64,000 nt of DNA from Diphasiastrum complanatum (Eukaryota; Streptophyta; Lycopodiopsida; Lycopodiales; Lycopodiaceae), in assembly GCA_029204225.1 (NCBI GenBank), contig CM055096.1, positions 39,406,461 through 39,470,460 of the forward strand, read 5' to 3'. Each line of letters starts with the position of its first letter. Position 1 is the first letter of the stretch. A model generated the notes under the pieces. That model was given only the letters and a program-made list of their open reading frames with translations. It made no database searches and was not told where the DNA came from. A program made the translations under genes and the position numbers. Below are positions 1 through 64,000 of this stretch, piece after piece.

Positions 1-712
1 GAATGCTTCAAAATTCTATAATCTGTAGATTTTAACTTGAAGCAGCCATTATATCAGTAGCTTTTCTGCAGTTGCTTTAATCACCTCGGTCCAATCAAGA
101 AATAAAACTATTCTGTCGTAAGGCCATGTATTTGGAAACGGAATAATAAGAGAGGAGACCGATCCTATGTCGGCACTCAAGAGTTCTTTATTCATATGTG
201 CAAAGGGCCAATTGATTGACTTGATTCCGTTATTTCCAAAACAAGTTCGCCATCAAATAATTTGGTACTGCTTCGACATTTCAATATTCTCATCCTACGA
301 GCTAGGATGATGGCCTTGCTGTCAGACTTGTAGTTGATTTGCTTTTATGCAGTGTAGAAAAACTCCGGTGAGTTTGTTTGAATAAAGGATCAATGTAGAC
401 CTTTTGGAAGTTAATTGCTTCAAGCTGTTTTGCTTTTTGCTGAGTGATGGGGTTTTGATTCACTCCTCTCTCCAATTTTTGATTGAATTTCAAATACTTA
501 GGATAGAAATTGGCCAATAGGATTTGGGACCAAAGCCCTAAAATTCATTATATATAGTGGTAGTTTTGAAATATTGTAGGCACTTTCTCTCTTCATTTTA
601 ATACAAGCAGGTTGGACCTCTTATGGGATGGATGTGAAATGTCGTTGCTCTTCTTCTTTCCTACTTTATCTCTCATGCTTTCTTTGGATTTGCTAATTGT
701 TGGATTTGATGT
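1..712. other. no recognisable gene
   Basis: AT-rich sequence. A 71-residue minus-strand open frame (302-517) resembles nothing I recognise and is not supported by a domain or context. No terminal repeat or RNA gene is visible. Confidence 0.5.
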
Positions 713-741
713 TTGTTGGAGTTTATCATTGTTATACTTTG

Positions 742-742
<1 letters not shown>

Positions 743-793
<51 letters not shown>
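743..793. repeat. (GA)n microsatellite
   Basis: About 25 uninterrupted AG units, directly abutting the copia integrase fragment. The same dinucleotide occurs in GLR intron 4 (26447-26508) and, as CT, in the family-A LTR near 61.3 kb. Confidence 0.98.
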
Positions 794-794
<1 letters not shown>

Positions 795-795
<1 letters not shown>

Positions 796-1243
796 CGATG
801 ATAAACCATTTTGGGATCAAGCTTTGTTATGTGCCAATTTCTTGTGCAATAGGTGGCCGAGTGCTATTTTGGATGGAAGGACACCTTTTGAAATGCTATT
901 CAAGAGGAGGTTGAGTGTCAACTTTCTTAGAGCTTTTGGATGCACATGCTATGTCGACATTACTCTTGATGATAGGACCAAAGAGGATCCATCTTCAAGG
1001 AAAGGTATTTTTGTTGGATATAGTGAGGTGAGCAAAGCCTCCAAGGTTTACATTTTTTCTACTAACAAAGTGCTTATTGGTAGAGATGTCATTTTTTATG
1101 AGGGAAACATTCCAAAAGTACTATTGAGTGATGTGGATGGATCTAACATTCTTGACGTTGATGTAAAAGATACTACTTTAGATAGTGGTAGAAGTTTCAA
1201 GCAGTTTTGCGATGACAAACATGGGAGAGTCCATTTTGAGTGA
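795..1243 (+). pseudogene. copia integrase C-terminal fragment (family A)
   Basis: The frame contains the hallmarks of the region just after the copia integrase core: FWDQALLCANFLCNR, then LRAFGCTCYVDI, RKGIFVGYSE and VLIGRDVIFYE. In an intact element this links integrase to RT. Here the frame ends at a TGA and RT does not follow; gag-like sequence follows instead. The upstream integrase catalytic core is absent at this position. The open frame is the remains of a polyprotein, not a stand-alone gene. Confidence 0.85.
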
Positions 1244-1288
1244 AAGTAACAAATTGGACGGGATTTCCAGCTATGCTGGAAATTCAAA

Positions 1289-1879
1289 ATGAGAAACATA
1301 CTGATGGAGAAAGACGTGTGGCAAGTCATCAGAGGTGATGAGAGAAGGCCACCAAATGAAGCGGACATCAAAGTGTTCGACAAGAAGATGAGGAAAGCTG
1401 TGACCTTAATTAACTTGTCAGTGAAGGATCACATCATTACCCACATTCGTGATGCTGTTACACCCAGATAGGCATGAGGTGTGTTAAAGGAATAGTTCGA
1501 GACGTCAAATCTGACAAGAATCATGTTTTTGAAGTCAAAACTGAATAGTGCTCGCATGGAACAAGGAGAGCACATTCAGACTTATATGACCAGAATTAAG
1601 ACAATGAGGGATGAACTGCATTCTATTGGTGAGCGCATATGTGATGTGGAGTTGGTGCACAATGCATTGTGCGGCATTGTAGAACCCTATCAGATGTTTG
1701 TGAGCAGAATAGCATCAAGAGAAAGATTGCCAACCTTTGATGAGCTCAAAGGAATCTTGATGCAGGAAGAGCAACAGCGAGAAATGGTGAAAGCTAGACG
1801 TCAAAATACTGACGATCAGGCACTTGCGACACGCCAAAAACAAGGCAAGGGCAAGGGCAAGAAGAAGTCTAAACAATAA
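1289..1879 (+). pseudogene. copia gag (family A)
   Basis: Two open pieces (1289-1471 and 1523-1879), separated by stops, carry a copia gag of the UBN2/DUF4219 type: DVWQVIRGDERRP near the start, then the helical region with MTRIKTMRDELHSIGE. It ends in a lysine/glycine-rich stretch (KGKGKKKSK) before the nucleocapsid. The zinc knuckle after 1930 is only partly recognisable (FHCGKKG in a shifted frame). Gag would form the particle shell and bind RNA. The breaks make it non-functional. Confidence 0.75.
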
Positions 1880-1989
1880 TTTTCCAAGACTCAGGAGGAT
1901 GAGGGATCTTTCAGTAAGACCAAGAAGAAAGGCAAGTGGTTCCATTGTGGTAAAAAGGGCCGTTGGAAGAGCGGAACAAGACAAGGGGA

Positions 1990-2876
1990 AACCAAAGCAA
2001 GCAGGTAACCTTGTTGATGAGGGTGAGATTGAAGACTCTAGCATCTTCATATCTGCATTGTCATCTAATCAAGATGATCAAGCATGGTATATTGATTCAA
2101 AAACAACAAGACACATGACAGGTAACAATGATTGGTTCTGTAGCTTGAAAGTGTTGGATAATGGAACGTCCATTTCACAAGCAAATGGTGATGTGTGCAA
2201 GATCAAGGGGATAGGCACCGTTTCAATCCAACTACCTGATGGCAAAAGCAGGATGATCAGGGAGGTACTTTACATACCAGTTTTGAAGAAAAATTTACTT
2301 TTTGTTGGAGTCATTGTTGATCAAAAGTTGAAAATAGAATTTTCCCATGATCGTTGCTTTGTGAAGGATGTGAACCGAAAGTTCAAAGTTATTGCGGATG
2401 GAGTAAGGGAGCCCAATACTAAATTGTACAGGTTCAATGCTACAATCAAGGGGCAACATGGACTTGTTTTGTCCATTCCATTGCAAACTGAGTTGTGACA
2501 TAAGAGGCTTGGTCACTTGAACTTAGAAAGCCTCAATTTAATGAGGAAATTGAAAATGGTAAAAGGATTGCCTACCATAGAAGACCACTTGAAATCGATG
2601 TGCGAATCATGTGTATATGGGAAGCATCATCGAGAGAAGTTCAATAAAGGTGGTGTTGCAAGGGCAAAAAACATCCTAGATTTGATCCACACAGATTTAT
2701 GCAGGCATATGAGGACCATGTCCTTAGGTGAAGCCTTCTATTTCATGATCTTTATTGATGATATGTCACGTAAGACCTGGATATACTTCTTGAAGAATAA
2801 ATCGGATGCATTTGACAATTTCAAGAGCTTTAAAGCATTGATAAAAAATCAAACAGGTAGGAAGATCAAGTTTTAA
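1990..2876 (+). pseudogene. copia protease - GAG-pre-integrase - integrase core (family A)
   Basis: The retropepsin-like segment reads WYIDSKTTRHMTG, where the family expects an aspartate followed by Ser/Thr-Gly-Ala; the Gly is replaced by Lys, so the catalytic loop is damaged. A stop at about 2496 separates this from the GAG-pre-integrase zinc-binding region (HKRLGHLN ... CESCVYGKHHREKF). The start of the integrase core follows (LIHTDLC, FIDDMSRKTW). The catalytic series continues past the next stop in another frame (SDSGGEYKS near 2880, then KRKNRTIVESAR near 2995). Confidence 0.85.
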
Positions 2877-3317
2877 GATCAGATAGTGGAGGTGAATACA
2901 AGTCTAATGACTTCAATGATCTTTGTGATCAATGTGGGATCAAAAGACAATCTACGCAAGCTCATACTCCCGCTCTCAATAGTGTAGCTAAGCGCAAGAA
3001 TCGTACGATTGTGGAAAGTGCCAGATCTATGCTAGATGAGATGAAACTACCAAAAGATTTTTGGTTAAGGCAATGTGTAGTGCAACATAGGAAGCTATAT
3101 GGTTGATAGAAATCTTGGAAAAAATTGGCATGAAGTAGAAAAATCCCACGACGTTACATAGAGACAGTCAGAGTAGCATTCAGCTAGCAAAGAATCCAGT
3201 GTTCCATGCGAGAACCAAACACATTGAGATTTAGTGTCACTTTATACGTGAGAGGCTGTTGAGGTGTAAAATTCATGTTGACACATCTCTGTATTTGCAC
3301 AATAACTTTTCTAAATC

Positions 3318-4475
3318 TCATAACTGGGTAGGATTGAGGTGGGTTCCTTTTTTTTTCAAAAGATGAAATGGTCGTGGGATTGGAAACTTTTTAATATTTA
3401 CCTGTGCAAATGCCTCCTTTATCATCTTAAACATTGTTGCATATGCCTCCCTATTGATGCTAGAAAAGTCACATGCCCCTTGAAGCAATGTAGTGTCTAA
3501 TATTTTTCCAATTTCATCCATAATGCTATCAGTAATTGAGGCCTTAATCTTTTTTATTTTATTATTATTTAACATTGATTTCATAGATTTAGAAGTCAAG
3601 ATAGAGCCTAGTGAGTTTCCAATTGAAATCTCATCGGCCAAATGGTCTTCAACAACCAATGCTGATTTGGATTGCAAACATAATGTTCATGAAAATGTCA
3701 GTAGAAATTACGACACTCATAGTATTCACAACAATATATAATAAGCAAATCAACAGAAAGTTGAAATGAATAAATAACAAAATTAGTGATTTTGAATGAA
3801 TCAAAAAGTTCAAGCAATATTCAATACCAAATAAGCTATAACTTACTTGAATGCATGGATTCATCTTTTTCTATGACCTCCTCTGGATGATAGATCACAT
3901 ATATCCTTGTTTACCAGTCTTTTCCTCTTGTTGCTTCGGACCTTTCTGTTGAGCACATCCATATCTTTAACAGAGACAAATATGAGATATGCATAGATTG
4001 AAATGCAATTTTTATCTCATCATTACTAGTTGTATAATGATGCAAAGAAGATTTCAACCTTTGGAACTCCTCCTTGAGCATCTCATTTTCATCCAAACAA
4101 GTTTTCATCTTTGTAGATTTTTTTTCGCACTCCTTTAATATTTTCCTTGATTCCTCTTCCAAATAATGTATTTTTTGCATTGAATGTGCATTCCCATAGA
4201 GCATCAAATTCTCACAGTAACCCAAAAGGCCATTTTTACCATGACACACAGATTATTAATTGACTCACCGAATGAAAATCTGGGGGTTGCAATGAACATG
4301 GATCAATAGGATACAATGTTCCTGATGACCATAAATCTACATGCTTTAGCTTTTCCTCCCTGTATCGAACCTTATCAGAAGTTGACAATTTTGGTTGCTT
4401 TGAATTTGTTGTCTTGAGCGGAGCATATTCTGGTGACAAATCCACATAAAGATGATAAAGCTTTGTCATCAGCAC
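3318..4475 (-). pseudogene. fragment of unclassified mobile-element protein, paralogue of the 13.2-13.8 kb gene
   Basis: Three minus-strand open pieces (4236-4475, 3911-4249, 3318-3677) appear to be consecutive parts of one protein, with overlaps and stops that suggest introns or frameshifts. The first two match the plus-strand gene at 13.24-13.8 kb: both share LYHL.VD, LW..GTLYP.DP, a GLL.YCE motif and then a Glu/Lys-rich coiled coil (LEEESRKILKECEKK here). The third (SITDSIMDEIGKILD, then FKMIKEAFAQV) has no counterpart that I could align. I do not recognise the family. Its recurrence next to repeats points to a transposon gene. The copy ends where the family-A copia remnant begins. Confidence 0.6.
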
Positions 4476-4900
4476 AATAGTATAGTAACAAACAACACAA
4501 TGACAATAACAAAGCTGGAGATGGCGCTAACGACTCTGCTGGAGATAGAGATGGTGCTAAACACTTGTTTTGGCTCTTGGAGATAGAGTTCAGCAAAGGT
4601 TATTTTATCCACATTTGTCAGAGGATAGCCAGATTAGTGATTTTTTATCCAAAATAATAGTGAAAAACCTTCGCCGAGTCTACCTTTGCCTGTTCTATTT
4701 TCAGGTTCTGATCTACCAGATCTAGCCTCTGTCAAATTTTTGAGTCATTCTATTGTATTTTGATAGTGATTCTAAAAAATCCTTGTTTAGAAGTGTCGAT
4801 CGCTTGATCAAAGATCTTTTTCCAAGAACTCAGAAATCTGATTATTTTCATGTGATATAGGTTTTACAGATTTGCAGAAGCTTGAAGCTTTGAGCGAAGG
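4476..4900. other. no recognisable gene
   Basis: Intergenic sequence between the unclassified fragment and the family-B LTR. It contains short imperfect repeats of a CTGGAGATAGAGATGG type around 4515-4585 and nothing else I can identify. Confidence 0.5.
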
Positions 4901-5187
4901 TGTGTAGGAACGAAAATGCAACAGTTAGCAATAGAAATATTCAAGATAAATATTTCATACATAATTGCACAAATAAACAATACAGTAGTGAGACTAAAAT
5001 TGCACTCTGATTAATATCAATAGTGAGTACAATGGCTTGAAATAATACCTTCAGGTTGTTGAGCATGATAACGCTGGCTACAGATAACTCTGATAATGAT
5101 AAAACTTAACACTTTGATTCAGCCTTCAGTTTTCAAGATGATCATTATTTGAACGATTTGTTAAGGCTTAGCATAAGAAATCTAACA
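4901..5187 (-). repeat. 3' LTR of minus-strand copia element (family B)
   Basis: It starts with TG and ends with CA on the plus strand and lies directly after a polypurine tract (plus strand CTCCCCCTTAATG at 5188-5200, AAGGGGGAG on the coding strand). The tract follows the RNase H stop codon, as expected for a copia 3' LTR. Length is about 290 bp. The partner 5' LTR is not in the window. The exact left border (4901 or 4903) is uncertain. Confidence 0.65.
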
Positions 5188-5745
5188 CTCCCCCTTAATG
5201 TGAATCCTAAAAAACCTTGTCTTCAGATTTAACATATCGTTAAATCTGAGATGTTGTTTCTTTGATAGAACTTTTGATAAGTAATCTGCTGCCATGTAGT
5301 TTGTTATGCAGAAAACCAATGCTACTTCCTTGTTGTGCACTTTCTCTCTAAGATAATGATACTTGATTTCGATATGTTTGCTTCGAGAGTGAAATCTCGG
5401 ATTGAGAGATAACACCATTGTGCTTTGATTGTCACAATAGATTGTTGTAGGAAGTGTTTGTGCAAGGTTGATGTCTGCAAGCAATTGCCTCTAGATCGTC
5501 TCTTTGGTTGCATTTGTGACAGCTATGTATTCGGATTTCACTGATGATAATGCAACTGAGGTCTGCTTCCAACTGTTCCATGAGATTGGGCCTTGGTTGT
5601 ATAAAAATACAAATCCAGAAGTTGATTTTCTGGTATCGACGTCTCCTGCCCAATCCGCATTTGTGTAGGCTTCAAGGATGTTGTTAGTTGTTGGATTTAC
5701 TCCTTCTACTCTCTTAAATTCCAATTTTAATCTGCCTCCATTCAT
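5182..5745 (-). pseudogene. copia RNase H, C-terminal part of pol (family B)
   Basis: Read on the minus strand, the segment has the copia RNase H signature: AYTNADWAGDVDTRKSTSG, then ALSSVKSEYIA, IYCDNQSTMVLS, RSKHIEIKYHYLRE and a terminal DYLSKVLSKKQH block. The first and second halves are in different frames, so there is at least one frameshift near 5480-5500. Nothing upstream of RNase H (RT, integrase, gag) is present: the element is broken at about 5750. RNase H would degrade the RNA strand of the RNA:DNA hybrid during reverse transcription. Confidence 0.9.
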
Positions 5746-6369
5746 GCTGCATATTTTTCTAACGTTTTCACGCAGTCTACATTTTTACTCACAAATTCAC
5801 ACATATGAAAAAAAGACGAATAAATCGCGACACTGTGTTCTTACACAGGTCATGGTGACAGGCAAAAAGGGGACACTACCTTACTAAATGCCAAAGGTAT
5901 AGATAAGGCACCCTGTAAATCTTATCCTATGGCCATTCATAAGAATGCACTTTTGCGTCATCACCAACGTTCACTTCAGTACTGGCTGACGTCGCACCCT
6001 TGTCACCTTCACCCCATGCAGTTGCGCTAACAGATTGGACAACGATTGCAGCCATCCACAATCTCCTACAAACAACACATTCACTCTGTACTTTTGCATC
6101 TTCACACATGTAATATTATGTATATATATATTGGATACCATCTGCGTATTTGATGATGATGATGATCAGATGATCAAGTGAGTTAAGAAGAGACTAAGAG
6201 AAGCATGTTTCATTCCTCATTACAGACAGAAATAAGCTTCGTAGGGCACACGGTTTCGTCCACTATTATATTGTGCTCTGCCACATTATTAACTTGTATA
6301 CATGACATTAGAGGAATGCCATGTAGGATATGCAAAAATATCAAAATAAATAAAACAATATTGTTTATA
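5746..6369. other. no recognisable gene
   Basis: AT-rich. The stretch 5765-5875 resembles the GACACTG / ACAGGCAAAAA units of the family-C LTR (59.99-60.19 kb), so part may be old LTR sequence. No coding region is supported. Confidence 0.4.
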
Positions 6370-6689
6370 TGCTTGCTCACACCACTCCCAAGGCCTCCCC
6401 AACTCCCAATGATCTAACCACAGTGTATATGGTCACAGTTAAGAACTGTTAACAGTTCGCAGTATAACTGAACTAAATTCAAAAATATTCCCTCCATTGG
6501 TTACGAAAAGGGCAATATTTTCACTGGATCTAGAATATGACCGCCATCTTCAGATTTGAATTAGGAAAAATTGCAAAATGTTTATATATGCATTCCTTCC
6601 ACGAGAATGGAAATATGAGCGCCAACTACCTATTGGAATGAAAAAATGAGCGGCATTTTCAAATTTGAATCAAGCATACAAGCATGGAG
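6370..6689 (+). repeat. 320-bp dispersed repeat, copy 1
   Basis: Nearly the same sequence, in the same orientation, occurs at 12816-13134. Both begin TGCTTGC and end at the TGGAG after CAAGCA, so the ends have a short inverted symmetry (TGCTTG/CAAGCA). The pair encloses the H3-Ulp1 and acidic-protein genes. They may be LTR-like, ends of a larger element, or two insertions of a small element. No flanking target duplication is evident. Confidence 0.85.
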
Positions 6690-6835
6690 CATTAGAGGAG
6701 TTCTCAATATCAAAGACCCTTTGTAAAGATACTTTTATTTTTTTTGTTTAGTTTCGATCGTCACCAGGCCCAATCAAAATACACAGATTTGAAATCTACG
6801 TAACGTACTTCAAATTAACTAAAAAATAAAAATGC
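6690..6835 (+). repeat. half copy of the inverted-repeat element found at 58488-58856
   Basis: It starts CATTAGAGGAGTT, continues with GACCCTTTGTAAAGATAC, and includes AAATCTACGTAACGTA. The order matches the right half of the complete element at 58488-58856 (opposite strand) and the half copy at 48861. The second half with the other terminal repeat is missing. Confidence 0.8.
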
Positions 6836-7153
6836 AATATAGAAAACTTTGAAATTTGTGTCCGGACAACATGTAGGTATCCCATTGGTTTCTTTTTCCT
6901 ACCCGACACGTGCTAATCTGCCCGACGTCAATATCTCAAGTTAAATTTACTTTACTATGTTGGTTAGTATAATGAAAGTTTCTAACTATACTAGTTACAG
7001 TTATAGAAATATGGTATGTACAGCTACATAAAATATGGTATACGCAGTAACTGTGACTATGTTCGCATTCACATTAGATTAAATGTGATACAAAAAATTA
7101 AAATCAAGTAACATATCAGAGAGATTTTTGACGCCCAAGCTTTGAAAATAGCA
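6836..7153. other. upstream region of the 7.15 kb gene
   Basis: AT-rich leader or promoter region. I see no diagnostic promoter element and no gene. Confidence 0.4.
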
Positions 7154-8351
7154 ATGGCCAGGAGACTCAGATTTACAATCGATTCTGTGATTCTTTACAA
7201 TGACAAAGATGAAGCTGATAACTGGAAGCCAACAAAATATAGGAGGAACTCATGGGTATTGCTGCATCCATCATCAAAGGGCAATTTTCGACAAAATAAA
7301 AGAGCAAAAATGACTTACAAATCTTATTGGAAAGCAAAAATTTTGGAGTTTAAGACTACCCTGGGAGGTCAATCGATATCAGAAGTCTTAGTGCAACATG
7401 TATATATGCATTCAGAAATCAAAGTACATGATATCAATCCTCATGATCATAAAAAATGTAATTGTAAGTATATCAAAACATATGCACTCTACAGCAATCA
7501 TAGGTGATTTCCTTTATTGATGCTCTTCAGATTATGATTTAAATGCTTCAACATTGTTTTTTTCTTTCAGATTTATATCCATCATGCATAAGTGAATGGG
7601 AGCCCACGCAATCACTTGCAGGAATATTAGACGTAATTCACTCTGATGTTGAAAAGCTACAATACAAAGGAAGAAGTCCAAAGGAACTTGCAGATTGTGG
7701 TATCTATTTTTATGAATCTTTATATATGCCACAAACAGATGGAGGTTTTGGCAAGCTCGAAGCAATTCCATTGCCTAGTTTTCAAAGTTATGAGTGGCCT
7801 ACTCCTGACAGCATTGTTTCTGAATCCTTGAGATGCAAGCTACTTATTGATATTAAAAATGCTATGAAGATAAGCACATGCTCCAAAATTGTTCACCTAA
7901 GTTGGTTTATCTCATTGCATACATTTGTTGATTTTTTCTCGAGTGCTAGTGTTCGTAGGACACCAACTTTATTTGTTTGCAAGGATTTATAGATGAGACT
8001 TTGTCAGATCTCATGGATCAAGGCTGGGATAGTAAAACAAATAATGACATAGAATGCAGGACTAAAAAGTCCTCAATGATCTTTCATTATCATATCGAAA
8101 AGCGAATGCTCAGTCTCACATTTAGCTATCAGAGATACAAGAAAATTGAAGGTACATGGCTATCACTGGATCAAGACTTTGAACTAAATGGTCACACAAA
8201 CCGAATGAAGATAAGCATTATCTACAATGAGGAATATTTGACTATGGTTGAGGTGGAAGAGCACTGGAAGCTTGATTTTATCATAACAGAGCTCATGCTA
8301 TTACAAACCAATCTACCAACATATTTCAGATTTATCATCAACGGAAGACTC
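7154..8351 (+). CDS. unidentified spliced gene in the H3-Ulp1 locus
   Basis: Three exons are suggested. Exon 1 is 7154-7463, with ATG at 7154 and donor GTAAGT. Exon 2 starts at 7571 after TTCTTTCAG and runs to roughly 7860-7900; the phases join to read CNYLYPSCISEW. Exon 3 runs from about 7984 to 8351 and ends at a GTAAGT donor. The product starts with a basic segment (MARRLRF), has CNYLYPSC, a patch with YFYESLYMPQTDGGF, and a C-terminal part with VEEHWKLDFIITELML. I recognise no domain. It converges on the H3-Ulp1 gene and lies between the 320-bp repeats, so it may belong to the same mobile unit. The downstream end of the gene was not found. Confidence 0.5.
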
Positions 8352-8698
8352 GTAAGTACTTTATGTTTATTGCCATTTCAAAATAGAATAAAATAATAGA
8401 AAATGTTTATTGCCATTTCAAAATAATACAAAATAATAGACAGGACCTGATAACGTGCTGCAAAGATCTACCTACAACAATCACCATTATGGGAGAACAA
8501 TAGTTTCAAATAAACTTTAGTAAAAATTTGTGTATACACCCTTTCATTCAATAAATGAAAGCCCAAGTTGGTCATCTGTACATGTATTTTGTGCTCCCAA
8601 ATTCATAAATTTGAGTAGCATTTGATACATCAATGTATATTTTTCTATGAAGTCTATACATGTATTTTTGTTCTATGTTATCTATATTTTTTCTGATC
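8352..8698. other. convergent intergenic region
   Basis: AT-rich sequence between the last visible exon of the 7.15 kb gene and the stop codon of the H3-Ulp1 gene. It contains a short duplication (GTTTATTGCCATTTCAAAAT at 8365 and again at 8406) and no further coding signal. Confidence 0.5.
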
Positions 8699-10375
8699 TT
8701 AATTTAGTACAACTACATCATCCTTTGCACCATCATCAATAACGGGAGGCTGAAGCCTTGCCCGAGCCAGTATACTCAGGATAATTTCTTGTCTAAATCT
8801 GTACACCTGGCTTGATGTGTACTCAGGAAGTGTAAACTGCAGAATAGAACATTTATGTATTAGTAATGGCCAATAACATCACCAGAATAGAAAACTAATC
8901 ATGATTCCAAAATAAGAATAAACATAATTTATTACCTTAGGAATATCAACATCTTGTTGAAGGATGAACCACTCAAAAAACAGTTTGGCATTGTACAGTG
9001 TGTACCACCCACAGCTGAATGAATCATTTTGATGGGGTGACTGCAAAATAATTCAACACACAAGAAATCAATTATAAAACAGAATGAATTAGACTGAAAA
9101 TATTTTATTAGAATATTGATTTCAAAATACTATTAAGAAAGAAGAGTTTACCTCCAAGCTGACGATCTGCCAGTCTACGGAATGGGCAACGTCTGTAGGA
9201 ATATATTTACTTAGATATGGAATGAATATATCTACATCCTTATGCGTATTTCTCACCGAATTCATCTTGACACAAGAACATTTAATAATATTATTTACAA
9301 ATCTCTTAATAGAGATCAGGTTTAAACTCCAGTGGTTACTACAAAATAAGATTGAAAGTACTTTAGCGGCAATTCTGAGAACTATTTAAATTGAAAATGT
9401 CAATGTTAATGCATAAAACATGAAGAAGCACTTAATATATCTTACTTGGTATGATAAGGAATGACCAGATACTTTGTTACTGGTGTGAATTCAGTTACTC
9501 AGCACCAACAACTCGTTTGATGAATCTCTTGCAATGTCAAATTGCAAGAGTGTCAGCCCGGACTCTATCACAGGATCACTGATAGAAGCCCGTCTGTCTT
9601 TGAGATCCAGACAATATGGAACTCTAAAATTAATACTAAAATCAAGTTCTTCTAGTCTAAAACAAAAAGGAGTACCAATTGTATCTATAGCATCCGATAT
9701 GTCTTTTTCAAATTTAAGATAATCATCTGAATCTATATAAATATAGAAATTGGGAGGAGAAGGAGGAGGAGGTGGAAGTGTAGTATCTACAACAATATTA
9801 GGAGTATCCAAAATAGAGGTAGCTATATTTATAGCATTATCAATAGCAGCATTATCTACAATGGATTCTGGGATAGGCTTCACTTTCTTAGGAGCACGCT
9901 TGGGGGTTGTCTGCTTCCTAGGACGCTTCGTAGGAAGATGAGTCCTATCTACAAGAGTTGGTCTAGGAGCAGCAGGCTGAGATACATGTAACCTACAGTA
10001 CCTATCCCTCATTCTGATCAGAAGCTGAAAATCCTTGGACATTATGGTAACCCTCTTGGTATGGATGGCAAGCAAAAAAGAATCCTTAAAAAAAAAGCTA
10101 ATATAATCTTCAACAACCTCCTGAAGGCACTGAAGAGCACTCGATGTGAATCTAACGTGCTGTCCGAGATCATTTCTTGTTATGTTCCGGACAGCACGGT
10201 AGAATGGAGCTCTTGGGATCAACATAGTTGTTGACCTCTGATACTTGCGTATCTCAGAGAGCCACCTGCTGCGCTTGCGCGTTCTAGGTCTAGAAGGGGG
10301 TGTGATGGCAACCGCAGGAGATGAGGATGAGCCAGGAGAGAAGAAGTCTGTCCTTGTCTGCTTTCTCCTATCCAT
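8699..10375 (-). CDS. histone H3-fold / Ulp1-type cysteine protease fusion (one frame break)
   Basis: Four minus-strand exons are inferred: 9446-10375, 9152-9338, 8936-9040, 8699-8836, all with GT-AG borders and matching phases. Residues about 38-126 follow histone H3 closely: LSEIRKYQRST, LIPRAPFYRAVR, VRFTSSALQCLQE, AIHTKRVTIMSKDFQLL. The usual H3 tail is replaced by a short Ser/Pro/Arg tail. A basic linker (RPRKQTTPKRAPKK) and a proline run follow. The rest matches the C48 (Ulp1/SENP) peptidase: ISDPVIESGLTLLQ, VIPYHTNNHWSLNLI (catalytic His), KMNSVRN where an Asp is expected, and SPHQNDSFSCGWYTLY (Gln and catalytic Cys). Ulp1 enzymes process or remove SUMO; the substrate here is unknown. 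Exon 1 hits TGA at 9491, but the domain resumes one frame over, so the copy has a 1-nt break or a sequence error. The product would be about 450 residues and presumably nuclear. Confidence 0.85.
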
Positions 10376-11206
10376 GGGCGTGAACTATGTGATAGTGGAC
10401 TTGTGCGTGAAGGTTAGGATGAGAAGGAAGGGATGATAAAGAACTCGTAGAGGACCGCTATGTATAGACAAAATGTACGGTATATCAACCTATGCGAGCC
10501 GATTATCAGAGAGAACGATTAGATTTGAGGAAAGACGCACAAGTGCGCTATGGGGTGACACGTAGGAAGAGGTATCGGACCTGTGCGCATGGAAGGTAGT
10601 AGGAGGAATTTTGATCGTGAAGGGCGTGCACAAATGCGATATGCGGAGCGAAAAAAAAAGTGAAAAAAATTCATCGAAATTTGTGATTTTATATCGAGGT
10701 TCACACGTGTGAAATAACGTCTTGTCACACATGTGGGAGTTGTACGGACAAATGCGAGTGCGACACGTGTCACTCTGTCACACTACACGTGTGGGATTTG
10801 TACGACCGAATGCGAGAGCGACACGTGTTTATAAGCACTCGAATGAACACGCGACACCTGTCTAGGTGTCATTTCACACGTGTATAAGTGTCATCTCACA
10901 CGTGCCTGTGCCTGTTGTCAAATTGAAAGTAGACACGTGTCATAAGTCCGTTGACCACACGTGAAAAAATTTAGTATAAATGGCACGGAAACCAAATAAA
11001 TTTTTACCTTTTGCGTTCTCAAAATTCGCGACATATCATTTTTGTGTGCGCTCATTTCTGTCTGTTAGCTTGCAAGTATACCTACTCGCGCACAAGTGCG
11101 ATATTTAGTATCTGTTTGTCGTACATATTCATCTTCTGCGCCATTTTGATTGTTAGTTTTGGTTCAGTTCTCTCGCGCGCACAAGTGTGATATTCACGCT
11201 ACTGCC
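10376..11206. promoter_or_regulatory. divergent promoter with eight G-boxes
   Basis: The 830 bp between the starts of the minus-strand H3-Ulp1 gene and the plus-strand acidic-protein gene hold eight CACGTG hexamers (starts 10704, 10764, 10786, 10822, 10877, 10898, 10934, 10958). Most sit in a longer ACACGTGT palindrome. A second recurrent motif of the form GCACAAGTGCGATAT occurs near 10537, 10625, 11090 and 11178. CACGTG is the plant G-box bound by bZIP and bHLH factors. Joint control of both genes is inferred. Confidence 0.7.
10975..10981 (+). promoter_or_regulatory. TATA box of the acidic-protein gene
   Basis: TATAAAT directly follows the G-box cluster and lies 226 bp upstream of the ATG at 11207. 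That spacing leaves a transcript leader of about 200 nt. Confidence 0.55.
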
Positions 11207-12320
11207 ATGGCCTCTTCCTCATCATCCTCACAAGAATCAGGCTTGAGTTCATTTCTGAGTGAATTTAGGATTATTGAAAATCTGGACTACTTCCACAGCC
11301 TATTCAAGCCTTATCTACATGTTTTCAAAATTGCACAACCAAATTCTGACATATTTTATGAACATTATATCAGATTCAAAGATATACTTAGCAAGCCTGT
11401 TTTCTCCATAGGTCAACTCCAGTACATGTATTATACTGATCTTTTTCATTTCTTTCCAGTCTTTAGACATAGATTGGATAGAATGTTCACCAAATTGTTT
11501 GATCTTTTCAAAAGTAGTTCTATGTGTCCGTTATGCAACAAGAAATGTCGATTGGTTGAATATCAGAGTAGTTTCTTACTTTTTCTTTTAGTTCAGATCC
11601 CAGATGATGATGAGTTTCCTGTTGCTGCCCTCCTTTTGCACGCTCCTCTGTTCAGTCAGCCATTAAGGATATCAATCACTTTCTTATCGACACTCCTGAT
11701 AAAGAAAGTGACTTCATTGATATAAATACTGACGTTCTCCGGGATTCTTTTATTGGCCAAAATACATCTGATGATGTATCCAAATCTATGGAGGATTTGA
11801 AATGTCTTTTCAATTTGTCTGTATATTATATTAATGATGATGTATATTTTACTATTGTTGATTTATGTAAATTTTTTGACTATCGTGAGGACGAGGTTCT
11901 ATGCTTATTATCCGGCACAATTTCCGAATTCTCCGACTTTGTAAATTTTGAGACAGATGACCTTGTTGCTGGTATTGATTTTGATGATGAGGAGGGTCTT
12001 ATGACCGGTGAAGAATGTTTGAATAATACTTTATCAAATATAGCTGAGGATGGGCGAGGCAGGCCATCCGATGAAGAATTCATGGCATTTCAATCCCAGA
12101 TGGGCTTCCCTCGTCCATCATTAATGCATTTCACTGATGATTCCACTTCAGTACGTGGTCATTATATTGATCATCCTGATCTGGTTGTTGTTGATGATGA
12201 AGAATGTGTAAGTGTTTGATCTTCCTTGCATTTGAATGTTTTCAATCACTAAATGTGTTTTTGCTAACATATTTCCTATTGCAGGATGCTCTCATAATAG
12301 ATGATTTTGCTGCGAGATGA
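11207..12320 (+). CDS. unidentified acidic protein gene, divergent to H3-Ulp1
   Basis: The ATG at 11207 (context CTGCCATGG) starts a serine run (MASSSSSSQESG) and a 120-residue helical, aromatic-rich region ending in a Cys motif (MCPLCNKKC) near 11530. An intron seems to lie between about 11570 and 11660; its exact borders are unclear, with CTCTGTTCAG as the likely acceptor. The second exon is strongly acidic (VAGIDFDDEEGL, VVVDDEEC). It ends at GTAAGT (12210), and a last exon after TTGCAG (12285) adds DALIIDDFAAR and a stop at about 12320. No known domain is recognised. The shared promoter region suggests a functional link with H3-Ulp1; histone-chaperone-like acidity is only a speculation. 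Confidence 0.55.
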
Positions 12321-12811
12321 GGTGGTTTCAGACAACACGCATCCTCATTCTAGAGGGACAGTGGACTGGGCCACTATCTTCGGCATTTCTTGAAGAGTGA
12401 GATTTGTATTGCTCATTCCAAGCTGAGCCCAGTCGGGAAGAGTCTTATAATGGCAGTTAAAGCTTTATCATTTTATTTATGAGGACATAAATTTGTTAAG
12501 ACAAATAAGATCTTTTTTGTCAAAAGATCTTATGTTTTGAACATTTTAGACTTTACTGATGGGAATGTTCCTTTAAGGAGCTCCCATTATTCATTGTATT
12601 CCACTTATATTGAGCTTAGTGGAAATAAGGATAATGCACATCTATTAGATGCATACGCTAGCAGAGAATTTCTTCATGACAATACTACCATAGAATTTGA
12701 TACAAGATCTGATGATGAATAGTTGACACTTTGTATAATACAATCAGTACATTTACACTGGGTATTGCTCCTCTCTTGTTCAATGAATTTGCAAAGCAAT
12801 TCTGAATATGT
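12258..12811 (+). repeat. left arm of a 554-bp inverted repeat
   Basis: It is repeated in opposite orientation at 15218-15770 with high identity. The arms enclose the broken transposase-like gene and one copy of the 320-bp repeat. The left arm begins inside the last intron of the acidic-protein gene and includes its final exon. Confidence 0.95.
12408..12723 (+). pseudogene. arm-encoded ORF, left copy, interrupted
   Basis: This is the counterpart of the open frame at 15306-15638. It has the same residues (CIAHSKLSPVG, MAVKALSFYL, ELSGNKDNAHLLDAYASREF) but a TGA interrupts it after SFYL at about 12479. I do not recognise the family. Confidence 0.6.
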
Positions 12812-12815
12812 CATT

Positions 12816-13134
12816 TGCTTGCCCACACCACTCCCAAGGCCTCCCCAACTCCCAATGATCTAACCACAGTGTCTATAGTGACAGTTAAGAACTGTTAACC
12901 GTTTGCAGTATAGCTTGACTAAACTCAAAAATATTCCCTCCATTGGTTACGAAAGGGGAATATTTTCACTGGATCTAGAATATGATCGCCATCCCGAAAT
13001 TCAAATCAGAAAAAATTGCAAAATGTTTACATATGCACTCCTTCCACGAGAATGGAAATATGAGCGCCAAGTACCTATTGGAATGAAAAAATGAGTGGCA
13101 TTTTCAAATTTGAATCAAGCATACAAGCATGGAG
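12816..13134 (+). repeat. 320-bp dispersed repeat, copy 2
   Basis: Direct copy of 6370-6689. It lies immediately inside the left inverted-repeat arm, only 4 bp from its end. Confidence 0.85.
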
Positions 13135-13239
13135 ATTGGATTGATCGCACATAGTATATAATATAATCAAAGATGAGCATTTTGTTTTGCTTCATAGAAT
13201 CTGGTCATAGTACTTTGATGCAACTGATTACTCTATTAT

Positions 13240-15126
13240 TTTTTTGATGATGACATTATATCATCTACATGTGGATATCCCTGTTGATTTGGCACCTTTG
13301 CAGAGAAGATGAGGCAAAGGAGTTCAAATATCTGCTCAAGATCGTTCTTGTTATAGGGCAGAAGAAAAGAAAAACATGGATTTGTGGACAGATGGAACAT
13401 TATATCCACAAGATCCAAGCACTTTGACACATCCCACATTCTCTTCAATAACTCATTTAGTTACATGGATATGCAATGGGCATAGTGGATTACTAAGATA
13501 TTGTGAAAGATTGCAAAACCATGGAAAACAATTTTATATGAATAAAGTTCACTTTTTAGAAGGTGAGTTAATTCGAATATCCTCTGATTGTCAGAATAGA
13601 GATTGTCATCTCCAAAAGACGTTAGAAGAAAATGAACAACTTAAAAAAAATAATGAATCATTACAAAAGATAGCAATCAATATCAAATCAGAACTAGAGC
13701 AAATGCAATCAGTCTTACAGTCTATTCATATTAAAAACTTACAATTACTGAAGGATGTGGATTTTGTAAAGAAGAAGGCTGAAAGTAAGAAGCAAAAGTG
13801 ACAAAGTTGCAAGGATATTCAAACGCTTTCAAAAAGAGGTTATCGAAATAGAAGGATCCGTGCATTCAAGTAAGCATATTCTAAATTTTGTAAGTTTTTC
13901 AATGACATTTGGATTTAATTTCAGCTATGGTGATATTTTGTTAACTATCTGTTTTTTTTGCAGATCTGCTACTAAAATAATATTAATACATTGTAAACTA
14001 AGTATGATTAATTCTTTGAACAGGTGCTGAAAGAGGATCATCATATATTATCATGGATATTCTCAAGGACATCTTATCCTAGGATCATCAAGGACCATAT
14101 GGATGGAGGATTTCTCAATGTTCCAGGAGTTGGAGACTTTGATGCTGAATGGCACTTAGCAGGTGATTTGAAAACATTGAAATGTATGTATAATGTCTCT
14201 CACGGTGCTACATCAAAACGCCCTTGTTTGTACTGCATGAAAATGACAAAAGATGTAGCTAGGAGTACATGAATTACTAGAGGATATGCAGATCCAAACT
14301 AAAAGCCTGTGCTGCCTATCCCCTTAAAAAATGTGCATGTTTGCACTTTTCATGCAGAAGTTAGATTAATAGAAAAGATCATTTATCTTCATATAGTTTT
14401 TGCTTGGAATACTAAGCCAACATCATTAGCAAAGGAAGCTATCTCTCGATTAGAAGATGTTTTATCAAAAGCAGGACTCCATAAAGGACATGTCAAAATT
14501 CAAAAAGATGAAAAGCTTTCAGGAAAGAATGGGAACATGCCAACTAAGACAAGCATAGGAGGAGCAAAAGCACGTCGTTTTCTATCAAATCATAATGGTA
14601 AGGCTTCTAATATTCAATACTCAATTTGGACAGATATTATTACTGCCACTCAGGACTTCGAAAAAGACGGCAAAACCAGAGTACTAAAAGTTAATGTATG
14701 GAAAAAGCTTGATAGTATGATTGCTATTTTAAGAAAAGAAAAATACTCTGATATTGATAAGAAAGCTGTCCAAAGGACTTGTGTCGAGTTTGTTAATGCA
14801 ATATCAAAAGCATGGGGAGAAGATCACATCACTCATTACATGGTTAGTATAAAATTTTCAAAATGCTTTCAAATTTTCATATATATTTAGATCTAAACAT
14901 AAGACTAACATTATGATTTTGACATATGTAGCACATACTCAGAGATCATACAACATTTTTTGCAAATACATATGAAAGCTTGAGTGTATGGTCATCACAA
15001 GGGTCACACTGGCAAGCACGAGCAGCATTTCATAGAAATACAAAACATGGAGGAAAAATGAAAAACGAAACTACATTTGTCAATTGTTTAAGTGGTTCTA
15101 TCGTAGAGTTCAGATTTGACATATAA
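13240..15126 (+). pseudogene. transposase-like gene, broken, unclassified family
   Basis: Parts in order are: an N-terminal block (LYHLHVDIPVDLAPLQRR, then TGA); LWTDGTLYPQDP and a coiled coil at 13376-13801; an intron to about 14020 (acceptor TTGAACAG); VPGVGDFDAEW, HLAGDLKTLKCMYNVS and CLYCMKMTKD (14024-14272); two in-frame stops; VHVCTFHAEVRLIEK and AWGEDHITHYM to a donor at about 14840; and a last exon from about 14931 (HILRDHTTFF, SLSVWSSQGSHWQA, NTKHGG) ending at TAA 15126. The pattern of a GDLK block with CxxC, then a GxxxITxYxH block and a SxQG block, reminds me of transposase-like proteins of poorly classified DNA transposons. I cannot assign a superfamily. A paralogue of the N-terminal part is at 3.3-4.5 kb. 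Confidence 0.6.
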
Positions 15127-15217
15127 CAAAGTCCACACAATACAACAAGTTTAGAAAAGCATGCAAGTTCATACAAGAAGAGAAAATTAGATGATTGCTG
15201 AGTAGAAGATCATCATA

Positions 15218-15770
15218 ACATGTTCAGAATTGCTTGCAAATTCATTGAACAAGAGAGGAGCAATACCCAATGTAAATGTATCGATTGTATTATACAAAGT
15301 GTCAACTATTCATCATCAGATCTTGTATCAGCTTCTATGGTAGTATTGTCATGAAGAAATTCTCTGCTAGCGTATGCATCTAATAGATGTGCATTATCCT
15401 TATTTCCACTAAGCTCAATATAAGTGGAATACAATGAATAATGGGAGCTCCTTAAAGGAACATTCCCATCAGTAAAGCCTAAAATGTTCAAAACATAAGA
15501 TCTTTTGAAAAAAAAGATCTTATTTGTCTTAACAAATTTATGTCCACATAAATAAAATGATAAAGCTTTAACTGCCATTATAAGACTCTCCCCGACTGGG
15601 CTCAGCTTGGAATGAGCAATACAGATCTCACTCTTCAAGAAATGCCGAAGATAGTGGCCCAGTCCACTGTCCCTCTAGAATGAGGATGCGTGTTGTCTGA
15701 AACCACCTCATCTCGCAGCAAAATCATCTATTATGAGAGCATCCTGCAATAGGAAATATGTTAGCAAAAA
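15218..15770 (-). repeat. right arm of the 554-bp inverted repeat
   Basis: Inverted copy of 12258-12811. Its outer end coincides exactly with the first base of the 3.3-kb dispersed repeat (15771). The arm was therefore probably cut or targeted there. Confidence 0.95.
15306..15638 (-). CDS. arm-encoded ORF, intact copy, unknown function
   Basis: A 110-codon open frame on the right arm, uninterrupted, unlike its left-arm twin. The residues include CIAHSKLSPVGESLIMA, ALSFYLCGHKFVKTNK and ASREFLHDNTTIE, ending TRSDDE. The frame continues upstream of the first ATG-like codon (GLGHYLRHFLK), so this is likely the last exon of a larger gene. No family is recognised. Its retention as an open frame within an inverted repeat could be chance. 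Confidence 0.4.
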   Translation of the reverse strand: MKSEICIAHSKLSPVGESLIMAVKALSFYLCGHKFVKTNKIFFFKRSYVLNILGFTDGNVPLRSSHYSLYSTYIELSGNKDNAHLLDAYASREFLHDNTTIEADTRSDDE

Positions 15771-18700
15771 TAAAAAGACCACAATGCATTTTGATTTCAC
15801 CTGCCAGCTAAGGAAATTTCAATCACGGGGCATAACATCAATGACAGTAAGGAACAGAACAGTTCAAATAAATCGACAATGGGGATAGAAGATTAGTAAA
15901 TTGAGCATAAGCCAGAAGTATCACAAGCAGGTTAGTTTACAAAATTGATTCATGACACAGTACCTGTATAGCAATATTGGACAGTGACCGTAAAAAAATT
16001 CCATCAAGAATTTTCATCAATGACACCAGGTTTTAAGATGGAGGGTACAAATCTGTATATAAATAAGAAAACTTCCAATTTTCAAAGCCAAAAGTGCAAT
16101 GTTTCATCGAGTTGGAAATGTGCCCGATGTCTTTGACAAGGAAGGCTCTTTGAAGATGAACCGACTTATGTAATCTTGAAAACCTTGAGGGGTTACTAAG
16201 TGTGTCAAAATCGACTACCACCCTTCACATGTCCGCAAAGTGCATTGAAAATGAAAAAATTCAATTTGAATGTCATTAAAAGCGTGGAATAAGGCTAGGA
16301 AACATGGAGACAAATATAGTTGGGAAAGATACCTTTGATAGAATCCAATTAGGAAGGTTCCTTGTCCAAGATTCTCCCTCAAGTGACTTTAAAAGATGTC
16401 ACGTGTAAAAAAGGAGGATGAAATATACCATCAATTCAGTGCATCCAACCAATTTCGAACCCTGTGTCAAAAGAGACTCTTGTCAAAAGAAAAAAAGGTG
16501 AACACTTCACCTTCAACATGAAATAGTTGACTTTGCAACTTTGGTTGCCGATAATGCACCCAGTATGGAAAATGATCGAACAAGAAAAACCAAATCGGGC
16601 CCATGGGGAGACTTCCGGTTATTGAAGCAGCTACTTAAGTAAGAAAAAATTGCTAGAAATGCTAAAAATACTAAAAATACTAAAAGTGCTCGACAAACAC
16701 TTTCAGATGGGTTAGTCGATAAATTTTTTACCACGGAACCAATGGACTTGGGAAAAATTAACGTAGCATGTGAATTACAGAAATAAAACCAAACAGCTAA
16801 TATTACCGGTGACATTGACATGGATCGAAATTTAAGTGAAAACTTTAATGTGGCGACAACTAAAATTTGACAGAAAAAGGAGAAACTCCACTCGAGATCT
16901 AAAACTTACAATGCAATTCTTCAATTCAAACGTCAAAGTACTACATATGAAATTTGACAGAAAAAGGAGAAACTCCACTCGAGATCTAAAACTTACAATG
17001 CAATTCTTCAATTCAAACGTCAAAGTACTACCTATGAAGTTTGACCGGTAAAGTCATTTGCAAAAATCCGGCTATGTGGATAATGGATAAATTCTAAAGT
17101 TGAAGTTTGAAAGTTTGGAGCTATTGGATAAGACATTTGGAAATGGCAAAATTCCACATGGAAGTTCCCACAAAACGTCACATGAAGTTTGGAAAAGAAA
17201 TGAAACTCCTATAAAGAAGTGGGGAAGAGGAGAATTAAAAAGATAACAAGAGAACAAGAGTAAGGACGTTTTTCATAAGAGCGAGTTTTGACGAGAGTTT
17301 CAAAGACCTTGGGATGAGTACATTTTGGAAAAGAGTGAGTGTATCTTAGAACTATTCCTTATGAGTGTGTGAGAGTGTTGAGAGGAGTGTTGAGCATCAG
17401 TGTCAGCTTTGAATGGGAGGCAAGCTTGAATTTAAGTTGATATAACTTTTGAGAGAATTTTCCTTGCGAGAATGGAGATCCGAAGCTGCATAATGCACTC
17501 ATGCACACATGCTACATCTGTTGATGATCTAAAGTCTATTTGAGCCTTGCAGTAAGCCTAATGCATAAGCTTGTTAATTACTAAGAACTGTAAACCTGTT
17601 ATGAGCTTATGAGGACGGTCAGCATCATGGCTTCTTTCTTCTAAAAATAATAGCCATGTATCGCTGATGAGGATCAACAATTAGAGCAGGTTCTAGAACG
17701 CAGGCGATATGACAACAATTACATCAAAGAACAGAGAGATCAATTGAGAAGATGGTTAAATTCTGAGATGTGTTGAAAATCGTTCTCTGTTGTTATCTAC
17801 AGTTATCATTGATCGATTAATCTCAATCATGGGCCAGAAGTCTACTACCGAGCCTGAGAGATAATTCTACTCATGCTGAGTCAATCAGAGGATAATCTAG
17901 CCATTTCATTAATAAGGCTGTTGATCCAACGCTGAGCCAGATGGCAATTTTCATGACCAACCATTACTGCCAGCTATGAGGGAGAGAGACTGTGGATAAA
18001 AGAGGCCATCACGATTAGTGAGCCTTCGCTGTCTTCCCAACTCAGATGAGTATCTGAGCATTGCCAGTTGAATGCCATTTATGGACTGAGTGCTACTGGT
18101 AGAATGTAGATTCACAATAAATAACATTTGATTCAAGTAGAAAATCAGATGTGCATCAGACCTCATTAATCCTGAAGTTGTATTATATAAGATTGAATGA
18201 GCTGCATGAGCGTCAGCTCCCTAATCTGAGTTTCACACATGTTTTGAGCATAGTTATCAAACCTCCTGAGTGTTGCTTCTGATACAATCTTTGAGCAAAC
18301 ATCTAAACTGGAAATTATCTGAGCCAGATGAATCTACTTAGAATGCAACTATCAAGCTGTCTAAGCACACCATCTACAATAAGTCTGTGCCATTGTTGCT
18401 ACTAGAGGGATCTCCGGGCCTTCACTACCGCTCCAGCACATCCCTTCGCAGGCCTACCATTGTTGTCAAATGAGTGAGCTATCTGACCTATTGAACTAAG
18501 TCTTACTATCAGATGGAAGCCACTGATCTAAGCGCTGCTATTTTAACATGGATAGTTATAGTTCTGTTCGCCAATTCAGAGATAAAAATCATTGTTTAAA
18601 CGATGCTTTCTGAGTGGAGAACAGAAGTGAGTACATTTGAGAACCACGTGTTGCATCTTGAACAAATTGATACCAGCTGTGTGAAGATCTGAGCCTATCA

Positions 18701-19094
18701 TCGCTGGCCCTTGAGCAGGCGCTGATCTGTCTACAAATTTTTCAGACCTCTAACAATTGAATCTGCCTACTCGCTGACCTGCCAAGACTCTGAGTTAAGT
18801 TGAAGGATAACGTGCTGTCTGCATTAATGGAAGTTCATATTGCTACTTACTATAAGCTACTGAAGGGCGAATCAAACCATCTCAAAAATGAATGAGTACG
18901 AGCTGATGTCGTATTGCGATAGCCAGTTGTCATCAAATCGTTGTCTTCATGGGAGTATGTACGAGGAGCGCTCAATCCAGAAGAACCTGATCATTAAAGC
19001 AGATTCCAGAGAACCTGATCATATCACTCCATCGTTGGCCCATGACTACCTCCAGTGCATTTCCTACCAAAGGGAGTCAGTCTCCGACATGAAG
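15771..19094. repeat. 3.3-kb dispersed repeat, copy 1 (non-coding)
   Basis: It matches 35682-38502 in the same orientation over its whole length, with indels. Both copies begin TAAAAAGACCA and lose similarity after a shared ACATGAAGT. No credible ORF or transposase domain is seen, so it is a non-autonomous element of unknown class. Copy 1 contains about 440 bp (16611-17048) that copy 2 lacks, including the 87-bp tandem repeat. Confidence 0.85.
16864..17043. repeat. 87-bp tandem repeat, about two units
   Basis: Units start at 16864 and 16951, and a third starts at 17038 and breaks off. The first two are almost identical and carry AAAAAGGAGAAACTCC and CTCGAGATC. The third unit degenerates at once. 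Confidence 0.95.
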
Positions 19095-19444
19095 TCTTCT
19101 CAACCCAAGATTGCCACTACCCTGCTCCACCTTTCAATCCACTTCACTCAGTAATTGACGGATTACCGAAGAAGTTTTGGCCAATTTTCTGTCACAGCCG
19201 TTTTCCGAAGCAACCCACCATTTTGAGCAATTTCTTCGTGAATTCTCCCCGGAATTCACCTTACGACGATCATTTTGATCTTCCCCGAAGCTCTGTTCGA
19301 AGAAACTTTGCTGTCTCTTGCCATCCGGATTGCCAATACCTCATATGGAGTCTTCTCTCGTGAGACGCTTTGACTGTTATTTTTCCTGGTGAAAGACGCT
19401 ATCCCATAGCTCCACCAGATCGTGCATACCTGCAACACCTTTAC
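19095..19444 (-). mobile_element. leader of a minus-strand LTR element
   Basis: This lies downstream (on the minus strand) of the primer-binding site at 19445-19456 and would be the start of the internal region. A 60-codon minus frame (19256-19438) shows no gag similarity. The rest of the element cannot be followed beyond the 3.3-kb repeat. Confidence 0.4.
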
Positions 19445-19456
19445 GCTCTGATACCA
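19445..19456 (-). promoter_or_regulatory. primer-binding site, initiator tRNA-Met type
   Basis: The minus strand reads TGGTATCAGAGC, the standard complement of the 3' end of initiator tRNA-Met used by many plant copia elements. It lies 3 bp from the end of the LTR at 19460. Confidence 0.85.
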
Positions 19457-19459
19457 AGT

Positions 19460-19889
19460 TGAAATTACGATAGAATCTAGTGTAGTATGCAGATCACATC
19501 ACACAATCACCATAGCCACTCCTCACAAGCTCTCATAGATGGCATAGCAAAAGTTAATAGATTACAACGAGAAAACTGTACATATAGTAAAAGCCCCAAC
19601 ATGCATGGGCTCGACAAGTGTCAACTCACTGACAAACTCATGACATACCCTTGAGTATAGCACATGCCATAAAAAATACATTGTACAGGCTAATTTCCCT
19701 ACGTGTGGCTACACGGCTAACCCAAGTAGCCATCTACGAGAAAAGTGCTTGACTGATATAATGATAGTGGGTCACGTCCCAATCACTACTGAAAACAGTA
19801 AACAGACTAATTGTACATTTATTACAGTATCGCATTTAGAGCGTACATAAAATGTATATCAGATTAACTCTGATTTCTAACTTATATCA
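19460..19889 (-). repeat. LTR of a minus-strand retroelement
   Basis: A 430-bp segment running TG to CA next to a canonical primer-binding site. On the minus strand it begins TGATATAAG and ends ATTTCA. Its right edge abuts the 5'-truncated family-C copia gag, so it probably inserted into that element. No second LTR was found. Confidence 0.6.
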
Positions 19890-19904
19890 CATACACATAT
19901 TGGC

Positions 19905-20820
19905 CACATAGCTGAAGCTAAAACTTTGAAAGAAGTTTGGGACATCCTGAGCTCACTATATGATGTGAGAGACGTGACTACCAAGTTACATCTTTGAAGG
20001 AAATTCTTCACACTCAAGATGTCAAATGTTGATTCTCTTCAGAATCATATTAACCAGTTTAAAAATCTCTTGCAACAGATGGTCGCTGTCGGATCTATCA
20101 TAGACGATCAAGATGCAATAATGACATTGTTTTCAAGCTTGCTCTCTACATATGAGAACTGGGTGATGATCATCACGACACACTCAGATTTAACTCATTC
20201 CAAAGTTATCACTATGTTGCTGCAAGAAGATAATCGAAGAAGTCAAGACACTTCATCTACCTCTTCGTCTCATGCTCTATATGTCAACAAGGGCTAGAAA
20301 CGACAGAAGCAGAAAAGATCCAAGTAGTCTGCATCGAATTAGAAGCAGACTTAAAGTCAAGAACAATCATCAAATCCACATTCGTCAAAGAATAAAATGT
20401 TTTGCAGGTATTGCAAATGCAATAACCATGAGATCCAGGATTGCCGAATTCTCAAAGCGAAGAATGCAGCCAAGCAACCTGATCAACAAGCAAATATAGT
20501 CACAACATCTCCTAAAGTCGAAATGGACGAAGGCACTTTTATGGTCAAAGACAAATACATGAATTTGGATGATTTGTGGTTTCTGGATTCCGGAGCTACT
20601 CCAATTATCGTGAGTTTTTCCAATCCTATACGCCTTACAACACAAAGAAGTATGTTCATCTTGGTGACAATAGTACTCACACTATCGAAGGTGAAGGTAC
20701 TGTAAAATTAAGATTCCAACATGATCAATTCAAACTACTGTCAAAAGTTTTGTATGTTCCTAAACTCTCTACAAATCTGTTATTAGTAAATTTCGAACAT
20801 GTCCAGACAATCCATGGCTC
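19905..20820 (+). pseudogene. copia gag and protease (family C)
   Basis: The UBN2-type gag has AEAKTLKEVWDILSSLYD, an in-frame stop, then LQNHINQFKNLLQQM and IIDDQDAIMTLFSSL. The nucleocapsid knuckle CRYCKCNNHEIQDC fits CX2CX4HX4C. The protease site WFLDSGATPIIV keeps the Asp-Ser-Gly-Ala loop. Frames change at about 20300 and 20600. Confidence 0.85.
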
Positions 20821-20859
20821 TTGATCTCGACTATCCTTCTGGTTAAGTCGATCTCCCTG

Positions 20860-21420
20860 TCTGTCATAGCTGCATTCTTGGAAAGCAGACTAGGATTTCA
20901 TTCAGATCAAGTCATAGGCATGCAGCAAATGGTTTGTTAGATGTTGGTCATACAGATATATGTGGACCTATGCAAACTCCTTCATTGCTAGATGCAAATT
21001 ATTTCATTACCTTTATTGACGAATTCTCCAAAAGAACAACTGTTTATTTCATTAAATAGAAATCAGAAGCTTCCATCAAGTTCAGACAATTCAAAGATCA
21101 TGCAGAAAATCAATTTGGTAAACGAATCAAAGCACTAAGATTAGATAACAGGGGAGAATATATCTCCACCGAATTTAAGGAGTATTGTCTTAACAATGGC
21201 ATTGAACAACAATACATAACCTCCTATTCGCCTCAATCAAATGGTCTTGTTGATTAAAAGAACATAACCTTAGTCGTCGACAAAGTGCATGTTATCACAT
21301 GCGACACTTCTGAAGGCCTTCTGGGCTAAAGCTATTTCAACAACAACTTATATTCAGAACAGATGTCCTACTAAAGGTCTCTCAGACAAAATACCATTCG
21401 CATTTTGGACAGGTACCAAA
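20860..21420 (+). pseudogene. copia integrase (family C)
   Basis: The GAG-pre-integrase tail (CHSCILGKQT) and core are readable through several stops: VGHTDICGPMQTPSLL, ITFIDEFSKRTTVYF, LRLDNRGEYIS and SPQSNGLVD. The D,D part of the DDE triad is visible. The Glu of the third motif (normally after NGLVE) is changed to Asp, followed by a stop. Confidence 0.8.
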
Positions 21421-23020
21421 CTTTTTTTAACAAACTTACGAGTTTTTTGATGTACTGCTTATGCGTAGATTCCTCACGATCTCAGGAAGAAGCTCAACTT
21501 CTAGAGTATCAAATGTGTTTTCATCAGCTACACTACTTCAGATCAAGCTTACAAGTTGTTCGATCTCATCGAGTCACTAGTCGAGATGTCATCTTCATCG
21601 AAGATCAATTTCAAGACTTCAAGGGAAAAGGCACAGCCCATCCAGCCGACTTGTCGGATTCTCTTGACATATTGAACTTTACAGTTCCTCAGTCAACTAT
21701 TTCCCTTGAAGAACAAAGCTCATATATTCTTGATGAACAACAAATCAATGACGAATCAGAAGATGATGATGTTGCAGTTTGGCAACTACAGTATGATGAA
21801 AATGATCGACTTTCTCTATTTTCCAGAAAATCATCAAGAGCTAGCAGACCACCTATTAGTTATATCAACAAGTCTACAGCCTACCTTGTTCACGAGCCGA
21901 TGAGTGTCAAAGAGGCACTCAGTCAGCCAGATTCAAATCTCTGGATAGAAGCTATGGACAAAGAGTATTCATCTCTTATCAAGAACCAGACATGGACGAT
22001 TGTCGAATTACCTACTAGCAGAAACGTAGTTGATTGCAAATGGATTCACAAATTCAAGTACAAAGTAGATGGAAGCATCGACAGAAGAAAAGCCCGACTT
22101 GTCGCCAGAGAGTTTTCTCAAGTATACAATGTCGATTACACTGAGACTTTCAGTCCAGTAGTCAAACATTCTTCTATTCGACTTTTATTATCATTTGTTG
22201 CCACAGTAGATTTGTAAGTACATCAAATGGATGTACAGACAACATATCCCAATGGAGTTACTGAAGAAGACATTTACATGGTGCAACTCGAAGGTTATAT
22301 TATCGAGGGTAAACACAATCATGTGTGTAAACTCCATAAGGCACTTTATGGCTTGAAGCAATCTGCTCGATCATGGTTTCAAAGGATCAATACTTTTCTT
22401 ATTGATCACGGCTACACACCTAGCTCTTCAGATTCAATTGTTTACTTCAAGACAGTGTAACAACCTTTTATCATTATCACTTTGTACGTGGATGATAGAT
22501 TGCTTTTCAGCAACAGTACCGATCTGATAAAAGAAGACAAGACAATGCTATCTTCTGAATTCGACATGACCGATCTGGGCGAAGCTCAGTTCTACCTTGG
22601 TATTCAAATCCACAGAGATAGAAATCGAAAGTTGATCTAAATCACTCAACAAAGGTACATCTACAATATGTTAGTCATATATAATCTAATTAATTGCAAG
22701 TTAGCTCTCTCACCAATGGAACCAAGTCTCAAATTGTCAAAGGACCAATGTCCTCAAACAATTCAAGAGAAGGAGCAGATGCGTGAGTATTCTTACCATT
22801 CTATCATAGGATCTCTTACGTGCACAATGATCTATACCAGGCCAGACATAGCTTTTGCAGTCAGCTCTCTTAGTCAGTATATGACCAACCCTGGTGTAGC
22901 ACATTCGAAGGCTCTTATCAGAGCCATGAGATATATTCGAGCTACTATGGACTTTTGCATTTGTTATGCATTAGGGCCCTTTTCGAACTCAAAAAAGGCC
23001 TCTTCCTTGCCTAAACAAGT
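21405..23020 (+). pseudogene. copia reverse transcriptase (family C)
   Basis: The linker region (TSRDVIFIEDQFQ) is followed by RT: SLIKNQTWTIVELP, VVDCKWIHKFKYK, KARLVAREFSQ and VDYTETFSPV. After a stop come DVQTTYPNG, CKLHKALYGLKQSARSWF, and the catalytic LYVDDRLL at about 22480. The sequence then runs through GSLTCTMIYTRPDIAFAVS before ending at about 23000. The aspartate pair of the polymerase site is retained. Stops at 22217, 22460 and 22640 rule out activity. Confidence 0.9.
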
Positions 23021-25070
23021 TTGATAATCTGGATTAATTCACTTGCTAATAGTCCTATGTGGCAGTTCACCTTGGGTTTAGCTTGAGTTAGAACCTAGTC
23101 ACATAGGTTGCACTTGAACCTAGTATATTAAATGAATAAAGAATTAAATTCAATGCGTGTAGAAATATTAGTTTATTTTTGAATTTGTGAAGGGTTAAAA
23201 AAATTTTGCACTTCATTCATATTTTTTTTAAGCTTGTTTTGAAGAAAAAAGAGGTTTCAAATTTTTTTACATTTCGTATTGAGATTTAGATTTTAAAAAA
23301 GGTACAAGCGGGGTCCCCCCCTTGTACCATAAAGAAAAAAAAAATGAAATGTAAGTGGTGGTACCCCCCGCTCCCCTCCACGCTCCCCTTGCACGGTCGC
23401 CCTTCCTTTGGCCGTGCAACTCCTCCCTTTTCGCAACCCACCCCAAGCCGCCAGCCACGTTCGCCGCCTAGCTCCCGAGAGGGCCCAAACATGAGCCCGC
23501 CAGCCAATCTCCTTCCAAAACTAAACGGGACATCATGAGAGAGCTGGTGGGGGAGCTGGGATCGTGAGAGAGCTGGGCATCGAACGGCGTGAGGGAGCTG
23601 GGACTGTGAAAGAGCTGGGCAGCGAACGAGGCTGGTATGATGAAATTTCAAGATAGATGCAAACATCCATTTTAAGTGAGCCAAATTAAATATTCTATAT
23701 CATTCTGCTCCCTTGTTTGCTTGAATGTGCATGCAAACGTAGATTTCAACAAAGCTCATATTTTAATGAAGCTTTGTGATCTTTCACAAAGAGTTGTCAT
23801 TGACTACTGATCTCTTATTACACATAAGTTCAATTTCACACAAATATCTTATACTTATAGTCTTATATAACCTGGGCAAAAAATGTAAAGTACATCCTCC
23901 ACAATAATCAATCAACCTATCTATCCGAGAGGATTGGCTCAATGTGTTAGCTTGATGTCTAAGATTTTTGGGTCCCAAGTTCAAGCCCCCTTTGGAAACC
24001 AAGATGCACAAGTTGGGATTGTGTCCATGTAGGTCTCAAATCTAGGCTAATTGTGGTGGGGTGGAGGGGGGAAATTCTTCGAGGTAGTTCGACCGAGGAA
24101 GGACCTTCGGCTAAGGGCGGTAGCTCGACGTGGAAGGCTCTTTCCACGGCGGAACGGCCGAGAACGTGACCTTCGTCGACGTAAAAATTTTTTTTTTCTT
24201 TTTTCTTTTTGTTGTAAATTTTTTTATATGTGTATTTCGAGCGGAAGGTGCATGTAAAAAAAGGTAAATTGTTTTACATGCATGCACCTTCGGATGCCAG
24301 AAGGTGCATGTAAAAAAACTTGAAAAAAGAAAGAGAGCCCCACAAATTTCGTGCTGAGAGGCGCCTCCTGTTTCTTTTGTAAAAAAAAAAAAACTGATTT
24401 TATGTGAAAGTGTGACCAACAAGGCATAGGCTTGAATCCTAACCGCTGTGTAATGACATCTTAAAGCTTGCTCCTCACTAGGCTTGGAATTTGACGTGCA
24501 CCCCTACCTTTCACCTCGATGGGCTTTTTTTTTTAATACCTTTCACATGACATGTATAATGCAAGAATACCTTTCAAATAGAATAAGCATGAACCTTTCA
24601 ATCACTTACACATATATTTGTGTTTTTAACTTTGTCATTCAAATAACATGCTTTTAAAGTTTTTGCCCTTTTTTTTAAAGGTAAACTAGCCTTTGACGTG
24701 CATTGCGGCTTGAAATGCCAAGCCAACTCCTCACTTGGCATTGCCCACATGGAGTTTTCAGGCTGTACATGTTGAGTATAACCACCAGTTGTGTAACTTT
24801 GTATACAATATTAAAAAAAGTGCGCATATTGTATAAAATAATGCTTTGTACATGTAGCTGCCATTGGCAACAACAACACACCTCAGGATCTGAGATTACT
24901 AAAATGCTGAAAAGAGGCTTTATGATCTGAAGGAAATCCAATCCTTGTTCAATCAAACAGACCACTCCAATATAAACAAATATAGCATCATAATTATTAT
25001 GAGTAAGGGTGATTTGTAATGCTTGGAGCTCCCATACTTGAGTGGAACGTGGGAGGATACGATGGCAATC
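23021..25070. other. intergenic region downstream of the GLR gene
   Basis: No gene. It contains a 29-bp palindrome (23299-23327, GGTACAAG...CTTGTACC), a pyrimidine-rich GC-rich block (23360-23540) and a hairpin at 24245-24290. Long T and A runs are frequent. The last 100 bp or more probably belong to the 3' untranslated region of the GLR transcript. Confidence 0.6.
24245..24290. repeat. short inverted repeat with a third direct copy
   Basis: AAGGTGCATGTAAAA (24245) pairs with TTTTACATGCATGCACCTT (24272-24290). A third copy of the first arm begins at 24301. It is probably the remnant of a foldback element. Confidence 0.8.
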
Positions 25071-25547
25071 TCATGAATCAGGGGGCGGCGATGGGCCGTG
25101 TGCTGGTGGGCGATCTGTTGGGACGTCGTGGTTTACTGTGGAGTCTGGAGGACTACCTACGCTGTCCTCCTGACGAAGCTTTTCGGAAGAAATAGCCAGC
25201 ACAGGAGGAGGATGATGATGGGACGACTCCTCTGGCTTCCTAAGGAATGGAAGCAATAATTTTAGAAAACTTGCATCTCTGGCGAGGAGAGATGGACGAT
25301 CTCGGGCACTTCGATAGTACTGTTTTAACATTCGTATGCAGTACCAAAAGCAGCAAACAAATAATGTTGCACCAGTGATCAGGAAGAGACCCCAAAATGC
25401 GTTGAGGCCTAGCTGAACGGGGCCTGTTTGACGGCAAACAGGTACACCAAGCCACTTGTCATGAAGTCGCTGCAATTCCCCATTTTCTGCTAGAGTCAAT
25501 ATTGCTGTGGACATGTCCGCAGTCAGCTGCGAACCTGTCGGAAAAGC
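25071..25547 (-). CDS. glutamate receptor-like channel, exon 5 (S2 end, M4, cytosolic tail)
   Basis: The exon starts after GGTGCAG (acceptor at 25548) in phase 0, so exon 4's GWGF continues as AFPTGSQLTADMSTAIL, the standard end of the plant GLR S2 lobe. ENGELQRLHDKWLG follows, then the fourth transmembrane segment (GLNAFWGLFLITGATLF, VCCFWYCIRM). The tail of about 90 residues is rich in Ser, Pro and His, ending with TGA at 25071-25073. GLRs are ligand-gated, mainly calcium-permeable cation channels of the plasma membrane or endomembranes. There are no breaks in this exon, consistent with a functional gene. Confidence 0.95.
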   Translation of the reverse strand, partial: AFPTGSQLTADMSTAILTLAENGELQRLHDKWLGVPVCRQTGPVQLGLNAFWGLFLITGATLFVCCFWYCIRMLKQYYRSARDRPSLLARDASFLKLLLPFLRKPEESSHHHPPPVLAISSEKLRQEDSVGSPPDSTVNHDVPTDRPPAHGPSPPPDS

Positions 25548-26440
25548 CTGCACCATGTCAACTGTTCTCAGCAACCTACAAATGTGTTTCGGAGATAGAT
25601 AAGTAGAGACAGTTGTATTTAACTTCACTTCAGCTGAGATCATATGCAGAATTTGAAAAGAAAATTTGCTTTAGACATCATGTTTTTCAATATCACCGAC
25701 CCCAAAATTGCAAGAGACGTTTCTGAAATCTATTTTTCCTAAGACGCTTGTCTGTTTAGGTTTTTTTTGGCTTCAGGCACGTACATAATTCATAGGTCAG
25801 TGTATGCTCTCTTGTAAAGAACGGGAAGAGTTTAATTTCTGGATAATCATGCGCTCCTCATAGTGTAATGATTTCATCACCAAGTTGGCTAAAAATTCTC
25901 AAATAGGCCTGAATATGCTTGATTAGTTGCCTTCTCTGTTTACAGATATGAATCTATGAGCCACAATGAATAGTATCTAGATAATGTCGCTATTGTGCAT
26001 CTTAATGTCGCACTTGATTAGAGCTTCAATGTTGTGCTCTACTTCCTGCAAAATTTAAAAAGCATATTATTTCACTTTAGGATTGTGTGCAAAAGGTAGC
26101 AAGGTGCCCTTATGGGAAACTATGTTAAATACATATTTCTAGTAGTTTTGACACATTTAATTTCTGTATTTACTTTGCTCTATAGAAGCTTCTATATATA
26201 TTTTAAATGTTTTAATTTGGAAGTGAATCTTGATTCTACCCCTTTCCATCAAATAAAATGGTAACCATACTACAGGCAAGCTCAGAAAAGGGTCGAGAGA
26301 TTCTGCAACAATAATAGAAGCTCAACTGAGAGCATGATCTACCTTAACTAATGTGGAGATCTTCAAAAGTCTCAACCACCACACAAAAAATTGCAATTGT
26401 TCAAGATCATGTGATTGTTTACTATATGTAAGTGATCCCA

Positions 26441-26509
<69 letters not shown>

Positions 26510-26748
26510 AAATAACTAGGTCATTGATCTGTTGTGTAACTTCTGGATCCCCTTGAGAAATCTTCAAAAGACATCAGTATTCCAGGACGGGGACTTCAGT
26601 TTAGGCGCAGTTTAATGCCGAATGCACACAATTAGGAGCTAATAATCCATACCAGTTTTAGATTGTTAGATATGTGAGCGGCTGCAAGCATTCAAAATAA
26701 AAAATACAGAAGCTCAGGTTACTAGCTCAGCTGGTTCGGACAACTTAC
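25548..26748 (-). other. GLR intron 4 (about 1.2 kb)
   Basis: GTAAGT donor after GGATTT and GTGCAG acceptor. It carries the GA microsatellite at 26447-26508. Nothing else is recognised. Confidence 0.9.
26447..26508. repeat. (GA)n microsatellite in GLR intron 4
   Basis: About 30 uninterrupted AG units on the plus strand (CT on the transcript). Confidence 0.98.
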
Positions 26749-27152
26749 AAATCCCCAACCACTTCTTTTGAACTCTTCACCAGCGATGATTGACTGGCAG
26801 TCTGATGATAGAAACAATTGGACATATGCAAGCTCGTCTACAATAGCCCCGACCCCTCCTGCGTTGGGACCCTTACGAAGAGCATCCGCATAGCTTGCAA
26901 AACTATCTAAGGGTACAAGTCTTTCTTTCCGAACATGTAACTGCAGTAAGTAATCCTCAACAAAAGATCCTGCTTGATAACCGATGGGGACAGAGCTTGC
27001 AACCAGCGCCTCAATTCCTTGGATGGTAGGCATGAGTTGTTGCAGTGTTAGAATTGATGTAAGGCTTGCAGTGTAACTGGACGTGATTATCAGGACGACA
27101 AACAGCCAGATGAGAAGCACAGTCTTTCCCAGAGTACTTTTTACATCCTGCC
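26749..27152 (-). CDS. glutamate receptor-like channel, exon 4 (M3 and S2)
   Basis: The exon begins after ATTGCAG (27153) or, 5 bp later, after GGGCAG, and encodes [17 protein letters not shown]. It covers the third transmembrane segment with the gating motif [11 protein letters not shown] (equivalent to animal SYTANLAAF), then the S2 lobe ([40 protein letters not shown]). The donor GTAAGT is at 26748. Phase analysis shows it cannot join exon 3 directly: exon 3 ends two bases into a codon, and neither acceptor restores the frame. The P-loop/M2 block that normally precedes M3 is also missing. An extra small exon is therefore required between the two. Confidence 0.95.
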
Positions 27153-27845
27153 CTGCAATATTTGCAATGAAGGGTTCCGATTCGTCAGTCATCATAACAA
27201 GGGCTAAATTAGTGACAACACACATGGATAATCCATTATTGCAGCATTCATGAAAAACATGAGTGCTTATTAAAGCTTGAATGTTACCGTAAGAATCATG
27301 TTAGCAATTTGGACACTGATGCTACTGGATGCTTGGCATATACATATTACATACCAATCATCGAGGACATTCTCCATGTTGAGGGTTTAACTCCATTGTA
27401 TGTATCAATTAGGTTATAGGCTAGTCATAGATATCATAAGCTCTATTGGACATCTCATGCTTTAACCCTAATATAGTGTATGTGAAACGTGTATGTGTGT
27501 GTAGTAGGTATATAAAGAGCAAGTTACAAGACAAATATTATGCACTCGGACATCCATTTAGACCATGCATTTGCACTTTAATTATATGTCATTTCAAGTA
27601 TATAGTTGTGCTTTTGGAAACTTTCATTCATTATATTACCTTTGCTGAAGACATTTATTGGCTACTAGAGGTGTGACACAAACCCTATCCCTCATGGGAC
27701 TATAAGCAGGCATGTTGGCCTCATTACTGGGGTCAACTGAGTCGCTGACGGATTGAAGTCTTGCTTGATCACTTAGCTTCAAAATAGCTTAGCTTATTCA
27801 TATTTAACTTAGATATGGCCTATCATGGATTGGTGCTTAGAAACC

Positions 27846-27974
27846 CGTTCCGACCCTTTTGGGCCAGAACGTATTGTACGTTCCGGAACGTACTGGATCG
27901 AAACCTTTTTAGACCGATCCTTTTGGGCCAGAACGTATTGTACGTTCTGGAACGTATTGGGTCGAAACCTTTTT
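27846..27974. repeat. 64-bp tandem repeat, two units
   Basis: The motif TTTTGGGCCAGAACGTATT recurs at 27857 and 27921. Each unit contains the internal inverted pair AACGTA / TACGTT and ends TCGAAACCTTTTTA. Confidence 0.95.
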
Positions 27975-29218
27975 ATTTAGATTTATACTGAGAAACTAAG
28001 TGGGTTTCCTTGTGACCATCTAGGCTATGGCATAAAAAGAATTGATAATATACTGCTAGCTTCTCCTGCAAAATATGATAATAGTATAGCTGCAAGTATT
28101 TCCTCTGTAATATGCTAAGTCCTTACCATTGTAAACATTTTGTTATATGTATGGGAGGATGTCAAATAATCAAGTTTAAACACATTTGTTGTAGGCCAAG
28201 GAGCTATCAAAGTCTCCACTCAAATCGATTTTATATCTATATTTATATTTTTTATTGTGCCAGAAGCAGTGTTGGGAAAAGCCGGCATAGTTCAAGAATG
28301 GAACCGACATCTTTTTCCAAAACCGACATGGCAAAAATTGTACAGGATTTTTTATGTCATAAATCTTGGGTCTTATAAGGGAAAACCGGCAAGTAAGAGC
28401 ATGTCACTCAATAGAGGCCGAAGAGCTTTTTTACATATCGGTTTTTGGATGGAAACCTCAAAAAGGTTTCCCGAACACTGTGCCAGAAGTGTTTGGAACA
28501 ATGACCACACCAGGTTGTATATAACAAGGTAGACAACCAGCGTGCTAACAACTCCATCCATACAGTTTTGAAATTTCTTGAGAGCTACCAGCCACCATCA
28601 TGAAGTAACTTTTAAGCATAACCCTCAGATGTCGACACAGCAGCAGGAACAAAACAATGTCTTGATTGTGTCCAGAACTCAGTTTACAAGCACTTAAGAC
28701 TGTTCTACAATGTCATTGACAAAAAAACTACACGATTTTATTGCTAATAGATTTTTTTGGATGCTAACATTATCAAAGGAGCAACAACGGTTACGAATTT
28801 CCTCGGTATTTAGATAATGTTTTACACAAGTTGAAGTCAGTATCGTTGTTTTACCTTCTTTTTCTTTTTATGGGTAAGTTCCGGAGCGGGTAGCTATGCA
28901 TTGGTGGATAACATTGTTTATCATTGTTCCTCAATGTTTCAACTTTCATTATACATTTGTAGTCTTCTGTCTCTATGTTATGTTGTCATATTTTGCTGCT
29001 GGATAATGGAGCACTTTCCAGGTCAGAAGACAGTACACTGCTACCTTTTCCAAGTATCACATTCTTTGGTGCAGTAGGCCCCACTTTTGTTGGGTCCAGT
29101 TTGTGGATTTTAGGAGAAACTTTATTTAGCTCTTAGTTTTTGCTCCAGTTTTTAGTAGAGGTGACTTTTGCTTTTAATACCATTCTCATCAATGTAACTG
29201 AAACACATAACGTATTAT
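27975..29218. other. intronic sequence without recognisable gene
   Basis: Short plus-strand frames at 28112-28532 show no domain. AT-rich. No repeat ends were recognised. Confidence 0.5.
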
Positions 29219-29365
29219 GGAAGGAGCCGGGCAGAGGCCATTCTGCCCGATAAAGATTTCCAGAATTTTTTTAGGCAAGGCCCGGTAAGGATTGCCTGGA
29301 GGGGCCTTGCCTAAAAAAATTATGGAAATCCTTAAGGGTAGAATGGCCTTTGCCCGGCTCCTTCC
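29219..29365. repeat. 147-bp near-palindrome (foldback element)
   Basis: The left arm GGAAGGAGCCGGGCAGAGGC reappears inverted at the right end (GCCCGGCTCCTTCC). Arms of about 60 bp each include TTTTTTTAGGCAAGGCC / GGCCTTGCCTAAAAAAA. It would fold into a long hairpin. Typical of a MITE or the collapsed ends of a larger transposon. Confidence 0.9.
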
Positions 29366-29396
29366 ATTGCGTAATGCATTTTTGGACCCTTTTTAA

Positions 29397-29510
29397 ACCA
29401 ATCCTTAGCTGCCACGTGGCAGGTGCAAGCAGAATCAGCACTAAAAATTTTTGAGACCAATCCGATGCTGTCACGTGGCAGACGCAGGCAGAATCTGCAC
29501 TAATTTTTTT
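29397..29510. repeat. 59-bp tandem repeat, two units
   Basis: Each unit starts ACCAATCC (29397, 29456), contains a CACGTGGCAG core and CAGAATC(A/T)GCACTAA. It lies next to the 147-bp palindrome and may belong to the same element. Confidence 0.9.
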
Positions 29511-29522
29511 CTTAAAAAAACA

Positions 29523-29572
29523 GGTGACTATTCTGCTTTTTAATCTGTTCAGAAATGGGCCGAATAGTCACC
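29523..29572. repeat. 50-bp hairpin
   Basis: GGTGACTATTC at 29523 is exactly inverted as GAATAGTCACC at 29562-29572. Confidence 0.9.
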
Positions 29573-32500
29573 AAGAATCCATTACTCTTTTGGAAGTTAA
29601 ACAACAAAAATAAGCTGGCGACTCGCGAGGTATATGCAATTGAGACACGTAACAACCTAGTGATTTTTTTACAGTGTATTTCTGTGAAACCTTAAAAGCC
29701 ACAATATCACACCTGCATTTATTATTTCAAGATTTGGAGAAGTAACAAATGTGCAATGCATTATTACTATTTTTAGACACAACCAAAAATGCATTACACT
29801 TTGTAAGGTACTTTTATTATTATTAGAAAATATTTTTTAAAAACCTGAAATCATAAATTTACTATTTCTAGTAAATCGCGGGTTATTTTTAGCAAAAAAA
29901 AAAAGGAAAAAAAATCAATGATTGTCACGGCAGGGGAAGCCCCCGCCCGGGGGCCTTACCCTATACATACCTATGGATGACAGACTGACACACATGTTTA
30001 TGGGTGAGGTTAGACTCTGCATTTTCAGTTTATGTCATTGGTCTACAATTTGCAATCCTATTATGGTTTTAGGTAGTAATGTATCTAGCCCTACAGTCAG
30101 GCTTGTTTCTCTAACATTATTGTTTTTACATCCTCCATTGAGAAACTTTCTATTGATCATGTTAATAGGTATTTGTGTGGGGCAACAATGAGTCAACGTG
30201 AGTCAACTAATTCTAAGCTTGGGCACTTGGGCCCATCATTTGTCATATGGCATCTATTGAAGAGGCATTTATCCGTTATTTGGCTATTATTGAGTGTGAG
30301 CAATACAACAGAGACCCTCATTATGAATAGGCCTATTGGTTTGATTCTGAGTGGTTGATTGTAAGCTACTTGATTCATTTAAATTACCTAGTTCCTGAGC
30401 AACTTAGTCATGTTGATTCAATCAAATACAATAAGTCAACAATGGATATATGTTAGACTCTTAGGGTTAATGAGTTAATACAACTAATTTTGGGGTAACC
30501 TAGATAAATCAGAGCTCGTTGATTGTATAACTGTAATCTGTGACCTATATAAGGGAGATTCAATAGTAGGAGTTTGATGTTGCCTAATGGGACTGGAGAG
30601 ACTTGAGGTTGAAGCTAAAATTTTCATTGATAAAAAAGGGGAACAACACTTTTTATGGGACATCAAAATATAAGAGGCGGCTACTTGGAGGCTTCCATTA
30701 GGGTGAGCACAACCACTCTTGCACACTATATATACATAGTTCTTCTAGTTGGAAGGAATTTCTAGAGGAACCTAAGTTCTAAAGCTGTTCAAACTTCACA
30801 ATAATGCCAAAGATAAGTGGCAGTTGGAGATTGTAGAGAGCTTGCTAGCCCCTTGCAAATGGTGTGTGCAATTTCTCCTCATTCTGAAAGATTGTCTATC
30901 GTTCAATCTGCATAGCAAATTATTGTGCTTCATCTGACTTGGGGGAGAGCATCAAGGTACAATAACTCGCTTTGACATTCATGGCTGGGTGGTGAACTAG
31001 TGTCTATTCAATTTATTTGTTTTCCAACTAGAAGTTAATAAATTTGGGTATCGATTAGGTAAGGACATTCTCTGGAGGGTTGTAACAAAATCATTTGTTG
31101 CCCATTATAGTTCTTGATCTTTACATTTTCAGTCTTCTCTATCTTTTATTTGTTGCGTACATTTTCCTCAAAATTGAACTTACTATGCATTTGCAATCTT
31201 CTTTATCTTTGATCTTTTTGATATTATCCTTGTTATTGAACTTGTGTCTTATAATGGTAGAGTTTCTGCTATAGCACATATTTTCATACATATTTGAAGG
31301 TCTGACAAAAAAAACATACAACACTAGATTGATTTACTTATGTATATTTATTTATCAAATTTACAATCAGGGTTGAATTGTTTATTATCTCATTCCTAAC
31401 AAATTCATACATTATAGAATATTGGTCCCAGTTCTTCAACGTGAATTTTTTTCTTAATATTGCAACATCTTGAGCTTCTAGGTACCCTAACTATCTTGTA
31501 GACAAGCAAGAGCAAATTCAACTTACTTTGCGAGAGAACGAGTGTTGAGACGATGAAGCTGCACAATTGACCAACACAATTATATTAGTAAAAAAGTGTA
31601 ATAGAATCTCACAATTGAAATTCTACGCAAAGCACTTTATAGAGAACTTAAGCACAATATTTGTCTCTGTTAAATAATATTTCAATCCTTGGGTTAGAGT
31701 TGGATCCCAAGTTGTTGAATCAGAGTTAGATTCATGAAAAAAAAAGGTGGTAAAAAAGTTCTCGTACATATTTATTAGGGCAAAAAAAGATTGTTGGTTC
31801 ATACTACATAAAAGAGGAAGTTTTTCATCGACATAATGCATACTTCAGTTATTAAAGCCTTGATTCTTTACGACCCATACATGTATATCATTGAAAATAT
31901 AGTCAATCGTGATTTATCATACCTCTAGACTCCAAACAAGTAATAAATATACAAGTTGTGCAACATTGAACACTTGGAGTTTGGGGTTTAGGTTTAAAAT
32001 TCCAAGTTGCAAAGATGTGTATAGCAAAAGTGGTGTGGGAGCTTAGAATGGTGAAAGGGATAGAAGTTAGTAAATTGCTACTTACAATCCCAATAAAACA
32101 TACTGATACATGGAGCATATAAATTGTTACAACCCCATTAAAGCATAATGAAACGTGGAGCATAGTATTTGTATGTTGTGAAAAGAATGGCTTCATAGTT
32201 TGGAAGCTGTTTACAAAAACTTGAAAACAGCTTAATAGGAAAACATGGGGCAATTTTGCTGTATTTACATATTCACGATGCAAAGAGCAAGTGTCACCTT
32301 TTGGATAGCTAGGTTACTCCCACAACTATGCATGTAGTGAAAGCATGTTGTGTTGGGATTACACTATATAACTAGATTAGCATTTCACATCTACATGTGT
32401 CTATGTTGTCGGAGATTATACATGGCAAGCCCTATGTTCCTCACCAGATTATTGATCTTGTGCTATTTGCTATTTCTCCCATAAAGTTGGAGGCAACGTT

Positions 32501-32999
32501 CAGGTTAATCACCACATGCAAAGATCCACAACATTTGGAGACTCTAATATCATTATTATCCCATAAAGAGGTTAGTAGGCCTACTTCCACCTATAAATCA
32601 GTTATGATTATTGGGGGTTGCGGCCCTCATGGATTTAAGGTCATAATTAATGGTTGGAGGCCTAAAACTTAAGATGGTAGATTTGTATGGGTCTAATAGT
32701 GACTCATAGGAGAAGTGGATGAGTGGCCCAATTAGGGTGCTAATTTGTCCAATGAGGTGTCACAGTGCACTACTAGCAATGCACGAGCCTTGGAGGATTT
32801 AAGTATACCCATAAGGCTCTCACTAGCCAACTCCTTTTTTCTTTTGTAGAATGCTTGAACTTTCTACCATGGCTATTGAAAGTATGGACTTCAAAGTTTG
32901 GGAACAGGAGTTGCTCCAACCATAGACCATAAATTCCAACGTGTATAGCTTTCTATGGGATGATATCAGTTTGGACTGTACAGTTGACTCCAAGCAGCT
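29573..32999. other. intronic sequence without recognisable gene
   Basis: About 3.4 kb of AT-rich DNA with many poly-A and poly-T runs. The open frames are short and unlike any family I know. The frame at 32397-32672 is slightly longer (91 codons) but has no domain signature. Confidence 0.5.
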
Positions 33000-33347
33000 T
33001 TGGAGTGGGATAGCGAAGATGAACTTTCATTCTTAAAATCCCTATATAAACAAAAATTAATCCAAAAAATAAATGTAGATTGTGAATACGAAGAAGGATG
33101 TAGATCTCATTATGACATAGGGAGTCCATTTATGGATATAAACATCATTGATGAACGCATCCTGGATGAACTAGCCACAGTAGTACCAGTGAGAAAAGCT
33201 ATATATATGTATTATAATCCCGCAAAACTAAGTGAGCCTAGGCGCATGAGAGCATTAATAACAAATTTTGTTGGTGGACTGTATTGGAGTAAACAATTGA
33301 CTTGGGGATATGTACACCCAGCCAACCGATTACCTACTAACAATCTC

Positions 33348-33390
<43 letters not shown>

Positions 33391-34490
33391 TTTGTGTACA
33401 TACAATGAAATGATAAGAAAAAAAAGCAAGAGAAATAAACAATACATATTGTTGACACCATTGCACTTATCATTATCTCAACCAATTTCTAAAGCAACAC
33501 GAGGAATTTTGTTCACCAGGACATGACTACTAAGGGAGATGAGGCATCAATTAATCAAGATCCTAAGAAATCCAGTGAGGCACTAGCCGTAGTACTCGCC
33601 AAAGAACGAGAAAGGCATGCCCGAGAAATCCACAAATTGAAGCAAGAACTTAAAAATGCGAAAAACCTCAATATCCGTCAAAGCAATGAAATCTACAACT
33701 TGGAAAAAGCAACAGACGGCGGATGGAAAAAGAGATGCCGAAGCCTCAAAGAAGATAATGAAATACAACAAGCACGACATCTCACGCATATCAAATGTTA
33801 GGAAAAGACTATAACTCGCCTAACTACAGAGGCCACTTCAGCTAGAGACAATAATCATTTATTGGCTAGGCAGATAGATGAGTACCAGTCACAAGAAAGC
33901 CACAGAGAAAGAGAAGAGTCAAGGATAGCTAGAGGACATATTCCAAATTTCCCTCAAAAAATGAGAGCTAATTTCAGAGGTAACATGCTTTGAAGATCTA
34001 GATTTCTACTTCTTCTAGATACCAACCATGGAGTTCCCCCTCAGTTATCAAGACTATGAACTATGACTTTCCACAAGACATCGACAAAGAGCACAGTGGC
34101 CAATAATACCAAGATCCTTCGACACATATGTCCACAATTACTGCACAAAATCATAAAGAAGACATCATCAGACTAAGTGCCCATTATGCAAAATGGCTAC
34201 AAGAATGGTATTTATTACCATGGGAAACATCAAATAGACCTACCAACTTGCAATTAAGGCAAAGGTGGTGTAACCCCAATGAGCCTCTGGAAGAAGGATT
34301 TGATTTAGTGCTTTATCTCAAGGTCAGGGATAGATTAGCCAAGGAGTGTAAAGCATTGAATGAGATGTTCCAGCATCAATTCCTGGAAGGAGCTGACCCC
34401 ATGTTCATCGACGACAACAAAGCACTAGTCTATGGAAAGATAGAAAAGGCCTTAGCCAAGACACAAGGTTGCAGACAGGCCTACACATAG
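33000..34490 (+). pseudogene. 3' ORF of Tat-like gypsy element, copy I
   Basis: Three consecutive pieces. 33000-33350 includes LDELATVVPVRKAIYMYY and FVGGLYWSKQLTWGYVHP. 33523-33801 is a coiled coil of heptads (AKERERHAREIHKLKQEL). 34128-34490 is a helical block (HYAKWLQEWYLLPWE, RQRWCNPNEPLEEGFDL, HQFLEGADPMFIDD). The last block matches 51150-51450 in the longer copy. In both copies it lies between pol and the 3' LTR, where envelope-like or accessory ORFs are found in some plant gypsy elements. I recognise no domain and see no membrane segment, so envelope is not supported. Confidence 0.6.
33349..33389. repeat. (AT)n microsatellite
   Basis: About 20 AT units between two parts of the 3' ORF. 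Confidence 0.98.
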
Positions 34491-35439
34491 CAATGGACAC
34501 TTGAGAAATGTACTATGAAAATGTATATATTGTTGAAAGGAAAAAAGAAAAGAAAAAGAGAAACGAAATACTTTATTTTGTAATCCCTCAAGTGAGAGCT
34601 TAGATGTAGATTCATTGGATATGACATGTAAATCATGAGAATTTTGATGTAAAAGTCTAGAATAGGTGTTGGATCATCACTTGTATCATTTTCTTAGTCC
34701 TAGACCCTTTGAAAAAAAAAACAAAACAGTTAGTTGTTTTCAATCCACTAGTTAGGATTACTTCTAGGTTTATCATATCTCCTCGATGTTCAAAGCTTTT
34801 TCTTCATCAACTTAGAGATAGAAATCTTTGATTAGTTCTATGATCTTTTTGAACAAAAAAAAAAATTCTGATCAAAAGAGAGGAACTAGTTGTTCTAGAA
34901 ATCGAGTAGGATTAGAAATCTTCAACTAGTCCCAATCTTTGAGAAAAGAAAAAAAGATTTTCCTAGATTAAATGACTTTTGGGAAATTGTCTTATGTATA
35001 TAGGAGATTGGGATGTAAAAGTCACTGGAAGAGTAACTTCAAACACTCTTTCATTAACAATAGATATGTACACTCTATTCCATCAAATGCACTCACGACA
35101 ATAGACACTTTAGACATTATTCTGAGAAATTGCATTTATGCTTTTACAACATAAACTCCTGAATTGCATATGCATGCCACCTTATGCATGGCTTTGATAG
35201 TGGGCAGTTTCCTAAAATTGCTGGGAGTGGGTGCATAAAGCCAATTGGGATCACTGGTGGGTTGGATTGCAGGAATCAAAGAGCAGATCAAATCTGGAAG
35301 CTGAAAAATCATGGAGCAGATGTTGAAAGAACCACTTGAAAATTGTTACTAAGTGTCCAAGGAAGAGCTGATCATAAGCATGAGACCAGAGACTTTGGGT
35401 TCTTGGTGTGGGGACCACACCCCTCAGTGGATATCGCCA
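34491..35439 (+). mobile_element. 3' untranslated region of Tat-like element, copy I
   Basis: It matches the same interval of copy II (51460-52101) in patches: GAATTGCATATGCATG.CACC, TATGCATGG, and the terminal GTGTGGGGACCACAC block. That block lies just before the LTR start in both copies and may act as the polypurine region. Confidence 0.6.
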
Positions 35440-35681
35440 TGTTACCCGATTTTTTGCCATGAAAAATTGGACTTGAATTGTAACGATTTTTAAAATTTTA
35501 TGATAAAATCGAGTTAAAGCGGCCGATTATTATAAATTATTGTATGTATCGTATTTACAATTTGGGCATTTGGCCTGCCCAATAATGGCCGAAGTAGGAT
35601 TTTTAAATTTCTATGAATATTTCTCTAGTGAAATTAGAAGTATGTGACAACACTTTCAATGTACTTATGAAATTCGGTTAA
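35440..35681 (+). repeat. start of 3' LTR, Tat-like copy I, truncated
   Basis: It begins TGTTACCCGAT, parallel to TGTTAGTCGAT at 52102 and TGTTAGCCAAT at 39005, right after the shared GGACCACAC...TCGCCA block. It is cut off by the 3.3-kb repeat, which starts at 35682. Confidence 0.55.
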
Positions 35682-38502
35682 TAAAAAGACCATAGTGCAT
35701 TTTGATTTCACCTGCCGGCTAAGGAAATCTCAGTCATGGGACATAGCATCAATGACAGTATCAGAACAGAACAGTTCAAAGAAATCGACAATGGGAATAG
35801 AAGATTAGTAGATTGAGCATAAGCCACCAACAAAGTATCATAAGCAGGTTATTTTACAAAATTGATTCATGACACAGTTCTGCATAGCAATATTGGACAG
35901 TGACCATAAAAAAATTCCATCAGGAATTTTCATCAATGACACCAGGTTTTAAGATGGAGGGTACAAATTTGTATATAAATAAGAAAACTTCCAATTTTCA
36001 AAGCAAAAGTGCAATGTTTCTTCGAGTTAGAAATGTGCCCGATGTCTTTGACAAGGAAGGCTCTTTGAAGATGAACTGATTTATGTAGTAAATTTTGAAA
36101 CCTTGAGAAGTTTCTCAGTGTGTCAAAATTGACTACCACCCTTCACATGTCCATAAAGTGCATGGAAAATGAAAAAATTCAAGAAAAACTTAACAAGGTT
36201 CATGATGACATCACAGATATTACATCATCAAGATAAGGACAAGGCCATGTGGAAGGATCAAAAGGGCATATTTGAATGTAATTAAAAGCATGGAATAAGG
36301 CCAGGAAACATGGAGACAGATATAGTTGGGAAAGATACATTTGACAGAATCCAATGAGGGAAGGTTCCTTATCCAAGATTCTCCCTCACTCACTTTAAAA
36401 GATGTCACGTTTAAAAAAGGGGGATGAAATATACCACCAATAAACTGCATCCAACCAATTTAGAACCTATGTGGAAAGAGACTCTTGTCTAAAGAAAAAA
36501 AGGTGAACACTTCACCATCAACATGAAATAGTTGACTTTGCAATTTTAGTTGCCGATAATGCACCCCAGTAGGAAAAATAATCGAACAAGAAAAACCAGA
36601 TTGGGCCCATGGGGAGACAGCCGTCATTTGAAAAAATCCGGCTATTTGGATAATGGATAAATTCTAAAGTAGAAGTTTTGAAAGTTTGGAGCTTTGGATA
36701 AGACATTTGGAAATGGCAAAATTGCACATGGAAGTTCTGACAAAACGTCACTTGAAGTTTGGAAAAGAAATGAAACTCCTATAAAGAAGTGGGGACCTAT
36801 AAAGAAGTGGGGAAGAGGAGAATTAGTAAGCTAACAAGAGAATAGGAGTAGGACGTTTTTCATAAGAGAGAGTTTTGAAGAGAGTTTCAAAGAGCTTGGG
36901 ATGAGTACGTTTTGGAAAAGAGTGAGTGTATCTTAGAGCTATTCCTGATGAGTGTATGAGAGTGTTGAGAGGAGTGTTTGGCATCAGTGTCAGCTTTGAA
37001 TTGGAGGCAAGCTTGAATTTAAGTTGATATAACTTTTGAGAGAATTTTCCTTGTGAGAATGGAGATCCGAAGCTGCAGAATGCACTCATACACACATGCT
37101 ATCTCTGTTGATGATCTAAAGTCTATTTGAGCCTTGCAGTAAGCCTAATGCATAAGCTTCTTAATTACTGAGAACTGAAAACCTGTTATGGGCTTATGAG
37201 GACGGTCAACACCATGGCTTCTTTTTTCTGAAAATAATAGCCATGTATCGCTGATGAGGATCAACAATTAGAGCAGGCTGTAGAACGCAGGCGATATGAC
37301 AACAATTACATCAAAGAACAAAGAGATCAGTTGAGAAGATGGTTAAATTTCTGAGATGTGTTGAAAATCGTTCTCTGTTGTTATCTACAGTTATCATTGA
37401 TCGATTAATCTCAATCATGGGCCAGAAGTCTACTACCGAGCCTGAGAGATAATTCTACTCATGCTGAGTCATTCAGAGGATAATCTAGCCATTTCATTAA
37501 TAAGGCTGTTGATCCAAAGTTGAGCCAGATGGCAATTTCCATGACCAACCATTACTGCCAGCTATGAGGGAGAGAGACTATTGTAAAAGAGGCCATCACG
37601 ACTAGTGAGCCTTCGCTGTCTTTCCAACTCAGATATGCCATTTATGGACTGAGTGCTACTGGTAGAATGTAGATTCACAATAAATAACATTTGATTCAAG
37701 TAGAAAATCAGATGTGCATCAGACCTCATCAATCCTGGAGTTGTATTATTTAAGATTGAATGAGCTGCATGAGCGCCAGCTCCCTAAACTGAGTTTCACA
37801 CATGTTTTGAGCATAGTTATCAAACCTTCTGAGTGTTGCTTCTGATACAATCTTTGAGCAAGCATCTAAACTCAGGCGTTCACTACCACTCAAGCACACC
37901 CCATCTCAGGCCTACCATTGCTGTGAAATGAGTGAGCTATCTGACTATTGAACTGAGCCTTACTATCAGATGGAAGCCACCGATCTAAGCGCTGCCATTT
38001 TACCCTGGATAGTTATAGTTCTGTTCGCCAATTCAGAGATAAAAATCATTGTTTAAACGATGCTTTTTGAGTGGAGAATAGAAGTGAGTACATTTGGGAA
38101 CCACGTGTTGCATCTTGAACAAATTGCTGCCAGTTGTGTGAAGATCTGGGTAAAGATCCGAGCCTATCATCGCTGGCCCTTGAGCAGGCGCTGATCTGTC
38201 TACAAAGGATAACGTTCTGTCTGCATTAATTGAAGTTCCTACTGCTACTTACTATAAGCTATTGAAGGGCGAATTAAACCATCTCAAGAAAGAATGAGTA
38301 CGAGCTGATGCCATATTGCGATAGCCAGTTGTCATCAAATCGTTGTCTTCATGGGAGTATGTACGAGGAGCGCTCAATCCAGAAGAACCTGATCAACAAA
38401 CTCATTAAAGCAGATTCCAGAGAAAGCTAGAGCACTCCATCATTGGCCCATGACTACCTCCAGCGCATTTCCTACCAAAGGGAGTCAGTTTACTACATGA
38501 AG
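35682..38502. repeat. 3.3-kb dispersed repeat, copy 2 (non-coding)
   Basis: Direct copy of 15771-19094, shortened by internal deletions. Flanking sequences at both ends differ from copy 1, so the shared segment delimits the repeat itself. No ORF of note. Confidence 0.85.
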
Positions 38503-39004
38503 TTCCAACATAGACTTGTAGCACAGTTCAAATACCAACTCTCTGGCTGCCGAGCGTCTCCATCGCTACTCTTCCAACACTCTACATGCCTCCTCCATCA
38601 CTGCTAGTTGAACCTACAGAATGTCTCCTTTGTCAAGCAGAAGGATTTATTGATGCTTCGCGGATTCTGTCCATGCCTCAAGAAATTCCAAGTGCTCCTA
38701 TCAGGAAGACTGCAAATCTATATCTACTAAGTATCTCACAGTCCTAACTGTGTTCACAACATATACTTCCAACTTGTTGGCAATTCCAAAATTCCAAAAA
38801 AATCAGCTAAAGACTTTTGCTCGACCGAGACTGAGAATTCCCTTTTAGTCAAAGGATTAGTGACTTCGATTCGGTATTGATGGTACGTGTTACATCTTTA
38901 TGACTTGCAAATTACACTCTTCATGTATTATTGCATGTGTTGTCTCTTTAGTTTTATTAGAATGGAGTATTTTCATTTCTTTAAAGTTTAGATGTTTTTA
39001 ATTA
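38503..39004. other. no recognisable gene
   Basis: Spacer between the 3.3-kb repeat and the putative gypsy LTR; nothing identified. Confidence 0.5.
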
Positions 39005-42000
39005 TGTTAGCCAATATTTTCGTACAAAAAAATCGGCCTATTTTTAGAGCGATTTTCACAATTTTGTAAAAATCGGCATGTAAAACTCAGATATTAACAG
39101 TAAAATCAGCACAAAGTTGCCTATAGTTAGGGGTCCCAGCTCGGCCAGATTGTGGCTAGAGTGCCTTTGTTTTGCTGATTTTTTGGTGATATAGCTGTGG
39201 TGTTGAATTCTTGTGATTCTAAGACTGTCATCCTTTAGTAGAATGTTGTCTCTTCCTCTGGAATTTTGAGTCCCTACAAGACTGTTAGTTGTTTTTGTTA
39301 TGGGTTAGGAGAGATCATGCTTAACTCCTTCTATGTGGGTTCATGGACACTGTACCTAGGGAGTGTTGCTAGTTCCAGTGTATGCTGAGATATTGAGACT
39401 CTTTGTTAACTTCAAGAAGATACTGAGAATATTTTGCTTTCAAGCAAAGAATGCTGAGTTTTTTGAGACCTGTTACTTTTATACCCCATTGTCAAGTCAT
39501 ACTAGTACTTAGTGTTTTCTTTTTTATCTACAAATGCAACCTCTTTACTATTGAATCATGGCCCATTTCACTACTCATAAGTTGATAGGAGCTTTATTAC
39601 ATCATAAGAGAAGAATAGAGTGATTTAAGAGACACTAAATGCTGAAATTTACAGACCTTACTTCCTCTGTTCATGAATGTGGTTATTACAAGCCTCAGAA
39701 TGTGAAGAAGTTAGTGAAGAAGTATGGAATTTGAGAGAGTAAGGTTGCCTTTTCCATTCACTAGCTTGTTCTCAGATTAGTAAGCTATGGAAAGCAAAGA
39801 TATAGGGTGCGATTGACTACCATTATAAAGACCTGTCGAGTAGTGCTCTACACTTGTTCTCATTGGCCAGCGCATTATCATCAGCCATTAGTTAGTTGGA
39901 ATCAGAATAGGGCAGAGCTGGTTTCCTCTTTGCTTATGAGCTCATGATTCCAGAGCACTAGTGCCTTCTCTGATTGTGACATACAGAGGCTTCTCCCCTG
40001 TTTGGGTGTGCATTTCTGGTTTCAAAACCACCTCGATCTATGGACTACATTGTGCACCTAAAGTGCCCTCTGTTTGTTGTTAAGCAGTAGGGCCATGTCT
40101 CCCCAGAAGCGGCGGATAACTCTCTCTAAATGGATGCGAAGTCATATCTGTCACGGGCATACAGTAGGTGATCCAGAAGTATTCAAAATCGTGCTAAGAA
40201 ATTCCTATTCAACCAGCAAAGGAGTCTCCAATGGGATGCCTCCAATTTTCTCTCTCTTCAGACCAAGGGACTCGAGTCATTTTCAATGGAAAAGGGGCTT
40301 CATACACATTTCCAACTAATCGTTCTCTCACACGATTGACACCGGAGCTCTCCCCACTCAGCACAATCTGAAAGTAGTACTGAGGTACACACTTTCCTCA
40401 ATACCTGTTTAGTGCCATTCCATAAATCTATTTTGACATTGAAAGAGAATGATTTGCATTGTGTTGTGAATGTGATAAATGACCGCATCTCATAGGATGG
40501 TAATATGTGTGGGCTTTAAAATGGTTAAGAAAATACACATATCATGCTTTTCGATGCTTAGTATAAATTGTTAGGTAACCACCTTGCTTAAAGTAACTCA
40601 CAATGGTCTTGTGTACGTGTTTTGACATAATTTTCTAGCATCATGTGTGTGTGCCTCAATCAATATAAACATCGTAGTATGATTAGGTGATATGGTTTTT
40701 ACTATTGGTTTCTTAATTTGTTTCTTCTTCATATCGATTTTCATAATCCGACGTCTTTGAAATAGAAGAGCGGGCTTTACACCATCTGTGGTTGAAACAC
40801 ACCACTTTGGTTAAGAGTCAATCTAGTCACCTCCGCCATTGGAACTGCCTAGCAAAATATCTAGGCCTAATGGTTGGAAAAATACTACCGCCTAGCAAAC
40901 AAGGTGGTGCGTATAACTGGCACCCTCACATTGCACAAAATAATCATGACATAGTGTCACGTTATAATTTGATGTATGTTGATCTTAGTTCAATCATTCC
41001 ACATTGATCGGTTAAAGGACGTGAATCGCAGTATAGAGGAGGAAGTGTACTGAACTATCTTTCCTCTATGATGGTCTGGACTTTTGGAAATGATGAATGA
41101 AAACCAATTTCAACCCGCGGTAGGGGATGTCTGCCAACTAATCCGAGAAGAAATCCCGCACTATTACTTCTACACGCCAGCACTATATCCTCATTTACGC
41201 TCCGGAGACACCCTGGTTAGAATACAACACTTGGGGGGTAAAGCTATTTCGAAGCATACGAGTTTATAATTTACGGATTCCGGTATTTAACCTGTGCCAT
41301 TTCCATGGACTATAAAGAAGTCATCTAACCAATCCTACCATTCGAGCAAGCAGTGTAGTCACCTGGATTAGTCGGTAGTACCAATATACGATTGGAACAA
41401 GACCTAGGAGTAGAAGCAAGGAATGAAGGTAGGGCTAAAGGCTCCTCTATAGAATTCTACATGGAGGGGTGGATGGTCTAGAGAACAGGCTCAGGGAAAG
41501 TGGATTGAGGAGCACAGGGGAGTTGGGACGGACCAATTCTGTGTACACATAATATTCTAGAATGCCAGTCATATGAGAGTGGAATGGAAGCCAAAGAAGA
41601 AATCACCTTAGCTGGGTCATATTCAGCTCAAAAAGGATGCTCTCAGACACTTCAAAATAACAATAGATACTATCATTAGTTGTCTTGATAAGACTGTCAA
41701 TGACAAGAGAACTTTGCGTAAGCCGATCATCTCTTGCAGGGAAGATTGTGCAGGTCGATCGGCTGAGTAGACAAGGAGAAGACCCACACCTCCTAGAGTT
41801 TTTAGAACCTGGTCAAGTAAGCATCTTTGGCATTGGCATCTCACTAGAACATCCCCAATACTAAATACCATAGTATGAGACAAACTAAGGCATGATAGAG
41901 GAGTGCCAACCATGCCGATATTGCCCCATACTTCGAAGTACTAGTCTCTATGTTACGATCATAGGACTCGATCTACGATACGTGGCCTTCGAACAAGAGA

Positions 42001-42966
42001 TTTAGCAATAGAAGTGGATAATGAGGAATTCCAAGTAAAGGCCACACTATACATGAAGATAAATCAACAATGGGTATTGATGAACCATACAATTACAACC
42101 GATTGATCAAGCTCTTACCTCAATAGACCCCTCATGACTGGTATGGTGTTTGGTGATCTACTCCTACCGGGACATTTCTATCATGTGGTGTGGCAAGGAG
42201 TGGCCTACTATTACTTTTATAGCCCTCATGTCCAACGGTTTCTTATCCCCGGTGATCGATTGTTCTGAATTGGGCATAGAGCTGATGAAAGGACCCTATG
42301 TGTGTATGAGCTAGAGACCAACCTAAACTATGTATGTGTAGGCATAACGAATACCCGCTACACTGAACAAGTCAGCCATCGGCCTCAACCCTCCAATACT
42401 ACTGATGAGGACCTAGCAACAATTCTCAGATGTATTAACCAAACCCCAGAAGGATTGGCCCCCACAACATCCCTACAAGACTCCAATAAACGTACATGAC
42501 AACTATAGGTGCATACCTAGAATCATGTCATGGATAGAGTACACTTTAGAGACCCACGCCATTTCTGTTTTGTTATACGTGTTTTAGGGCAAGTCAACAT
42601 AGAGATAATAGCATTTGATACCACTGCTCGAGAAGTTCATCCTAGAGACATTTCCATAGAAGTAAACGTAAATGGTTTTCTGATTCTAGCCATTGTATAC
42701 CTCCGTGATCATCATCGTTGGATAGCACAGGCTGCCTATACACTATGTATCCATAATGCACTAGTAGCTCTTGGATTTGTATAAGCATACTCTCCCATTG
42801 GTCATATCTCTGGAAGCCTGGAAAACTTTCATTGATCCGGGAGTATAGGGTAATCAATGGGACCCTCAGGATAGACCTGATTGCTCACGTAAGGACAGTG
42901 TGGGTCCTTTTCCTATAGGGCTTTCTAGCTGGACCAATCCCCCATCATGAATCTTTTCCCCTAACA
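39005..42966 (+). repeat. putative 5' LTR of Tat-like gypsy element (about 4 kb)
   Basis: It begins TGTTAG and ends CTAACA, perfect 6-bp inverted termini, and is followed at once by a primer-binding-like sequence. The first 157 bp recur at 52102-52257, at the expected start of the 3' LTR. After that the two diverge, so either one LTR is interrupted or the LTR is shorter than drawn. Four kilobases is long even for this group. Decayed coding sequence lies inside (40747-42784). Confidence 0.45.
40747..42784 (+). pseudogene. decayed ORF with a repeated module, unknown
   Basis: Plus-strand reading frames broken by many stops. Two segments are alike: DVCQLIREEIPHYYFYTP...LRSGDTLVRI at about 41120-41230, and FYHVVWQGVAYYYFYSP...LIPGDRLF at about 42175-42270. 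They form a duplicated module with a YYFY(T/S)P core and GD.L motif. The last part (42530-42784) is open for 84 codons with FCFVIRVLGQVNIEIIAFD. I do not recognise the protein. It is upstream of the primer-binding site, which is odd if the 4-kb LTR is real. Confidence 0.4.
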
Positions 42967-43370
42967 TTGGTGCATCTGCCGGGAGCTATCAAACCTGCAA
43001 AGAAAATATTGTTTGGAAGGTAGTTATCCCTACATTTTCTATTTCTAGTTTATTGTTCAAAAGGAGCTTATCCACTTCCATTGTTCTGATGAAGTTGATT
43101 TAAACAACCTAAGCCCACCATTGTTGAGCGTCATCTGTCCCATCAGACACTAACATTGGTGCGTCTGCCGGGAGCTATCAAACCTGCAAATAAAATATTA
43201 TTTGGAAGGTAGTTATCCCTACAATTTCTGTTGCTTGTTTATTGTTCGAAAAGAGCTTATCCACTTCCATCGTTCTGATGAAGTTGATTTATGAAATCTA
43301 AGCCCACAATTGTTGAGTGTCATCTGTCCCGTCAAACGCTAACATTGGTGCGTCTACCGGGAGCCCGAAA
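42961..43370 (+). repeat. 189-bp tandem repeat spanning LTR end and primer-binding site
   Basis: CTAACATTGGTGC(A/G)TCT(G/A)CCGGGAGC begins at 42961, 43150 and 43339, an exact 189-bp period. The first two units are nearly identical in full; the third breaks off after about 30 bp. Every unit carries the CTAACA terminus and the adjacent primer-binding-like sequence. Confidence 0.95.
42968..42986 (+). promoter_or_regulatory. putative primer-binding site (first of three)
   Basis: TGGTGCATCTGCCGGGAGC directly follows the LTR end. The 5' TGG matches the CCA end that all tRNAs share. I cannot tell which tRNA would pair. Copies are at 43157 and 43346. Confidence 0.6.
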
Positions 43371-43644
43371 TCCATTAAGAAAACATAGTTCCGAAGTGCA
43401 ATTACCCCACTATTGGACTACAAAATATGTGTCAAAACTTTATGACATTTTAGACTGTTATTGTTTCCATTGTGTTACATAAAAACATATGGAAATAATT
43501 GGGAGAATCATATTTCACACAAACATTATTAGATGAGCATCATTCGAGGAGTTTAGTACCCACTGAATAGGACAAAATAGGGATACCATGGAAAATTAGG
43601 GCTAAGGGACCATCCCCTGGAGAGATCTCAGAACCTAGGACAAG

Positions 43645-44320
43645 GTGTTAAGGAATCAAAAAAGCAGTCGAGGAACCCTATCCCCACTACTTAGAGAGTC
43701 TGATGGCGAGCCATGCCAAATAATGATAAACCTTACTAACCCACTAGAGAACATTGTTGAAATACCAGAATTTGAACCGATAAACAAAGTCAACACACCT
43801 GTAGACGATATCACACCTACTGTCGTAGATTTAGAAGCTTCGAGAATGGCAAGATGTCCTATAGAACCAATCGTGATACCCCCAACCGTGGGAGCTATAC
43901 CCAAACTAAGCGGATTTACACCCGTGTTCCAGGGAGTGCCCTAGCAGCCGATGTGAACTTTTTGAAAAAAACAACAAAAAAATATGATATGTCAGCGACA
44001 CCCCATAGATGGCCCTAATCGATTGGTGTGCCACCATTGTAAAGGAAACCACCTAAATTAGAATTTTGCAAACTTAGTTTGTGGATACTGCAAGAAGCCA
44101 GGACATCTAGAGGATAGATGCTGGACTCGTAGAAATGTGTTGAATACGGGCAATAGAATGTCTGGCCCCATGAACCATAGACCCCAAGACGTAGCCGGAC
44201 CATCAAGGGCCCCCCAGTTTTTACAACAAGGGCCCAAACTTGATTCACGAGACAATGGGAAAGCACGCTTGGAGGATGATCGAGCACCCGTCATTGAACT
44301 AGAAACAATTGATTAGACCG
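43645..44320 (+). pseudogene. gypsy gag with zinc knuckle
   Basis: The first piece (43645-43944) is a proline-rich gag-like linker (MINLTNPLENIVEIPEF) without a known fold. From about 43985 a second frame carries a degenerate knuckle (VCHHCKGNHL, followed by a stop) and a complete one (CGYCKKPGHLEDRC, CX2CX4HX4C). A Pro/Arg-rich stretch follows. The capsid domain expected upstream is not recognised, so gag is partly deleted or has diverged. The knuckle would package the element's RNA. Confidence 0.7.
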
Positions 44321-44394
44321 CAAAAAAGAAGGAAATCTTAGTAGTGACAAGAAGCAATCTCTAGACTAAGCCATCCAAACCTACACCCTCATAG

Positions 44395-45477
44395 ATGGAC
44401 AAAATAGCAACTATTGACCAAGTGCTAACCCATCCAGAGATAGAAATTGCAGTACCTAGGGAACGAGGGGAGGTGAGCACTTTAGAAGGGAGACGACATC
44501 CCAGACCGTTAGGCCCAAAAACGACTAGCAAAGGAAAAATTGGAATAGGGGCAAAGAGAGCAAGGAATAACACACACAAAATTCACAAGGATCTAGACAG
44601 GAACTTAAGAACAGGAAATATGGATTTGAATCAGACATTAGAGAATATGAAACTAGAAATAGAGTTGTGGCAGTTGGTTCAATTGTCACCCACCATTAAG
44701 CGCACTATTCGGCACATGATCAGGCCACCTAAACCAGTGGAAATCTGTACGGTCGGAGATGTAGAGGTGGGAATCTTGGACCGTTATTTTCCAAAGGTAG
44801 ATGTGCTAATTGATGGCCTCGTTGTATTAGAAGCCATAGTTGACGCAGGATCCGCCGTAAATATTATCAACCTAGAACTAGCCGACAGATTGGGATTCAC
44901 ACTAAAACCATCCACGTTGACCGCCCTCAAACTAGCCAACAATTCAGTGATCAAACCAAAGGGAAAAATTAAGGACGTAGTGATTACTATAGAAAACAAG
45001 ACCATCCAGGTTTTTTTTTATGTCATGTGGATATATGTAGGAAATATGGGATATTATATGCTATTAGGGCAACCATGGCTCAGACTTAGCAATTGTATTA
45101 TAAACATCCCGGCAGGGGTACTCATCTTTGGAAGGGGAAGTGAACGAGTCATAGTAGCTGGCTATCAAGAAGCTCCCCAGTCAGAAAGAGCCCCCATAGT
45201 TGAGACAGAATGGGAGGAAATATCCAGCAGTGAGGAGGATTCCGAGTCTAGCACTAGTGACAATGAGCTTGATTGTTGCCAAGTACTAGGTGTGGAGTTT
45301 AATTCCCCAAAAAAACGACCTCCGAAAGTAAGAGATGCTGACATTTGCTTGATAAACCTAGGGAGCCCAAAAGACCCAAGGGACATCAAAATAGGGGCTG
45401 CATTAACAAAAGAAGATAGAGAGAAATACGAACATTTTTGCTTGAAACTATGGGGATCTGAAAGGCATTTCCTCTGA
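44395..45477 (+). CDS. gypsy aspartic protease region of pol
   Basis: An open frame of 360 codons. The N-terminal half is basic linker. The retropepsin-like domain covers residues about 145-260: VLIDGLVVLEAIVDAGSAVNII (active-site loop), LADRLGF, LKLANNSVIKPKG, and YYMLLGQPWLR near the end (the hydrophobic-Gly element). The active site reads Asp-Ala-Gly where the family has Asp-Ser/Thr-Gly; the Asp is kept but the Ser/Thr that supports it is lost. An acidic stretch (EEISSSEEDSESS) and a linker toward RT follow. The frame stays open but its neighbours are broken, so it is a relic rather than an active gene. Confidence 0.8.
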   Translation: MDKIATIDQVLTHPEIEIAVPRERGEVSTLEGRRHPRPLGPKTTSKGKIGIGAKRARNNTHKIHKDLDRNLRTGNMDLNQTLENMKLEIELWQLVQLSPTIKRTIRHMIRPPKPVEICTVGDVEVGILDRYFPKVDVLIDGLVVLEAIVDAGSAVNIINLELADRLGFTLKPSTLTALKLANNSVIKPKGKIKDVVITIENKTIQVFFYVMWIYVGNMGYYMLLGQPWLRLSNCIINIPAGVLIFGRGSERVIVAGYQEAPQSERAPIVETEWEEISSSEEDSESSTSDNELDCCQVLGVEFNSPKKRPPKVRDADICLINLGSPKDPRDIKIGAALTKEDREKYEHFCLKLWGSERHFL

Positions 45478-45559
45478 CCTACTAAAACACACTATACCAC
45501 TTAAGGAGGGGGCAAAGCTTGCATCTAATGTGACTCACTCAAACTGTTCAATGTCAATT

Positions 45560-46308
45560 GCACGATCTCACGATCATGAACTTGCTCTCCAATGGCAACT
45601 AATTGATCACGGATTTTTTTTACCTTCAATAGGTGTTGGCAATGGTTGCACCATCATCCATTCATAATGGGTGCAGCTTCATCTTGAGAAATAGCGCTCG
45701 AGATGTGTTTGTGGTGCTCCTCGATAGTGCCACAAACGAAAAAGAACTCCAGACGCATCTAGGTGTGTGTAGACTACAAGCGATTGAACAAACAAACTAG
45801 GAAAGACTACTATCCATTACCATTTATAGACCAGATTTTAGAAGAGATGGCAGGGAAAGAACAATACTCATTTATGGACTGTTTTGCAGGCTATAACCAG
45901 ATAGCCATAGCATAGGAAGACAAACTAAAAACCACCTTCACTACCACGTTTGGAGTATTTGCCTACCATGTCATGTCGTTTGGGCTGACTAATGCACCAC
46001 GGACTTATCAACGATTTATGAACGAACAATTTCAGGATAGTTTGGATGAGAACCTCAAAATCTTCATAGATGACCTCTGTAGGGCATCTACGGTCTTTGA
46101 CCACCTCACCATACGAGAAAAATGTTTCCAAAAATGCGCAGCCACGTGCATTGCCCTTGAACGCCAAAAGTGTTTGTTTGGGGTACCATATGGAGTGCTG
46201 TTAGGTCATGTGATCAGTAAATACGGCATGGCCACCGATCCCGAAAAGATTGCTATAATTTTAGCTATGATAGCCCCAACCACCGTGAGCCAACTTCAAA
46301 CCTCCTAG
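45560..46308 (+). pseudogene. gypsy reverse transcriptase
   Basis: RT motifs are spread over two frames: VCVDYKRLNKQTRKDYYPLP, FIDQILEEMAGKEQYSFMD, GYNQIAIA followed by a stop, then TTFGVFAYHVMSFGLTNAPRTYQRFMN. The catalytic FIDDLC holds the Asp pair (about 46063-46080), with CLFGVPYGVLLGHVIS after it. The upstream fingers part (45480-45750) is riddled with stops. The palm motif is a standard gypsy FxDD. Confidence 0.9.
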
Positions 46309-46319
46309 GATCAAATGGC

Positions 46320-46930
46320 TACTACAAACGATATGTAATGGCCTATGCTTCCCACACGTACCCCCGGGCGAGTTTATTAAAAACCAACACCAAATGGTCA
46401 TGGGATGAAGAATGCGAGAAGTCCTTCTAGGTATTAAAGACAGCCCTAGCTAATGCCCCAATTCTGAAACCACCGATGTACGATAGGGAATTCTACGTAT
46501 TCACTAGCACCGATACATGCATCAATTGTTGTTTAGCCCAGATCTGGGACAAAATCTACCACCCCATTATCTTTATAGGGAGGAAGCTGAACAAAGTGGA
46601 ACTTAACTACTCAAAAGTAGAGGAAATATCTTTAGGGATAGCTTATGCCCCCGCAAAGCTTAGACATTATCTATTGCATCGGAAGTAACCTTCTTTACCA
46701 AGAGCACGACAATGACCTTAATGATGAACAAGTTGGAACCATCTGAGCGACTGATGAAGTGGATTATATCCCTTCAAGAATTTGACTACACCCTCCAAAG
46801 CAACCCACCTAGATTACAAGGGCTTACGGATTGCATCTGTGAGCTAGGAGGAGTAACCAACACGGATAGCGAATGGGAAACAGATCTTTTTGAATCATTA
46901 AAGATAGACGTTGCACAGATACCCTAGTGG
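46320..46930 (+). pseudogene. gypsy RNase H (first RNase H domain)
   Basis: It follows the RT connection (KTNTKWSWDEECEKSF, ALANAPILKPPMYDREF). The first catalytic Asp region, normally DASxxxxG, reads TSTDTCINCCLAQ and is degraded. Later landmarks are IIFIGRKLNKVELNYSKVE and RHYLLHRK, then a stop. The end, ERLMKWIISLQEFDYTLQ, is in another frame. Activity is not expected. Confidence 0.85.
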
Positions 46931-47275
46931 TATGCTGCATTGGCAACTTACTTATCAACATTAGATACCCCCACAGATATGACAAACTAGGAAAAATGAA
47001 GGTTGTGATTACAGGCCCTGAAGTTCGCACTGATAGGAGGAATCTTACATAGACGATGAGTGGAAGGACTATAGCGGCATTGTATAACCCCCGAGGAAGC
47101 TAAGTTTGTTCTAGAAGAGTGCCACGATTCTACTTGTGGTGGCTATTTTGCTGGTCAGCTCATAAGACAGAAAATCCTAAGGGCTGGGTACTGGTAGCCC
47201 TCACTATTCCAAAATGCTCACACCTACGCAAAGAATTGTGACACTTGCCAATAGGTCGATATAACAGGAAATAGG

Positions 47276-48157
47276 GTGTGCTCACTAATTCCTATACATG
47301 CATACCTTCCATTCGAAAAGTGGGGCATCGATTTCATAGGACCGATACATCCAGCATCCTCTAGTACGAAACACTACATAGTAGTGGCCACTGATTATTT
47401 TACTAAATGGGCCGAAGCATTAGCAGTAGCAAAGGATAACTCGAAAGAAATAGCATGGTTCTTACTTGAACAAGTGATCTCAGGCGAGATTGTATCTGAT
47501 AGAGGGACCCACTTTTTGAACAAAACAATCAAGGACCTAACTGACCAACTGACGATAAAACATTGCAAGACCACTCCTTACAACCCACAAGCCAACAATC
47601 AAGCAGAAAGTACAAACAAGCAGCTAGTGGGTATATTAAGAAAAATTGTGTCAGGAAGCCAACGAGATTGGGATGAGAAGTTATATTCCGCCTTATGGGC
47701 ATACAATACTACATACAAAGCTAGCACAAATTACACTCCGTTTGTCTTAGTATATGAGCAATAATGTGTTTTGCCCATTGAGGTAGAATTACCATCCCTA
47801 CGATTTGCCATGAAGCATAACCTAGGAGAAAAAGATTTCATCCAACAGCGGTTGGACACCCTGCAAGACCTCGACGAACATAGGATGACTGCTTTAAACC
47901 ACCAAGAGACTCACAAGCGACGGATGAAAGAAATCCACGATCGAAGGCTGCGAGACTACCACTTCAACCAAGGCCAGTTGGTACTATTCTATGATGCGAG
48001 ACATGAGTTAATGCCTCAGAAGTTGGGTCATAGATGGAATGGTCCTTACGTAATCCAGAAATTGTATGAAAATAACACTGTGAAATTGACTGAGCTGAAC
48101 AACAAGGTTTTTAAGCAACGAGTCAACATCAACAAGATCAAAGCATATCGGACGTAG
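47276..48157 (+). pseudogene. gypsy integrase
   Basis: The zinc-binding HHCC region before 47276 is shattered. The DDE core is well preserved: FEKWGIDFIGPIHPAS (first Asp), EIVSDRGTHFLN (second Asp), PQANNQAESTNKQL (Glu). A TAA at 47762 interrupts the frame just after it. The C-terminal part (47771-48157) continues with HKRRMKEIHDRR, LGHRWNGPYVIQKLY and VNINKIKAYRT. That matches the gypsy GPY/F-type module. No chromodomain follows, fitting the non-chromovirus (Tat/Athila) side of the gypsy tree. Confidence 0.9.
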
Positions 48158-48302
48158 TAGACACAAAACTTGTATAGTATGTGATATATTTTCCTGTTCT
48201 TATTTTCCTTTCAGATGCCAACCTCATTAACCAAAGAAATCAAACGCATCACAATACATAACACCTGCGAAAAAAAGAAAAAAAAAAGGAAAAATATATT
48301 TT

Positions 48303-48866
48303 ATGGAACTTCTACACGAGCAAGATACCTATATCCTAAGTATAGATGGGGCATGTCGACACCCACACAGAGAAGGCGCCATAGGAGTAGTGTTATGTGA
48401 TCCCAACAGAATCGAATTGGCAAGCATGGGTGTTTTGCTTGGGGTAGGGTTCACCAATAACACAACTGAATACAAAGTCCTTCTATTCGACCTCCATATG
48501 GTCGTACAATTCGCACCTACCATAAACACTTTAAGGATCATAGGAGATTCCCAGCTCTTAATACGAAATATGACCGAGATGTACCAGATCAAAGAAAGAA
48601 TGCTATGGGCTTACTCTATAGCCATTCAAGAACTCATAAAGAATTTCTCCCAGATAGAATGGATGCATATTCCGAGAAACCAAAATTATCGTGCAGACAG
48701 CCTAGCAAATCTAGCATACAATTATGATCATTATTGGCAGTGCGACTCGTGTCCAGTAACCACCACCCATTTGACCATGATGGCAAATCTGTGGATGGTG
48801 CTAAGATCCCAATCTTGGCGCTGGATCGTGAATTTGATCAACCAAGTGAACCAAGAAAACCATTAG
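48303..48866 (+). CDS. second RNase H (archaeal-type) downstream of integrase
   Basis: An uninterrupted 187-codon frame with ATG. It has the full DEDD set of an RNase HI fold: LSIDGACRHPHREGAIGVV (Asp, with the GxxGxGVV-like strand), NNTTEYKVLLFDL (Glu), RIIGDSQLLIRNM (Asp), RNQNYRADSLANLAY (Asp). This is the form of the plant/archaeal-type RNase H, not the degraded gypsy RNase H at 46.4 kb. Tat-lineage gypsy elements are known to carry an additional archaeal-type RNase H. The placement after integrase is the point of interest. It follows the integrase stop by about 145 bp, across an A-rich stretch. A C-terminal tail has VNLINQVNQ. Confidence 0.85.
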   Translation: MELLHEQDTYILSIDGACRHPHREGAIGVVLCDPNRIELASMGVLLGVGFTNNTTEYKVLLFDLHMVVQFAPTINTLRIIGDSQLLIRNMTEMYQIKERMLWAYSIAIQELIKNFSQIEWMHIPRNQNYRADSLANLAYNYDHYWQCDSCPVTTTHLTMMANLWMVLRSQSWRWIVNLINQVNQENH

Positions 48867-48998
48867 AGGAGTTCTAAATCCAAAAAAGACCCTTTGTAAA
48901 GATACTTTCTATATTTTTTTCTCAAATTTTGCTTACACATGGACCAATCAAAACACTCAAATTTGAAATCTACGTAACGTAGCTCATTAGAATTGAAA
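48861..48998 (+). repeat. half copy of the 58488-58856 inverted-repeat element
   Basis: It starts CATTAGAGGAGTTCTAAATCC and includes AAAGACCCTTTGTAAAGA and CTACGTAACGTAG. Same half as at 6690. It overlaps the last codons of the second RNase H, so it truncated or altered that gene's end. Confidence 0.85.
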
Positions 48999-49019
48999 AA
49001 AAAGTTTTCTTAATAAGGC

Positions 49020-50330
49020 TATAATTCAGCGCCGGGAGCATGTTGTAAAGCTACCTTTACAAGCTTTACTTCCGGCGCCATCGGCGCCAGCTATGTCCTC
49101 GGCGCCAGCAGCGCCCCTGCTGCTCCCGGCGCCAACGGCGCCGGCGCCGCTCCCAATGCCACTGTGACCAGAATCCAGCCGGCGCCAAGTTCCTATGGCT
49201 GAAAATCTTTGATCGGTTCTAGCGAAGTCCAGAGAGCTCAGATCGATGTGCAATCACCTCACACGATCTAGGCATGATTAAAGGAAGCCTGGGGATCAAT
49301 AGAATCTAGAGAGAGAGAAAATAACTTTCTAGAAAGAGAAAATTCTAGAGAGAGAAAAACGTGCTTTACTAGCTTGGGTAGAGTGCTTGGTATGAGGGGG
49401 GGTGCCGAATCACACCAATACTATAGGGGAGTGCGGGTTGCGACTCAGGGCGAGCTCCAACCAAGTCTCAGCCTCCCTTGCTGGAATGTTGTCATGGCTC
49501 TCGCCTTGGCATGCTAGCGCCCCGGAGACTAGGGTCGGTCACACACTTGAAATGTAAAGATTTATCAATAAAGTGGGATTTTCCTCAAATTGACTCTGAT
49601 TACCTTCTGGGTTTCAGTGTTCGGTAAAAGCGCCAGTTATAAGGCCGCTTTCAAAATTTTTAACTTGGCACATAGCTGAGGGTCGTGTCCCGGGACGCCA
49701 GCGGTATGCCGTCTGGACCATTCGGTCCGTGGCACCAGCGGTATGCTGTCGGGACCATTTGGTCCAGGAACTGGTTGTTTCCATATCTGTCGCGGCTTGT
49801 GGTTCTGAGTGTTCCTTGCATGAACGTGAATGGGTTAAGCTCTTGGGGAACGGGCTCTAACCTGTCGGCTGAGTTGGATGGCTTGCTTGGGTGGATGTTA
49901 CCTGTTTATGGCTGTCCAGTCTGGCGTGGCGCCAAGTTGGCTTCCAGCGCTCGTGACGAAGCTTTCAGTTGGTTAAGTCTGATGTAAGTCAGACCGCTTG
50001 CTTGGAATGGATGTTACTCGTTTGTAACGAAGCTTCGAGTTGGTTAAGTTTGATGTATGTCGGGCGGCTTGCTTGGAGGGAAGTCACCCACGTCGGGACC
50101 CCCGATCTGGCATGGCGCCAGGTTGGATCTCAATGTTGGTTTTCGGAACTTCAAGTTGGTTAAGTCTGATCGTTGTTGGCGAGTTGGCTGCTTGTATGTC
50201 AAGTGGGTTTGGATGGCAAGAGTTGAAGGTTGGGAAGCTAAGTCGTGGTTCCCGGCTCCCTTTGGGATGCCTGCGCTACAGGGCAGCCCGCAAGCATGAC
50301 ATGTTATTCATAGTATAATATGCAATTATC
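49020..50330. other. GC-rich insertion with GGCGCC clusters and internal repeats
   Basis: Base composition changes sharply. 49028-49195 contains about ten GGCGCC or near-GGCGCC palindromes. 49690-49765 has two copies of a CACCAGCGGTATGC...GGACCAT unit. Near 49960, 50030 and 50147 there are related copies of a TTGGTTAAGT(C/T)TGAT segment. Open frames on both strands (for example minus 49026-49253, Ala/Gly-rich) look like composition artefacts. It is probably a separate non-autonomous element inserted in the gypsy element. Confidence 0.6.
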
Positions 50331-50334
50331 ATTT

Positions 50335-50571
50335 AAAATAGCACAAATTTTTAATCGTAGCTCCGATTGAGATGAAAATTATACCCAACAATACCCGACA
50401 TGACCTATTTTTGAGCTACCATTCAAAAGTTATGGCCGGTCAGAGTTTTAGACCCAAAAAAAATGTCCACATATCTCTCTTGTGAGCGGATATAGTACTC
50501 TCTCGTCGAGCGCTTTCCAACGGTATAATTTCGTCTCAATTGGAGCTACGGTTAAAAAAATATGCTATTTT
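50335..50571. repeat. inverted-repeat element, about 237 bp
   Basis: The left arm (AAAATAGCAC..., AATCGTAGCTCC, GAGATGAAAATTATAC) is inverted at 50522-50571. The arms are about 50 bp with a few mismatches. The interior contains CGAGCGCTTTCCAACGG, which recalls AAGCGCTTTCCAA in the 58488-58856 element. Confidence 0.85.
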
Positions 50572-50699
50572 AACGAACTACAAACAATAATGTACATAGA
50601 ATGGTTAAGCATCGAAACTAGTGCGGGCAAAAATGAAAATGAATTTGGGCAGAAAATGAATTTATTTTGGTATTTTACATTAATAAACTTTGTCAATCT

Positions 50700-51453
50700 A
50701 CGTGGCATTCCTCAACGGGTCTTTTCATAAGCGATCGATGGACAATACGACATGATGCAGATTTCAAAAGACAAGAAAAGATCATCGCCAACATAGAAAT
50801 AGAATTAGCCACCACAAAGACTACTACGGCCTTGATAGCTCGACAGTTGCGTGAGTACTAGAAGAAAAAAAAAAGAGGATGGACAGTCAAGTGTTATTAG
50901 TTTTCGTGATCCACTTCTAGCTTATCCCATGCAAGGAAAAGAAATCCTCTCAGACAACAGATTTTTCAAGAATTTCAAGGGCTATATTCTTTACTTACCA
51001 CCAGTCGAGTTTCCCATTTTGACCAACTCATGGAATTAAGACCATCTACTAGCTCGCATCTTCGGTTTAAGTGACCAATCATCCATGGTAGTTTCGAAGA
51101 CTATAAAGATGCTTGTAGCTTAAGCAGATTCTCCGTCACCGCCCCACACCATAAAGAAGAGATTGTTAGATTAGTTGGTCATTACGCCTATTATCTACAA
51201 AAATGGCTGCTTCAACCATGGGGACCTAAAACGAAACCAACTAAGATCCATCTCACCAAATGGTGGTATAACCCAAATGAAGCAATGGAACAAGGGGGTG
51301 ATCTAGCCTTATATTTGCGGATTCGTGACCGAACTTCCAAAGAACGGAAAACATTAAACGAGATATTTTATTATCAATTTTTGGAAGGAGCCGACCCAAC
51401 ATTGGTAGATATGGCTGAAAACGACCCCCTTCACACTGGGGAACTGAAATACT
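50700..51453 (+). pseudogene. 3' ORF of Tat-like gypsy element, copy II
   Basis: Broken frames. About 50740-50870 retains a Lys/Glu-rich stretch. From 51145 the protein HKEEIVRLVGHYAYYLQKWL, KWWYNPNEAMEQGGDLALYL and YYQFLEGADPTLVDM parallels copy I (34128-34460) at roughly half identity by eye. It lies after the second RNase H and before the 3' LTR. Function unknown. Confidence 0.6.
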
Positions 51454-52101
51454 GAAGGACACAAATGTGTAAAAATGCGTTATGAGAAAAAAAAAAAAAA
51501 AGGGGGGGGGGGGGGAGGTGGCGAAGGAAAACGAAGGATCTGATCTCTAGTCAATTTGTGAGGAGAGGGAATTTTTTTTTGCACACTTTAGATTGCCAAC
51601 GTCTCATTGTCATTTGAGTGACCTTATAGTATACGGTGTAGATCTCCTAGCTATCAGATCAACCATATTAATCAGCAGATCTATAATGCATGTACTCACT
51701 TCACTCAGAAGATACTAGACACATTGATGATGACCTGCATCCATGTAATTCCACCAACAACATTGAGAATTGCATTTGCATCTCCCTCTATGCATGGGTC
51801 TAAGAAATGGGCATTTTCTTAACTTTGATGGGATTTGGAGCATCTGCCAATTAGGCCACGGGTGGGTTTCAATGCAGGTATGAAGACACCAAGATGTTGT
51901 CGTTCAAGTCAGTACAGTTGCAGATGGATCCTAAGGGTCCAATCGATAGCCTTTGGAAGAGATAGCTGTTGAAGACCGCACACCAAATCAATGTGGTTAG
52001 TAGCACCCAACAAGGGTGCTGAGCCCACGATACGAGATTCATTACCAGGAGCATTCTAAGTTTGTCCGTGTGGGGACCACACTCCCCAGTGAAGTCGCCA
52101 A
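51454..52101 (+). mobile_element. 3' untranslated region of Tat-like element, copy II
   Basis: It contains a long poly-A/poly-G run (51486-51516) and a region homologous to 35150-35440. It ends with GTGTGGGGACCACAC (52068-52082) and TCGCCAA immediately before the LTR start. Confidence 0.6.
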
Positions 52102-52257
52102 TGTTAGTCGATATTTTTGCATAAAAAATCGGACTACTTTAAGAGCAAATTTCACAATTTTGTAAAAATCGGCATGTAAAACCCGGATATTAATAGTAAA
52201 ATCATCACAAAGTTGCCTATAGTTAGGGGTCCCAGCCCGCCCAAAATGTGGCTAGAG
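52102..52257 (+). repeat. start of 3' LTR, Tat-like copy II
   Basis: 156 bp closely matching 39005-39161, including AAATCGGCATGTAAAAC and AGTTGCCTATAGTTAGG. Similarity ends abruptly at GGCTAGAG. Confidence 0.8.
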
Positions 52258-52318
52258 AGAATTTTGAGGCCTTAGAATTGGCCCATAAAATATTTTACGG
52301 CCTTAGAATTGGCCGCTT

Positions 52319-54460
52319 ATGCGAATTGTAATAGCCAGTGACGCCGTGCAGCTTTTCAAATGTACTGTTAGGCTGGGTCAGCAAATGGGCATTTTATGTA
52401 TGCATGCTGGTGTGTTGACAGTGCAGGAAGACAACAGGATTGCACCAGTGCTACCAAAGCTAGCCCCATCAATTGAGGCTGAATCCCAGATGCAGACATC
52501 AAAGGCAACCATCGTAGCAGCCACATCATCACATCAAGTCAAGGGAGCTCGGTGAGAATGACTTCGTCATCATCCCAGTATACGCCATTGACCAACACAG
52601 ACGAAAATAGGAGCGGAGGACACAGCTGATCAGGCGCATAATCAGATTGATATACCACAAGAGCCAGCACCACAAGGAGCAGAACAACTTCCTGATGACC
52701 AGTAGGGCAGCGAAAACAACATCGAGGCACCAATCCTCGATGCCGAATTATATCAAAAGGTTTTTGGAACACTACTACCAGATACACAGGCATCTATTCA
52801 GCATCTTGCCATCTTGGAGAAAGTATCCAGGAGTTGGGATCAAAGTATAAAAGAATCCAAGCAGACCTTGCCCAGAGGGATACAGAGATGAGTGAAACAA
52901 AGGCTGAGCTGGCCTATAAAAACGAAGAACTTGAAGCGGCCCAAGCAGAGCTGAGCAGGAAAAACATAGAGATTTAAGAAGCAAAAGGAAGGCAGGACGC
53001 TACGCTCGAAGTCTTGGAAGAAATGCAAGAGCAGTCCAATACCTTCGAAAGTGAAAATATACTGCTTAAACAACAACTTTAGACCCTGCATGCTTCTTTG
53101 TAGGAGGAGAGACGTGTACAAACTACTCTTTAGAGTAGTAATGCGGAGCTGAGTAACGAACTTAGCAGTGCTCATGATTCAATTGCCCAACTGCAAAATT
53201 CTGCAGAAATGTAAAGAAGAGGCAATCAAATATACAAGAAATAGGCCGAAGAGACGATACTATGGCGAATTACGCCGAAGTCACACTACGTGCCTGCGTA
53301 TCTCATCGCAGGTACATAATTGATCCAGTAGCATGGAAGGGAATCCAGGAGAAGATGATCCAAACCTTCCAGCTGCAATATCTGCAGCCACAGATGATTG
53401 CTTATGAAAAGTTGAAGGAAGAGTTAGAAGAGGCCAAATTTCAATCAAGCCAAATGCAGATTTCTGATGTGGAAGAACCAGCACAAGGCCAAGATCAGGA
53501 GATGCAGACAGATGAGCCAGCACCAGTTATGTCAGAAAAGGCCATCCAAGCGGATACCATCTGCAGGCAAGACCAAAAGGATCAGGAGACACATACCGAA
53601 TCCAAGGAGGCTGCAAAGGTACAAAATGTTGAAGACCAACCTGAGGCATTAAGCATCATTCCATATCAAGCTCAGGCATCACCAAGTGGAGTAGTTGTAA
53701 AGAAAAACAAGATTGTGTACTCACTACTAAGGTCAAAATTTCAGACATTTCATCAGGAACTAAAATTCTTTCTTCCACCTTTTTGTACTCCAGAATTCCA
53801 ATGGAGAATGGATTACCTTTTCTTACCTAAATTTTTGGCTACACAAAAGAACAATGGGAAAACCCTTGGACTTTTTTAAACATAAATACTCTTTGGTCTA
53901 GACTAACTGTACATCAAAAAGGAATCCTCGCCCTTGCCATTGTTCAGAACAAGTTCAATGTGCAAACTACATATATCCATGTGGTCATAGAATCCTTGTA
54001 TATATACATTTTAGAATACCTAAGAACATTCGAAAATAATATTTTTCCAGCTCTGGATGAGTATTTGAATAAATTAGAATCAATTAACATTTTTGATGTG
54101 AAGGAAATTGTCTCTAACTCTAAATCAGTTTCTTCCCGAGTTACTCATCAGTTACTATTCCCTAATCTATAGGAAATCTACACAAATTGGGAAGCTAACT
54201 ATTCTCGTTATTTGGAGGAAGTAAAAACAAATAATATACTTTGCTCCGCTAATCCAATAACTATACCGTATTACACTTACAACCATGTAAATATTGCTTC
54301 TCTTATTTCGTATGCCCTCCTGTCTGTTCAACAACTGTACATTAAAGCAAAATTTTTCGAATATTCATATGCTGCCCATTCACTAATTGTCCCTTCTGCC
54401 GAGATGTCTGAAATCCTAACCGAGGATAGTTGGTATGTGCATCTTGTTAATAATACATAA
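52319..54460 (+). pseudogene. coiled-coil protein region of unknown origin
   Basis: Broken plus-strand frames give one long protein-like path. 52319-52555 contains LPKLAPSIEAESQMQTS. 52840-53215 has strong heptads interrupted by several stops (RDTEMSETKAELAYKNEEL, LLKQQL). 53262-53879 is open for 205 codons (KLKEELEEAKFQSSQM, AEEP/Gln-rich acidic middle, then FFLPPFCTPEFQW). 53960-54460 continues with EYLRTFENNIFPALDEYL. I do not recognise it. It could be the ORF of another retroelement inserted in the LTR, as a retroelement-LTR-like sequence follows. Confidence 0.45.
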
Positions 54461-55140
54461 ATTGATATTCAAACTTGTCATTCCAAGAAGACTATAACTA
54501 GAAGAACAATTACTTTCTTGCAACAAAAGGAATGACATTGGAGCAAGTAAATGAAGAAAACGAAGCCCGAGCCAAGGCCATTTTCCACAGCACGCCAACC
54601 AGCTGAAAGCGACAGAGAAGGACATAAACCAGTTGTTTGTGAGCCGCTGCATAGCTGAGGAAGGGGATATGTGGAGTCTTATGATCTCACATTATCCAAG
54701 TTTTGTCATATATTGTAAAAAAATTTCAATTTCTATATATGTAAAATGTGCTATAGTGTCTACATTCATGTAAAGGCCGATTATGCACTTTGTAAATTCA
54801 TATTTTGAGTAGAAGTTGCGACGTTCTATAAGAGACGCAATAGAAGTTCAGAACTGACATTTGACGGTTCGTAAGCGACATTGAGACTGAAGAACATTCT
54901 TATAAGGACAACACTTTGTGCCATTGTACACACGTATTTCTACGCAGAGCTAAGTATCAATAGAGAGTGCAGAGCAAGTTCCTATAGCTTGAGCATTCTT
55001 TCCCTCTGCTATCTTTCACAGAATTACTTCTTATCATTTGTGCGAATACACTCTGTATGATCTATGATTGATTGTGATACTGTTCTGTTTGCATCACACA
55101 CATTTCTTACGTTATACTGACTTTCAGCTACTCTAACATG
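54461..55140 (+). other. LTR-like sequence, uncertain
   Basis: 54780-55137 looks like the end of an LTR: a transcript-start-like region, repeated T-rich signals, and a CTCTAACA terminus followed by TGGATTTTCAGGCGACACC, which could be a primer-binding site. It does not match the 5' LTR end at 42966. No partner found. Confidence 0.3.
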
Positions 55141-55586
55141 GATTTTCAGGCGACACCGGAACTTCCTTCAAACTCTAAATGAGCTATGTGTTCAGATAAT
55201 GAGATTGTTTGATGTTTTGATTTGTTGGCTTTCTGCAATAAGAACTAATCCTCTGTGTTTAATTAAGAAGAATCCTTAGCCAATGTGATTCTGCTTGATG
55301 AATCTATTTGCTAGTTGCTGTGTGTTCTGACTGTTTACCTGATGTCTAAAGAGCCTGAAAGATAAAGTAATCTTTACAATTGCAGACCTTGACCAAATCG
55401 TTTCATCATTGGTGTTCCTGAATGCCAATTTACCCAAATATCTTTGGATAACCAGTTATGTCGCTGTAGTATTCATTGTGAATTTTATACATTCTAGTCT
55501 GTTTACCATCATACATACATTTACCATGCAAAGTATGAAATTATTCTCTCTCTTGGGAAACGATCAAACTTTTTATACTACGTAAT
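55141..55586. other. no recognisable gene
   Basis: Spacer between the LTR-like sequence and the truncated RT of the reversed copia copy. Confidence 0.5.
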
Positions 55587-56437
55587 TCATCGCTTTTGTG
55601 GAAATCTATAACGACTAGGCCACCACATCAAGCTATAAAGTGCCTTATGGAGTTTACACACATGATTGTGTTTACCCTCGATAATATAACCTTTAGGTTG
55701 CACCATGTAAATGTCTTCTTCAATAACTCCATTGAGATATGCTGTCTCTACATCCATTTGATGTACTTCCAAATCTGCTGTAGCAGCAAATGATAATAAA
55801 AGTCAAATAGAAGAATGCTTGACTATTGCACTGAAAGTCTCAGTATAATCGACATTGTATACCTGAGAAAATCCTCTGGCAACAAGTTGGGCTTTTCTTC
55901 TGTCGATGCTTTCGTCTGCTTTTTACTTGACTTTGAAAATCCATTTGCAATTAACTACATTTTTGTTACCAAATAATTCGACAATCGTCCATGTCTGGTT
56001 CTTGATAAGAGATGAATACGCTTTATCCATAGCTTCTTTCCGAAGATCTGAATCTGGCTGACTGAGTGTCTCTTTGATAGTCGTCGTCTCTTGAACAAGG
56101 TAGGCTGTAGACTCGTCAATATACCTGATAGGTGGTCTGTTAGCTCTTGATGATCTTCTGGAAAATAGAAGAAATTGATCATTTTTATCACACTGTAGTG
56201 CCGAACTACAATATCATCATTTTCTGATTTGCCATTGATTTGTTGTTCGTCAAGAGTAGATGAGCTTGGTCCTTCAAGAGGAATAGTCGACTGAGGAACT
56301 GAAAAGTTCAATATGTCAGTAGAATCTGACAGGTCGGCTGGATGGGTTGTGCCTTTTCCCTTGACGTCTTGAAATTGGCCTTCAATGAAGATGACATCTC
56401 GGCTAGTGAATGTCTTCGACCTAATGGGATCGAACAA
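55587..56437 (-). pseudogene. copia linker and RT start (family C, minus copy)
   Basis: It carries TFTSRDVIFIEGQFQ, the acidic linker (PADLSDSTDILNFS), and after a frame change the RT entry and the block MEVHQMDVETAYLNG, CKLHKALYSL, where similarity ends. The catalytic YVDD region is absent because of the truncation. Confidence 0.85.
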
Positions 56438-57180
56438 CTTGTAGGCTTGATCTGAAGTAGTGTAGTTGATAAAAATACATTTGATACTCTAGAAGTCAAG
56501 CTTTTTCTTGAGATCGTGAGGAATCTGCGCATAAGCAGTACATCCAAAAACTCGTAAGTTTGATAAAGAAGGTTTGGTACCTGTCCAAACTTTGAATGTT
56601 CTGAGAGACCTTTAGTAGGAAATCTGTTCTGAATATAAATTGTTGTTGAAACAGCTTCAGCCCAGAAGGACTTCGGAAGTGTCGCATGTGATAACATGCA
56701 CTTTGCCGATTCGACTAAGGTTCTGTTCTTTCTCTCAACAAGACCATTTGATTGAGGCAAATAGGAGGTAATGTATTGTTGCTCAATGCCATTGTTAAGA
56801 CAATACCTCTTAAATTCCGTGGAGATATATTCTCCCCCGTTATCTGACCTCGGTGCTTTGATTCGCTTACCAATCTGATTTTTGCATGCTCTTTGAATTG
56901 TCTAAACTTGATGAAAGCTTCTGATTTCTATTTAATAAAATAAATAGCTGTTCTTCTAGAGAATTCGTCAATAAAGGTAATGAAATACTTTGCATCTAGC
57001 AACGAAGGAGTTTGCATAGGTCCACATATATCTGTATGAACAACATCTAACAGACCTTTGCTGCATGCCTATGACTTGATCTAAAAGAAATCCTAGTCTG
57101 CTTTAAAAGGATGCAGCTATTGCAAACATGGAGATCGAATCTACTAGAAGGATAGTCAAGATTAAGAGCCATGGATTGTC
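56438..57180 (-). pseudogene. copia integrase (family C, minus copy)
   Basis: The open part 56308-56760 starts with MPQSNGLVERKNRTLVESA, which retains the catalytic Glu, then LPKSFWAEAVSTTIYIQNR. Upstream, across stops, are the D-containing motifs parallel to the plus copy (the RSDNGGEYIS-type segment near 56830). This copy is better preserved than the one at 20.9-21.4 kb. Confidence 0.85.
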
Positions 57181-58480
57181 TGGACATGTTCGAAATAGAT
57201 GCATAATTCAAGTGTCCCAATCCATTATGTCATAGTAATGCTTTATTGACAAGAATAGAGCTTTTCAAGACTTGACTAGAATCAGAATAACAATGTGCCA
57301 ATCTATATAAGTATCCATGCCTCTTGCAGAGTGCAAGGATCTTATTACTCCTATTGATAATTCTGTATTGATCAGACTCAAAGTCCACCTTATGACCAAA
57401 ATCTATAATTCTACTTACTGATAATAGATTTGTAGAGAGTTTAGAAACATACAAGACCTTTGACTGTAGTTTGAATTGATCATGCTAGAATTTTAATCTG
57501 ACAGTACCATCACCTTTGATAGTGTGAGTCCTATCGTCACCAAGATGAACATACTTCGTTGTGATGTAAGGTGTATATAATTGAAAAATCTCACGATGAT
57601 TGGAGTAGCTCTGGAATCCAAAAACCACGAATCATCCGAATTCACGTATTTGTCTTTGACCATAAAAGCGTCTTTGTTCATTTCAATTTTAGGAGATGTT
57701 GTAACTGTATTTGCTTGTTGATCAGATTGCTTGGCTGCATTCTTCGCTTTGAGAATTCAACAATTCTGGATCTCATGGTTATTGCGTTTGCAATACCTGC
57801 AAAACATCTTCTTCTTTGACGAATGTGGATTTTATAAATGTTCTTAACTTTGAGTCTATTTCTGATTTGATGCAGACTACCTGGAGCTTTTCTATTTCTG
57901 TTGTTTCAAGCCCTTGTTGACATATAGAGCATGAGACGAAGAGGTAGACGAAGTGTCCTGACTTCTTCGATTATCTTCTTGCAGCAACATAGTGATAACT
58001 CTGGTAAGAGTTAAATCTGAGTGTGTTGTGATGATCATCACCTAGTTCTCATATGTAGAGGGCAGGCTTGAAAGCAATGTCATTATTGCATCTTGATCGT
58101 CTATGATTGATTCGACAATGGCCATCTGTTGCATGAGATTCTTAAGCTGGTTAATAGGATTCTAAAGAGAATCACCATTTGACATCTTGAGTGTGAAGAA
58201 TTTCCTTCGAAGATGTAACTTGGTAGTCACGTCTCTCACATCATATAATAAGCTCAAGATGTCCCAAACTTCTTTTAAAGTTTTAGCTTTAGCTATGTGG
58301 CCAATCTATGTATCTAATATATTGAGGATAATAAGCGCGAAAGCTTTACCATCCTTCGATTTCCATTTGAGTCTTCTGTGTCGTCGTCAGGTTTCACTTT
58401 TGATACCTATAACAACATCCCATAACTCGATGGTGATTAGCAAGGTCTTCATCTTAAATTTTCACACATGATAATTGGAT
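57181..58480 (-). pseudogene. copia gag and protease (family C, minus copy)
   Basis: Gag begins GSNYHV, a stop in place of the usual Trp, then KFKMKTLLITIELWDVV. INQLKNLMQQM and IIDDQDAIMTLLSSLPSTYEN follow, then the knuckle CRYCKRNNHEIQNC and protease WFLDSRATPIIV, in which the catalytic-loop Gly is replaced by Arg. The knuckle agrees with CX2CX4HX4C. Confidence 0.85.
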
Positions 58481-58487
58481 CCATTCA

Positions 58488-58856
58488 GCATTAGGGGAGT
58501 TTTGAGCTCCAAAAAGACCTTTTAAGAATTCGTGCAAAATGTCTTTTGTATTATTAAAATATTATAACACTAATACCTTTGACTTGCCATAACTTTTTAA
58601 TCGTAGCTCAAAAGTATGCCATGTAGCATATCATTGAAAAGCGCTTTCCAATGCACCAAACTCCACTAAATTTGGACTTACCACTAAGAAGTTATGCCAT
58701 TTTTAGTGTGCAATCAAAATGTCGACTCAAAAAATTACGTTACGTAGATTTCAAATTTGAGTGCTTTGATTGGTCCATGTATAAGAAAAATTTGAGAAAA
58801 AATATAAAGAGAATCTTTACAAAGGGTCTTTTTTGGATTTAAAACTCCTCTAATGC
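58488..58856 (-). mobile_element. 369-bp inverted-repeat element (MITE-like) inserted in copia gag
   Basis: Terminal inverted repeats of about 35 bp: GCATTAGGGGAGTTTTGAGC at the left end pairs with the complement of CTAAAACTCC-type sequence at the right end (minus strand GCATTAGAGGAGTTTTAAAT). Both continue CCAAAAAGACC. No ORF. It splits the start of the family-C gag, so it is younger than that copia insertion. A TA dinucleotide on each side of GRGGAG could be the target duplication. Related halves are at 6690 and 48861. Confidence 0.85.
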
Positions 58857-59172
58857 TTGTCTGCAATAAGACCAGCTTTACTTTGAGAATCCATCTAGAA
58901 CTTAGTCTGTCAATTGTATCAATGACACTAAGATGTAGTGATGCCAATAACAGAAAATCAATTCTCTGATACTGAAAGGATGAAAGGAACTGCAAGATGT
59001 GATATCAATTTGATATCACGCAATATATCAACTATTAGAACTTTTCGCTCTGATATTGAAATAGTATTAGGCCTTGATAGAGACCACAACTCTGATTCCA
59101 TGAAGGTTCAAATAAAGAAGTAGTGATCTAGCACTAATACTATAATAGAATGATCTGATGCCATGTAGGTAT

Positions 59173-59182
59173 GCTGATACCA
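59173..59182 (-). promoter_or_regulatory. primer-binding site of family-C copia
   Basis: The minus strand reads TGGTATCAGC, an initiator tRNA-Met-type site. It directly abuts the LTR end (CCAACA). Confidence 0.75.
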
Positions 59183-60373
59183 TGTTGGAAATAGGTGAGT
59201 AATGGAATGTGGAAACTTCCTACTTCCAATGCATGACTGCACCTATCAAAAATTGAACATAGTAGTAGTGATGGAAATCAAGTCCAATATTTAGCAACTA
59301 ACTTTCGCTAGATACTAAGTGATTACGTAGTCAAACATAAAGTATTGAATTCTTAGACAATTTCTATCAGTTACAAAAGCAATACAGAGATGCATGCATT
59401 CTGACACAAACTAAATACAATAAGAAAATAATATTGATTCAGAAAAACAAGATCAGATGTTAATGAGTGCAAGACAATAGTGGATAGAAACCACGCAGTC
59501 TAAAGTTGTCTCTAAATAACTGAGAATAAGTCTGAAATAAGCAACTCTGCTGATAAGCAGTAGCACAATAGCAACTCTAAAATAAATCTCTAAAAGACTG
59601 AGCTAGAATACTCAATAGAGTTCAAGCTTGAAAGCTTGATAGAGAGCTAACAACAACACTTTCTGATTGTGAACGATCTACTTGATGAGAGTGCAGGAAG
59701 CGTCATGTAATAACACTCAACTCCTTCACAGTTCACAATGTTGATTGACTTGATCATTCTACTTGATCATTGATAAGGAGATGTATGAACAGCTGACTTA
59801 TACTGAGTAATTAGGTCCTCAAATGTGATTACCAGTTGGCTGGAGCCCGTTGGCATTCATCTAGTTCTTCTCAGAAGTTACTTGCTGATAAGCGATGACA
59901 ATTGGCCGTAAATAGGCTGTTGTCTGCATAAATGAGCGTAAATTGTCATTCTGCCTAAATGAACGTAAACTGCCACAAGCAAAAAATGTGACACTACATT
60001 TTTACTCGTGATTTCTGACAGGCGAAAAATGCGAAAAAGGTGACACTGCAATTTTGCACGTAATTTTCGACAGGCGAAAAATGCAAAAAAATGTGACACT
60101 GCATTTTTTCACGTAATTCCTGATAGATGAAAAATGCGAAAAATACGACACTGCATTTTTACAAGAGATTCTTGACAGGCGACACTGTCAGGTTTGTAGA
60201 GAGAGAAAATAGGACACTATTATCAAACTCCGTGTATTTATGCAGACTGTGTAAAAGCACTTGTAATTTTGCAGACTATATAAAGACACATGAAAATCCA
60301 TAGAACTGGATAAACAGTTGGATGAAGATTAAAAACCAATTAGTCGATTAGTAGGAAAGAGAATAATCCAACA
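59183..60373 (-). repeat. 5' LTR of family-C copia (1191 bp)
   Basis: It runs TGTTGG to CCAACA, a 6-bp inverted terminus, next to the primer-binding site. It contains the 52-bp tandem repeat at 59988-60197. Confidence 0.75.
59988..60197. repeat. 52/53-bp tandem repeat inside the family-C LTR, four units
   Basis: Units start at 59988, 60040, 60093 and 60145. Each has (G/A)(T/C)GACACT(A/G)CA, a T run, ACGTAATT-like sequence, and GACAGGCGAAAAATGC. In the U3-side part of the LTR such arrays can be enhancer repeats. Confidence 0.9.
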
Positions 60374-60520
60374 AATCCTAAAGTAGAATTTTTTGGACTT
60401 AATGTTAGGAACTTGCAAGATATTGCTATGTGTAAGGTGGTAGGAGTCAGACTGAAAAATTTCATCATAGCATAAATTTTCCAAATATGGCACTGGAAAC
60501 ATAAGTATAATAACACTCTT
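60374..60520. other. short spacer
   Basis: Spacer between the family-C LTR and the family-A copia fragment; no feature recognised. Confidence 0.5.
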
Positions 60521-61066
60521 GAGAGGATGTCACCAAGGCTCGAAAAAATTGATAAGGTGATTATTAGTAGAGATGTCATTTTTTATGAGGAAAATATTCC
60601 AAAGGTGTCTGTAAGTGATGGTGGTGTGGGTGGATCTAACATTTTTGATGTTGATGTAAAGGATCCAACTTTAGATGGTAATGATGGAGGCCACTATCTC
60701 ATTGTCATCTAGTGAGGCCAAGTACAAAGCACTTACACATTGTACAAAGGAGATCGTATGGATTAAGAGGATGATCAAGGATCTTTAGTTGCTGGATTTT
60801 TCAGAGAGACCAATCATCTTTTGTGACAACCTATCAACCCAACCAATCCTATCTTTCATGCTAGGAGCAAGCATATTGAGGTGGCATATCACTTTGTGAG
60901 AGATCAAGTCTTGGCAAAGGAGGTGGAGCTTCAACACGTGTCCTCAAATAAATGCGTAGTTGATATCTTCATCAAAGCATTGGGAAAGGACTTGTTCATG
61001 AAGCATAGGACTTCACTTGGAGTGTTCTCAAAGTCTATGCTAAAACTAGTTGAAGAGGGAGTGTGA
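60521..61066 (+). pseudogene. copia integrase tail and RNase H (family A, second copy)
   Basis: The first part (KVIISRDVIFYEENIPKVS) matches the fragment at 1070-1190. RT is deleted, and the sequence jumps to RNase H: ISLSSSEAKYKALTHCTKEIVW, IIFCDNLSTQ, then after a frameshift AYHFVRDQVLAKEVELQHV and DIFIKALGKDLF. It ends with a stop just before a GAGGGAGTG polypurine tract. Confidence 0.9.
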
Positions 61067-61285
61067 GAAATTTCAACTAGTTTTGCTATTTTGATCATAT
61101 TTGTATATTTGGCAATTGAGGCCAATTTTCTTATTAAACTTAGAGTTCGACTTTTCAAAGCTATATTACTCTAAAAGCATTTGAATAAACACTTTTTGAA
61201 AGTGTGAAAAAGTGTAGTACACAAGTTATATCATTGATGAGTCATGGATTTGTTATATATAGTTGTACACGCATGAGAAGAGACA

Positions 61286-61348
<63 letters not shown>

Positions 61349-61460
61349 CTCACTTCATGCTTATACATGAGTTCTCTTGGGTTCATCTATGCATTGGTGC
61401 ACTATATTTGTGATATCTTGCAATCTTGTGTAAAATGTTTATTTTATGCTATTTTCGGAT
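61063..61460 (+). repeat. 3' LTR of family-A copia, right end unclear
   Basis: It begins TGAGAAATTTC immediately after the polypurine tract GAAGAGGGAGTG. The CT microsatellite lies within. I could not place the end; 61460 is approximate. Confidence 0.5.
61290..61345. repeat. (CT)n microsatellite in copia LTR
   Basis: About 27 CT units. The family-A fragment at 743-793 also abuts a GA array. Confidence 0.97.
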
Positions 61461-61865
61461 CCACACGTGTGAAATACAATAGCTTACTGTTTTTGTATGG
61501 AGGACAGCAACTGAATCATATCATACACTTGTTGTTTGATCAAGTTCTTATTGAGTTTGCATCTCTTTCATATAGTAGATGTTGATTTTTTTACATTGGC
61601 AACATTGGTAGAGTTGATCTATTTTTAACCAAAGATCAGGTTATGGAATTGGTCTTAAATGATCTGAATTTCTTCACACATAAGCCTTTCTATTAAGTAA
61701 CAGTCCTTATTAAACCAAGAAGCTCTAAAAAAATGCAAGCTTTTTGAGAATAATTTAAAAAGGGTTTCCTTAGCACTGGATGTCATGGAGAACCTTTTAA
61801 GCTACTAAGTTGTGCTAGGAGCATTCAACTTGATGGATATCAAGACTTATGCAAAGAGGCAGTAC

Positions 61866-62147
61866 CTGATAGTATTAACAAGTGGCTTCTTTGGCTGCCC
61901 ATGAGAAGCATAAATTTTTTGGTGCTCCAAAAGCCACACCACCAGCCCAGTGCATAAAAAGAAGACACCTGTTGTGCACCACATTGCCGGCGTAAATGGT
62001 CGCAGGAACGCCCATGCCTTATTGGCGTCTTCTTTGCGAGCTGACACCACTACTACCAGACCGAAAGCTGCATAGGGCTGTGTAAAATCTACTATCCTCG
62101 ATCTTTCTGCAGTTATTGTCAAATCTCCAACCACTGCATCAAATTCC
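61866..62147 (-). CDS. glutamate receptor-like channel, exon 3 (S1 and M1)
   Basis: The exon begins after AAGTGCAG (62148) in phase 0, so exon 2's IANK joins EFDAVVGDLTITAERSRIVDFTQPY, the conserved S1 core. RSRIVDFTQPY contains the Arg that contacts the amino-acid ligand in this family. FGLVVVVSARKED, RPFTPAMWC and M1 (TTGVFFLCTGLVVWLLEH) follow, then a basic loop and PKKPLVNTI. The donor GTACTG is at 61865, two bases into a codon. In plant GLRs the pore loop (FSFSTLFF-type) follows within a few residues; here it must be on another exon. Confidence 0.95.
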
Positions 62148-62400
62148 TGCACTTTCTAGTTATGAGTAGCTGCATTGTAACATTATGCATGGGCAGCATC
62201 ATGAAGTCTGGTAGCGTCAAAGAGGATGATGGCCTACAGTATGTTCCTTTCAACTAAATTCAGGTGGAATTGTTTGGTTTGACCTAAAGTTAACAGTAGT
62301 TCAAGAAAAAATTTGGAACAGTGAACTGAAATCAAAGAATCTAACTTTAAGATTGTTTTTTAACCAGCAATGTTCAGTAGCCTTTACATGAAGAACATAC
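62148..62400 (-). other. GLR intron 2 (253 bp)
   Basis: GTATGT donor after AACAAA, GTGCAG acceptor. A compact intron, in contrast with the next one. Confidence 0.9.
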
Positions 62401-63761
62401 TTTGTTAGCGATTTGATCAATAAGGTCATCGTAATTCGGTGGTGAGCTTCCATTCCCATAAGAGACTAACGTGTAAAGGACAGAATAGGGAAAGTATTTG
62501 AGAGCAGCCTGGAAAACATCAATGCAGAACCCTTGAAAGCTAGTGGTGTTGTCTGCACCAACATTGATATCGACGAATTCCTTGCAGTCTGTCTTATCTG
62601 GTACACCAATCAATAAAGGCTTTCCATTATTTGGAATATCGCGAGGGACCTTCACTGTACCACCAGGCCAGATAACAGTATCTAAGTCTTGCGAATTGTT
62701 CTGAGCTATTTGTATTGTGCCTCGACTAGCTAAGTCTGAGGCATTTTTGGTAAACCCAGTAGCATTACTCCAGTATCCAACAGTTCGAAGTCCCCTTCCC
62801 AACATATTCACAATTTCAATCGATGAACCCTCGAGATCTCCTCTGTTATCCAACTTTATTTTGCCAGTCACTCCAGTAAACTCTGTATCAAGAATGCATT
62901 GTAGAAGGAAAAATCCGTTTTGTGAAACATTGAGTTTAGCAAGCTCTGAATTCCCACCTGCGTCAGCGGGAAATACATTTGAAGGGTGAAAAGGAAATGA
63001 TCGATTCTGACTAAAACATTTGTCAAGTGCATGGGCTATCAACCAGATAGTGTCATATGCATACAATCCATATACTGTGATATGGGTGGTATCCCCCGTT
63101 CCAGCAGTTTCCTTCTTTGCTATTTGCTTCCATTCATTCATAAAGGTTTGCAACTTCTTAGAATCCGGTATGAATGTGCGCGTTCCAATCAAGCCTTGGG
63201 TTGCCTTGACAAACTCATCATCATAAGAAATCTGGTCCAAAACACTAGAGAGTGCCTCAGTTACAATCCACACATAGCCTGTACCCGTCATTTTCAAAGA
63301 ATGAGCCACATCAAATAAAATACGTCCCATGTTTGGTTGCATATGAACAACGAAGATTCTTGATCCTAGTTGAGCTAATTGAATCAAAGCACGGTGTATG
63401 CCATCTCTACCAATAGCGGGATCCAAACCCATGCGATTTACAATTGTGGCTCTTACACCAACAAGAGCATTACTCAGGGCACATATGCCACTTGCACCAA
63501 AATCGTCATCAGAATACAAAGCCACAACTTGCCTCCAACCAAAAAACCCAACAACACCTGCAATAGCTTCCATCTGGACACGGTCACTACGTGATAATCG
63601 TACAAAGTAAGGGTATTGATATTCTGAGAGGGTTGGATCTGTAGCTGAAAATGACACAAGTGGGACATGAATGGCAGCACCCATATGGGCTACAAAATGT
63701 GAGACCATAGATGTTTGTGGCCCAGCGATTGCAACAACAGGTTCACTCATGAGATCCTTAG
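62401..63761 (-). CDS. glutamate receptor-like channel, exon 2 (amino-terminal domain, start of S1)
   Basis: The exon starts after TTCATCTTGCAG (63762) in phase 1 and encodes about 453 residues. It opens KDLMSEPVVAIAGPQTSMVSH, the ANF-receptor / periplasmic-binding-like domain of plant GLRs. Landmarks are VPLVSFSATDPTLSEYQYP, WRQVVALYSDDDFG, GYVWIVTEAL, HITVYGLYAYDTIW, FTGVTGKIKLDNRGD and the VGYWSNATG motif. The S1 lobe begins with KPLLIGVPDKTDCKEFVD and GFCIDVFQAALKYFPY. The exon is open throughout. The signal-peptide exon lies beyond the window edge. Clade cannot be assigned by eye. The gene's 5' end is therefore partial here. Confidence 0.95.
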
Positions 63762-64000
63762 CTGCAAGATGAACAACATAAGAGTTAGCTTCAAACAAAC
63801 ATGACAATTACATGAACTATTTAGAAAATATTTCTTTTTTGTGAAACTTTCATGGTAGAGGTGTACTAAAAAACATTCGCACTAATAAAAAAGAATAGAA
63901 TGTTGATTAAGGCTAGCAAGCTACAAAGTAGGAACCCATTTAATTGAACAAAGCATTTTTTTTATAGGGATCGGGCAATATACCTATCTATTATCTAGGA
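63762..64000 (-). other. GLR intron 1, partial
   Basis: Sequence upstream of exon 2 with a T-rich tract before the acceptor. It continues past the window. Confidence 0.8.

Follow-up and report, generated by a model that had tools for sequence, protein, structure and literature searches.

A stretch of 64,000 nt from Diphasiastrum complanatum (contig CM055096.1 of assembly GCA_029204225.1), hereafter the window, contains a gene that a first-pass annotation of the sequence read as a histone H3 fold fused to a Ulp1/SENP-type (C48) cysteine protease. The locus raises three questions: whether such a fusion is a genuine gene, whether it belongs to the host or to a mobile element, and what a protein of this kind might do. 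Features of the window are listed in Table 1.

Table 1. Features of the window around the H3-Ulp1 gene (TIR, terminal inverted repeat).
Feature	Position	Strand	Remarks
Fragment of other element end, abutting the TIR	6312-6689	+	94% to copy A 2089-2466
TIR, end downstream of H3-Ulp1, CATTAGAGGAGTTCTCAATATCAAAGACCC...	6690-6722		27-nt core found in copies
ORF4, in three pieces	7112-8393 (7112-7504, 7543-7989, 7959-8393)	+	homologue adjoins histone gene in families 2 and 3
H3-Ulp1 fusion gene, window copy	8699-10375	-	four exons: 10375-9446, 9338-9152, 9040-8936, 8836-8699
Ulp1/SENP-type (C48) segments, exons 1-3	8936-9480	-	HW starts exon 2; Gln..SCGW in exon 3
56-nt deletion junction, frame shifted in window copy	9493-9494	-	alignment with other copies
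Histone H3 fold, residues 21-123 of exon 1	10007-10315	-	PF00125 E 2e-28; best PDB matches Cnp1, H3.1
Array of eight CACGTG sites (mostly ACACGTGT)	10704-10963		260 bp between H3-Ulp1 and ORF3
ORF3, divergently placed	11207-12216 (overlapping frames 11207-11722, 11614-12216)	+	homologue in family-2 element
537-bp inverted repeat, first arm (98%)	12258-12794		flanks inverted transposase block
Transposase-like gene, several exons	13376-15126	+	lacks about 700 nt present in copy A
537-bp inverted repeat, second arm	15234-15770		

The H3-Ulp1 gene and its copies

The annotation had proposed four exons with consistent borders and phases in an intact reading frame. The borders hold, with GT-AG at all three introns (9445/9339, 9151/9041 and 8935/8837), but the phases do not hold in this copy: the open reading frame, which starts with an ATG at 10375 on the minus strand and spans 294 codons, meets a TGA at 9493-9491 within exon 1, and the protease part lies in a different frame. 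The H3 and protease parts are out of frame because of a 56-nt deletion at 9494/9493, ahead of the protease. In an alignment with 29 other copies, exon 1 measures 930 nt in the window against 983 nt elsewhere, the difference being smaller than the deletion because the window copy has 3 extra nt at other points.

We searched the 1.74 Gb genome (5176 contigs, about 23 of them large and apparently numbered by size) for relatives. All copy counts are lower bounds, resting on the best 112-150 scored out of 5628-9491 first-look candidates per search; some scored rows are near-identical and lie on small contigs, perhaps representing the other haplotype. The histone profile gave at least 153 matches, with the best 150 of 6325 candidates scored, comprising about 140 divergent loci and 13 canonical H3 loci that score about 164 bits, eight of which were read out and encode intact H3. 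Exon 1 of the window gene, used as query, identified at least 133 copies of what we call family 1 among those scored from 9284 candidates. The 132 scored copies beside the window's own are 81-92% identical to it. A stop codon interrupts the matched part in 108 of the 133 scored rows and is absent from the other 25.

An uninterrupted fusion of about 470 residues, with GT-AG borders at all three introns, was found in eight of 30 aligned rows (L012, L013, L015, L025, L026, L033, L034 and L036). L012 and L013 encode the same protein and L033 and L034 nearly so, leaving six distinct intact copies among the 30 rows. Profile searches, which the annotation had suggested as a check, recovered both domains. 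The window histone scored 99.5 bits against a cut-off of 26.4 for PF00125, in agreement with the proposed H3 fold, and the C48 assignment, made from the HW and SCGW motifs in the exons, was upheld on the spliced product of L036, the one intact protein scanned, which matched PF00125 (1e-26) and PF02902 Peptidase_C48 (1.7e-10; 41.5 bits against 20.7), both above the cut-off. The presence of both profiles on one spliced product, together with the intact four-exon copies, indicates that the fusion is a real gene family and not a chance reading.

An assembly artefact, or two separate neighbouring genes, might be suspected from the frameshift between the two parts of the window copy. This is highly improbable, as intact exon 1 continues unbroken from the fold into the protease on many contigs; in many copies it is a 331-aa open frame extending from the histone fold through the N-terminal part of the protease. 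Since exon 1 of the intact copies is unbroken across both domains, there is no terminator between them. When exon 1 was compared with a protein database, the sole match was Bulinus cse4 (E 1e-5), and the C48 part gave no match at E 0.01; the search used for both depends on shared 5-residue words, which distant relatives can escape.

The element around the fusion gene

One family-1 copy, copy A (contig 5, loci L039 and L040), lies within a 9245-bp unit bounded by 35-bp TIRs that are 97% alike. The unit carries a transposase-like gene, ORF3 (on the opposite strand), H3-Ulp1 and ORF4. A 27-nt TIR core, sought with up to 5 errors, was present in 12 of 45 sequences scanned and occurs at both ends of copies A, C7, C2 and C5:54, the left end of C5:54 being diverged. 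No target-site duplication was seen by eye in the flanks of these four copies. Within the window the element is rearranged: positions 6690-12814 correspond to its right part, and 12813-15770 to its left part in the opposite orientation.

ORF4 had no Pfam match above the cut-off. Its homologues in two further H3 families, described below, are 45-46% (family 2) and 30-35% (family 3) identical, and the ORF3 homologue in a family-2 element is 30% identical (E 6e-24). The joined transposase-like protein likewise had no Pfam match above the cut-off. With a query taken mostly from copy A, a protein database yielded 25 relatives of 410-900 aa with E values no higher than 0.01. The best has 900 residues and 46% identity (E 1.7e-94); the sole named one, from the fern Adiantum nelumboides, covers 27% of the query. 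Ten relatives that were scanned showed no Pfam transposase, and the one match, of relative P0026 to DUF7794, lies outside the shared part. Invariant acidic and His motifs are common to the 23 of 25 relatives that were aligned. When viral contigs and prokaryote genomes were searched with this alignment, no relative turned up at the sensitivity used, and for the transposase-like query a viral or bacterial origin was rejected on these grounds.

The TIRs and the transposase-like gene together suggest a cut-and-paste DNA transposon, with a putative transposase assigned from its position and from motifs seen by eye. Membership of a mobile element, as first proposed, is thus borne out by at least 133 copies, one of them inside a 9.2-kb TIR-bounded unit with a transposase-like gene, and H3-Ulp1 is almost certainly a transposon-encoded H3-C48 fusion. 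The alternative of a host gene was ruled out by the copy number, the TIRs and the linked transposase-like gene.

A further feature of the element is an array of CACGTG sites between H3-Ulp1 and ORF3. We counted 22 occurrences of the heptamer ACACGTG in the window, where 2.8 would be expected, and none of 100 shuffles reached this number. Copies A and B carry the array in the corresponding position, as does the family-2 element, which has eight sites, and the DNA around the family-2 array cannot be aligned to family 1 (best E 0.02). In the 600 bp preceding the ATG, each of the 30 family-1 loci carries a site, and 29 of them carry at least four. There was no CACGTG in 10 kb around the family-3 locus L079.

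Divergent families, conserved residues and selection

A rice CENH3 core, used as query, returned the 13 canonical H3 loci followed by at least 137 H3-like matches (best 150 of 5628 candidates), from which 18 loci were fetched as a sample. Five belong to family 2 (L066, L067, L070, L071 and L073) and ten to family 3; L069 represents a sub-family of family 3, L074 family 4 and L072 family 1. The family-2 exon 1 query brought the scored candidates for that family to at least 112, out of 9491. Where the protein start is readable, family 2 begins with MARTKQTAR or a close variant, as in canonical H3. The two copies read beyond exon 1, L070 and L071, have that exon open but are both damaged in exon 2, by a frameshift in L070 and by a stop replacing the Trp of HW in L071. 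Their pieces carry the His, K-M-N-S, QQ and SCGW, with Trp after the His in L070 only. Taken as they are, the two match PF00125 at 5e-21 and 1e-24 and miss the C48 cut-off of 20.7 bits, scoring 15.3 and 16.8 bits (E 0.018 and 0.006); with the frameshift read through, the C48 part of L070 reaches 29.5 bits (8.3e-07). Despite the sub-cut-off scores, family 2 is tied to family 1 because the family-1 fusion protein aligns to family-2 locus DNA, over residues 1-378 (E 9e-39) and 392-421 (E 1e-07).

By eye, the exon borders are common to families 1 and 2, and both share K-M-N-S, QQ and SCGW in C48 parts that are 27-31% identical. A family-2 copy on contig 6 is surrounded by the same four genes, with ORF3 and the C-terminal part of the transposase inverted. 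The H3-C48 architecture is therefore conserved in two divergent transposon families. Family 3 has a proline-rich front, and in most of its rows nothing follows the histone fold. A single family-3 copy was examined in context; it shows an H3 without C48 and adjoins an ORF4 homologue, with no transposase match within the 10 kb examined.

The four families are 41-49% identical to one another in the histone fold and 45-55% identical to host H3. Example rows from all four retain P66, R69, R83, H113, K115, R116, V117, T118, D123, L126 and R129, positions regarded as nucleosome contacts; R69, R83, H113, K115, R116, T118, D123 and R129 served as markers of nucleosome contact and of the H3-H3 interface. 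The nearest solved relatives of the window histone are S. pombe Cnp1 (E 3e-21) and histone H3.1 (E 1.5e-20), and the best 60 of 179 PDB matches are all H3 or CENP-A, one being named only as a histone domain-containing protein. The transposon histones resemble CENP-A/CENH3 in being divergent H3s with a variable tail and Pro and Ala near 63-65, and in having Cnp1 as best PDB match; families 1-3 share Pro 63 and Ala 65, in their example rows, with rice CENH3. In a small tree with hand-entered plant and human CENH3 rows, canonical H3 was set apart (96/89) from a group of the transposon histones with four CENP-A/CENH3 rows, and the transposon and plant CENH3 rows fell on one side of a branch (67/91). 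Unlike CENP-A/CENH3, the transposon histone is fused to C48, its copies are not clustered, and it is no closer to CENH3 than to H3: family 1 is 54% identical to host H3 and 51-53% to rice CENH3. Loop 1 is one residue longer in family 1 but not in families 2-4. As the CENH3-like features are not matched by a higher identity to CENH3 than to H3, we describe the protein, from its sequence, as a divergent H3 with some CENH3-like features.

The family-1 C48 part alone matched a Ulp1-like SUMO protease (0.0019) and Ulp1 (0.0048) in the PDB. A profile built from five rows (three of family 1, two of family 2), in which the stop was replaced by X and one row was cut at its frameshift, gave SENP2 as best match (1.2e-05), followed by the Ulp1-like SUMO protease (4.9e-04) and Ulp1 (5.4e-04). 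The likeness to SENP2 and Ulp1 covers the catalytic part and includes the active-site His, Gln and Cys motifs. The catalytic Cys is kept in six of the eight intact family-1 rows and is Tyr in L033 and L034. In contrast to SENP2 and Ulp1, the domain is fused to a histone, and none of the aligned rows has Asp at the position expected for the catalytic residue, where an invariant MNS carries Asn. Judged by eye, this Asn may be the likeliest counterpart of the Asp: a shift of the gap would bring MNS into register with the DSL/DSM of Ulp1 and SENP2, although HMMER alignments set the gap, and hence the Asp, elsewhere. As a catalytic Asp is not evident from sequence, it is uncertain whether H3-Ulp1 is an active protease.

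For 15 family-1 copies, dN/dS was 0.52 in the H3 part, 0.36 in C48 and 1.12 in the linker (five intact copies gave 0.66, 0.42 and 1.23), and dN was 0.040, near the intron divergence of 0.044. Variants present in three or more of the 15 copies had a non-synonymous to synonymous ratio of 34:18, similar to that of singletons (164:74, p 0.62), so no recent purifying selection was demonstrated among them, and the case for constraint rests on the deep family comparison rather than on recent copies.

In each of families 1 and 2, placed copies occur on 22 of the 23 large contigs. The mean scaled distance between pairs was 0.305 for family 1 (111 copies) and 0.310 for family 2 (89 copies), against 0.333 for a uniform distribution, with 183 and 317 of 2000 simulations, respectively, as low. 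The family-1 test covered 111 of 133 rows, leaving out 18 on small contigs and four on contigs 2 and 5, three of which lie beside another copy; that for family 2 covered 89 of 120 rows, leaving out 19 on small contigs, seven further pieces and five duplicate-looking neighbours. Sizes of contigs 15 and 16 were approximate. Centromere-like clustering, tested as pair distances independently of centromere positions, was not seen in either family, and the near-uniform distances speak against strict centromere targeting.

Possible roles of the fusion

Mobile elements are silenced by chromatin. We put a probability of about 0.5 on the reading that a multi-copy DNA transposon with four genes carries H3-Ulp1 as an accessory gene and that the fusion serves anti-silencing; the anti-silencing mechanism, taken by itself, is more tentative and falls a little short of even odds. 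In the encoded protein, a basic, proline-rich linker joins the divergent H3 to the Ulp1/SENP-type cysteine protease domain. The histone part would pair with host H4 and would either be built into the nucleosomes of the element or dock on them; the CACGTG array might guide it there by way of another protein, of the element or of the host. There the protease part might strip SUMO, or hold SUMO-modified silencing factors, so that the element could escape silencing and be expressed. The favoured role, a chromatin-borne deSUMOylase or SUMO tether that would shield the element, is suggested by analogy with the Ulp1-carrying VANDAL genes, with SENP6 and CENP-A, and with SUMO and KNL2-CENH3.

VANDAL/KIU elements, which bear Ulp1 domains, cause hypomethylation of their kin (PMC13317346), CENP-A chromatin is maintained by SENP6 (PMC6981222), and KNL2-CENH3 binding in Arabidopsis is under SUMO control (PMC12903445). 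Like the VANDAL MULEs with KIU/VANC (Kaonashi) genes, the H3-Ulp1 element is a plant DNA transposon with an accessory gene for a Ulp1-type domain; short motifs in non-coding DNA add a likeness by analogy (PMC13317346), and the anti-silencing purpose proposed here would be akin to that of VANC/KIU genes. VANDAL elements, however, are non-TIR MULEs (PMC13317346), whereas the H3-Ulp1 element has 35-bp TIRs (97% alike in copy A) and a transposase-like protein without a Pfam transposase match. The word histone does not occur in the main text of the VANDAL/KIU review (PMC13317346). Virus-encoded histones, which include single H3s of some NCLDVs and of xenomavirus, are likewise cases of selfish DNA with its own H3 and are the nearest precedent for it, but they are virus genes, with no protease fusion in the cases considered here (PMC9145170). 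Among the top-ranked papers of our open-access literature searches, we found no report of a transposon-encoded core histone or H3-protease fusion.

Several other accounts were weighed against anti-silencing. The gene could be a captured CENH3 whose fusion steers insertion to centromeric chromatin, or rivals host CENH3 and alters its SUMO-controlled loading. The tree, with its hand-entered rows, the Pro 63 and Ala 65 common to families 1-3 and rice CENH3, and the SENP6 and KNL2 work linking deSUMOylation to CENP-A/CENH3 (PMC6981222, PMC12903445) all point this way. Yet family 1 is no less identical to host H3 than to rice CENH3, the longer loop 1 is confined to that family, family 2 starts with the canonical MARTKQTAR tail, and 111 family-1 and 89 family-2 placed copies are spread along the chromosomes; we regard a captured CENH3 as unlikely. 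A structural protein is given the same low weight. Here the histone would package or mark transposon DNA or the transposition complex, and the C48 fold would be a SUMO-binding tether and no working protease, as might be expected from the conserved Asn in place of a conserved Asp, the loss of Cys in two of eight intact rows, the lack of a visible C48 in family 3 and the retention of DNA-contact residues. Against this, the His, QQ and SCGW are kept across families otherwise about 30% identical, as expected of a working site, and Asn can serve in papain-type triads.

Host gene pieces might also have been picked up by chance and have no function for the element. Capture of gene fragments by transposons is common. 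Stops interrupt the matched part of 108 of the 133 scored rows, neither of the two family-2 copies followed beyond exon 1 is intact, and the shared-versus-singleton test is not significant. Such passenger capture is nonetheless disfavoured, and we consider it improbable: four H3 families, 41-49% identical in the fold, have the same residues at the eleven checked positions, the fusion and its exon borders are kept in two deep families, and six distinct uninterrupted copies occur among 30 rows.

Returning to anti-silencing, the possible consequences are broad. A multi-copy transposon H3 fused to a protease of the SUMO-removing type suggests an ability of mobile DNA to supply a chromatin component of its own. 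If the reading is correct, a histone variant with an attached SUMO protease would be a direct weapon in the conflict over element silencing, and core histones could become mobile-element genes outside viruses. The fusion would also be a natural protein joining an H3/CENP-A-type histone to a SENP-type deSUMOylase, known partners at chromatin (PMC6981222, PMC12903445), and a single gene would allow SUMO's part in silencing and in the stability of histone variants to be tested. A bolder version, possible but doubtful, is a class of plant transposons forming long-lived lineages with private H3 variants, one of which keeps the ARTKQTAR tail; these variants would be deposited on the element's own chromatin, their built-in deSUMOylase would erase the silencing signal, and the G-box-like CACGTG array would act as a mark of self.

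H3-like genes of the second and third families

The proteins encoded by the transposon-borne H3-Ulp1 genes of the second family start with ARTKQTAR, the tail of canonical H3, or with a sequence close to it. Members of a third H3-like family are organised differently, with a long polyproline front and the H3 region close to the C-terminal end, and a protease was not seen in these family-3 rows. One family-3 copy, at locus L079, adjoins a homologue of ORF4, a gene of unknown function that lies beside H3-Ulp1 in the four-gene element.

Features of the window and loci of the H3-like families
Feature	Location	Strand	Description
CACGTG palindrome array	10704-10963		eight sites, mostly ACACGTGT; before the H3-Ulp1 gene
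537-bp inverted repeats	12258-12794, 15234-15770		98% alike; on either side of the inverted transposase block
Putative exons of one glutamate-receptor-like gene	62374-63807, 26722-27300, 25071-25670	-	resemblance judged by eye
Second family, transposon H3-Ulp1 genes	L066, L067, L070, L071, L073 (host-genome loci)
Third H3-like family	L059-L065, L068, L075, L076, L079 (host-genome loci)

Palindrome array and inverted transposase block

The CACGTG array keeps its position in a divergent family of elements whose sequence on either side of the array cannot be aligned. The corresponding region of the family-2 element also holds an inverted block, and the transposase segment between the inverted repeats may therefore be able to flip. 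Elsewhere in the window, the putative glutamate-receptor-like exons are separated by ~35 kb containing LTR-retrotransposon coding pieces.

Copy distribution and premature stops

Of the placed copies, 111 in family 1 and 89 in family 2, the largest contig, C1 (101.6 Mb), carries none from family 1 and a single one from family 2, where several would be expected in proportion to its length.

Among the premature stops in the scored copies of both families, TAG is common. C-to-T change of CAG at methylated CHG sites generates TAG; the stops fit this change, which suggests that these copies are silenced.
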